In this document: positions 1 through 40,028 of the stretch, piece after piece
How the letters are laid out: each line of letters begins with the position of its first letter
Position numbering within the stretch: position 1 is the first letter of the stretch
From: Petrotoga sp. 9PWA.NaAc.5.4
GTDB lineage: Bacteria > Thermotogota > Thermotogae > Petrotogales > Petrotogaceae
Assembly: GCF_002895485.1 (NCBI RefSeq)
Contig: NZ_AZRK01000015.1
Coordinates: 1 to 40,028, forward strand
DNA length: 40,028 nt
Reading direction: 5' to 3'
The notes under the pieces: model-generated
What the model was told of the DNA's origin: nothing
The model's input: the letters and a program-made list of their open reading frames with translations, nothing else
The model's database searches: none
Program-made: the position numbers and the translations under genes

Positions 1-96
1 ATCTGTTATTTCTTTTGGTAAAAAGGCCTTTAGAAAATCATAGAATATTTCTTTGTCTTCAAAGAGTTCTTTGAATATTGAGTCTCTATTGGCCAT
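1..96 (-). CDS. Rpn-family PD-(D/E)XK nuclease/transposase-like protein, N-terminal part only
   Basis: Only the first 32 codons lie in the window; the rest is beyond the left edge. The N-terminus reads MANRDSIFKELFEDKEIFYD and continues FLKAFLPKEI. This matches the typical opening of the Rpn (recombination-promoting nuclease) / PDDEXK_2 family, where a D..FK.LF.....LL..FL block begins the nuclease fold. An AAAAGGAG ribosome-binding site lies just upstream. Two ATGs follow it, at 99 and 96. The second gives the better spacing of 6 nt and is used here. Such genes are common as multicopy, mobile-associated genes in Thermotogota and Firmicutes. The catalytic residues are outside the window, so the family call rests on the N-terminus alone. 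Confidence 0.6.
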   Translation of the reverse strand, partial: MANRDSIFKELFEDKEIFYDFLKAFLPKEITD

Positions 97-1151
97 CATT
101 TTCTCCTTTTGTTGTAGGATTGAAGTCATTTAATTAAATTATAACATAATAGTGAAAGTTTTGACTGTAAAATAAAAATCCCTCTTGTTTCATTTTAAGA
201 AAAAGGGAACAAATTGGTAATAACAAGTATTTTCACTGTATAATCAGCTCCATATTATTTCCCACTCAAACAACTTCGATATAACTATTATAACCTAATT
301 CAACCTATTTTGAAAGTCAATTCAATTTCTAAAAGCTCTTCTAAAAAATATCAAAAATCTTAAAAAATCAAAAGTAAAAGTGTCTGAAAAATTAGGACAC
401 CTGTCTGAAAAATTAGGACACCTGTCTGAAAAATTAAGACAGAACTGTATGAAATTTTCAGACAAAACTGTATGAAAAAATAGGACATTATATAATACAT
501 AATACAAGAATACATATATATTATTTTCAAAAAAATTTTTCTGATTTTATCTTATACAAGATTTCCTAAACATCGTATTCATAATCTATTAACGTTTCTC
601 TAAACATATAGTGTTCATAAAAATACTGAGACGAAATACCCTATTTTTCTCCAATATCTACAAGGGGTGATTAAGTTTGTACATTATTATTTTCCATTTT
701 TTGTACATTGGGGTATTGACTTTTACACGATACTTTTATTTATACAGTGTATAATCACGGAATTTTAATAAAGTTAACTTATTGTACGCTTGACAATTCG
801 ATGGTTATAAAACTAAATGCTGTCAATTTAGCTACCCAAATAATGTTTAATCTTTTTTTAGAAATATTTTGGGATCTTAATTTAACTTAAAATAAATTTA
901 TTTTTATAATAAAAATATTTTTTATACAAATGTATAGTATACAAAATTATTTTTTAAAACAAACTCTTAACATATTTTATCACTGATTTTGTATATAAAG
1001 CTTAATAAATATAAGCTCTTTATCAAAAGTTATCTTTCTAACTCCGTAAATACGCTAATAAGCGAATTTTTAATCAAAAATTTTCTTGATTAAGTTCGGT
1101 TAATATGATAAGCTATATAGTGGTTGAACTTCTAAGGGGTGAATAGACTAT
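97..1151. other. AT-rich gene-free region upstream of dnaA; possible origin, not proven
   Basis: About 1 kb without a credible gene separates the Rpn gene from dnaA. It holds the 21-bp tandem repeat at 380-488, the direct repeats TGTACATT near 679 and 702, and small palindromes such as AAGTTAACTT (771-780). TTGACA at 790 and TGTCAA at 821 form a weak inverted pair. From about 840 to 1080 the sequence is almost pure A/T. TTGACT (716-721) with TATACA (741-746, spacer 19) could be a weak promoter. I see no convincing cluster of TTATNCACA-type DnaA boxes. An origin next to dnaA would be usual in bacteria, but the sequence does not establish it. Confidence 0.4.
380..488. repeat. 21-bp tandem repeat, five degenerate copies
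   Basis: Three near-perfect 21-bp units (380-400, 401-421, 422-442) read CTGTCTGAAAAATTAGGACA plus one base. Two weaker copies follow (about 445-465 and 466-488), CTGTATGAAATTTTCAGACA and CTGTATGAAAAAATAGGACA. Each unit has an internal dyad, TGTC then GACA about 12 nt apart. There are no spacers, so it is not a CRISPR array. It could be an iteron-like protein-binding array near dnaA. It could equally be an isolated transposon end: several IS families, notably IS21, have multiple ~20-bp binding repeats at their termini, and on the minus strand this block begins TGTCC. Confidence 0.75.
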
Positions 1152-2516
1152 ATGAATAAAGACGAACTTCTTGAAAAACTTCAATCAAATATCTCAAGGG
1201 ATACTTGGAATAATTGGCTGACTTCTGCACAAATTTTAGAATTAACTGAAACTAAAGTAACAATAGGTTTGGGTAATCTATTCATAAAAGAAGCCGTTGA
1301 AAAAAAATTTGGTCCTGTAATTCGAGACACACTTACTAACATATTAGGCAAAAAAATTCATGTAGAATTTAAAGAAATCCCCATTTCTTCGGAAAGTAAA
1401 AATTCTGTATCAGGTCCAATTATAAAAAATAGGCCTTTAAAATTATCTGACTTTAATCCCGATTTTACTTTCGATAGCTTTGTAATAGGAGATTCAAATA
1501 GAATGGCTTATTATTCGGCTATTGAGGTAGCAAAAAATCCCGGGAAATTTAATCCACTTTTTATATATGGAGATGTAGGACTCGGAAAGACTCATTTACT
1601 ACATGCGGTTGCCAACTATTTATTAGAAAATTCTCCTGATTTAAAAGTAAGATATGTAACTGCTGAAGATTTTATGAACGAAATGATGGATGGCATTAGG
1701 TCAAACGGAATGGAACATTTTAGAGAGAAATTTCGAAAAAATATAGACTTTCTGTTAATTGACGATGTTCAATTTTTAATAGGAAAGAATACTGTACAAA
1801 CAGAACTTTTTCATACTTTTAATACGCTCTTTAATTCAAAAAAACAGATAATTATTTGTTCAGACAGAACTCCCGAAGAATTGGCTACCTTTCATCCTCG
1901 TTTAATCAGTAGATTTGAGATGGGACTTGTCACGGATATTCAAGCTCCAGATAAAACTACAAAATATTTGATTGCCAAGAAAATGGCTCAAATGATATCT
2001 ATTTCATTAACTGATGATGTTGCATATTATTTGGCTGAACATATTGATAAAAATTTACGAAAATTACGTGGTGCAATAATGAATTTGTTATTGCAAAGCC
2101 AAATAAGTGGGGTTCCTGTTAACCTTGATTCTGCTAAAAAAATCGTTGATTCTATGATTAGAATGAATGCTAGTAAAGTTAAACTACATTCCAAAGAAAT
2201 TCTTGAATCTATAAAAATTGATTCCGTAATAAATGCGGTTTCCTCTGAATTTGAAGTAAGAAGAGAAGATATATTTTCTACCTCTCGAAAAAAAGAAGCC
2301 GCTGTGGCACGTCAAGTTTTGGCTTATCTTTTTAAAACCATCTTAAACATGAAAACTAAGGAAATCTCAGAAAAATTAAACAAAAACCATTCAACAATTG
2401 TTCATTCTATTAAAAAGATAGAGCAATCTTTACTTATAGGTAACGATCTGATAAGAGATAAAATAAATCATATAAAATCTAAATTAGAAGAAGAAAATTA
2501 CTCTACAAACATCTAA
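1152..2516 (+). CDS. dnaA: Chromosomal replication initiator DnaA
   Basis: DnaA binds DnaA boxes at oriC, oligomerises with ATP and melts the origin. The 454-aa length is normal for the family. Domain I is at residues 1-75, then a short linker. The AAA+ module starts near 105 (FNPDFTFDSFVIGDSNRMAY), with Walker A GDVGLGKT at 140-147 and Walker B LLIDD at 201-205. The C-terminal box-binding helix-turn-helix is recognisable from NKNHSTIVHSIKKIEQ, the counterpart of the family signature GRDHSTV.HA. The ATG is preceded by AAGGGGTGA with about 10 nt spacing. The gene is not followed by dnaN, unlike the common arrangement. It ends at a shared terminator facing the encapsulin gene. Confidence 0.97.
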   Translation: MNKDELLEKLQSNISRDTWNNWLTSAQILELTETKVTIGLGNLFIKEAVEKKFGPVIRDTLTNILGKKIHVEFKEIPISSESKNSVSGPIIKNRPLKLSDFNPDFTFDSFVIGDSNRMAYYSAIEVAKNPGKFNPLFIYGDVGLGKTHLLHAVANYLLENSPDLKVRYVTAEDFMNEMMDGIRSNGMEHFREKFRKNIDFLLIDDVQFLIGKNTVQTELFHTFNTLFNSKKQIIICSDRTPEELATFHPRLISRFEMGLVTDIQAPDKTTKYLIAKKMAQMISISLTDDVAYYLAEHIDKNLRKLRGAIMNLLLQSQISGVPVNLDSAKKIVDSMIRMNASKVKLHSKEILESIKIDSVINAVSSEFEVRREDIFSTSRKKEAAVARQVLAYLFKTILNMKTKEISEKLNKNHSTIVHSIKKIEQSLLIGNDLIRDKINHIKSKLEEENYSTNI

Positions 2517-2530
2517 TTAACAAGCAAAAT

Positions 2531-2559
2531 TAAAAGCTGGGTATAATTCCCAGCTTTTA
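2531..2559. terminator. Bidirectional intrinsic terminator between dnaA and encapsulin
   Basis: A perfect 11-bp stem (2531-2541 with 2549-2559, core AAAAGCTGGG/CCCAGCTTTT) closes a 7-nt loop. The stem itself supplies A and T runs on both sides. It lies between the convergent ends of dnaA and the encapsulin gene, so it can serve both. Confidence 0.8.
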
Positions 2560-2573
2560 GACTTAAAAATTTT

Positions 2574-3371
2574 CTAAAATTCCAATCCAACTATTGCTTC
2601 TGGGGTTACGGCATAAAATGTAAACGTTTCTGTAAAAAACAGTTTTACTTCTTCATCGACATGTCTAAGATAACCTAACGAAAGATCCTGTCCTAATATT
2701 AATTTGAAATCTTTACCACGTGTGGAAACAACGAATGATTGCTCTAAGTCATGTATTAATTCTATTTTTGCATTTAAAACTTCGTTAACCAATAAATTTA
2801 ACGGATAAGATAGTTGCTGACTGTAAAGTCTTTCCCAAACTTCTTTGTTTATAACAAGTGAATAAGGACCTTCGATACCATTTTCTATAAATCTTTTTTT
2901 GATATTATGTAGCGAAACAATAAAATCTCCTACATTATTTTGTGAACTTTTTATTGAATTTGATTTTGCTAATGTATACAATCCGGTAATATTTGCTTTT
3001 TCCAAACCTCTAAGGATAATATCATTTTCAAACTTAGCTATTTCCTTAGCAGCAGTTTCTAAAGGCTCTAAATTTGGTGCAATATTACCTCTTTCAATAT
3101 CATCCAAAGTCCATAATTTTAAAGTAAAAGGATTTCGAACCTCGATTAAAGGCAAAGATTTCCTTAATCCCCAACCAAAAGAATCAGCTGAACTTTCTAC
3201 TAATTCGTTTGTCCCCAAATTGTAAGAAGAATATTGCCACCCAAACGGCCCTTCAACATCAACTATTTTACGTAATTTCAAATTACTTTTCAAAATCTCT
3301 TTTGCCCTTTCATCTAACTCTTCCCACATTTTTGCTGTTAAAGGTGCTATATCTCTTTTTAAAAAGTCCAT
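2574..3371 (-). CDS. Encapsulin shell protein (family 1, HK97 fold)
   Basis: This 265-aa protein self-assembles into a hollow protein compartment that packages a cargo enzyme, here probably a ferritin-like iron oxidase. It aligns by eye along its full length with the T. maritima encapsulin: MDFLKRDIAPLT at the start, VDVEGPFGWQY, WGLRKSLPLIEVR, LWTLDDIERG, IEGPYSLVIN, DFKLILGQDLSLGY and the closing FFTETFTF. The Trp in LWTLDDIERG corresponds to the tryptophan associated with flavin binding in the T. maritima shell. The reading frame is open further upstream, but ATG 3371 is the start: it has GGAGG just before it and matches the family N-terminus. The upstream codons belong to a dispersed leader repeat. 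The cargo gene lies directly upstream on the same strand. Confidence 0.95.
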   Translation of the reverse strand: MDFLKRDIAPLTAKMWEELDERAKEILKSNLKLRKIVDVEGPFGWQYSSYNLGTNELVESSADSFGWGLRKSLPLIEVRNPFTLKLWTLDDIERGNIAPNLEPLETAAKEIAKFENDIILRGLEKANITGLYTLAKSNSIKSSQNNVGDFIVSLHNIKKRFIENGIEGPYSLVINKEVWERLYSQQLSYPLNLLVNEVLNAKIELIHDLEQSFVVSTRGKDFKLILGQDLSLGYLRHVDEEVKLFFTETFTFYAVTPEAIVGLEF

Positions 3372-3403
3372 TTTTTCGCCTCCTTTCAATTCTATACTAT
3401 TCA

Positions 3404-3561
3404 CCTTAGAAATTATAAACCTGGGTTTTATCAATATTTTAGTTTCAAATTTTTTATGAAATAACTATTTGATTTTGAACTTAATCAATCCCCTATTTTT
3501 TAACATATTAAGCCATTTTAAATTCAAAATATTATTTTCTCAAAGCTCTTAATTTCTAAGG
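3404..3561 (-). repeat. Dispersed inverted-end element, copy 1 (no hairpin core), upstream of encapsulin
   Basis: A 158-bp segment is bounded by perfect 11-bp inverted repeats: CCTTAGAAATT at 3404-3414 and AATTTCTAAGG at 3551-3561. Read on the minus strand, its last ~70 nt (ACTAAAATATTGATAAAACC and onward to TTTCTAAGGTGA) match the leader found before the second ABC exporter and the hydrolase. The middle keeps AAGCCATTTTAAATTCAAAA but lacks the two hairpins of the full unit, so it looks like a deletion form. No clear target-site duplication is visible. Confidence 0.7.
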
Positions 3562-3635
3562 TATCTAAATCCTAAGTATATTTCTTTTTGAAATACTAAA
3601 ATTATTTATTAAACCCAACCTTTACTTCTAAATAA

Positions 3636-3983
3636 CTAACCCTTTAGAGAACCTAACCCCAAATCTCCACTTTTAGATGGATCTTCATCTGTAGAATCTT
3701 TCTCAACTTGAAGTAACGGTTTCTCGGTAAATAAGTATTTTCGTAATTCTTCATCCCATCCATCCATATTTCTTCTGAGCCATTCTATAATCATTACAGC
3801 ATGTTCTATTTCCTCATCTCTGTTATGTTCTATTATTTCTTTGAGGGATGGATCCTTGGAAACAGCTGCTCTTTGATTGTACCAATCTATTGCTTCTATT
3901 TCTTCTTTTAAACTATTTAATGCATAAACATAAGAGCGATCTTTATCAGTCATTTCTTCGTAAGGTTCATGATAATCTTGCAT
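3636..3983 (-). CDS. Encapsulated ferritin-like protein (EncFtn) with C-terminal cargo-loading peptide
   Basis: This 115-aa protein is the probable encapsulin cargo. EncFtn proteins oxidise Fe(II) inside the shell for iron storage or detoxification. Two helices carry the family pattern: EEIEAIDWYNQRA (27-39) and HNRDEEIEHAVMIIEWLRRN (53-72). Glu28, Glu58 and His61, with Trp34-Tyr35, fall at the spacing of the known ferroxidase ligands E32, E62, H65 and W38-Y39 of the Rhodospirillum rubrum protein. After YLFTEKP the chain becomes a flexible acidic tail ending GDLGLGSLKG, a typical cargo-loading peptide that docks on the inner shell wall. ATG 3983 has AGGAGGG upstream. The encapsulin gene follows on the same strand after a 264-nt gap filled by a repeat element. 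Confidence 0.95.
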   Translation of the reverse strand: MQDYHEPYEEMTDKDRSYVYALNSLKEEIEAIDWYNQRAAVSKDPSLKEIIEHNRDEEIEHAVMIIEWLRRNMDGWDEELRKYLFTEKPLLQVEKDSTDEDPSKSGDLGLGSLKG

Positions 3984-4018
3984 GAATTATCCCTCCTTTT
4001 TTCGTATTTATATACTCA

Positions 4019-4480
4019 CTTTAGAAATTCTAAAAACTTTTTTAGATATATTTTATTGTTAAGTTTTTTATAAAAAACCTCCATCATTCTGATTCTTACT
4101 AACTGTCTATTTTTTAACTTTTCGGTACCTGTATCGAAGAGTAGAGAAAGGGCTCCGCCCTGAACCCACTTTAAATTCAAAAACTTATTTTTAAAAATTC
4201 ATTATTCCCAAAGTCTCTATATAATTTCTTACTAACTGTCTATTTTTTAACTTTTCGGTACCTGTATCGAAGAGTAGAGAAAGGGCTCTGCCCTGAACCC
4301 ACTTTAAATTCAAAAACTTATTTTTAAAAATTCATTATTCCCAAAGTCTCTATATAATTTCTTACTAACTGTCTATTTTTTAACTTTTCGGTACCTGTAC
4401 CGAAGAATAGAGAAAGGGCTCCGCCCTGAAACCACTTTAAATTCAAAAACTTATTTTTAAAAATTCATTATTTCTAAAAT
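4019..4480 (-). repeat. Dispersed inverted-end element, copy 2, three internal units, upstream of EncFtn
   Basis: This fills the gap between cheX and the ferritin gene. Three direct repeats of exactly 133 bp start at 4095, 4228 and 4361. The ends are CTTTAGAAATT (4019-4029) and ATTTCTAAAA (4470-4479), inverted relative to each other with one mismatch. On the minus strand each unit has two hairpins. The first is AGGGC-GGA-GCCCT or a loop variant (4415-4427 in unit 3). The second is perfect in unit 3: TTCGGTAC-ag-GTACCGAA (4387-4404). The other units keep it with G-T wobble. The end near the ferritin start is the conserved leader. Confidence 0.85.
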
Positions 4481-4531
4481 TCCCCTGTATTTATTAATAT
4501 CCTTAAAAATTTTAAAGCCTAAGCTTTATCA

Positions 4532-5014
4532 TTACTTTTTTTCTTTAAATACAAAATATAAGTCCATTTCATTTTTTTCAGAAACATAAATTGGAAAAAG
4601 CAAAATGGTTCCTCTTACAGATACTTTTACAATTTTTCCACGTAATATAGAAGGGGGGGTTACAGAAATTAGATATCCTAACTGCTCCAAATAAGTAGCA
4701 ATAGAACCAGAAACCATATTCCCCAGTTCTCCTATTGCACTGATGGCCATATCATCTAACTCTTTAACTTCCATCATTCCTTGCATCATGTCACTAACCA
4801 AAGCTAATGCTACTTCTTGGGAAAAAGAATAAACGATATTTCCTTCCAAAACACCTGTAAATCCTATGTTAGTAACCACATCATATTCTTTCTCAATTTC
4901 CTTAATAACCTTAGGTTTTTCTATTTTTAAATCAAGATTTGTAATAACTTTAAAAGAGTTTTTAACCGCCGAAAGTATTGAATTAACAATATTTACGTCT
5001 ATTTTAACCACCAT
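4532..5014 (-). CDS. cheX: CheY-phosphate phosphatase CheX
   Basis: This 160-aa cytoplasmic protein resembles CheX, which dephosphorylates CheY-P to reset chemotaxis signalling. The single phosphatase helix reads ISAIGELGNMVSG, placing Glu96 and Asn99 at the E-x-x-N catalytic pair of the CheC/CheX/FliY family. Having one such helix rather than two, and the short length, fit CheX. The C-terminus is beta-rich and ends on the family's LYFVFKE-type strand. It is the last gene of a long minus-strand run, 21 nt after cysS. A weak CAGG lies before ATG 5014; the GTG directly after it is an alternative start. No other chemotaxis gene is in the window. Confidence 0.88.
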   Translation of the reverse strand: MVVKIDVNIVNSILSAVKNSFKVITNLDLKIEKPKVIKEIEKEYDVVTNIGFTGVLEGNIVYSFSQEVALALVSDMMQGMMEVKELDDMAISAIGELGNMVSGSIATYLEQLGYLISVTPPSILRGKIVKVSVRGTILLFPIYVSEKNEMDLYFVFKEKK

Positions 5015-5035
5015 CCTGATTTTTCTTTTATAAAT

Positions 5036-6445
5036 TCAATTTTTTATACTATACTTCGTACCTTCTGGGGTATCTTTTATTTCAAAATTAATGGCATTCA
5101 ACTTGTCCCTTATATAATCGCTAATTTCATAAAATCCCTTTTTTCTTAGCTCTGTACGAACATTTAAAATGATTTCCATTAAAGAATTTATCTCTAAATT
5201 ATTATCTTTAATTTGCTCATTAGTTTCAAATATTCCTAATATACTTCCGTATATATATCTAATAGTGTAATATATCTCTATAATTTTTTTCTCATTTTTG
5301 GTATCTAAAGCTTTATTCAATTCTTTTGAAAGTTCAAAAATTCTTGCTATAACGTTGGGTGTATTGAAATCATTAGATAAATTTTCAATGAGATAATTTT
5401 CGTTTTCTTTGACAAAGCTATCTTCTTTAGGATAAGGTACTTTGCCCAAAAAATAATCTTCCACTGATTGTAAAGTTTTTTTGATTCTGTCAACTGAAAT
5501 TTTTTGAGCGTTTAATAATTCTTCGTTTATATCTATCGGTATTCTATAATGTTTGCTCAAAATAAATACTTTCAACACATCAGAATCAAATTTTTTTAGC
5601 AAATCCCTTACATACAAAACATTTCCTAAGGATTTAGACATTTTATCTTTTTTCATTTGAATCATGCCATTATGCATCCAATATTTCGCAAAATCTTTTC
5701 CACTTTTTGCTATGGCTTGAGCTCTTTCATTTTCATGATGTGGAAAAATAAGGTCGTTTCCCCCGGCATGTATATCGAAAGTTTCGCCTAAGATCTCACT
5801 TGACATGACAGAACATTCAATATGCCATCCTGGTCTACCTTCTCCCCACGGACTTTCCCAAGAAGGTTCTCCCGCTTTTGAAGATTTCCATAATACGAAA
5901 TCTAAAGGATTTCGCTTGAATTTTGAAACTTCAATACGCGCACCAAATATTAATTCATCAGTTTTTCTATGAGAAAGCTCTCCATAATTTTTAAATTTGC
6001 TCACATCAAAATAAACATCTCCGTTTTCTGCCTTGTAAGCATATCCTTTACTTTCTAATTCAACGATATATTGGATAATCTGATCTATGTAATTTGTCGT
6101 TTTTGGATGAAAGCTAAAAGCTCTAACCTTCAAATTCAACGTATCTCTCCAATATTCAATTATATATCTTTTAGCAACTGTCTCAAAAGAAACTTCCTCT
6201 TTTTGTGCTTCATTTATAATTTTATCATCTATATCAGTGAAATTCTGTACTAACGTTACTTTATAGCCTAAATGTTCTAAAAATCTTCTAAAGGCATCAA
6301 AAACAATAATGGGTCTCGCATTACCTACATGAATAAGGTTATAAACAGTCGGACCACACAGATATATTTTTACTTCGTCCCCATTTATGGGTATAAAATC
6401 AACAATTTCACTCTTTAAGGTATCATAGATTCTAATATTTTTCAT
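5036..6445 (-). CDS. cysS: Cysteinyl-tRNA synthetase
   Basis: This 469-aa class I synthetase charges tRNA-Cys. Visible motifs are the zinc-ligand cysteine in YLCGPTVYN (Cys30), the HIGH counterpart HVGN directly after it, GWHIECSVMS and FPHHENE supplying further zinc ligands, and the KMSKS loop DKMSKSLGN near residue 270. The alpha-helical anticodon-recognition domain follows. The frame is open nine bases further, to a GTG overlapping the gltX stop. ATG 6445 is preferred because AGGTG lies 8 nt before it and the protein then starts MKNIRIYDTLK, as usual. It lies 5 nt after gltX, so the two synthetases are almost certainly co-transcribed. Confidence 0.96.
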   Translation of the reverse strand: MKNIRIYDTLKSEIVDFIPINGDEVKIYLCGPTVYNLIHVGNARPIIVFDAFRRFLEHLGYKVTLVQNFTDIDDKIINEAQKEEVSFETVAKRYIIEYWRDTLNLKVRAFSFHPKTTNYIDQIIQYIVELESKGYAYKAENGDVYFDVSKFKNYGELSHRKTDELIFGARIEVSKFKRNPLDFVLWKSSKAGEPSWESPWGEGRPGWHIECSVMSSEILGETFDIHAGGNDLIFPHHENERAQAIAKSGKDFAKYWMHNGMIQMKKDKMSKSLGNVLYVRDLLKKFDSDVLKVFILSKHYRIPIDINEELLNAQKISVDRIKKTLQSVEDYFLGKVPYPKEDSFVKENENYLIENLSNDFNTPNVIARIFELSKELNKALDTKNEKKIIEIYYTIRYIYGSILGIFETNEQIKDNNLEINSLMEIILNVRTELRKKGFYEISDYIRDKLNAINFEIKDTPEGTKYSIKN

Positions 6446-6450
6446 CGAAT

Positions 6451-7920
6451 TCACACCTGTAGTATTCTTTCAAGTCTTTCAATAATCCTGTTTCTGCCTA
6501 TCAAAAAAATCGTATTAACTAAATCCGGTCCATGGAAAGAATCCGTCAAAACTTTCCTTAATGCCATATAAAAAGGCTTTTTTTCTGGTTTGGCTTCTTT
6601 CATAGCTCTTTTTATATTTTCTGTTATTTTTTCAACTTCCCATTCGTCATCTTCTTGAAAAAATTGGTAGACTAATCTAATAGCTTCTTTAACTCCTTTT
6701 TTATTATAATATTCTAAGAATTGAGAATCATTAATATCAGGAACAAAATCTTTTACAAATACTGACAATTCATCAGGAATTTCACTCAAGGTATCTACAG
6801 AGGAAATTATTATTTCTATTGCTTTCAAGACCCACTTTTTATTTAAATAATATTGTTCCTTAGTTAACAACTTGGAATTTATCACAAAGGGAGCAGCTAA
6901 ATCATATATATCTTCGATACTTTTCTTTCTTAAATATTGACCGTTCATCCATTTTAATTTATTTTCGTCAAATATAGCAGGGCTTGAACTTAATCGTTCT
7001 AAGCCGAAATTCTCTATTATCTCATCCACAGAAAGTATTTCTTTCCCTTCAGGATGTGACCAACCTAATAGAGCAAGGTAATTAACCATAGCTTCAGGCA
7101 AAAAGCCTTTATTGATAAACTCTTCTACAGATGTAGCACCATGTCTTTTTGATAACTTTTTACCGTCTGGTCCTAAAATCATAGAAACATGTGCAAAAAC
7201 CGGTGGTTCTACATTGAAAGCTTCATAAATGGCTAATTGACGCAAAGTATTAGAAAGATGATCGTCGCCTCTTATTACATGGGTTATTTTCATTTCTATA
7301 TCATCTACAACCACCGCAAAATTATAGATAGGAACACCATTACTTCTTAAAATAATAAAATCACCTATTGATCCTTTTTTAAAAACTACTTTCCCCTTTA
7401 TTTTGTCATTTATTTCATAATCTTTTTGAGGCATTTTAAGAAAAATAACGGGCTTTAAGCCCTTGTCGTTATATTCCCTTATTCTCTGAGGAGTGTTGTA
7501 CTTCGAAATTAGATCATAAGAATAATGTGGCGGCTTGCCTTCACTCAACAATCTATTTTTTATTTCTTCAATTTCTTCCGGATATATAAAAGCTTCATAG
7601 GCCTTCCCTCTTTCTATAAGTTCGTAAGCCTTATTCTGATATAAATCTAATCTCTCACTCTGTCTATATGGCTTATAAGGGCCATCTACGATGGGGCCTT
7701 CATCCCATTGAAGATTAAGCCATTTTAATGTATTTAAGAGTTGATTTTCAGATTCTTTTGTTGATCTTTCAATATCAGTGTCTTCTATACGCAATATAAA
7801 CTTACCGTTGTTCTTTTTTGAAAACAAATAATTAAAAAGCGCTGTTCTCGCTCCTCCTACATGTAAATAACCCGTAGGACTTGGTGCAAATCTTGTTCTA
7901 ACAATATTAGTTGAAATCAT
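6451..7920 (-). CDS. gltX: Glutamyl-tRNA synthetase
   Basis: This 489-aa class I synthetase charges tRNA-Glu. In bacteria that use GatCAB a paralogue may instead mischarge tRNA-Gln; this cannot be decided here. N-terminal [19 protein letters not shown] holds the HIGH motif (HVGG), and [14 protein letters not shown] is the KMSKS counterpart. IEDTD and [11 protein letters not shown] are typical of the family. The C-terminal third is the helical anticodon-binding region. ATG 7920 has GGAGG within the end of nudF and starts one base after its stop. Upstream in-frame codons translate to non-family sequence and are excluded. Confidence 0.96.
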
Positions 7921-7921
7921 T

Positions 7922-8467
7922 CTAATCCTCCGTATTTTTTGATAATTTATACATATAAAATGCACAAATTGTTTTAGAATCAGTAATTTGACCATTCCGT
8001 ATCATTTGCTCTATTTCATTGGCTTTTACTTTTAAAATTTCAACAAATTCGTCTTCATCAGGATTAGCTCCAACATCTATTAAATCTGTAGCACTGTACA
8101 AATGTATTTTTTCGTTAGAGAATCCAGGCGTTGTATAAATATATCCCATGTATTCCCATTTTTTTGCTTTCATTCCTACTTCTTCTTCTAACTCTCTTTT
8201 TCCACATTCTAAAGGATTTTCTTCGGCTGAATCAAATTTTCCTGCTGGTATTTCTATCAAAACTCTTTTTATTGGAAATCGAAATTGCTTCACTAAATAT
8301 ATATTTCCTTCGTTATCAATAGGTAGTACCGCAACAGCCCCAGGATGAATAACAACTTCTCTACTTGATATTTGTTTATTTGGTAATTCGACGTAATGTT
8401 TTTCCAAATTAAGTATTTTACCTTTGAAAATGGTTTCTTTGGAAATATCTTTTTCTGTTAGATCCAT
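7922..8467 (-). CDS. nudF: Nudix hydrolase, ADP-ribose pyrophosphatase type
   Basis: This 181-aa enzyme probably cleaves ADP-ribose to AMP and ribose 5-phosphate. The N-terminal beta region ([29 protein letters not shown]) and [19 protein letters not shown] are typical of NudF/ADPRase. The Nudix helix reads RELEEEVGM at residues 91-99. Between Gly76 and the first conserved Glu there are six residues instead of the canonical five, a one-residue loop insertion (KFDSAE). The start at 8467 has AAGGAG overlapping the end of cdd, spacing 7. The gene lies between cdd and gltX with gaps of a few bases. Confidence 0.9.
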
Positions 8468-8471
8468 ATTA

Positions 8472-8894
8472 TTACTCCTTCATTAAATCGTTCGATCCGA
8501 ATGCATAAGGTAGTAGTTCACTAACTTTCGTTTTTTCTATGTTTCCTTTCAAGTTGGCTAAAAATACATCGAAATCTCCAAATTCAGCCATAACTTGCCT
8601 ACAAGCACCACAGGGTTTAACAGGTTCTTTACTATCAGCTACAACTAACAAAGCCTTAAATGACTTGTAACCATGAGCAACAGCTGAAAAGATAGAGTTC
8701 CTTTCAGCACAAATGGTAAGACCAAAAGAAGCATTTTCTACATTGCAACCACAAAAAATCTCACCAGTTTCAGTGAGAACAGCTGCACCAACTTTAAAAT
8801 TAGAATATGGAACATAAGCATTTTCTCTTACATTCAACGCAGATTTATATAAATCTTTAATAGTTTTATCATCAATCATTTTCTCTAGTATCAT
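8472..8894 (-). CDS. cdd: Cytidine deaminase
   Basis: This small zinc enzyme deaminates cytidine and deoxycytidine in pyrimidine salvage. The catalytic and zinc motif is TICAERNSIF (Cys-Ala-Glu) with PCGACRQVMAEF. NVENASFGLT binds the nucleoside. The length of about 135-140 aa fits the homotetrameric type. Three in-frame ATGs are possible. The one at 8894 has AAGGAAGG just upstream. The one at 8879 gives the family's usual N-terminus (MIDDKTIKDLYKSALNVREN) and overlaps the corC-like stop by 8 nt. The farthest, 8921, lacks a good site. Either choice overlaps the preceding gene, implying translational coupling. Confidence 0.93.
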   Translation of the reverse strand: MILEKMIDDKTIKDLYKSALNVRENAYVPYSNFKVGAAVLTETGEIFCGCNVENASFGLTICAERNSIFSAVAHGYKSFKALLVVADSKEPVKPCGACRQVMAEFGDFDVFLANLKGNIEKTKVSELLPYAFGSNDLMKE

Positions 8895-10221
8895 TCCTTC
8901 CTTCGCCTTCATTGCTTTCACTTTTATTATGAACCGTAATTTTAACTTTATCTATTTTGTTTACAGTAACTGAAATAATTTCTATTTCATAACCCTCTAA
9001 GTGTAATATTTCTCCTGGTTTTGGAAATCTCTTGAATTTTTCAAGTAAAAACCCCCCTATAGTTTCAAACTCCGTATCAGGGAAATCAACGTCTAATTCT
9101 CTTTCAATATCATTGATAGGTGTAGAACCATCCACTAAAATCACATTTTCCGAAATTTTTGTTATTGTATTTTCATAAGCTATATCATCGTATTCATCAA
9201 AAATTTCGCCAGTCATTTCTTCTATAATATCCTCTAAAGTAACTAATCCAGCAGTACCACCATATTCATCAACTACTATAGCCATATGAGTATGATGAGT
9301 TAAAAAAAGTTTGAAAACATCTTTAATATTCATTGTAACGGGAACAAAAAATGGCTTATGCATAATCTCAACAACTTTTAGTTTTCTCACCTTTTGGAAA
9401 TCGTCTAACTCATCGACCTTTTTAAAAATATCCTTTGCATAAACAATTCCAATAACATTATCTAAAGTTTCTCTATACACGGGAATTCTAGAATAACCCT
9501 CCTCATTTACTAAACGCATTAGCTCATCAATAGTCTCATTCGATTCAATTGCAAGTATATCAACTCTTGGTGTCATTATTTCTTTTACTGGAGTATCACG
9601 CATCTCTAAGCTTCTTTGCATTATATACTTTTCACTTTTTTCTATGATACCTTCTTCATGACCTATATCTAAGTAAGAAATAATTTCATCTTCAGTAATT
9701 AAAGGTGGAGCATTTGATATAGTCTCTCCACCGAAAATTCTTATAAAAATGTTTGAGAGGTGAACAAGAAACCATACTATTGGAGTTAAAATTGTGTTCA
9801 AAACGTTTATTACGGTAAGACTGAAGTTGAAAACTTTCACAGAATTCTCTCTTGAATATACTTTTGGAGTAATCTCACCAAATATTAATATGAGTATGGT
9901 CATAATCCCCGTAGCTACTCCAATCGCGCCTCCTTGAGAAGTTGGAATGAGACTCACAGCAAAAACTGTCGCTGTAGAAGTAGCTAATATATTTACTAAA
10001 TTATTCATTATCAATATAGTTGTTAAATAATGATTAGGATTTTCTATAAAATGCTGGTATTTTTTTCTTTTTTTCTCATCTTTTTCTTCTTCCAAAATTT
10101 CACGAATTTTATATTTCCCTATAGTTGTCAAAGCTGTTTCTGAACCCGAAAAAAATGCTGACAAAAATAAAAGTATTATTAATAAAACCAGTGTACCCCA
10201 TATACTACCAGGATCATCCAC
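8872..10221 (-). CDS. CNNM/CorC-family membrane protein with CBS pair (HlyC/CorC/TlyC type)
   Basis: This 449-aa inner-membrane protein belongs to the family linked to magnesium or cobalt efflux. Residues 1-180 form the CNNM (DUF21) membrane domain, opening with a hydrophobic helix and AFFSGSETALTTI. GEITPKVYSREN is a conserved loop. A CBS pair follows (RDTPVKEIMTPRVDI, GYSRIPVYRET, IVVDEYGGTAGLVTLEDIIE). The C-terminal CorC_HlyC domain ends near residue 430 (GGFLLEKFKRFPKPGE). The start is a GTG at 10221 with AAAGGAG 9 nt upstream. The transported ion cannot be read from sequence, and the older hemolysin label is not implied. Confidence 0.92.
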   Translation of the reverse strand: MDDPGSIWGTLVLLIILLFLSAFFSGSETALTTIGKYKIREILEEEKDEKKRKKYQHFIENPNHYLTTILIMNNLVNILATSTATVFAVSLIPTSQGGAIGVATGIMTILILIFGEITPKVYSRENSVKVFNFSLTVINVLNTILTPIVWFLVHLSNIFIRIFGGETISNAPPLITEDEIISYLDIGHEEGIIEKSEKYIMQRSLEMRDTPVKEIMTPRVDILAIESNETIDELMRLVNEEGYSRIPVYRETLDNVIGIVYAKDIFKKVDELDDFQKVRKLKVVEIMHKPFFVPVTMNIKDVFKLFLTHHTHMAIVVDEYGGTAGLVTLEDIIEEMTGEIFDEYDDIAYENTITKISENVILVDGSTPINDIERELDVDFPDTEFETIGGFLLEKFKRFPKPGEILHLEGYEIEIISVTVNKIDKVKITVHNKSESNEGEGRNDTREND

Positions 10222-10252
10222 ACAAGGTCTCTCCTTTTAAGACTTTGAATCT

Positions 10253-11149
10253 TCAAGTCGTTTTTTTAAAACCATACCCAATAGCTTCAGAGTTTTGCAA
10301 AATAATAAAAAAAGCATTTTTATCTACTTCGTTTATTATTTTTTTCAAAGTTCCTATCTCCGAACGAGACACAACTACTAATATTATATTTTTTTCTTTA
10401 TTCGTATAACTACCTATTCCCTTTAAATAAGTTGCTCCTCTATCTAAGTTTTTGTATATTTCATCTTTTATTTTATCATAGTTATCGCTTATTATCAAAG
10501 CTGTTCTTGTTGATTCAAAACCTTCTATTACGCCATCTATTGTTCTTGCGGTAATAAAAATTGCTATGATACCATACATAGGAAGCAACGGATCTATTAG
10601 TACAGAAGAAGCAGTAATTATTGTATCTACTATCATCAAACCACTACCAACGCTTATAGAAAAAAATTTATTGAATATCATCGCAATGATATCTGTTCCA
10701 CCTGTAGTAGATCCCTTCCAAATCACCAAACCCATTCCAAAACCTGCTATTAAAGCTCCATAAAACGTAGCTAATAAAGATATCTCTAAATTAGTATTGC
10801 TTGATTTCTCTATCAAATTAGGAATAATTTGATCAAATCTTAATCCTTGTTGGAAAAAGTCCGTTAGAAAAGAAAGTAAAACCGCGGAGTAAATGCTTTT
10901 GATGCCAAATGCAATTCCCAGAAGCTTAAAACCAAGAAAAAAAAGTACTAAATTGTAAATAAACATTTGAAGCCCTACCCACCAACCAAAAAAATTGTTT
11001 AAAATAATAGCTAAACCGCTTACTCCTCCTGCAATAATATTATATGGAATCATAAATAAAACCAACCCCAAAGCGGTTATTGATGTTCCAAGCGTTATTA
11101 TAAAATAATCTTTTGGAATGCTATTTTTTTTAAAAAATTTAAAATTCAT
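10253..11149 (-). CDS. YitT-family membrane protein (DUF161 plus DUF2179)
   Basis: This 298-aa integral membrane protein has about five or six hydrophobic segments in its first 200 residues. Family-typical stretches are IPYNIIAGGVSGLAIILN, KGSTTGGTDIIA and the C-terminal cytosolic DUF2179 domain (DRGATYLKGIGSYTNKEKNI, then VVSRSEIGTLKKII). The biochemical role of YitT proteins is not well defined, so none is assigned. ATG 11149 has GAGAGGGG 8 nt upstream. It lies 20 nt after dnaJ and 31 nt before the corC-like gene, so it probably belongs to the heat-shock transcript. Confidence 0.9.
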   Translation of the reverse strand: MNFKFFKKNSIPKDYFIITLGTSITALGLVLFMIPYNIIAGGVSGLAIILNNFFGWWVGLQMFIYNLVLFFLGFKLLGIAFGIKSIYSAVLLSFLTDFFQQGLRFDQIIPNLIEKSSNTNLEISLLATFYGALIAGFGMGLVIWKGSTTGGTDIIAMIFNKFFSISVGSGLMIVDTIITASSVLIDPLLPMYGIIAIFITARTIDGVIEGFESTRTALIISDNYDKIKDEIYKNLDRGATYLKGIGSYTNKEKNIILVVVSRSEIGTLKKIINEVDKNAFFIILQNSEAIGYGFKKTT

Positions 11150-11169
11150 GAGAAAGTCCCCTCTCTACC

Positions 11170-12294
11170 TCACTCTAAGTTTGATTCTTCAACCAATTGT
11201 TGCAAAATTTTCTTCTCTTTTCGTGTTGGTTTATTTATTTTTATATTTATTTTAACATATAAATCTCCTCTTTTTCCACCGCCGAACTCTGGTAAACCCA
11301 TATTTTTCAACCTAATTATCGTTCCAGGATTAGTTCCTTCATCTATTTTTTCTTCGATTTCTCCTTCTAAAGTGGGAATCTTAATTTTTCCACCTAATAC
11401 AGCTTGAATATAGTTTATATAAACTTCGGTTTCCAAATCTGAGCCTCTTCTCACGAATTTTTCGTGAGGTAGGACCTTTACTTGAACAATTAAATCTCCA
11501 TAAGGTCCTCCATTCTTACCTGCATTTCCCTTATTTTTTATTCTCATTGTGTATCCATCTAAAACACCTGCTGGTATTGTAATTTCAACCCTTTCTTTTT
11601 TCATAATTTTTCCTGTTCCTGAACAACTGACACACCTTTTACTTATTATTCTTCCAACACCTTCACAAGTAGGACAAGCATACGTCCTTACAAAAGTTCC
11701 AAAAAGGCTTCTTTGCTCTTCTCTAATGACACCATTACCATTACATCTTGGACACGTCTCAAAACTTGTACCATTTTCCGCACCAGTTCCCTTACAAGAA
11801 TCACAAACAATATACCTATTTAACTCAACAATTTTTTTTACATCGTATAAAATCTCTTCTAATTTTAGATTAATAACTACATGAATGTCTTCTCCTCTTT
11901 CTTTGACAAAATTACGTCTTGAAGAAGTTCTTGTGCCACCACTTCCAAAAAACATATCAAAAAAATCTCCAAACGGGCTTCCCGAAAAATCCCTGCCAAA
12001 GAAATCTCCAAAAATGTCCTCGACTCCGCCACCACCTACATTTTGTCCAGTATAGGCAGTACTTTCATCTGGTACAAACCCAAATCTATCATAAAGTTTA
12101 CGCTTTTGAGGATCACTCAAAACTTCATAGGCTTCTTGAATTTCTTTGAATTTTTGTTCTGCATATTCTTTGTTTTCGGAATGTTTATCAGGATGCCATT
12201 CTTTAACTTTTTGTCTGTAAGCTTTTTTAATTTCTTCTTGAGTTGCGTTTCTGTCTACTCCAAGTATTTTGTAGTAATCTTTTCTTTCAGGCAT
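11170..12294 (-). CDS. dnaJ: Chaperone DnaJ (Hsp40, type I)
   Basis: This 374-aa co-chaperone stimulates DnaK ATPase and presents unfolded substrates. The J domain (1-70) carries the HPD motif at 34-36. A Gly/Phe-rich linker follows ([10 protein letters not shown] and neighbours, ~90-120). Four CxxCxGxG zinc repeats are present: [24 protein letters not shown] and CVSCSGTG. The C-terminal substrate domains contain [20 protein letters not shown]. It starts 2 nt after grpE. dnaK is not in this cluster, as in T. maritima, where hrcA-grpE-dnaJ also stand together without dnaK. Confidence 0.97.
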
Positions 12295-12296
12295 AA

Positions 12297-13001
12297 TTAT
12301 TTTTCACCTTCTTTATTAGTATTTCCCTCACTGTTTTCTTCACTTATTTGATTTTTTTCTTTATCGTTAGATTTATCGTTTATCTTTTCTTCTTTGGGTT
12401 TTACGGCTACTATCACCTTTGCAGGCTTTATTACTGTTCCATCTAATTCATAACCAATTGATTGCACCTCAAATATACAATATTCTTTGACTTCATTTGT
12501 CTCGTATTTTTCTATGACCTCATGTTCAAAGGGATCAAAAGGATCACCTTTTTTAGGTATAATAAATTTTAATTTTAAATTATCAAACGTTTTCAACATA
12601 TCTTTATAAACCATTTCTATAGCAGATACAAATTCGGGTTCTTCTTTGTATTGCATACATAGCATCAACTTTTCAAACGGTAATATAAACTTCTCTATAA
12701 TCTCCTTTTTTGTTGCACTTTTTATGTTTTTTTTCTCCTTTTCAACTATTTCTTTGTAATTTTCAAAATTTTCCATTATACGATAAAACGAATTCTTATA
12801 TTTCTCTTTTTCTTCTTCCAACATTTCCAGTTTTTTCTTTAATTCTTCAATTTCAATCTCATAGTTTTTTGATTCAACCTCTGTCTTATTATCTTCTCCA
12901 TTATTCCCATTATTTAAAGTATGTTCTATTTTTTCTTTCTCTTCTTCATTATCAGTATTTTGTACTGGCTTATCATTGAACATTGTTTCTCTTTTCTCCA
13001 T
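12297..13001 (-). CDS. grpE: Nucleotide exchange factor GrpE
   Basis: This 234-aa protein releases ADP from DnaK. The first ~45 residues are acidic and low-complexity. A long charged coiled coil (about 45-105) follows, with [20 protein letters not shown]. The C-terminal beta domain is recognisable from [12 protein letters not shown] and [20 protein letters not shown] further charged tail, rich in Lys, Glu and Asn, makes it somewhat longer than many GrpEs. ATG 13001 has GGGAGG upstream. The gene is followed immediately by dnaJ. It is separated from hrcA by 305 nt containing a repeat element, so hrcA and grpE may be unevenly expressed. Confidence 0.95.
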
Positions 13002-13034
13002 GTTTAAAACCTCCCAAATTCTTAATTTTACTCG

Positions 13035-13156
13035 CTTTAGAAAATATGAATTTATTTACCTTTTTCAGTACTTGTAACCAAGGAAGGGGGAGGGCTCTGC
13101 CCTAAACCCATTCTAAATTCAAATGCCTATTTTTAAAAAAATTCTCATTTCTAAAG
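13035..13156 (-). repeat. Dispersed inverted-end element, copy 3, single unit, upstream of grpE
   Basis: A 122-bp copy is bounded by CTTTAGAAAAT (13035-13045) and ATTTCTAAAG (13147-13156), inverted ends with one mismatch. The core on the minus strand has the first hairpin AGGGC-AGA-GCCCT and a weakened second one. This is the shortest full copy and suggests the ancestral form: one unit between inverted ends. A partial extra unit (around 13167-13200) follows. Together they occupy most of the hrcA-grpE gap; no other gene or clear terminator is seen there. Confidence 0.75.
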
Positions 13157-13306
13157 TTCTTATCTAATCCTTACAAAATATGAATTTCTTTACCTTTTTC
13201 GATTGTATAACATTCGAAAATCTTTTCTTCTAAGTTTTCTACAACAACAATTCACACTATTTAAAAAATCATATTATCTCTTTTTCATCAATTTACTATG
13301 TATGTG

Positions 13307-14314
13307 TTAAAAATTTTTTGATATAATTTCGGATAATCGGGAAATATATTCTTTTAAAAGTAAATAAATTTTTTCATAATCACAGTATTTTTGAGTAATA
13401 AATAATATTTTTCCTAAAGGATTACTATTCAATCTATAAGTTGTACAAAGAAACGCCAGATTTTTTAATGTTTTAGAATTAAAATCATTGCCAAAGAACA
13501 ACGATATATCGTTATCAAAATCCAACGATTTAAAAAATTCTTCTTTAATAGTATCATTTTCAATTATAGAAGCTAATGTTTCAATTGCATCTAGGTCTGT
13601 TTTAGTCTTTGAGATAATCTTTTCTAAACCGTTAACCAAATATCTTGTTCTTTTAAATTCATGAGTTATGTTCTCTATTATTTCTAAAAAATTAGTTATT
13701 CTCAGATCTTCTACCTCTGATTTAGAAGCAGTTAAAATATAGAATAAAGAACTAAATGATTTGCCTACTAATCCATTATTCAGGAATTTTTCCAATTCCT
13801 TTGAAGGTGGTAGTCCATAAATTTCAACCGTACGAGATATAGTTAATCCTAAATTTGTTAAAATAGTAATTACACTATGAGTCTCAGTTAAAGGAGACAC
13901 TACTACTCGAGTGATAAAAACGTACTTTGAATCAGGATATTCTAATATCACAAGACCGTCTAAAACATTTGATAACATTTCTGATAAATTCTGAAACATT
14001 AAATTTAAATCATAAAATTTGTATTTTTTTGGAATATCAATGTGAGTATCTGTTAAATTATACGTGCTTTTTATCATTTCAAAATATATTTTAAGTGCTG
14101 GATCTCTCGGTATCCTTCCACCACTTGAATGTTGCTGATATATATATCCTAATCGCTGTAATTTTTGCATATCGTTTCTAATAGTTGCGCTACTTGCTTT
14201 TATATTTGAATTTTTTAATACATCTTCAGAGCTAATCGGTTTACCGGTTTTAATATACAGCTCGACTATTGTTTTTAAAATTTCTCTTTGCCTATTATGA
14301 AGGATCGAACTCAT
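13307..14314 (-). CDS. hrcA: Heat-inducible transcription repressor HrcA
   Basis: This 335-aa repressor binds CIRCE operators and turns off chaperone genes until heat or misfolded protein depletes it. The N-terminal winged helix reads LHNRQREILKTIVELYIKTG, SSATIRNDMQKLQRLGYI and SSGGRIPRDPALKIYF, all diagnostic. The middle and C-terminal parts are the dimerisation and GAF-like region (FGNDFNSKTLKNLAFLCTTY, NPLGKILFI). ATG 14314 follows AGGAG, which lies inside the CIRCE operator, so the protein likely controls its own transcript. grpE and dnaJ lie downstream on the same strand. Confidence 0.97.
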   Translation of the reverse strand: MSSILHNRQREILKTIVELYIKTGKPISSEDVLKNSNIKASSATIRNDMQKLQRLGYIYQQHSSGGRIPRDPALKIYFEMIKSTYNLTDTHIDIPKKYKFYDLNLMFQNLSEMLSNVLDGLVILEYPDSKYVFITRVVVSPLTETHSVITILTNLGLTISRTVEIYGLPPSKELEKFLNNGLVGKSFSSLFYILTASKSEVEDLRITNFLEIIENITHEFKRTRYLVNGLEKIISKTKTDLDAIETLASIIENDTIKEEFFKSLDFDNDISLFFGNDFNSKTLKNLAFLCTTYRLNSNPLGKILFITQKYCDYEKIYLLLKEYISRLSEIISKNF

Positions 14315-14315
14315 T

Positions 14316-14342
14316 TTATCACTCCTAACTTTTGAGTGCTAA
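14316..14342 (-). promoter_or_regulatory. CIRCE operator (HrcA binding site)
   Basis: TTATCACTC (14316-14324), nine bases, then GAGTGCTAA (14334-14342). The consensus is TTAGCACTC-N9-GAGTGCTAA, so one arm is perfect and the other has a single mismatch. It overlaps the hrcA ribosome-binding site, 1 nt upstream of the start codon, and lies between the promoter and the gene. This supports autoregulation of the hrcA-grpE-dnaJ run. Confidence 0.93.
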
Positions 14343-14346
14343 TTAT

Positions 14347-14376
14347 ATGATATCAATTATTTTTATACTTTGTCAA
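14347..14376 (-). promoter_or_regulatory. Sigma-A-type promoter of hrcA operon
   Basis: On the minus strand a perfect -35 TTGACA (14376-14371) is followed after 18 nt by TATCAT (14352-14347), five of six matches to the -10 consensus. The CIRCE operator begins 4 nt downstream, the expected position for a repressor blocking initiation. Confidence 0.75.
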
Positions 14377-14493
14377 ATATTTAATTTACCGGCGTGTAAA
14401 AATTAAACAAATTACAAAAACTAACCCTAAAAATCATGATTTTAAACTTATAATAAGTGAAGCATAGTCTAAAATTGTTCGCTTCAATAGTGA

Positions 14494-14666
14494 CTTTAGA
14501 GATAAGATCTTTTTAAATAAACTTTTGAATTTATAACGATAAAGGAGTACAGGCCTCTACCTTTTTTCTCACTAAAAGCATCGAATATGTTAAAAGAATC
14601 GATAATTAGTGACTATTAGAACTACAAAGGTGTTTTTGAAAAAACTAAGTTTTATAATTTTTAAAG
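14494..14666 (+). repeat. Dispersed inverted-end element, copy 4, degenerate, upstream of murE
   Basis: It starts CTTTAGAGATAAGATC (14494) and keeps TTTTGAATTTATAACG and CAGGCCTCTACC from the unit core, with the hairpins eroded. Its leader (GGTGTTTTTGAAAAAACTAA, then TTTTATAATTTTTAAAG) ends at 14666, 18 nt before the murE ribosome-binding site. The rest of the hrcA-murE divergent gap (14377-14493) shows no gene and no clear murE promoter. Confidence 0.6.
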
Positions 14667-14698
14667 CGGGTATTATTCGAATTCAAGGAGGAATACTG

Positions 14699-16204
14699 GT
14701 GGAAATTCCAATTGATAAGATAATTGAAATTTTAGGAGATAACATTCAAGAAAAAAACTTATCAAATCAAAGGATAAAAGTTAGAGCATTAAAAGATAAT
14801 AGCGATGCGATAGAGAAAAATGATGTCTTCTTTGCTTCTAAAGGCCATAAATTTGATGGACACGATTATATTTCATCGGCGTTAGAAAAAGGAGCTTCTT
14901 TAATCATTGCGGAAAATAAAGAAAAAATACCTAAAAACACCTTCAACTACATTATAGTAAAAAACATACATAAAGCCAAAATTGATTTAACATATAAAAT
15001 TTACGGTATTTCTTCAAACGATTTTAAAATTTATGGAGTTACCGGTACAAACGGAAAATCAACATCAGTTACATTAATGCATCATATACTTAGGCAATCG
15101 GGAAAAAACTCTACACTTATTAGCACTGTAGAAATTAAGATAAACGATAAAATGATAAAAGAACCACGTAATACAACACCTGGTATTTTAGAATTAGCAT
15201 ATATTTTAAAAAAAAGCAAAGATAGCAAGGTTGATTTTATAAATTTAGAAGTCTCTTCTCATGCTTTAGAACAAAAAAGGATAACAAACATTCAATTTGA
15301 TATTATTTCTTTTACGAATATAACAAGAGATCATTTAGACTATCATAAAACCTTTGAAGAGTACAAAAAAGTAAAACTTTCATTTATTGACTATTTAAAG
15401 AAAAATGGAAAGATTATAATAAATTCAGATTTATTGGATAAAAAAGAATTTTTAAAAATATGCGATAGTGAAAGTCTTATTACTTACGGTTTCAAAAATA
15501 ATGCGGATTATGTAATAGAAAAAATGGAAGAAAAGCTTACTGGAACAGAATTTATTTTGAGAACTAATAAAGATCAAAAGGTAACTATAAAATCTCCTCT
15601 TTTAGGAAAATTTAACGTCTATAATATTACTAACGCATTCATTGCTGCAGAAAGTTTTGGATTAAAAACAGATGAAATAATAAAAGCAATTTCCACATTT
15701 AAAGGAGTTCCCGGAAGATTTCAAATTGTACCTACTAGTAAATCGTTAGGATTTTATGTAGTAATAGATTTTGCTCATACCCCTGATGCTTTAGAGGAAG
15801 TATTATCTACGGCTTCTTCACTAACAAATGGTAGAGTCATAATAGTTTTTGGAGCTGGTGGAAATGCCGACCAAGGTAAACGAAAGATTATGGGAGAAGT
15901 AGTTAGTAAAAAGGCAGATATTATAGTATTAACTAACGATGATCCAAAAGATGAGGATCCTGATAAAATTATAGAAGATGTAAAAGAAGGAATAGATAAA
16001 AATGCACATCTAATTATAATTCCAGATAGACAAAAAGCTATAGACGCCGCTATAAGTTTTGCAAATAAAGGTGATATAGTAATTATCGCTGGAAGAGGAC
16101 ACGAAAAATTTCAATTATTTGCGAATGGTAGAAAAGTAAAATTTAATGATTTTGAAGTTGCAAAAAAATCTTTAGAAAAATTAAAGAGAGGCCAAAGAAA
16201 ATAA
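14699..16204 (+). CDS. murE: UDP-N-acetylmuramoyl-tripeptide synthetase MurE
   Basis: This 501-aa cytoplasmic ligase adds the third amino acid of the peptidoglycan stem. The ATP-binding loop is GVTGTNGKSTS, EVSSHALEQKR is the carboxylated-lysine/catalytic region, and VIDFAHTPDALEE and GAGGNADQGKR complete the Mur signature. At the amino-acid selectivity site it reads TNDDPKDEDP. meso-DAP-adding enzymes have DNPR; T. maritima, whose wall contains lysine, has a DDP-type motif. Lysine rather than DAP is therefore likely. The frame stays open to 14609, but those codons lie in a repeat leader. GTG 14699 has AAGGAGG 7 nt upstream. It overlaps murF by one base. Confidence 0.95.
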   Translation: MEIPIDKIIEILGDNIQEKNLSNQRIKVRALKDNSDAIEKNDVFFASKGHKFDGHDYISSALEKGASLIIAENKEKIPKNTFNYIIVKNIHKAKIDLTYKIYGISSNDFKIYGVTGTNGKSTSVTLMHHILRQSGKNSTLISTVEIKINDKMIKEPRNTTPGILELAYILKKSKDSKVDFINLEVSSHALEQKRITNIQFDIISFTNITRDHLDYHKTFEEYKKVKLSFIDYLKKNGKIIINSDLLDKKEFLKICDSESLITYGFKNNADYVIEKMEEKLTGTEFILRTNKDQKVTIKSPLLGKFNVYNITNAFIAAESFGLKTDEIIKAISTFKGVPGRFQIVPTSKSLGFYVVIDFAHTPDALEEVLSTASSLTNGRVIIVFGAGGNADQGKRKIMGEVVSKKADIIVLTNDDPKDEDPDKIIEDVKEGIDKNAHLIIIPDRQKAIDAAISFANKGDIVIIAGRGHEKFQLFANGRKVKFNDFEVAKKSLEKLKRGQRK

Positions 16205-17496
16205 TGTTAGATACTTTAAAAGAAAAAGGATTTAAATTTAAAATAGATTCTAGAACGATTGAAAAAGGTGACATATTTTTATGCTTAAGAGGTGAAAAAA
16301 CTAATGGTCATTTGTTTATTGAGGATGCTTTAAATAGAGGAGCTTCTTATGTAATAGTTGATGAAGAATACAATAAAAAACAAGAAGAAAGAATCATCAA
16401 AGTTGAAAACGTGTTGAAGGAGATGCTTGAATCTTCAGCAAAAATTTTAAATAAAGGAGCTAAAATAAAGATAGGAATAACAGGATCAAACGGCAAAACA
16501 ACAACAAAAGAATGCTTGTATTATTTATTATCGCAATACTTTACTACTTTTAGAAATGAGATGAACATGAATACAGAAATAGGTATTCCTCTTTCAATCT
16601 TAAATTCGTATAATAAAGAAGAAATTTCTATTCTTGAAGCAGGATTGAGAAAAAAAGGTGATTTAGAATTTTTAACACAGTTCTATCAGTTCGATGTTGT
16701 AATAATAACAAATATAGGTGCTTCTCATTTAGAATACCTTGAAAATATAGAAAATGTTGCTCAAGAAAAAATGAAGATAACAAATAATATGAAAAAAGGC
16801 CTTTTAATAATAAATGGAGACTTTCATTTATTAAAAGAATCAGCTCCTAAACATCTTAATATTTTGACGTTTGGTACAAACAACGAAAATGACGCAATTC
16901 TAAAAGATTATGAGTACAACGATAACAATACCACTACTATTTATGCGAAGATATTTGGCCAAGAATTGATGCTTACTTTAAGTGAATACTGGAGCGAGGG
17001 ACAAATCTTAGATTTATTGGCATGCATATTGTTTTTAATCTATTTAGAACTACCGATAGATCCATATTACATTTTTAAAATCAAAATCCCTCAAGATCGA
17101 TTTCAAATTATAAGAAAAGGCAATTCTATAATTATCAATGATTCTTATAACGCTTCATATGAATCTTTTATAAATGCCTTTAAAAGTTTAGATAAACTAA
17201 AAATATCTCCTAAGATTATGATAATGGGAGAAATGAAAGAATTAGGAAAAGATTCACAAGAATATCATAGAAAAGTTCTGCAAGAAGCTGAGAACATTTT
17301 TGATTATATTTATTTTTATGATCCAAACAAAGAATTTTCGACATTTTTAAAATCAGATGATAAAACTGTGTTTTTTGACAATATAGAACAAATAAAAGAA
17401 ATTTTGTTAAAACATTCAGAAAAAGGCTTAATATACATTAAAGGTTCTCATGCAACTGGCATAAACCAATATATTAAAGAAAGTGATCTATTATGA
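16204..17496 (+). CDS. murF: UDP-MurNAc-tripeptide D-alanyl-D-alanine ligase MurF
   Basis: This 430-aa ligase attaches D-Ala-D-Ala to the UDP-MurNAc tripeptide in the cytoplasm. N-terminal FKIDSRTIEKGDIFLCLRGE is the UMP-side domain, GITGSNGKTTTKE the ATP loop, NMNTEIGIPLS and ILEAGLRKKGDLEFL the MurF-specific central segments, and NDSYNASYESFINAF plus MGEMKELGKDSQEYH the C-terminal domain. It begins with TAATG, sharing the last A of the murE stop, and ends with ATGA shared with mraY. No ddl is in the cluster. Confidence 0.95.
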   Translation: MLDTLKEKGFKFKIDSRTIEKGDIFLCLRGEKTNGHLFIEDALNRGASYVIVDEEYNKKQEERIIKVENVLKEMLESSAKILNKGAKIKIGITGSNGKTTTKECLYYLLSQYFTTFRNEMNMNTEIGIPLSILNSYNKEEISILEAGLRKKGDLEFLTQFYQFDVVIITNIGASHLEYLENIENVAQEKMKITNNMKKGLLIINGDFHLLKESAPKHLNILTFGTNNENDAILKDYEYNDNNTTTIYAKIFGQELMLTLSEYWSEGQILDLLACILFLIYLELPIDPYYIFKIKIPQDRFQIIRKGNSIIINDSYNASYESFINAFKSLDKLKISPKIMIMGEMKELGKDSQEYHRKVLQEAENIFDYIYFYDPNKEFSTFLKSDDKTVFFDNIEQIKEILLKHSEKGLIYIKGSHATGINQYIKESDLL

Positions 17497-18437
17497 ATAG
17501 CACAATATTTATCGCTTCCGTTGTAACCTTTTTTTTATTACTTTTTATTTATCCATATTATATTAAATTTTTGAAAAAAAGACAGTTGGGACAATATATA
17601 AGAAAAGAAGGTCCAGATTTACACAATTATAAACAAGGAACTCCTACAATGGGCGGAGTAATTTTTATATTGTCAATATTCGCTTTGAATTTGGTAACTT
17701 TTATTATTAAAAAAGACCCTTTATTTTTAGTTATAAGTGTTTCTTCTTTACTATTTGGATTGATAGGATTTATAGATGATTACTCAAGTATTAGAAAAAA
17801 AGATTCAACAGGATTAACAGCTATTAAAAAACTCATTTTACAACTCCTCTTTTCAACAGTAGTAATTTATCTAATATATATATTCAACCCTCATACCTAT
17901 TTGACTATTCCTTTTTTTAAAGCGAAATGGGACATTAAATTTTTTTATCCGATTTGGGGAGTACTTTATCTTACAGGCATGTCTAACGCAACTAATTTAA
18001 CAGATGGTTTAGATGGTCTTGCAGGAGGAGTTTATATTTCATCTGCATTTTTCACATCAGTTGTTGCCCAATTAAAGTTTGATGAGATTTCAATATTAAT
18101 TTTACCTGTAATAGCTTATTTATTTTTTAATATAAAACCAGCTAAGATTTTTATGGGAGATACAGGATCTTTAGCTTTGGGGGGAATTTTGGGAACCATA
18201 GCTTTATACCATTCTTTGGAACTTTTCACTATTTTTACATGCTTTATATTTATAATAGAAATGTTTAGCGTTATAATTCAAGTTGGAAGCTATAAAACGC
18301 GTAAAAAAAGAGTATTCCTGATGGCTCCTTTACATCATCATTTTGAATTAAAAAAATGGTCAGAAGAGAGAGTAGTAATGATGTTTTGGCTGGTAAATTT
18401 TTTATTCGGCTTTCTTGCTCTGGGAGGGATTGTGTGA
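17493..18437 (+). CDS. mraY: Phospho-N-acetylmuramoyl-pentapeptide transferase MraY
   Basis: This 314-aa polytopic membrane enzyme transfers phospho-MurNAc-pentapeptide to undecaprenyl phosphate, making lipid I. About ten hydrophobic segments are visible. Conserved cytoplasmic motifs: GTPTMGGV, GFIDDYSSIRKKDSTGL with the Asp pair, NATNLTDGLDGLAGG, FMGDTGSLALGG and the histidine motif APLHHHFE. The ATG overlaps the murF stop by 4 nt, and its own stop overlaps the murD start. Confidence 0.97.
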   Translation: MNSTIFIASVVTFFLLLFIYPYYIKFLKKRQLGQYIRKEGPDLHNYKQGTPTMGGVIFILSIFALNLVTFIIKKDPLFLVISVSSLLFGLIGFIDDYSSIRKKDSTGLTAIKKLILQLLFSTVVIYLIYIFNPHTYLTIPFFKAKWDIKFFYPIWGVLYLTGMSNATNLTDGLDGLAGGVYISSAFFTSVVAQLKFDEISILILPVIAYLFFNIKPAKIFMGDTGSLALGGILGTIALYHSLELFTIFTCFIFIIEMFSVIIQVGSYKTRKKRVFLMAPLHHHFELKKWSEERVVMMFWLVNFLFGFLALGGIV

Positions 18438-19750
18438 AAATTTGTTTAGTAGGATATGGTATAAGTAATAAGAAACTCGTTAACGAATTACTTAAAGAAG
18501 GTAATGAAATATTTGTAAGTCAAGACAAAGAGTTTTTAGAAGAAGACAAACTATTTTTTAAGTTTAATAATATAAAATTCGAAGAAAAGCATGGGGATTT
18601 ATTAAAAAATTGTGATTTAGCTATTATGAGTCCTGGGATAAACCCTCAAAGTTTGCCAGCTAAAATCATTTTTGATAATAACATAGAATATACAACAGAA
18701 ATCGAATATTCGTGGCAAAAAATAAAAAGATTAAATAGAGAGGCTCTTTTTTTAGGCGTTACAGGTACAGATGGAAAATCTACCACTACAAGCTTATTAG
18801 GCCATATATTAAAATATAACGATCCTTTAACGTTTGTTGGAGGAAATTTAGGAACACCTTTAATAGAAGCGCCTAAAGATCTGAAAAATTATGTTTTAGA
18901 AGTCAGTTCTTTTCAGATATTTTGGTCGAAAAACTTTTTTACTGATATCGCTACTTTGATAAATTTAGCCCCGGATCACTTGAATTGGCATAAAGATTTG
19001 AAAGATTACTATGAAACAAAGACAAGAATGTTGAAAAGAACTCTCAAAGCTGGTGGAATTATCGTTGTAAACGAAGATACCTTAAAGGATATATCTTTAG
19101 AGTATTTTGTAAATAAAAATATTCTAACTTTTTCTAAAAATATGTATGATGGAAAGTATATACGATATTTGAATAAAAGTGTTAAAATTGAAAATGAAAG
19201 TTTTGAAGTTGATACTTTAAAAGAAGATTTAGTCGCTGCTATAGTAACGGCTCTGAATTTAGGTATTAGTGAAAGAGTAATTGAAGAAGCAGTAGCTACT
19301 TTCAAACCTTTAAACTTTCGTTTACAATTAATTGATCAATTTGATAGTATAAAATTTTATAACGATTCTAAAGCTACCAACGTTCATTCGGCTTATAGTG
19401 CCTATAAATGTTTTAGAAATAATAGTTATGTCGCTATATTAAGTGGAATACCTAAAAATGAAGACCTTTCTATTTTAATAGAAGAACTCAAAATCTATGC
19501 AAAATTAGTAATAGTCTATGGCGAAATGGAAAAAGAAGTCAAAAAATATGATATAAACGATAAATTCGTTTTTAAGAAAAACTTAGAAGAAGTCTTTTTA
19601 TATTTAAGCGAGGTATGTGAACCTGGAGATAATGTAGTCTTCTCCCCCGCAGGAGCGAGTTTTGATTTGTACAAAAATTATGAAGAAAGAGGGAAACATT
19701 TTAATTTTTTGGTAGATGAGTTTAAGAGAGGCTATTATGAAAAATTCTAA
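18434..19750 (+). CDS. murD: UDP-N-acetylmuramoylalanine-D-glutamate ligase MurD
   Basis: This 438-aa cytoplasmic ligase adds D-glutamate to UDP-MurNAc-L-Ala. It opens with the dinucleotide-like domain VKICLVGYGISNKK, then MSPGINPQS, the ATP loop GVTGTDGKSTTTS, EVSSFQIFW, NLAPDHLNWHKDL and FYNDSKATNVHSA. PAGASFDLYKNYEERG closes the protein. The longer open frame begins inside mraY. GTG 18434, which overlaps the mraY stop and has GGGAGG upstream, gives the normal N-terminus. Confidence 0.95.
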   Translation: MKICLVGYGISNKKLVNELLKEGNEIFVSQDKEFLEEDKLFFKFNNIKFEEKHGDLLKNCDLAIMSPGINPQSLPAKIIFDNNIEYTTEIEYSWQKIKRLNREALFLGVTGTDGKSTTTSLLGHILKYNDPLTFVGGNLGTPLIEAPKDLKNYVLEVSSFQIFWSKNFFTDIATLINLAPDHLNWHKDLKDYYETKTRMLKRTLKAGGIIVVNEDTLKDISLEYFVNKNILTFSKNMYDGKYIRYLNKSVKIENESFEVDTLKEDLVAAIVTALNLGISERVIEEAVATFKPLNFRLQLIDQFDSIKFYNDSKATNVHSAYSAYKCFRNNSYVAILSGIPKNEDLSILIEELKIYAKLVIVYGEMEKEVKKYDINDKFVFKKNLEEVFLYLSEVCEPGDNVVFSPAGASFDLYKNYEERGKHFNFLVDEFKRGYYEKF

Positions 19751-20849
19751 AATTGTTTTGAAAAGAAATTTTATGACATTTCTAATAATTTTAGGAATAA
19801 CGTTGTTTATAGGAGTTTTTTTTATCTATAGTTCCCTATTTGCTATTCAAAATATAAAAGAAATAAACCCTGATCAAAAGTTTCAAACATACGTTTTAGC
19901 ATTATTTTTGGGCTTTAGTGGAGCTATAATCGCTTTCATATTCGGAGACATTTTCATTAAAAGCGAATATATAATGATTTCATTTTTTGTCTTCTTAAAT
20001 CTCTTATTAATAATTGTTTTATTAAGTAATCCTATAGCTGAAGTCAGAAGATGGATAAATTTAGGAGGATTCCAATTTCAACCATCTGAATTGGCTAAAC
20101 TGTTATTGCCTGCTTTTTTAGCTTTTTATTATGGAAAAATTAAATCTCACAAGAATATTTTTCTTACAATTATATTCCCAATTTTCTTGTGTCTTATTAC
20201 AATTACGCTAATATATTTAGAACCTGACTTAAGTTCTACTATAATAGTTGGTATCTTAGCATTTGTGACAATTTTTTTAGGAATTAAAGATAAAAAATCT
20301 TTGTTTTTTTTCCTTTTCGTTATTATATTCATTGGAGTGATTTTATACTTATTTAAGGATCAGTTACTTGAGTCATATCAATTATCAAGAATCAAAAGTC
20401 CCGATACGTTTCAGTCTCAACAAGCAAGAGATGCGATTATGAACGGCGGTCTTTTTGGAGTAGGTCCATTTAATGGAGAATTCAAATATTATGTCCCAGA
20501 ATCCTATAGCGATTTTATAATCGCAGTAATAGGTGAAGAATGGGGAAAATTAGGTATAGCAATGGTAGTAACTCTTTTCTTTTTTCTTTGCCATGAACTT
20601 ATTTATATGGCTTCTTTAACCAACGATCATACAACTTTTGTATTTTGCTCATCAATATCTTTTTGGATATTTTTTCAGGTTACCATAAACACTTTAGTGG
20701 GTTTGGGAGTCCCTTGGATGCCTGTTACAGGGGTTACTTTACCGTTGATGAGTTATGGAAATTCATCGCTGATAGTAACTTTAATTTCTATAGGGTGGGC
20801 TTTAGGTTTAATATATAATAATTCGGAGTTGAAAAATATAGATGAATGA
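19737..20849 (+). CDS. ftsW: FtsW-type peptidoglycan glycosyltransferase (SEDS family)
   Basis: This 370-aa membrane protein has about ten hydrophobic segments and polymerises lipid II at the septum together with a class B PBP. SEDS signatures are RRWINLGGFQFQPSELAKL, LEPDLSSTI, QQARDAIMNGGLFGVGP and GVTLPLMSYGNSSL. FtsW and RodA share these motifs; the mur-cluster location between murD and murG favours FtsW. ATG 19737 has an AGAGAGG-like site and overlaps murD by 14 nt. The frame is open 21 nt further upstream, which I do not use. Confidence 0.92.
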   Translation: MKNSKIVLKRNFMTFLIILGITLFIGVFFIYSSLFAIQNIKEINPDQKFQTYVLALFLGFSGAIIAFIFGDIFIKSEYIMISFFVFLNLLLIIVLLSNPIAEVRRWINLGGFQFQPSELAKLLLPAFLAFYYGKIKSHKNIFLTIIFPIFLCLITITLIYLEPDLSSTIIVGILAFVTIFLGIKDKKSLFFFLFVIIFIGVILYLFKDQLLESYQLSRIKSPDTFQSQQARDAIMNGGLFGVGPFNGEFKYYVPESYSDFIIAVIGEEWGKLGIAMVVTLFFFLCHELIYMASLTNDHTTFVFCSSISFWIFFQVTINTLVGLGVPWMPVTGVTLPLMSYGNSSLIVTLISIGWALGLIYNNSELKNIDE

Positions 20850-21897
20850 ATCAAGCAAAAAACTCAAAGTTGTTTTTTCAGGTGGGGGTACGGGGGGACA
20901 TTACTATCCTGCTCTGACTCTGTTAAAATATCTTGATAAAAATTACAGAGATTTTGAAGTAATTTATTTTGCGACCAAAGGAAGATTAGAAGAAAAAAAA
21001 TTAACCGAAGATTTTCCAAAAGCTAAGATATATACTATAAATGTAAAAGGCTTAGAAAGGCCTTTTTATAATCCAAAAAATATTTCGAGGATTATAAAAG
21101 TAATTGTAGAAAAACAAAAAATTAAAAAAATCATAAAAAACTTTAAGCCGGACTTTGGGTTCTTAACGGGTGGTTATGTAACAGTTCCTGTTGGTTTGGC
21201 GTTGAAAAGTTGTGCAGTTCCTTTTTATTTACATGAACAAAATTCTATTATGGGTGTATCAAATAAATTCTTATCAAAATATGCCAAAAAAATTTTTGTG
21301 AGTTACGAAGATACGAAATTAAACGATAAAATGATTTTATCTGGTAATCCCATAAGAACTCCAGATGAAATCATACAAAGAAGCTACTTGAAAAAATTTG
21401 GTATAGAGGACCTTTATAAACGATGCATTTTAGTTTTTGGAGGAAGTTTAAGCTCGAAAGAATTAGATGATATAATGTATCAAGTGTATCAAAAAGATGA
21501 GTCAAATAATTATATTCACATAACAAAAAATATAGAGAAATTTAAAACTTTTAAAAATGTTCATACATTTGAATATATTGATGAATTATATAAAATAATG
21601 GCTGTTTGTGATGGCGTGGTTAGTAGAGCCGGAGCTACAACGATAGCAGAGATTCTTTTTTATGATCTGCAAGCAGCTTTAATTCCTTGGAAAGGCGCTG
21701 CAGAAAACCATCAAGAAAAAAACGCTCTATCTTTAAAAAAATTAGGAAAAGCAGAAGTCTTTGATGAAAATTCAATAGATGTAGAAAAATTAATAACTTT
21801 TATCAACAATATAAAAATTAAGCCTCAAAATTACTTGTATCAACCAAAAGTTAATTCTGCTATAAAAGTAATCGTTGAAAACATCGAAGAATTATAA
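20842..21897 (+). CDS. murG: UDP-GlcNAc:lipid I N-acetylglucosaminyltransferase MurG
   Basis: This 351-aa peripheral membrane enzyme converts lipid I to lipid II. The N-terminal glycine loop SGGGTGGHYYPA, the second loop FLTGGYVTVP, LHEQNSIMGVSN and the donor-site segment VSRAGATTIAEI identify it. PWKGAAENHQEKNA replaces the more common P-x-x-x-A-x-x-H-Q region with the same spacing. It overlaps ftsW by 8 nt. A 44-nt gap precedes murC. Confidence 0.96.
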   Translation: MNESSKKLKVVFSGGGTGGHYYPALTLLKYLDKNYRDFEVIYFATKGRLEEKKLTEDFPKAKIYTINVKGLERPFYNPKNISRIIKVIVEKQKIKKIIKNFKPDFGFLTGGYVTVPVGLALKSCAVPFYLHEQNSIMGVSNKFLSKYAKKIFVSYEDTKLNDKMILSGNPIRTPDEIIQRSYLKKFGIEDLYKRCILVFGGSLSSKELDDIMYQVYQKDESNNYIHITKNIEKFKTFKNVHTFEYIDELYKIMAVCDGVVSRAGATTIAEILFYDLQAALIPWKGAAENHQEKNALSLKKLGKAEVFDENSIDVEKLITFINNIKIKPQNYLYQPKVNSAIKVIVENIEEL

Positions 21898-21941
21898 AAA
21901 AGAGATTTAATAGTTTTGTGAAATTTCCAGAGGAGGAGTTT

Positions 21942-23288
21942 ATGAAATATTATTTTTCAGGTATTGGCGGAATTGGAATGAGTGCATTGGCTCTGTATAC
22001 ATACTACAAAGAAGGTAAAGAAAGTGTATATGGTTCAAACAGTGAATACAATGAACGTGTAGAATATCTTTTAAAAAAAGGGATAAGTATAAGATTAACT
22101 CAAGACTCTTTTTTACCTGATATTGATTTATTAATTAGATCAACAGCCGTGAAAGATAATAACCCCGAAATAATAGAAGCAAGAAAAAGAAAGATAAAAG
22201 TTATTCAAAGAATGGAATTGCTGAATGAAATACTAAAGAATAATTTGTCAATTGGCATTACAGGAACTGATGGAAAGACTACGACAACTGCAATGCTTAG
22301 CCAAATATTTAAAAATAGCGGAAAGAATCCGACTGTCTTTTTAGGAGGCATGCACGATTCTTTGGAAGACGGAAATTTCAGAATTGGTAAAGACATTATT
22401 ATAGCTGAAGTAGACGAAAGTGACGGATTTATAAAAGATAGTCAGACTGATTTTTCGATAGTTAACAATTTGAGAGCAGATCATTTAGAACATTATAAAA
22501 GTGAATTTAAAAATTTAGAATACTCTTTGTTAGAATTTGTAAATAAAACAAAAGAATTAGTTTTACTCAACAAAGATGATTCTTATCTTTCCAAATGGAA
22601 TTTGCAGGATAAAAAAGTTTTATATTTTGGACAAGACAACGATGCAGACTTTATATTAAAAAATCGAAGACAATATTCAACTTTTCAAGAGTTTGAAATA
22701 TACAGAAAAAACACTTTTATTGGTACTATTATTTTGAAACTACCGGGATTGCATTATGCTTATGATGCCTTAGCTTCCACAAGCCTTGCTTTAGAATACG
22801 GTATAGATTTTGACATTATAAAAGAATCTTTCTTAAATTATCGTTCTGTAGAAAGAAGATTCAATATTCTTTTTAAAACATCCGATATTTGTGTTATAGA
22901 TGATTATGCCCATACCCCTGATGAAATTGAAGCTACCATAAAAGCAGCGCAAGAATATTTTCCTGATAAAAAAATACTTACCATATTTCAACCACACAGA
23001 TTTACGAGATTATATTATCATTTTAAAGATTTTGTAGAAGTATTAAAAAATTCTGATGCAGTGTTTGTTTACAGAATTTATTCAGCCTTTGAAGAACCCA
23101 TACAGGGAGTAGATGAACGAAAAATTGTTGATGCGCTTGAATCAAAAGGAGTTCCTTCAAAATTTTATGGTTCAGAAAACCTAATATTAGAAGATTTAAT
23201 CAAAGAAAAGGACATAATTTTACTTTTTGTTGGAGCCGGAGATGTGACTGAAGTAGCTAAAAAACTTGTAAACTTGCAAAAAAGATAA
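21942..23288 (+). CDS. murC: UDP-N-acetylmuramate-L-alanine ligase MurC
   Basis: This 448-aa ligase adds the first amino acid, L-Ala, to UDP-MurNAc. It starts MKYYFSGIGGIGMSALAL, the typical nucleotide-fold opening. The ATP loop is GITGTDGKTTTTA, EVDESDGFI and NNLRADHLEHY follow, then VIDDYAHTPDEIEAT and IFQPHRFTRL. ATG 21942 has GAGGAGG upstream; codons back to 21918 are excluded. It ends the cluster: murB, ddl, ftsQ, ftsA and ftsZ do not follow, and three tRNA genes come next. Confidence 0.96.
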   Translation: MKYYFSGIGGIGMSALALYTYYKEGKESVYGSNSEYNERVEYLLKKGISIRLTQDSFLPDIDLLIRSTAVKDNNPEIIEARKRKIKVIQRMELLNEILKNNLSIGITGTDGKTTTTAMLSQIFKNSGKNPTVFLGGMHDSLEDGNFRIGKDIIIAEVDESDGFIKDSQTDFSIVNNLRADHLEHYKSEFKNLEYSLLEFVNKTKELVLLNKDDSYLSKWNLQDKKVLYFGQDNDADFILKNRRQYSTFQEFEIYRKNTFIGTIILKLPGLHYAYDALASTSLALEYGIDFDIIKESFLNYRSVERRFNILFKTSDICVIDDYAHTPDEIEATIKAAQEYFPDKKILTIFQPHRFTRLYYHFKDFVEVLKNSDAVFVYRIYSAFEEPIQGVDERKIVDALESKGVPSKFYGSENLILEDLIKEKDIILLFVGAGDVTEVAKKLVNLQKR

Positions 23289-23325
23289 AAAAATTAGATT
23301 GTAAGTAAAAATATCTATAAATATC

Positions 23326-23354
23326 TTGACATATTATCATTTTTATGATAATAT
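23326..23354 (+). promoter_or_regulatory. Promoter of tRNA cluster
   Basis: A perfect -35 TTGACA (23326-23331), a 17-nt spacer and -10 TAATAT (23349-23354) lie about 20 nt before the first tRNA. The strength of the -35 suits a stable-RNA operon. Confidence 0.75.
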
Positions 23355-23373
23355 ATTTCAGGTCAACTAAAGA

Positions 23374-23449
23374 GCCCCCATCGTCTAGCGGTCAAGGACA
23401 TTGGCCTTTCACGCCAAAGACACCAGTTCAAATCTGGTTGGGGGCGCCA
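23374..23449 (+). tRNA. tRNA-Glu (anticodon TTC)
   Basis: The cloverleaf folds with acceptor GCCCCCA/TGGGGGC, anticodon loop CCTTTCAC-type with TTC at the 34-36 position, and T arm CCAGTTCAAATCTGG. The discriminator G and an encoded CCA end at 23449. First of three tRNAs under one promoter. It is the substrate of GltX encoded in the same window. Confidence 0.95.
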
Positions 23450-23469
23450 GTTTTTATGAAGATTGGTAT

Positions 23470-23544
23470 GGGCGCTTAGCTCAGTGGGAGAGCGTCTGCC
23501 TTACAAGCAGAAGGTCGTAGGTTCAAACCCTACAGCGCCCACCA
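23470..23544 (+). tRNA. tRNA-Val (anticodon TAC)
   Basis: The acceptor GGGCGCT pairs with AGCGCCC. The anticodon stem TCTGC/GCAGA encloses CTTACAA, with anticodon TAC reading GTA/GTN codons. T arm GTAGGTTCAAACCCTAC. The discriminator A is followed by encoded CCA. It lies 20 nt after tRNA-Glu. Confidence 0.95.
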
Positions 23545-23560
23545 TATTTTAAAAACGGTA

Positions 23561-23636
<76 letters not shown>

Positions 23637-23637
23637 T

Positions 23638-23675
23638 AACTAAGGCATCTCTAAAAGAGGTGCCTTAGTTTTTTT
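23638..23675 (+). terminator. Strong intrinsic terminator of tRNA cluster
   Basis: A 15-bp stem (23638-23652 with 23656-23670; core CTAAGGCA/TGCCTTAG, one T-G wobble) has a 3-nt loop and is followed by a seven-T run. It begins two bases after the CCA end of tRNA-Phe. Confidence 0.93.
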
Positions 23676-23824
23676 GTTTCTCATTATAAATATACAATAG
23701 CTAAGGAATTTGAGACTGCGATGTGTTATAATTAACTGGCAACAAGATAGATAAATTTAAGAAGTTAAAGTGCGTTCATATCTAAGCACTTCTCCATAAA
23801 AGTTTGGTGGGGATTAGAGTTGAG

Positions 23825-23889
23825 AAAATATTTTTGAAAAAACTAAAATTCAAAAAATATACAATTTGAGTTTTATAATTTCCAAAACA
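23825..23889 (+). repeat. Leader-only remnant of the dispersed element, upstream of the CCA/DHH fusion gene
   Basis: AATATTTTTGAAAAAACTAA and the following TTTTATAATTTCCAAAAC resemble the leader at 14630-14666, 31745-31808 and 34698-34764. No hairpin unit and no clear inverted end is present. It stands about 15 nt before the AAGGGGA site of the next gene. The rest of 23676-23918 shows nothing recognisable. Confidence 0.45.
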
Positions 23890-23918
23890 GGTAAACAAAA
23901 ATATAAGGGGACTTTAAA

Positions 23919-26579
23919 TTGAAGTCAAAAGTTATTATAACAACACATAAAAATCCCGATTTTGATGGTTTTGCTGCTGCAATTGCTGCTTCTTTGGTTT
24001 ATAAAGATTCCATCGTAGTAATAGAAGGAGATCCTCAACAAAATCTTAAGGAATTTTTGAACATATACGATATCAAACATTTTAAGGTACATGACTTTCA
24101 AAAAGAATACGAAGATGAAATAAAAACAGCTTTGTTTGATAAGATAGTTATCACTGATACGTCTGATATGGAACGTATTCCAACAGTTATCAAAGAACTT
24201 ATGGATCGTGGAATAAGCGTAGACATATATGATCATCATTCTAAGCTAAAAGAACAAAACATAAAAGGTAATAACTTTTCAAAAGAAGTCGGAAGTGCGA
24301 CAACAATACTTGTTGACAAGATTTTAGAAAAATCTATAACCGTGGCTGATACGTTGGAAACACTTTTTTTGATCGCTATTCATGAAGATACAGGAAATTT
24401 TGTTTATCCAACAACAACCGCTTTTGATCATGAAATTGCCGCTAAATTAATAAAAGGTGGAGCAAGAATCGAGGAAGTAGAAGAATTTGTTTCTTCAGAT
24501 ATGACTTTAGAACAAAAAGAACTTTTTGAAAAGTTATATCAAAATCTTGAAGAATTTTATTTAGAGGAAATAAATATACATATAGCCTATGCAAAAGTAG
24601 AAAAATTTATTGGAGGATTAAATGTAATTACTCACAAACTATTTGAAACACTTACACCAGATGTTTTATTTGTTATTTGTGAAATGGACAAAAATATTTA
24701 TATAGTCGCACGATCTAAAGTAAATGAAATAGATGTCAATAAAGTTTTATCCATTTTTGGTGGAGGTGGTCATAAAAAGGCCGCTTCAGCTAAAATTAAA
24801 GATCAGAGTGTACCAAAAATAATATCCCAACTAAAACTATCTTTAAAATCGTCTTTTTTACCTGTTTTAAAGGCAAAACATATTATGTCTTCTCCAGTAA
24901 GAACAATATTTTCTAATGAAACTATTGAAAAAGCTTATGAAATTATGTATCAAACAGGTCATTCAGGACTTCCCGTAATAGAAAATAACAAACTTGTAGG
25001 CATGGTTACCAAAAAAGATGTTGAAAAAGCTATGAAACACGGTTTGAAGAATGCTCCTATAAAATCTATAATGAGCACAAATTTAAAAGTAGCCGATGTT
25101 GAAACCTCTCTTACTCAAATAAGAAAAATGATGGCTGAAGAAGATATTGGTAGAATTCCCATCTTAAAAGATGATATTTTGGTAGGTATAGTGACCAGAA
25201 CAGATATTCTAAGAGCTTCTAATGGTGTTTTTAATTTTTCTCCTAATCCTCTTTTAAGAGAGAAATATCAATCTCAAAATCTTAAAGAACATTTGAATAA
25301 GATTTTAAGCGCTACTGTAAGAAATATTCTAAGATTAATCGGTTCTTATGCCAGTGAATTGGATATGAATGCATACGTCGTTGGAGGTTCCGTTAGAGAC
25401 GTATTACTCGCTATAAAAAATGATGAAAAAAACAAAAAATATACTCCTTCGGATCTTGACATCGTTGTAGAAGGAGATGGATTAATATTCGGTAAATATG
25501 TAGCAAAACAATTACAAGCTAAATATATTGAACACCCTAATTTTCATACGTGTTCTATATTTTATCGTACCTCTGAGAAAGTTATCAGAATTGACATTGC
25601 TACTGCAAGGACCGAATATTATGAACAACCTGGAGAATTACCAGACGTTTCTTTTTCTTCTATAAAAAAAGATTTATATAGAAGGGATTTTTCAATAAAC
25701 GCAATGGCTATAAAAATAAATCCAGATTCTTTTGGTACATTGCTTGATTTTTTTAATTGTAAAAAAGACCTTGAAGAGGGGAAAATACGCATACTTTACC
25801 CGCTCTCTTTTATAGAGGATCCCACAAGAATATTAAGGGCTATTAGATTTGAGCAAAGATTTGGATTTGAAATAGAACCAAATACTTTAAAAAAATTAAT
25901 AGAAGCAGTTGAGGAGAATTATTTAGAAAGAGTAACTGGAATGAGACTTAGGGAGGAATTAGAGAAAATATTAGAAGAACCAGAACCCTTGAAAGCCATT
26001 AAGAGAATGGGTAAGTTAAATATTATCAATCATCTTTTTGAAAACACTTACTATACCCCAACATTAGAATCGGACATTGAAAAATTATTTAAAATAATCG
26101 AGTATTTTAAAAATGAATTAAATAACTATTTAGTTAAGGTTAGAATTCTCCATCTAATTTTGTATGTAATTTTGCAGTATACTCCTGTAAATGCGCTGAA
26201 CAATATTATAACAAGATATGGATTACCTAAAGACTTTATAAAAAAGTTACAGGAAGTCAAACAGGCTTACGATGAATTATCAATAAAAACAAAAAAAATA
26301 TCTCTTAAAGAAGAATTTAGAATATCCTATTTATATGAGTTAACTTCTAACTTTGATAACGAACAAATTGTTTTTTTTGCAGTAAAATTACCGGAAGAAA
26401 TTCTATCTTATTATTATACATATCTAAAAAAATTAAAAATTTTGAATATTTCTATTTCTGGAGAAGTTTTACTTAAAAAAGGGTATAGAGGAAAAGAAAT
26501 AAAAGAAAAATTAGAAGAAATAAAAAAGAAAATACTTGATGAAGAAATAAAACCCGGAGAAGAACACCTTTTAATATAA
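23919..26579 (+). CDS. DHH phosphoesterase / CBS pair / CCA-adding or poly(A) polymerase fusion
   Basis: This 886-aa three-part protein has an N-terminal DHH-DHHA1 module (1-310): HKNPDFDGFAAA, ITDTSDMERI, YDHHSKLKEQ and GGGGHKKAAS keep the metal and substrate motifs, so it is probably an active phosphoesterase or nanoRNase. Two CBS domains (about 315-435) follow (MSSPVRTIF, SGLPVIENNKLVGMVTKKD, IMSTNLKVADV). The C-terminal half is a class II tRNA nucleotidyltransferase: YVVGGSVRDVLL, SDLDIVVEGDG, RRDFSINAMAIKI and EDPTRILRAIRFEQRFGF. Long forms of this type are known in T. maritima (CCA-adding) and Aquifex (A-adding). The start is TTG with AAGGGGA 8 nt upstream. Whether it adds CCA or only A cannot be told here. 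Confidence 0.92.
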   Translation: MKSKVIITTHKNPDFDGFAAAIAASLVYKDSIVVIEGDPQQNLKEFLNIYDIKHFKVHDFQKEYEDEIKTALFDKIVITDTSDMERIPTVIKELMDRGISVDIYDHHSKLKEQNIKGNNFSKEVGSATTILVDKILEKSITVADTLETLFLIAIHEDTGNFVYPTTTAFDHEIAAKLIKGGARIEEVEEFVSSDMTLEQKELFEKLYQNLEEFYLEEINIHIAYAKVEKFIGGLNVITHKLFETLTPDVLFVICEMDKNIYIVARSKVNEIDVNKVLSIFGGGGHKKAASAKIKDQSVPKIISQLKLSLKSSFLPVLKAKHIMSSPVRTIFSNETIEKAYEIMYQTGHSGLPVIENNKLVGMVTKKDVEKAMKHGLKNAPIKSIMSTNLKVADVETSLTQIRKMMAEEDIGRIPILKDDILVGIVTRTDILRASNGVFNFSPNPLLREKYQSQNLKEHLNKILSATVRNILRLIGSYASELDMNAYVVGGSVRDVLLAIKNDEKNKKYTPSDLDIVVEGDGLIFGKYVAKQLQAKYIEHPNFHTCSIFYRTSEKVIRIDIATARTEYYEQPGELPDVSFSSIKKDLYRRDFSINAMAIKINPDSFGTLLDFFNCKKDLEEGKIRILYPLSFIEDPTRILRAIRFEQRFGFEIEPNTLKKLIEAVEENYLERVTGMRLREELEKILEEPEPLKAIKRMGKLNIINHLFENTYYTPTLESDIEKLFKIIEYFKNELNNYLVKVRILHLILYVILQYTPVNALNNIITRYGLPKDFIKKLQEVKQAYDELSIKTKKISLKEEFRISYLYELTSNFDNEQIVFFAVKLPEEILSYYYTYLKKLKILNISISGEVLLKKGYRGKEIKEKLEEIKKKILDEEIKPGEEHLLI

Positions 26580-26590
26580 ATTATAAAAAA

Positions 26591-27397
26591 TCAAATTAAC
26601 GAAATTTTATTCGCTAACTCGAAGTTTTTCTTCTTTAATGCGCACTTATATAACTGTAATTTTTCATCTAATACTATACCAGCTTGTGTTAAAGCATTTT
26701 CATCTTGAAGAACAAAATTATCAAATTCTCCCTTGAAAAGTTCTTTTCCACTCTTAAGAACGAATACATTAGGTTTAAAACTTGTAAATTCACTTATCCA
26801 ATGAGTCGATAATATTATAGTCTTGCCTAATTTAAGTAATTCTTCAATCAAAGAATAAACAAAGTTTTTGGTTGAATAATCAAGTCCTACTGTTGGTTCA
26901 TCAAATATTATGTAATCAGGATTGTAGGAAAGAACAGATATTATTGCAACTTTTCTCATTTCTCCCCCCGATAGTTCGAAAGGATTTTTTTCTAAATAAT
27001 TATAAGGTAATTTTACTAAATCAAGATAATATTTAAGCACATCATCTTTGATCTCTATTCCAAAGTTCTTAGGAGCAAATAAAATCTCTTCTTTTACGGT
27101 TGGAAGAAAAAATTGAGATTCAGGATATTGAAAAACTATTCCAACCTTTTTTCTAATGTTCTTAATGTTCACCTTTTTGTCTTTTGTTGACATACCATCG
27201 ACTGAAACATTCCCTTTATAAGGAAGTATTAATCCATTCATTAGGCTTATTAAAGTAGTCTTACCTGATCCTGTATGTCCGACTATTAACCATAAATCTC
27301 CTTTTTTTATCTCCAAATTTATTCCCGATAACGCTTCTTTCTGAAAAGGAGTATTTAAAGAGTATATATAATCCACATCTTCTATTTTTATTGACAT
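26591..27397 (-). CDS. ecfA2: Energy-coupling factor transporter ATPase EcfA2-type
   Basis: This 268-aa ABC ATPase of the ECF vitamin/metal uptake system works as a heterodimer with its neighbour. Walker A is VGHTGSGKTTLI, Q-loop FQYPESQFF, signature LSGGEMRKVAI, and Walker B IIFDEPTVGLDY, followed by STHW as the switch histidine. FQYPE.Q is typical of the ECF class. It overlaps the preceding ATPase gene by 10 nt. The transmembrane EcfT and the substrate-binding S protein are not here, so the substrate is unknown. It converges on the CCA/DHH gene with 11 nt between; no terminator hairpin is seen. Confidence 0.9.
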   Translation of the reverse strand: MSIKIEDVDYIYSLNTPFQKEALSGINLEIKKGDLWLIVGHTGSGKTTLISLMNGLILPYKGNVSVDGMSTKDKKVNIKNIRKKVGIVFQYPESQFFLPTVKEEILFAPKNFGIEIKDDVLKYYLDLVKLPYNYLEKNPFELSGGEMRKVAIISVLSYNPDYIIFDEPTVGLDYSTKNFVYSLIEELLKLGKTIILSTHWISEFTSFKPNVFVLKSGKELFKGEFDNFVLQDENALTQAGIVLDEKLQLYKCALKKKNFELANKISLI

Positions 27398-28140
27398 AGT
27401 TCATTCACCAAATTTTCAAATGCTAAATTCATTTCTTTCATTATTTTTTCTTTAAAAGGCAATTCGATTGGCAAAATATTTTTTTCATAGAATGTCTTTC
27501 TATCCCCATCGTAAATTATTCTTCCTTCGTCCAAAGCTATAATCCTTTGAACGTGAATTAAATCAGAAGCATGATGTGAAGCTATAATAATAGTCTTTCC
27601 TAAGGAAAGTAAAGTTCCAATTACCTTATGAACCTCTGATCTTCCTTTTGGATCCAACATTGAAGTAGGTTCGTCCATTAATATTATATCCGGTTCCATG
27701 ACAAGAATCGAAGCTATAGCTAATCTTTGCTTTTGCCCTCCTGATAATGTATTTGGATCGGCTTTTTCTAAAGTTTCTAATCCGACGGTAGATAAAGCCC
27801 ATTTGATTTTTTTTATCATTTCTTCACGTGGAACACCAGTATTTTCTAAACCAAAAGCAACATCTTCTTCTACTGTGACTCCTATTATTTGATTTTCTGG
27901 GTTTTGAAAGATGTATCCTATTTTTATTTTACTTTTTTCATCTAGTAATTTATCTTGGAAAATAACCTCACCTTTATCAGCAAATAATATACCGCACAAC
28001 ACTTTTAACAACGTAGATTTCCCGCTCCCATTGTTTCCAACTAATCCTATAAACTCTCCTTTATTCACTTCGAAAGAGATGTCTTTTAATACTTCAAATT
28101 CATTATATTTAAAAGATAAATTCTTGCATCCAAAAAACAC
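27388..28140 (-). CDS. ecfA1: Energy-coupling factor transporter ATPase EcfA1-type
   Basis: This 250-aa partner ATPase has Walker A GNNGSGKSTLL, Q-loop FQNPENQIIGVTVEEDVAFG (diagnostic of ECF/CbiO ATPases), signature LSGGQKQRLAIA, Walker B ILMDEPTSMLDP and the ASHH switch. The start is GTG at 28140, one base after the methyltransferase stop, with GAGGG upstream. The labels A1 and A2 follow gene order and motif type and are not certain individually. Confidence 0.9.
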   Translation of the reverse strand: MFFGCKNLSFKYNEFEVLKDISFEVNKGEFIGLVGNNGSGKSTLLKVLCGILFADKGEVIFQDKLLDEKSKIKIGYIFQNPENQIIGVTVEEDVAFGLENTGVPREEMIKKIKWALSTVGLETLEKADPNTLSGGQKQRLAIASILVMEPDIILMDEPTSMLDPKGRSEVHKVIGTLLSLGKTIIIASHHASDLIHVQRIIALDEGRIIYDGDRKTFYEKNILPIELPFKEKIMKEMNLAFENLVNELCQ

Positions 28141-28141
28141 T

Positions 28142-28894
28142 TCAATCCCTCTTTATCGACATATATACTCTAATTCCACCAGATTTTTCAAGTTCAATTA
28201 CATTACCAAAAACTTCTTTCATATGTAATTCTAAGCTGCTTCCTCCTTTATTATGATAAGCAACCAAAAACAACTTTCCATTAGAGTTTAAATGCTCCTT
28301 AGAATCTTTTATGAGCGTTTTTAAAACTTCTTTTCCCGCAACTATAGGCGGGTTAGAAACTATAATTTCAAACATCTCGTGTTCCCAAGGTTCAAATAAA
28401 TTCCCTTGTTTAATAACTGCTTCTACATTGTTATTTTTTGAATTGATCTTCGAAAAATCAACGGCTCGTATGTTTATATCACTCATATATAAATTGATTC
28501 CTGGAAATTCTTTTTTCAAAGTAATTCCAATTACACCGTAACCACAACCTATATCTAAAACCTTTTCGTTTGTTAATTTAACATTTTCTATTAGCAAAAT
28601 ACTCGCTTTGTCGATTCGCTTTTTTCCATATACCCCCGATGGTGCTTTGAAAATATACTGATGACCATTTTTTAATCGTAAAGATAAATTCCTTACGATT
28701 AATTCAGACGTAGGATTTTCCGTATAGTAATGCTCAAATTCAATATTTGGTCTATTCTTTTGTTTGCTTTTTGAAGAAATGAGCTCTTTGCTCACTTTTT
28801 CAATTACTTCTTCAATATTTAATCCTGCTATTTCATCAGGTCCATATATTTGAACATCTTCATATTTTTTATTCTCTTTTTTTGAATTTACCAA
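28142..28894 (-). CDS. RsmC-like class I methyltransferase (MTS domain)
   Basis: This 250-aa SAM-dependent methyltransferase has motif I VLDIGCGYGVIGI near residue 115, an acidic SDIN at the end of strand 2, and the amino-methylating motif SNPPI near 180. This pattern, with EHYYTENPTSE and FKAPSGVYGKKRID before motif I, fits the RsmC/RlmG type that methylates a guanine N2 in rRNA. The first ~50 residues are Lys/Glu-rich and not part of the fold. The start is TTG 28894 with GGAGG about 9 nt upstream; no ATG fits. It begins 29 nt after the SRP RNA on the same strand and runs straight into ecfA1. Confidence 0.85.
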   Translation of the reverse strand: MVNSKKENKKYEDVQIYGPDEIAGLNIEEVIEKVSKELISSKSKQKNRPNIEFEHYYTENPTSELIVRNLSLRLKNGHQYIFKAPSGVYGKKRIDKASILLIENVKLTNEKVLDIGCGYGVIGITLKKEFPGINLYMSDINIRAVDFSKINSKNNNVEAVIKQGNLFEPWEHEMFEIIVSNPPIVAGKEVLKTLIKDSKEHLNSNGKLFLVAYHNKGGSSLELHMKEVFGNVIELEKSGGIRVYMSIKRD

Positions 28895-28923
28895 TTCTAT
28901 CTTCCTCCAAATTCATTAAAGAT

Positions 28924-29019
28924 GGCTGGGTTATCTACCACACCTAAGAATCCCCGCTTATGGCTGCTCCCTTCCGGGCCTGACCAGTTTCACGGGTTCT
29001 TATTGCGTAGGACCCAGCC
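28924..29019 (-). ncRNA. ffs: Signal recognition particle RNA (small bacterial 4.5S type)
   Basis: The ends GGCTGGGT and ACCCAGCC pair to close a ~96-nt hairpin. The apex reads GGTCAGGCCCGGAAGGGAGC then AGCC, the conserved domain IV with GGAA tetraloop and the asymmetric loop that binds Ffh. No Alu domain is present. The RNA partners with Ffh for co-translational membrane targeting. The 5' and 3' limits are taken from the terminal stem. Confidence 0.96.
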
Positions 29020-29039
29020 ACATCTATTAAGGCATAATT

Positions 29040-29068
29040 ATTATAACATTATTTTTTTTAAAAATCAA
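29040..29068 (-). promoter_or_regulatory. Promoter of SRP RNA
   Basis: On the minus strand TTGATT (29068-29063), a 17-nt spacer and a perfect TATAAT (29045-29040) stand about 20 nt before the mature 5' end. A short 5' leader would be trimmed. Confidence 0.8.
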
Positions 29069-29106
29069 CTTATCACGTTGGATCGTAACTTTTTTTATTT
29101 TATTCC

Positions 29107-29136
29107 TTGACTTATCATTTACTATCATAGTACAAT
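29107..29136 (+). promoter_or_regulatory. Promoter of GntR-ABC operon with embedded palindrome
   Basis: TTGACT (29107-29112), 18-nt spacer, TACAAT (29131-29136). A palindrome TACTAT-C-ATAGTA (29120-29132) overlaps the spacer and -10, and ATAGTA repeats at 29135-29140. It is well placed for autorepression by the GntR protein encoded just downstream. The binding itself is inferred. Confidence 0.65.
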
Positions 29137-29178
29137 AGTACAGTAATTAATTTATTTTAGTTGAAAGGTGAGAGTTTT

Positions 29179-29559
29179 ATGTGGTTTAGTATAGATTTTT
29201 CTTCGCATGTTCCCGTATACAAACAAATTACCGAAAAAATTAAGATGAAGATAGCTAAGGGCGAGTTAAAACAAGGAGATTTTTTGCCTTCAGTTAGAAA
29301 GCTTGCGGAAGATATAGGTGTAAACTTTAACACTGTTTCAAGGGCTTACAAAGAACTTAGCGAACAAGGAATTATAGAAGTACAGCGTGGAGAAGGTTAT
29401 ACCGTTAAAGTAGAAAACCTTGAAGACTTCAATAATGAAATATTGATAGAAATTAAACAAACATTAAAAAAGGCTTTGAATGCAGGAATATCCCCAGATG
29501 AAATTTCAAAAATCTTTGAAGAAGTGGTCGGGAGGGATTTTAATGATTTTAGAAGTTAA
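29179..29559 (+). CDS. GntR-family regulator, YtrA subfamily
   Basis: This 126-aa DNA-binding repressor has an N-terminal winged helix (VPVYKQITEKIKMKIAKGEL, LPSVRKLAEDIGVNFNTVSR, ELSEQGIIEVQRGEGY) followed by only ~45 helical residues. The short C-terminal part, without a large effector domain, is the hallmark of the YtrA group, whose genes usually sit in front of ABC transporter genes as here. ATG 29179 follows AAAGGTGAG; the TTG at 29161 is a less likely start. It overlaps the ABC ATPase gene by 17 nt. Confidence 0.92.
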   Translation: MWFSIDFSSHVPVYKQITEKIKMKIAKGELKQGDFLPSVRKLAEDIGVNFNTVSRAYKELSEQGIIEVQRGEGYTVKVENLEDFNNEILIEIKQTLKKALNAGISPDEISKIFEEVVGRDFNDFRS

Positions 29560-30340
29560 AGATCTCAAAAAATATTACGATGATAAACTTGCTGTAGACA
29601 GAGTAAATATACAAGTTGAAAAATCTAATATATTCTCACTTTTAGGTCCAAATGGTGCGGGAAAAACAACTACTATTAAATGTATCTTGGGTATGAGAAA
29701 AAAAGATTCTGGAGAAATATATTTAAATGGCACATACTCATATCTTCCTGAAAAAAAAGAACTGTATAAAAACTTAACTGTACAAAAAATGCTTGAAATA
29801 ACACCTTCGATATCTAATAATTTTTCACTTGAAAAAGCCTACAACTTTGTAGAAGAGTTTGAAATTCCATTAAAAGAAAAGATTTCTAAATTGTCTTATG
29901 GAATGCTAACTCAACTTTACTTGTCTATTGTATTATCAGAAGATGTTGATATATATTTCTTAGACGAACCAACAGAGGGATTAGATCCTCTTAAAAGGCT
30001 ACAATTATTTGACATAATCAGGAATCTTTCCATGAAAGGAAAGACTTTCTTCTATACAAGCCACGTTCTCTCAGAAGTTGAAAAAATTGCTGATAAAGTC
30101 GCAATAATGGTTAACGGACAAATTGCTTTGATGGATTATTTAGATAACATAAAAGAAGAATATGTTGCATGTGCTGTTGACAAAACTACAACTTTAAATG
30201 GCTATTTATACAAACAGACTGAAGAAGAGAACGTCTATATAATTGAAAAAGACAAGATAAATTGCAATTATGAAGCAGCAACTTTTGACATGATATTTGA
30301 AGCCATCGCAAAAAATCAAATTAGGGGTGATAAAAAATGA
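29543..30340 (+). CDS. ABC transporter ATPase (exporter 1)
   Basis: This 265-aa ATPase has Walker A LLGPNGAGKTTTIK, a signature LSYGMLTQLYLS in place of LSGGQ, Walker B IYFLDEPTEGLDP and the TSHV switch. A short C-terminal tail is typical of ABC-2 exporters of the YtrB kind. ATG 29543 has GGGAGGG upstream and overlaps gntR. It shares ATGA with the following permease gene. The exported compound is unknown; YtrA-linked systems often respond to cell-wall antibiotics. Confidence 0.9.
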   Translation: MILEVKDLKKYYDDKLAVDRVNIQVEKSNIFSLLGPNGAGKTTTIKCILGMRKKDSGEIYLNGTYSYLPEKKELYKNLTVQKMLEITPSISNNFSLEKAYNFVEEFEIPLKEKISKLSYGMLTQLYLSIVLSEDVDIYFLDEPTEGLDPLKRLQLFDIIRNLSMKGKTFFYTSHVLSEVEKIADKVAIMVNGQIALMDYLDNIKEEYVACAVDKTTTLNGYLYKQTEEENVYIIEKDKINCNYEAATFDMIFEAIAKNQIRGDKK

Positions 30341-31077
30341 AAAAAGAATTCTTAGATATACGTCTAAAAGTAATTATAATCTTCGCCCTAATGATAGGAA
30401 TATTTTTTACTTTTGCACCATTCCAAGATTTCACAGTGAGCATGTTTTCAGAAGAACTGCCTTCTGTTGAAAAATATCTTGGAGATAATTTTGTCGAAAA
30501 CTTAAAAGATTGGAATTTTTACATAACATCACAATGGTTTGGAAAGAATTTTGGCCAGTTTGTACCTATAATCTCAATTATTTTAGCTTTTTCTCTTTTT
30601 TCTCGTGAATATGAACGCGCAACCATAGAATTTTTAGTTGCAAGATTGCCCAGAAGAAAAATATTTATTAATAAATTATTGGTAAGTATAATAACTTTAT
30701 TGATAATAATGTTTACACTATCGATTTTACCTTCAATATACTCTATAATAACGGCAAAAGATTTCAACCATAGCTTGATCTTTAAATTTATGATTCCTGT
30801 TTTAACAGGGGGATTCTTTTGGTACAGTGTTACCCTATTATTTAGTGTATTATTCAACGCACAAATAAAATCTTTATTCGCAAGTGCTATATTATTAACA
30901 ATAACAACAACTTTAGGTTTCATAAAACCTCTTGGTTTTATGAATACCTATAAATATATCTTAGGATCCGAACTTTTTCATGATGGAGTTAATTGGATAT
31001 ATACGATTATACTTTTACTAATTGGAGTTGTTTGTATATTCTTTGCTTATTATACATTTGAGAAAAAGGAGATATAA
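30337..31077 (+). CDS. ABC-2 type permease (exporter 1)
   Basis: This 246-aa membrane protein has about six hydrophobic segments, one large extracytoplasmic loop (30-70) and the cytoplasmic segment FSREYERATIEFLVARLPRR, typical of ABC-2 permeases. It overlaps the ATPase gene by 4 nt and is the only permease in this transcript, so a homodimer is likely. A long repeat array follows. Confidence 0.85.
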   Translation: MKKEFLDIRLKVIIIFALMIGIFFTFAPFQDFTVSMFSEELPSVEKYLGDNFVENLKDWNFYITSQWFGKNFGQFVPIISIILAFSLFSREYERATIEFLVARLPRRKIFINKLLVSIITLLIIMFTLSILPSIYSIITAKDFNHSLIFKFMIPVLTGGFFWYSVTLLFSVLFNAQIKSLFASAILLTITTTLGFIKPLGFMNTYKYILGSELFHDGVNWIYTIILLLIGVVCIFFAYYTFEKKEI

Positions 31078-31246
31078 GTCAAATACTCCAAATATTTCCC
31101 TCGTTACACATAGCAAAGAACTTAAAAGCATTCATATTTGGTGAGAATTCGAGTTAATCATGCATTTTATATAAACCTTAAACTTAGAATATAAATAAAA
31201 CCTAAGTTTTATAATCTTTAAAGTAAACATAAAAAATAACCAGGTA

Positions 31247-31808
31247 CTTTAGAAAAGGTAATTTTCAGAAAATAAGCAGTTGAATTTATAACAGGTCCAG
31301 GGTGAAGTCCTCTCCTATATAGCTACAAGTACCAAAAAGGTTAAAAAATTAAGAATTAGTGAGAATTATGTAGAAGCTTTAGAAAAAGTAATTTTCAGAA
31401 AATAAGCAGTTGAATTTAAAATGGGTTCAAGGCGGAGCCCTCTCCCCCTTCCTTGGCTACAAGTACCCAAAGGTTAAAGAAATTAAATGTGGACTTTAGA
31501 AATGATAATTTTCTAAAAATAGAATTTTGAATTTAAAATGGGTTCAGGGCGGAGCCCTCTCCCCCTTTCTTGACTACAAGTACCAAAAGGTTAAAGAAAT
31601 TAAATGTGGACTTTAGAAACGATAATTTTCTAAAAATAGAATTTTGAATTTAAAATGGGTTCAGGGCGGAGCCCTCTCCCCTTCCTTGGCTACAAGTACC
31701 GAAAGGTTAAAGAAATTAGGAATTAGTAAAGATTAGAGCTATGGAGGTATTTTTGAAAAAATTTAAAACTAAAATATTGGCAAAACTTAGGTTTTGGAAT
31801 TTCTAAGG
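31247..31808 (+). repeat. Dispersed inverted-end element, copy 5, four internal units, upstream of exporter 2
   Basis: Units begin with CTTTAGAAA at 31247, 31377, 31494 and 31611 (periods 130, 117, 117). Units three and four are nearly identical. Each has AGGGCGGAGCCCT or a variant: the first unit has AGGGTGAAGTCCT, which keeps pairing only through G-T wobbles. CTTGGCTACAAGTACC follows. After the last unit comes the leader, ending AATTTCTAAGG at 31798-31808. Another leader fragment (about 31186-31222) precedes the array. The array fills the gap between the two exporter operons, and 31078-31185 shows nothing else. Confidence 0.88.
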
Positions 31809-31843
31809 TGAGTAAAAAAATAACAACAAGGAGGAATTCCATT

Positions 31844-32596
31844 TTGATTGAATTGATCAATCTTACAAAACGCTTTGGTGAAGACATCATTGCAGTAAAC
31901 AATATAAACCTTCAAATCAAAGAAGGGAAAATATTTGGGTTTCTTGGCCCAAATGGTGCAGGAAAAACAACCACCATAAATATGATAGTTGGCCTAAGCA
32001 AACCTACTTCAGGAAAAGTAATTATTGATGGAATTGATATTGAAAAAGACCCAGTAAAAGTTAAAAAAACTATTGGATTTGTCCCAGATGAACCTCTCTT
32101 ATTTAGAAAAATCACTGGTATAGCTTATTTGAACTTTATCTGCGACGTTTTTGAGATCTCTCTTGAAGATAGAAGAAAAAGAGGAAGTTGGTTAATAAAA
32201 ATGTTTAAGCTTGAGAATGTTATCAACGACCCTATTTTATCCTACTCCCATGGAATGAAACAAAAGTTAGCTTTAATTGCAGCATTAATACACGAACCAA
32301 AAAACTGGATCCTTGATGAACCAATTGTTGGGCTTGACCCTGAATCTGCTTTCATCTTAAAAAATTTAATGAAAAAACATGTCTCAAATGGCAATACGGT
32401 GTTTTTTTCTACCCATATAATGGAGATCGCAGAAAAAATATGTGATGAAATAGCAATAATAGATAAGGGAAGTATAGTCTTTCAAGGCACTATCGAAGAA
32501 CTTAAACACTTAAAAGGAAACAAGAGTCTTGAACAATTATTTTTAGAGGTGACAAAGAGTGAAAGTGAAAAAGTTGATTTCTCTTATCTCGATTGA
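31844..32596 (+). CDS. ABC transporter ATPase (exporter 2)
   Basis: This 250-aa ATPase has Walker A FLGPNGAGKTTTIN, signature YSHGMKQKLALIAAL, Walker B NWILDEPIVGLDP and the STHI switch. Trp before Ile in Walker B is unusual. The frame is open to a GTG at 31808, but that codon is the end of the repeat leader. TTG 31844 has AAGGAGG 9 nt upstream and gives the usual start MIELINLTKRFG. It overlaps the next gene by 38 nt. Confidence 0.9.
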   Translation: MIELINLTKRFGEDIIAVNNINLQIKEGKIFGFLGPNGAGKTTTINMIVGLSKPTSGKVIIDGIDIEKDPVKVKKTIGFVPDEPLLFRKITGIAYLNFICDVFEISLEDRRKRGSWLIKMFKLENVINDPILSYSHGMKQKLALIAALIHEPKNWILDEPIVGLDPESAFILKNLMKKHVSNGNTVFFSTHIMEIAEKICDEIAIIDKGSIVFQGTIEELKHLKGNKSLEQLFLEVTKSESEKVDFSYLD

Positions 32597-34232
32597 ACTA
32601 GATCACCATTTTAGCATAACCAAAAGAAGGTATTCTGTTAAAAAAAATAAAGGTGAGTTGGCCTCTCTCATAGCTATGATTGCTAGTATATCTATATTAA
32701 TTATAGTTTATTTTCTCTTTTACCTTAATATATTAAATACTAATCTAATATTGTACACAGAAATGGATATTCAGCACCTATTTTTAACTAATTTTATTAT
32801 GATGTCCGGTCTTTTTGGATTCTTCCTTGGCGCCTTTGTGTTAATTGGAGAATTTTTCTCAAACAAAGATTTGAAGGTTTTAATAACCTTACCACTAAAA
32901 CCACATGAAACAATTTTTGGAAAACTGTTTATCGTTCTATTCGATCAGATGATTATTTCGTTACTAATATTATTACCTACTTTAATATATTTTGGTATAT
33001 ACACAAAACAAAGTGCAGTGTACTATATAATATCAATTATTGTATTTCTTTTGTCACAAGTTTTTCCTGTAATGACGGTTCTTTTGTATACCTTAATTGT
33101 TTCAAACTTCTTAAAAAGATTCAAACGAAAAGAACTATTGTTATATCTTTCTACAGCCCTTTTAATAATTATTGTAGCTGTTTTACTGTTCTTTTCAGGA
33201 AACACATTTTCTATAAACATTGAAAATAGCCAAGAACTCCCAAATATTACCATTAACCCTGATAGTATCCTTTCAAGGTTAGCATGGGTTTATCCGCCTG
33301 CTTTCCTTGCGACAAAGGCTTTGAGTACTATTGGAGTCAATAGATTGACATGGTTTTTAATGTTTTTAGGTTTTCATATACTGTTGTTTGTATTAACCTA
33401 CTTTTTAGGAAACAAATTCTATTACTCATTCTATTCAACCATGTTAGAACATAGTTCTTTAAACAAAACAGACACAAGCTTTGAAGAGTTAACTTGGTTT
33501 AGCAAAGCCTCTAATCCAGAAAAAGCTCTTTTAAAAAGGGAATGGTATTATTTTTTAAAAACTCCTGCATTTTCAGTTAATGGATTTGCTAATGTTTTAG
33601 TCTTTCCCATAATGATAATAATCTTTGCAATAATATTAAATAAAATCGGTGTAACTGAAGAAATATTTGAACAAATATTAGGTTATAATATATTTATTGT
33701 AGCTCTTATTTCTGTTTTGTCTTCTTCACTTAATGGTCTATCTTATTCTTGTTTTTCAAGGGAAGGATACCTTTTAAAAGAGCTTAAGATGCTCCCTATA
33801 GAAGTCGAACAGATACTAAAGGCTAAGATTATTCAAATCTATCAAATAAGCTCAATTGGTTTTTTGACTGGATTAATCATAGGTACAATATTTTTTAAAC
33901 TTAATTTTTTTGAATTTTTGGGAACTGTCTTATTTTCCGTAATGGTTAATATCTTTCTAAATCTAATACAAATGTTGGTTGACGTATCAAACCCTTATTT
34001 AGATTGGGATAACCCTCAAAAAGCCATGAAAGAAAACATAAACGGATTATTTGCATTACTAATAATTATTGGATTTATTGGCAGCTTTGGATTTTTGATC
34101 TATAAGTTAGTATCTATAGTTAATTCATACGTTCTTTTAGCTTCTTTATCTTTTTTGTTTTTAATTTTCAATTTTTTAATATGGAGATTACTAAAAAATA
34201 AGACTTATCAGCTTTTAAGCAAAGAACTGTAA
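32559..34232 (+). CDS. Large ABC exporter permease (exporter 2)
   Basis: This 557-aa membrane protein has about twelve hydrophobic segments in two halves, as if two ABC-2 units were joined. The central loop (about 300-340) is soluble and carries EKALLKREWYYFLKTPAFS, a cytoplasmic motif typical of this permease group; FSNKDLKVLITLPLKPHETI near 110 is its N-terminal counterpart. GTG 32559 follows GAGGTGA with 7 nt spacing, well inside the ATPase gene. Substrate unknown. Confidence 0.85.
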   Translation: MKVKKLISLISIELDHHFSITKRRYSVKKNKGELASLIAMIASISILIIVYFLFYLNILNTNLILYTEMDIQHLFLTNFIMMSGLFGFFLGAFVLIGEFFSNKDLKVLITLPLKPHETIFGKLFIVLFDQMIISLLILLPTLIYFGIYTKQSAVYYIISIIVFLLSQVFPVMTVLLYTLIVSNFLKRFKRKELLLYLSTALLIIIVAVLLFFSGNTFSINIENSQELPNITINPDSILSRLAWVYPPAFLATKALSTIGVNRLTWFLMFLGFHILLFVLTYFLGNKFYYSFYSTMLEHSSLNKTDTSFEELTWFSKASNPEKALLKREWYYFLKTPAFSVNGFANVLVFPIMIIIFAIILNKIGVTEEIFEQILGYNIFIVALISVLSSSLNGLSYSCFSREGYLLKELKMLPIEVEQILKAKIIQIYQISSIGFLTGLIIGTIFFKLNFFEFLGTVLFSVMVNIFLNLIQMLVDVSNPYLDWDNPQKAMKENINGLFALLIIIGFIGSFGFLIYKLVSIVNSYVLLASLSFLFLIFNFLIWRLLKNKTYQLLSKEL

Positions 34233-34254
34233 AATCATCTAAAAAATCATAGCA

Positions 34255-34764
34255 CTTTAGAAATGAGAGTTTTTAAAAATTGAGCAGTTGAATTTAAAAT
34301 GGGTCCAGGGCGGAGCCCTCCACCCTCTTTGGCTACACGTAGCGAAAAACTAAAAAATTAGGAATTAGTAAGAATTAGAACTTAGAATGACTAAAAAATA
34401 AGTAGAGACTTTAGAAATGAGAGTTTTTAAAAATTGAGCAGTTGAATTTAAAATGGGTCCAGGGCGGAGCCCTCCACCTTCTTTGGCTACATGTAGCGAA
34501 AAACTAAAGAAATTAAGAATTAGTAAGAATTAGAACTTAGAATGACTAAAAAAGAAGTAGAGACTTTAGAAATGAGAGTTTTCAAAAATTGAGCATTTGA
34601 ATTTAAAATGGGTCCAGGGCGGAGCCCTCCACCTTCTTTGGCTACACGTAGCGAAAAACTAAAGAAATTAAGAATTAGTAAGAATTAGAAGTGAAGGGGT
34701 ATTTTTGAAAAAATTTAAAACTAAAATATTGGTAAAGCTTAAGTTTTAAAATTCCCAAAATGAG
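34255..34764 (+). repeat. Dispersed inverted-end element, copy 6, three internal units, upstream of hydrolase
   Basis: Units start with CTTTAGAAATGAGAGTTT at 34255, 34409 and 34564 (periods 154 and 155). Each has AGGGC-GGA-GCCCT (34461-34473 in unit 2) and a second hairpin, in unit 2 the perfect palindrome GCTACATGTAGC (34486-34497). The leader (34698-34764) ends in a worn AATTCCCAAAATGAG. It occupies almost the whole gap between the permease and the hydrolase; no separate promoter is recognisable. Confidence 0.88.
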
Positions 34765-34793
34765 AATGCAAAATTAGAAAAGGAGGAAAATAT

Positions 34794-36347
34794 ATGAAAA
34801 AACTCATATTAATTGCATTATCCATGATTCTTGTACCAATGTTCATATTTTCTGAAACTTACACCTACTATGTCTACCAAAATAATGTTGAAATTGGAAA
34901 TATCTCTGTAGAGTTCGATCCCCATTCTTATATAGGCAAAACCACAACGGTTTTACAAGTAGGACCCAATACGGTAAAATACGTTGGACAAACTAAATAC
35001 GACAACGCTTGGACCTTTAAAGAATACAGCTTGGATATTTATGTGGACAGCCAAAAACAAGTAAGCTTAAAAAGCAGTTATGACGGACAAAAGATAAAAA
35101 ACGATTTCAACGGTATAACCTTAAAAACTTATGAAGTAAAAGATGCAATTATTTTAGATAACAACCTAATTTTAGATCATATTTTTGCAATATATTATAA
35201 ACAATTAACAGATGGAACATACACCTCTTTTGTTCCTCAACTCGTTTTGAATCAATTAACGTGGAATTATGCAGTTTTAAATATAGAGATTAAATCTACA
35301 GACAATGAAAACTTTGTTATCTCATCTTCAGGTGTAGATCAATATATTACTTTTAAAAACGATAGACTTACAAAGCTTGAAATCCCATCTCAACTGATTG
35401 AAGTAACAGAAATTAAGAAAGAAGTTAAAGAAAAAAGTTACATTGAAAAAGACATAACTTTTCCAAGTTTTGACGGATTTGAATTAAATGGTTCGCTGAT
35501 GTTCCCAAATGAAATCCAAAACAATAAAAAAATGCCCCCTATTGTGTTAGTACATGGATCTGGAGCAAACGATAGAAACGAAACCATAGGTTACATGTCT
35601 CCGTTTCTACAGCTTTCTGAGGGGCTAGTAAATAACGGCTATATCGTACTAAAATACGATAAACGAAACTTTACTATGATGAAAAACAACCAAGATACGT
35701 CAAACATTATGCCAATTGATTTTATAAAAGATGCACAGGCTGCTATAAAGTACCTAAAAACAATCCCAGAGGTAGACTCCGACAAGATAATCGTTATAGG
35801 GCATAGTGAGGGTGCTTCTTTTTTGCCTTATATTGTAAAAGACGAAAAGGTTGCAGCAGCTGTTGCACTTTCTCCTGGACTAATTGAAATTACAGATCTT
35901 ATGGTCTACCAAATTGAGTATCAAATCAATTATTTAAAGAAATTCAATTTTGATAATTCACAAAACGCTACAATTGCTCTATTAGAAAACTTATTAGTCC
36001 AACTCAAAGAAGTTAATAACGACATGAAAAATGGAAAAATAGACCCCGATAAGGTCTATTTGGATTATTATAAAGGTAGCTATTTAATACAATGGAGTGA
36101 ATTAACAAAAAACACAGTAGAAGAGTTTATTAGTATGGAAGTACCTCTGCTAATAATAAACGGCACCCAAGATCTAAAAACACCATACGAACTTTTAACA
36201 GAAAAAGAAAATCAATTAAAACAGAAAAAGAATTTAGAAATAGTGTATATAGAAAACATGGGTCATGAACTATATCGATCTTATACAGGAGTTTTTGAAG
36301 ATGCTGTAATAGATCAAATACTGAATTGGCTAAAAAAGGTGCTATAA
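34794..36347 (+). CDS. Secreted alpha/beta hydrolase with N-terminal beta-rich domain
   Basis: This 517-aa protein has a signal peptide (1-20, ending IFS before ETYTYY). Residues 21-210 form a beta-rich region I cannot assign. The hydrolase domain follows: VLVHGSGANDRNE (oxyanion region, ~252-263), nucleophile elbow GHSEGA with Ser338, acid INGTQD with Asp460, and His491 in NMGHEL. A helical insertion (about 365-440) forms a lid. It probably acts outside the cytoplasmic membrane as an esterase or peptidase; the substrate is unknown. AAAGGAGG precedes the ATG. It stands alone after a repeat array. Confidence 0.88.
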   Translation: MKKLILIALSMILVPMFIFSETYTYYVYQNNVEIGNISVEFDPHSYIGKTTTVLQVGPNTVKYVGQTKYDNAWTFKEYSLDIYVDSQKQVSLKSSYDGQKIKNDFNGITLKTYEVKDAIILDNNLILDHIFAIYYKQLTDGTYTSFVPQLVLNQLTWNYAVLNIEIKSTDNENFVISSSGVDQYITFKNDRLTKLEIPSQLIEVTEIKKEVKEKSYIEKDITFPSFDGFELNGSLMFPNEIQNNKKMPPIVLVHGSGANDRNETIGYMSPFLQLSEGLVNNGYIVLKYDKRNFTMMKNNQDTSNIMPIDFIKDAQAAIKYLKTIPEVDSDKIIVIGHSEGASFLPYIVKDEKVAAAVALSPGLIEITDLMVYQIEYQINYLKKFNFDNSQNATIALLENLLVQLKEVNNDMKNGKIDPDKVYLDYYKGSYLIQWSELTKNTVEEFISMEVPLLIINGTQDLKTPYELLTEKENQLKQKKNLEIVYIENMGHELYRSYTGVFEDAVIDQILNWLKKVL

Positions 36348-36436
36348 CAGTTGTCTAATATATAAAATAAAGTAATAATAGTAAAAATAAAATAAGAAAA
36401 TTGGCAAGGTCTATTATTTATGGTTCTAAAAAAGAG

Positions 36437-36476
36437 GTAAGTCTGCTCAAAAAACTTTGCAATAGAGCAGACTTAC
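36437..36476 (-). terminator. Perfect 12-bp inverted repeat, probable terminator of the small minus-strand gene
   Basis: GTAAGTCTGCTC (36437-36448) and GAGCAGACTTAC (36465-36476) enclose a 16-nt loop. On the minus strand the stem is followed by CTCTTTTTTAG, a T-run expected of a terminator. The plus-strand side lacks a T-run. It lies between the convergent hydrolase and small gene. Confidence 0.6.
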
Positions 36477-36527
36477 GTGATAACTAATTGTATCTGGTTT
36501 TAATATTTTTATTAGCTTTTACCTCAT

Positions 36528-36809
36528 CTAATTGGCATTAAGGGTTGCCAATTCACTTGCCTTTTTTAATCCCTCTTTGCCCATAGACAAAATATAGCTG
36601 TATGCTGTTAAGAAGTTTCTATTTGAAGCTAAGGAATAAACTAAGGCAGAAATATAATGATTATAAATGCCTGCTCCTCTGAAAATCCCAAATTCTTGTA
36701 TATTTTTGTTTAAATTTGATAGGTCTTTTAATCTTTCTTTCAATTCCATTTCGACGTGGAAGGAATACTCAGCACTCCTGCTTTCTACATATCCCTTCGT
36801 GTCGTTCAA
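36528..36809 (-). CDS. Small protein of unknown function (93 aa)
   Basis: I do not recognise this protein. A good ribosome-binding site GAGGAGG lies 9 nt before a TTG start at 36809, and a terminator-like hairpin lies downstream, which together argue it is real. The sequence is mostly helical: a charged segment (EMELKERLKDLSNLNKNIQE) then FRGAGIYNHYISALVYSLAS and YSYILSMGKEGLKKASELA. There is no signal peptide or lipobox and no cysteine. The opposite-strand open frame over it has no ribosome-binding site. Confidence 0.55.
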   Translation of the reverse strand: MNDTKGYVESRSAEYSFHVEMELKERLKDLSNLNKNIQEFGIFRGAGIYNHYISALVYSLASNRNFLTAYSYILSMGKEGLKKASELATLNAN

Positions 36810-37543
36810 TTTCTGGATACCTCCTCGAGCATCTTGTTTTTATGATTTAATAGCATTTAAGGTGATTATGAGGTGCTTGCATACAAAATAAGAATATGTG
36901 AAACAAGGACAACTTTCTTGTAATGTAATAAATTTAAATGTTATTAAATGTTACAATCAAAATATGATAAAAAAGTAAACAAAGTGGATTTTTTATGATA
37001 CAATGTAAATTAGATTGATTACTTTTTTATTAAGAAACTACATAATTAACTTTCGTAAATATAACTTAAAATGAAATTGTGTTATTTCCTAACAAGATGT
37101 TATGAAATATAAAAGATGCGATTTTCTAAAAATTCAAAAGGCTTCCATATTTTTTGAGAGATTTTGTAAGATCTTTTAAAAAATGCTTCTATGTATAGTC
37201 AAAATAAAAATCATTATAATTTTGCTTAAGGGTCATGCGTTGAGTTTAATAATGATTCTTTAGAAAATTTTATATTAAAAGTTTCAATTGAAAAGGTAGA
37301 AGAAAAAAGAATAGACATGTACAAGAAAAATGTAAGACTTTGTTTATAACCATGTACTACTACTACCTTTATACCAACATAATAAATAAAAAAAGAGTGT
37401 CTCGTTATCAAGGCAAAAAATTAACTTAAGACCGCACAGTTTAATGAATTAAATAGAATATTTTGGAAAAATGGGATTTTCTTATTTTTTTGCAATAACA
37501 GGGGGTCAGGCTGGTACATTAGTATAATTAAGAGGAGATAAAA
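36810..37543. other. Gene-poor AT-rich region with a possible coding remnant
   Basis: No convincing gene is present. The plus-strand frame 37230-37349 reads coding-like (FNNDSLENFILKVSIEKVEE and on to a stop) but has no start or ribosome-binding site, so it may be the tail of a decayed gene. The overlapping minus-strand frame looks spurious. TATAAT at 37523-37528, just before the lipoprotein gene, is a possible -10, but no -35 at the right distance is seen. Confidence 0.35.
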
Positions 37544-37843
37544 ATGGGAAAAAGGCGAATACTTTTATTTAGTATAGTAGTATCTGTTCTTTTTTTACTT
37601 GTAGGATGTATACCTTCTGAAACGAATACTAACAATCCACGTGATTCACTCAAATGGAGGTATAAGACAGACTCTTGGATTGCTTCAAGCCCAGCGATAG
37701 GCAGTGATGGAACTATATATGTGGGATCATTTGATAATTATCTCTATGCGATACAAGGAGAAAGTGAGGGGTTAGCAGACACATCTTGGCCGAAATTTAG
37801 AAAGAACAACAGAAATACAGGTAATTATGATGCTGCTGAATAA
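37544..37843 (+). CDS. Mini lipoprotein with a single PQQ-like propeller blade
   Basis: This 99-aa protein has a lipoprotein signal, MGKRRILLFSIVVSVLFLLV ending with Gly-Cys (Cys22 is the lipid anchor). After a short linker comes one blade (SLKWRYKTDSWIASSPAIGS, then DGTIYVGSFDNYLYAI) and the tail SEGLADTSWPKFRKNNRNTG. Blade and tail are nearly identical in DNA sequence to the last repeat and tail of the large protein starting at 38343. One blade cannot form a closed propeller, so this is probably a deletion product of a once larger gene. AGAGGAG precedes ATG 37544, and a terminator follows. Confidence 0.75.
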   Translation: MGKRRILLFSIVVSVLFLLVGCIPSETNTNNPRDSLKWRYKTDSWIASSPAIGSDGTIYVGSFDNYLYAIQGESEGLADTSWPKFRKNNRNTGNYDAAE

Positions 37844-37859
37844 GTTTGTTTATATTATA

Positions 37860-37888
37860 CAGGAATGTTATACACATTCCTGTTTTTT
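37860..37888 (+). terminator. Intrinsic terminator after mini lipoprotein
   Basis: A 9-bp stem CAGGAATGT/ACATTCCTG (37860-37868 with 37874-37882), a 5-nt loop and six Ts. It lies 16 nt after the stop codon. Confidence 0.9.
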
Positions 37889-37959
37889 CTTTAGTAAATT
37901 GGTAACATTAAACCTGAAAGCAAATATTGAATATTATAGTCAACCATTATAGCTGTTAG

Positions 37960-38327
37960 ATAAAGAGGAGAAAGAACAAATAAAAAACAATGATTTATTC
38001 TATTGATACTTTTGATTGTTTTTGTTTTATCAGGATGTATTTTTAGAACAACAACTGAAGAAGAAAAAACTCTTTTTATTCCTAATATTTTCAAGATTCA
38101 GTGAAAAAGAAATTGATAAAAAAGAAGATAAACTTCAACTATCTAAAAAGGTTGAAAATATCTTTAGTTCTATACCAGAGGATTCAAACTTTTGGAAAAA
38201 AGAACAGACTATAAAACCAGATGGTTATAATGTTTATCTTAATAAAACTTTTATATTTTTTATTAATTTTATTTTATACTTTAAAAATGAAGCGGACAAG
38301 TACCGAAATCGAAAAAATTATTCTTAA
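37960..38327 (+). pseudogene. Decayed lipoprotein gene
   Basis: A ribosome-binding-like AAAGAGGAG (about 37963) is followed not by ATG but by AATAAAAAACAATGA. In that frame, after a TGA, codons 37994-38101 read FILLILLIVFVLSGC, a clear lipoprotein signal with lipobox, then IFRTTTEEEKTLF and a stop at 38102-38104. The +1 frame continues plausibly as RFSEKEIDKKEDKLQLSKKV, then ENIFSSIPEDSNFWKK, to 38327. A lost start, an in-frame stop and a frameshift together suggest a pseudogene. A sequencing error could explain one of these but hardly all three. Confidence 0.5.
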
Positions 38328-38342
38328 AAAGGGGTGATTTTT

Positions 38343-40028
38343 GTGAAGAGTAAGGTCAAAAAAAGTATTTTATTTTTAATTGTTTCTTGTCTAAGTATTT
38401 TTTCTATTGCTTTTGCAATTAATGTTAGTGCTATGACTAACAATCCACCATCATGGCAAAGAATACCAGATCAAAATATAAAAGTAGGAGAAAGAGTAAG
38501 TATAAACCTATTAAATTACGCAAGTGATCCAGATGGAGAACAATTAACATTTGAAATAATCACAGGTGAAGGGAATATAAGTGGAAGTACATACACATAC
38601 AGTGGAGAATCAGAAGGAAGAGAAAGAGTAACAATAAGGGCAAAAGATACAAAGGGAGCATATACTAATACATCATTTGTAATTAATGTTAGTTCTGGAA
38701 ATCAAAGTGGTTCGCTCAAATGGAGGTATGAAACTGGCTCTGGGATTGATTTATCAAGCCCAGCGATAGGCAGTGATGGAACTATATATGTGGGATCAGT
38801 GGATAATTATCTCTATGCGATAAACCCAGATGGTTCACTCAAATGGAAGTATAAGACAGACTATTGGATTACTTCAAGCCCAGCGATAGGCAGTGATGGA
38901 ACTATATATGTGGGATCATTGGATAGTTATCTCTATACTATAAACCCGGATGGTTCACTCAAATGGAAGTATAAGACAGACGATGGGATTACTTCAAGCC
39001 CAGCGATAGGCAGTGATGGAACTATATATGTGGGATCATTGGATAGTTATCTCTATACTATAAACCCGGATGGTTCACTCCAATGGAAGTATAAGACAGA
39101 CTATTGGATTTTCTCAAGCCCAGCGATAGGCAGTGATGGAACTATATATGTGGGATCATATGATAGTTATCTCTATGCGATAAACCCAGATGGTTCACTC
39201 AAATGGAGGTATAAGACAGACTATTGGATTGCTTCAAGCCCAGCGATGGGTAGTGATGGAACTATATATGTGGGATCAGGGGATTATTATCTCTATGCGA
39301 TAAACCCAGATGGTTCACTCCAATGGAAGTATAAGACAGACGATGAGATTTCTTCAAGCCCAGCAATAGGGAGTGATGGAACTATATATGTGGGATCAGA
39401 GGATAATTATCTCTATGCAATAAACCCAAATGGTTCACTCAAATGGAAGTATAAGACAGAAGATGGGATTTCTTCAAGCCCAGTAATAGGGAGTGATGGA
39501 ACTATATATGTGGGATCAGAGGATAATTATCTCTATGCAATAAACCCAGATGGTTCACTCAAATGGAAGTATAAGACAGACGATTGGATTTCTTCAAGTC
39601 CAGCGATAGGTAGTGATGGAACTATATATGTGGGATCATATGATAGTTATCTCTATGCGATAAACCCAGATGGTTCACTCAAATGGAAGTATAAGACAGA
39701 CTATTGGATTACTTCAAGCCCAGCGATAGGCAGTGATGGAACTATATATGTGGGATCAGGGGATAGTTATCTCTATGCGATACAAGGAGAAAGTGAGGGG
39801 TTAGCAGACACATCTTGGCCAAAATTTAGAAATAACAACAGAAATACAGGTGCAATTAATGTTAGCGCTATGACTAACAATCCACCATCATGGCAAAGAA
39901 TACCAGATCAAAATATAAAAGTAGGAGAAAGAGTAAGTATAAACCTATTAAATTATGCAAGTGATCCAGATGGAGAACAATTAACATTTGAAATAATTAC
40001 AGGTGAAGGGAATATAAGTGGAAGTACA
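38343..40028 (+). CDS. Large secreted protein with Ig/cadherin-like and PQQ-like propeller repeats (3' end outside window)
   Basis: There are 562 codons to the window edge without a stop. GTG 38343 has AAGGGGTGA 6 nt upstream. Residues 1-25 are a signal peptide (cleavage after AFA). Residues 25-122 form an Ig/cadherin-like domain (PPSWQRIPDQNIKVGERVSI, DPDGEQLTFEI). Nine PQQ-like blades follow (123 to about 483): the first has 41 residues, the others 40, pattern SLKWKYKTD..I.SSPAIGSD, then GTIYVGS.D.YLYAINPDG. The tail ADTSWPKFRNNNRNTG leads into a second Ig copy at residue 504. It is probably a surface or periplasmic binding protein; ligand unknown. Confidence 0.88.
   Translation, partial: MKSKVKKSILFLIVSCLSIFSIAFAINVSAMTNNPPSWQRIPDQNIKVGERVSINLLNYASDPDGEQLTFEIITGEGNISGSTYTYSGESEGRERVTIRAKDTKGAYTNTSFVINVSSGNQSGSLKWRYETGSGIDLSSPAIGSDGTIYVGSVDNYLYAINPDGSLKWKYKTDYWITSSPAIGSDGTIYVGSLDSYLYTINPDGSLKWKYKTDDGITSSPAIGSDGTIYVGSLDSYLYTINPDGSLQWKYKTDYWIFSSPAIGSDGTIYVGSYDSYLYAINPDGSLKWRYKTDYWIASSPAMGSDGTIYVGSGDYYLYAINPDGSLQWKYKTDDEISSSPAIGSDGTIYVGSEDNYLYAINPNGSLKWKYKTEDGISSSPVIGSDGTIYVGSEDNYLYAINPDGSLKWKYKTDDWISSSPAIGSDGTIYVGSYDSYLYAINPDGSLKWKYKTDYWITSSPAIGSDGTIYVGSGDSYLYAIQGESEGLADTSWPKFRNNNRNTGAINVSAMTNNPPSWQRIPDQNIKVGERVSINLLNYASDPDGEQLTFEIITGEGNISGST
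38415..38591 (+). repeat. Ig-like module direct repeat, first copy (second copy at 39852-40028)
   Basis: 177 bp are repeated 1437 bp downstream, cut by the window edge. Only three differences are seen: AGT/AGC, TAC/TAT and ATC/ATT, all synonymous third-position changes. Both copies begin at GCAATTAATGTTAG; ATTAATGTTAG also occurs at the end of the first Ig domain (about 38683), a likely recombination joint. Confidence 0.93.
38709..39791 (+). repeat. Nine tandem ~120-bp PQQ-blade repeats
   Basis: Repeat 1 spans 38709-38831 (123 bp); repeats 2-9 start every 120 bp from 38832 to 39672. The block AGTGATGGAACTATATATGT and its surroundings is invariant in all nine. Differences cluster at a few codons. 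The near identity shows recent amplification or gene conversion. The same unit occurs once in the gene at 37544. Confidence 0.95.

Follow-up and report, generated by a model that had tools for sequence, protein, structure and literature searches.

Why should a dispersed element stand, one copy each, in front of both the shell and the cargo gene of an encapsulin pair? The question arises at a locus of Petrotoga sp. 9PWA.NaAc.5.4 (contig NZ_AZRK01000015.1), of which we analysed a stretch of 40,028 nucleotides (henceforth the window), and where a preliminary description made from the sequence alone had suggested that paired leaders might set the shell:cargo ratio. We arrive at another answer, to which we give a probability of about three in four: an ordinary encapsulin/EncFtn pair has received two copies of a MITE, which forms with an insertion sequence (IS) one family with common ends, inserted in one orientation at a site fixed relative to a Shine-Dalgarno (SD)-like motif.

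The encapsulin/EncFtn pair and its two elements

The shell protein matches Linocin_M18 of Pfam (7.8e-69) and the NCBIfam model encap_f1 (1.3e-73, above cutoff), and its nearest solved chains are those of Thermotoga maritima maritimacin/encapsulin (E ~1e-70). The cargo matches EncFtn-like of Pfam (3.2e-39) and TIGR04535 (1.6e-44, above cutoff), and its alignment with EncFtn chain 5da5 (Rru_A0973) is gap-free, query residue 4 falling on chain residue 8, so that Glu28, Glu58 and His61 of the cargo correspond to chain positions 32, 62 and 65, which we take to be the ferroxidase residues. These matches bear out the earlier description of a complete family 1 encapsulin whose EncFtn cargo keeps the ferroxidase residues and ends in a loading peptide; a GDLGLxxL tail is found here and in all eight close relatives. 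On the minus strand the gene order is cysS, cheX, EncFtn and encapsulin, with plus-strand dnaA facing the encapsulin gene (shell, cargo, cheX and dnaA were assigned by family models, cysS was named by eye; Table 1). The shell has a match in 11 of 21 genomes of the same family, eight of them besides the source being 61-66% identical, and dnaA, EncFtn and shell stay together in 8/8 close relatives, where the adjacency of shell and cargo holds as it does here. The pair is thus a complete and ordinary representative of a known system type. It shares protein families, adjacency, ferroxidase residues and loading peptide with family 1 encapsulins with EncFtn cargo (the T. maritima shell; EncFtn of R. 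rubrum and Haliangium) but differs from them in that its two genes lie 264 nt apart with a mobile element in the gap; by ORF coordinates the gap is 31 and 49 nt in two relatives.

Table 1. Coordinates of the genes, element copies and RNA genes discussed in the text.
Feature	Positions	Strand	Basis
Family 1 encapsulin shell protein, 265 aa	2574..3371	minus	Pfam, NCBIfam, solved-structure matches
AGGAGG Shine-Dalgarno of shell gene	3379..3384	minus	sequence; GGAGG at the same place in relatives
Gene-side copy of e1 target duplication (GTATAGAATT)	3388..3397	minus	sequence; 6/10 identical to partner 3568-3577
Element e1: gene-proximal L module and one R module lacking the GC-rich hairpins, 170 bp	3398..3567	minus	similarity, ends by hand
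Distal copy of e1 target duplication (ACTTAGGATT), decayed	3568..3577	minus	sequence
Encapsulated-ferritin (EncFtn) cargo protein of 115 aa, with GDLGLGSLKG as C-terminal loading peptide	3636..3983	minus	Pfam, NCBIfam, structure alignment
AGGAGG Shine-Dalgarno of cargo gene	3992..3997	minus	sequence
Gene-side copy of e2 target duplication (TATAAATACG)	4003..4012	minus	partner ~4487-4496, ATAAATAC in both
Element e2: L and three tandem R modules, 133-nt spacing, before cargo	4013..4486	minus	similarity, ends by hand
Further copy, L and one R, partly deleted	14493..14668	plus	similarity
Three consecutive tRNA genes	23374-23633		Rfam
Further copy, L module alone, 33 nt before ORF start	23800..23886	plus	similarity
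SRP RNA	28921-29019	minus	Rfam
Two tandem copies (L; then RRRR-L)	31124..31810	plus	similarity
Further copy, RRR-L, 33 nt before ORF start	34254..34761	plus	similarity

The earlier observation that each gene has its own copy of the dispersed element in front is correct, e1 standing before the shell gene and e2 before the cargo gene, and both are insertions of one nonautonomous element. A comparison with relatives had been named as a check on the proposed leader role: cargo and shell are adjacent in 8/8 close relatives, and no match to the element at E <= 10 was found between the two genes in any of the eight. This comparison demonstrates the absence of the insert between cargo and shell only, since the relatives have diverged too far between genes for exact unoccupied sites of e1 and e2 to be drawn. 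In one relative (G001, locus L069) a weak R-like match (E 0.074) between cheX and cargo might be an old element remnant before the cargo gene. Weak L-like matches lie directly upstream of cheX in both second-genus genomes (L067 3229-3287, E 0.0014; L069 147-218, E 0.007) and are possibly what is left of an old insertion, common to both genomes, close to the encapsulin genes. A frame is also open from e1 into the shell gene (3372-3434; TTG start, 286 aa), but the shell start preceded by its own AGGAGG is the more likely one.

A mobile element and its transposase-bearing partner

Read on the gene strand, the element consists of one to ten R modules and one L module, followed by the SD and the start codon. 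With one upstream module it is ~210 bp long, has the ends TAGGKACTTTAGAAAT...ATTTCTAAAGTGAGTA and is bordered by a 10-bp target duplication; single-R elements measure 158-248 bp between anchors, most of them 196-202, plus 11 terminal bases. Copies were sampled by sequence similarity, and the 421 kb of source-genome DNA fetched around the matches contain 207 L and 365 R matches. A model of the L module gives at least 151 matches in the source genome (E <= 2.1e-13 among the matches listed), and the element is therefore not a product of chance. Strong matches to the element also occur in two further genera of the same taxonomic family, with at least 24 and at least 63 matches to the L model (E <= 1e-6) in two second-genus genomes and at least 10 in four third-genus genomes; among the matches listed at this threshold, none falls in the other 14 of the 21 genomes. 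Plain DNA similarity adds two more genera, each genome of which has only one or two matches, all weak (E 2.7e-4 to 9.3e-4), and four matches to the element end plus AGGAGG occur in the MAG 'Thermotogota bacterium isolate USSF_maxbin.001'. Two sequence subtypes of the L module, TATTGRCAAAACTTAAGTTTT and TACATATAATAAGRATTTT, can be told apart (examples of L are at window 3402-3501 and 4017-4115), and a candidate small upstream ORF follows GGAGGTATTTTTG in this module.

Target duplication was probed in the 132 elements with both ends recognisable. Compared with shuffled pairings, the identity of the two flanks peaked in a single register of ten positions (z 9.8), the registers shifted by one base forming lower shoulders (z 4.6 and 4.3), and the main register gave z 6.2 in the 84 elements that are not preceded by the end of another element. 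Such a peak with weak shoulders is what a 10-bp duplication with some of 9 or 11 bp or with later indels would give, and by its register the element extends from TAGGK-ACTTTAGAAAT to ATTTCTAAAG-TGAGTA. A smaller test of 41 elements likewise gave a mean longest shared string of 7.34, against 5.23 for shuffled pairings. A homologous unoccupied site was found as well: in two third-genus genomes (G013 and G014) the element copy is flanked on both sides by AGAGTTATTT, and the corresponding stretch of G017 (L218) is element-free and has a single AGAGTTATTT followed by ATACAGGAGA (ATAC, AGGAGA). The L218 site lies within a 145-codon open frame, and behind AGGAGA in the occupied G013 and G014 copies there is no start with a frame of over 8 codons, so that at this one site the motif beside the insertion is not a working SD. 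An exact 10-bp duplication beside AGGAGA in a coding frame suggests that the DNA motif itself may be the target.

An IS with the same kind of ends is present in the source genome. On contig C2 it is ~1.62 kb long, has the ends TACCCACTTTAGAAAT / ATTTCTAAAGTGACTA and is flanked on both sides by ATATATATAA, after which follow AATT and the AGGAGG of the next gene, whose product is by eye an adenine phosphoribosyltransferase. Its 442-aa transposase has DUF772 and DDE_Tnp_1 domains, and its best NCBIfam model is IS1182 (NF033551), a likeness to that family that at 55.5 bits stays far below the cutoff of 270; from these matches, the parent element would be no closer than IS1182-related. The ~10-bp duplication and the SD-proximal site also set it apart from the IS1182 family, of which one element, ISCaa15, has 4-bp repeats according to a passage in PMC3196728. 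Its resemblance to the MITE is confined to ~17-20 terminal bases, the interior of the MITE being unlike the IS. The dispersed element is thus short, transposase-free and bounded by terminal inverted repeats, duplicates ~10 bp at sites of which a homologous unoccupied example exists, and has an autonomous partner with the same ends in its own genome (L223/L225), which are the marks of a MITE. Mobility, duplication, geometry and common ends are all shown.

Both flanks could be read in six IS copies, with direct repeats consisting of ATATATATAA (low complexity) in L225 and of 12, 8 and 6 bases in L226, L246 and L231, respectively; no clear direct repeat was found in L228 and L230. Two copies, L225 and L226, are intact, and in both the transposase frame points away from the gene. 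Relatives of the transposase (E <= 1e-20) occur in 13 of 103 genomes of the phylum, a few in each and mostly as broken copies or fragments. Taking the best end per locus, 30 relative loci (six repeating another, six without an end) yielded 18 distinct gene-side ends, a few of which may belong to neighbouring MITEs, and AGGAGG (>=5/6) lies at +18 to +22 in 16 of them and at +25 in the remaining two. Two loci from another genus with identical flanks (L233 in G007, L234 in G010) encode a 42-43% identical transposase and have a ATTTCGAAAG-type end 21 nt before AGGAGG, and the site preference may therefore predate the element.

Insertion geometry and the choice of site

The gene-side end of the element is placed with high regularity. 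In a first sample, the L end faces a start codon in 57 of 62 L-bearing elements; two face a stop, among them e1, where ORF calling had carried the shell frame on into the element, and three have no gene in the fetched piece. The larger sample comprised 197 complete L ends (the 207 matches minus seven with terminal bases missing and three too near a stretch end), of which 38 are followed by another element and 159 are non-tandem. An SD-preceded start lies within 90 nt of 142 of the 159, at 24-46 nt in all but three of these (139). Among the 157 non-tandem ends passing the filters of the AGGAGG-position analysis, 137 have AGGAGG (>=5/6) at +17 to +23 after CTAAAG (mode +20, with ties broken toward +19/+20, slightly favouring the peak). 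Within 60 nt the number rises to 146, nine of them outside this interval, and 11 of the 157 ends have no such site over that distance; shuffled flanks reach the same score anywhere in 41 of 157 cases. Measured from the L end, the SD has an interquartile range of 19-21 (sd 2.1) and the start codon one of 32-35 (sd 2.6), so the SD is the tightest anchor, its spread being just slightly below that of the start codon. When 130 elements, tandem ones included, were examined outward from both ends, AGGAGG occurred at +17 to +23 beyond the L end in 99, of which 89 also have a start codon followed by an open frame of >=50 codons, and beyond the R end in 0. The same interval holds AGGAGG in 19 of 22 distinct MITE ends from other genera. 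Random insertion of a MITE was rejected on account of this orientation and spacing.

The same geometry recurs inside the arrays, since the L module contains a GGAGG of its own. Of 120 R-R junctions examined, 56 were set aside for too little L sequence; the other 64 have recognisable L sequence before the next R, which in 55 ends exactly 4 nt before the internal GGAGG, as the rule predicts, and in nine does not fit, the 55 not being independent events because tandem duplication copies junctions. The junctions suggest that arrays may have grown via insertion into earlier copies with later loss of the second L. Whole elements also stand in tandem at a spacing of ~220 nt with a similar linker between them, for example in the source assembly (G000) at C1:197505-200246 (L093) and C1:298243-300766 (L099), where either recurrent insertions into a single site or amplification in tandem could have produced them.

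The MITE and its parent IS, which has an IS1182-related transposase, have their terminal inverted repeats in common, and integration duplicates ~10 bp at a site made of these 10 bp, about 4 nt and AGGAGG, in one orientation. We propose that this transposase would move the MITE in trans, and that the site would be chosen by reading AGGAGG in DNA, and not by transcription, translation or selection alone. Because integration takes place just before the SD, the insert joins the 5' leader and leaves SD and reading frame intact. We consider it probable that a transposase lineage evolved to recognise the SD motif in DNA as the mark beside which it inserts, at a set distance and in a set direction. 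Since many genes have this motif and insertion leaves it intact, the element would so have reached well over 100 copies in the 5' leaders of unrelated genes, with arrays arising via its own internal SD.

The target could instead be a process taking place at gene starts, be it a transcription bubble, an mRNA 5' end or an initiating ribosome, rather than the AGGAGG motif. Insertions do lie mostly at gene starts (142/159) and their orientation tracks gene direction, yet only 8 of the 16 AGGAGG motifs in the window precede an ORF start; a pure motif rule thus predicts more insertions into coding DNA than are seen, so either such insertions are lost to selection or the choice of site depends on something beyond the motif. 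The excess at gene starts can be explained by selection against gene disruption as well as by a process-based target. Against such a target, the SD spacing is somewhat tighter than that of the start codon, and insertions lie by AGGAGA without start context (one case) and by the internal GGAGG, which might, however, itself serve a small upstream ORF as its SD. We therefore hold a process-based target to be unlikely, while giving it some weight.

A choice made after insertion is harder to reconcile with these data. If elements inserted anywhere upstream of genes, selection would have to retain only sense insertions just before the SD; coding insertions are harmful, the AT-rich 5' region is tolerant, and the distributions of pneumococcal repeats are taken as shaped by selection in PMC3049150. 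Selection would, however, hardly fix either the SD distance or the orientation (99 versus 0 of 130), and the equal geometry at AGGAGA in coding-derived sequence and at the element's internal GGAGG also speaks against it, which makes this a poor explanation.

The elements as leaders, and related mobile elements

It is similarly improbable that the elements belong to the genes as regulatory leaders, kept as RNAs of a riboswitch-like or attenuator kind to control what lies behind them, and set the shell:cargo ratio. Their position mostly 5' of genes and their sense orientation would fit, and so would some structural signals: an alignment of 42 L-R units allows pairing between the ends in 95.8% of cells, in the hairpin GGGCGGAGCCC in 95.7% and in a second hairpin, with a G-C to C-G exchange, in 80.9%; both-side changes occur in 19 cells against 11.7 in shuffles (1/500 as high), and a covariation score was reached by 2/500 shuffles. 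In addition, a pattern scan of the region counts four terminator-like hairpins in e2, against an expectation of 0.4. Against a leader, terminal inverted repeats give such pairing of the ends, two other covariation measures stay within shuffles (129/500 and 406/500 as high), the counts of G-U versus A-C are mixed (18:8 in P1, 10:26 in the second hairpin), and e1 is without the hairpins. The genes behind the elements are of mixed function (20 proteins by eye, one checked against Pfam). With modest structure counts, two of five measures within shuffles and a G-U/A-C asymmetry that differs between helices, we rejected the riboswitch-like leader. Rfam at gathering scores found only tRNAs and the SRP RNA in the window, and no match to a known cis-regulatory RNA.

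A promoter inside the L module was rejected as well. A sigma-70 scan of 48 L modules gave one sense promoter-like site against a shuffle average of 9.5, and hence no excess; a sense 10-of-12 site in the R remnant of e1 (3543-3515) is within chance, the locus having three such sites against 5.1 when shuffled.

The place of the element is explained by transposition, given the 10-bp duplications, the homologous unoccupied site, a parent IS that encodes a transposase and agrees with the element in ends and position, and the one insertion geometry. On the same grounds, together with the mixed functions of the genes that follow, we find no support for the idea of a leader placed to set the shell:cargo ratio. 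What survives of the paired leaders, put forward as the new aspect of the locus, is that an element does precede both genes; the ratio-setting part is not what the data show, both elements being transposon insertions.

Transposons with safe, recurrent sites are known, such as Tn7 at glmS. Among the titles and abstract openings listed by searches of an open-access library we found neither an SD-targeting IS or MITE nor a dispersed repeat of Thermotogota. The closest architectural likeness is to the BOX elements of Streptococcus pneumoniae (boxA-boxB(n)-boxC), which are likewise MITE-like and modular, with variable inner modules and hairpins predicted if transcribed, and which are over-represented between convergent genes, according to PMC3049150. 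The element of the window differs from BOX, as described there, in its near-fixed distance before SDs and its single orientation, and the likeness drawn here is one of architecture. If the motif-directed reading is true, SD targeting would explain how a repeat comes to stand before many unrelated genes without breaking them, would make available a large natural collection of matched 5' leaders, some having and some lacking an insert, and would suggest a route to placing sequence directly 5' of reading frames. It would also be a caution that dispersed 5' elements need not mean regulons.

Elsewhere in the window, an ORF that is open at the window end (38334-40028, 565 aa shown) encodes a protein in which a 40-residue unit of the type IGSDGTIYVGS..YLYAINPDGSLKW recurs many times. 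Within the core of the array, copies of the underlying 120-nt DNA repeat are 91-95% alike, and the segment past the repeats is itself a repeat of the beginning of the protein (178 nt, 98%).
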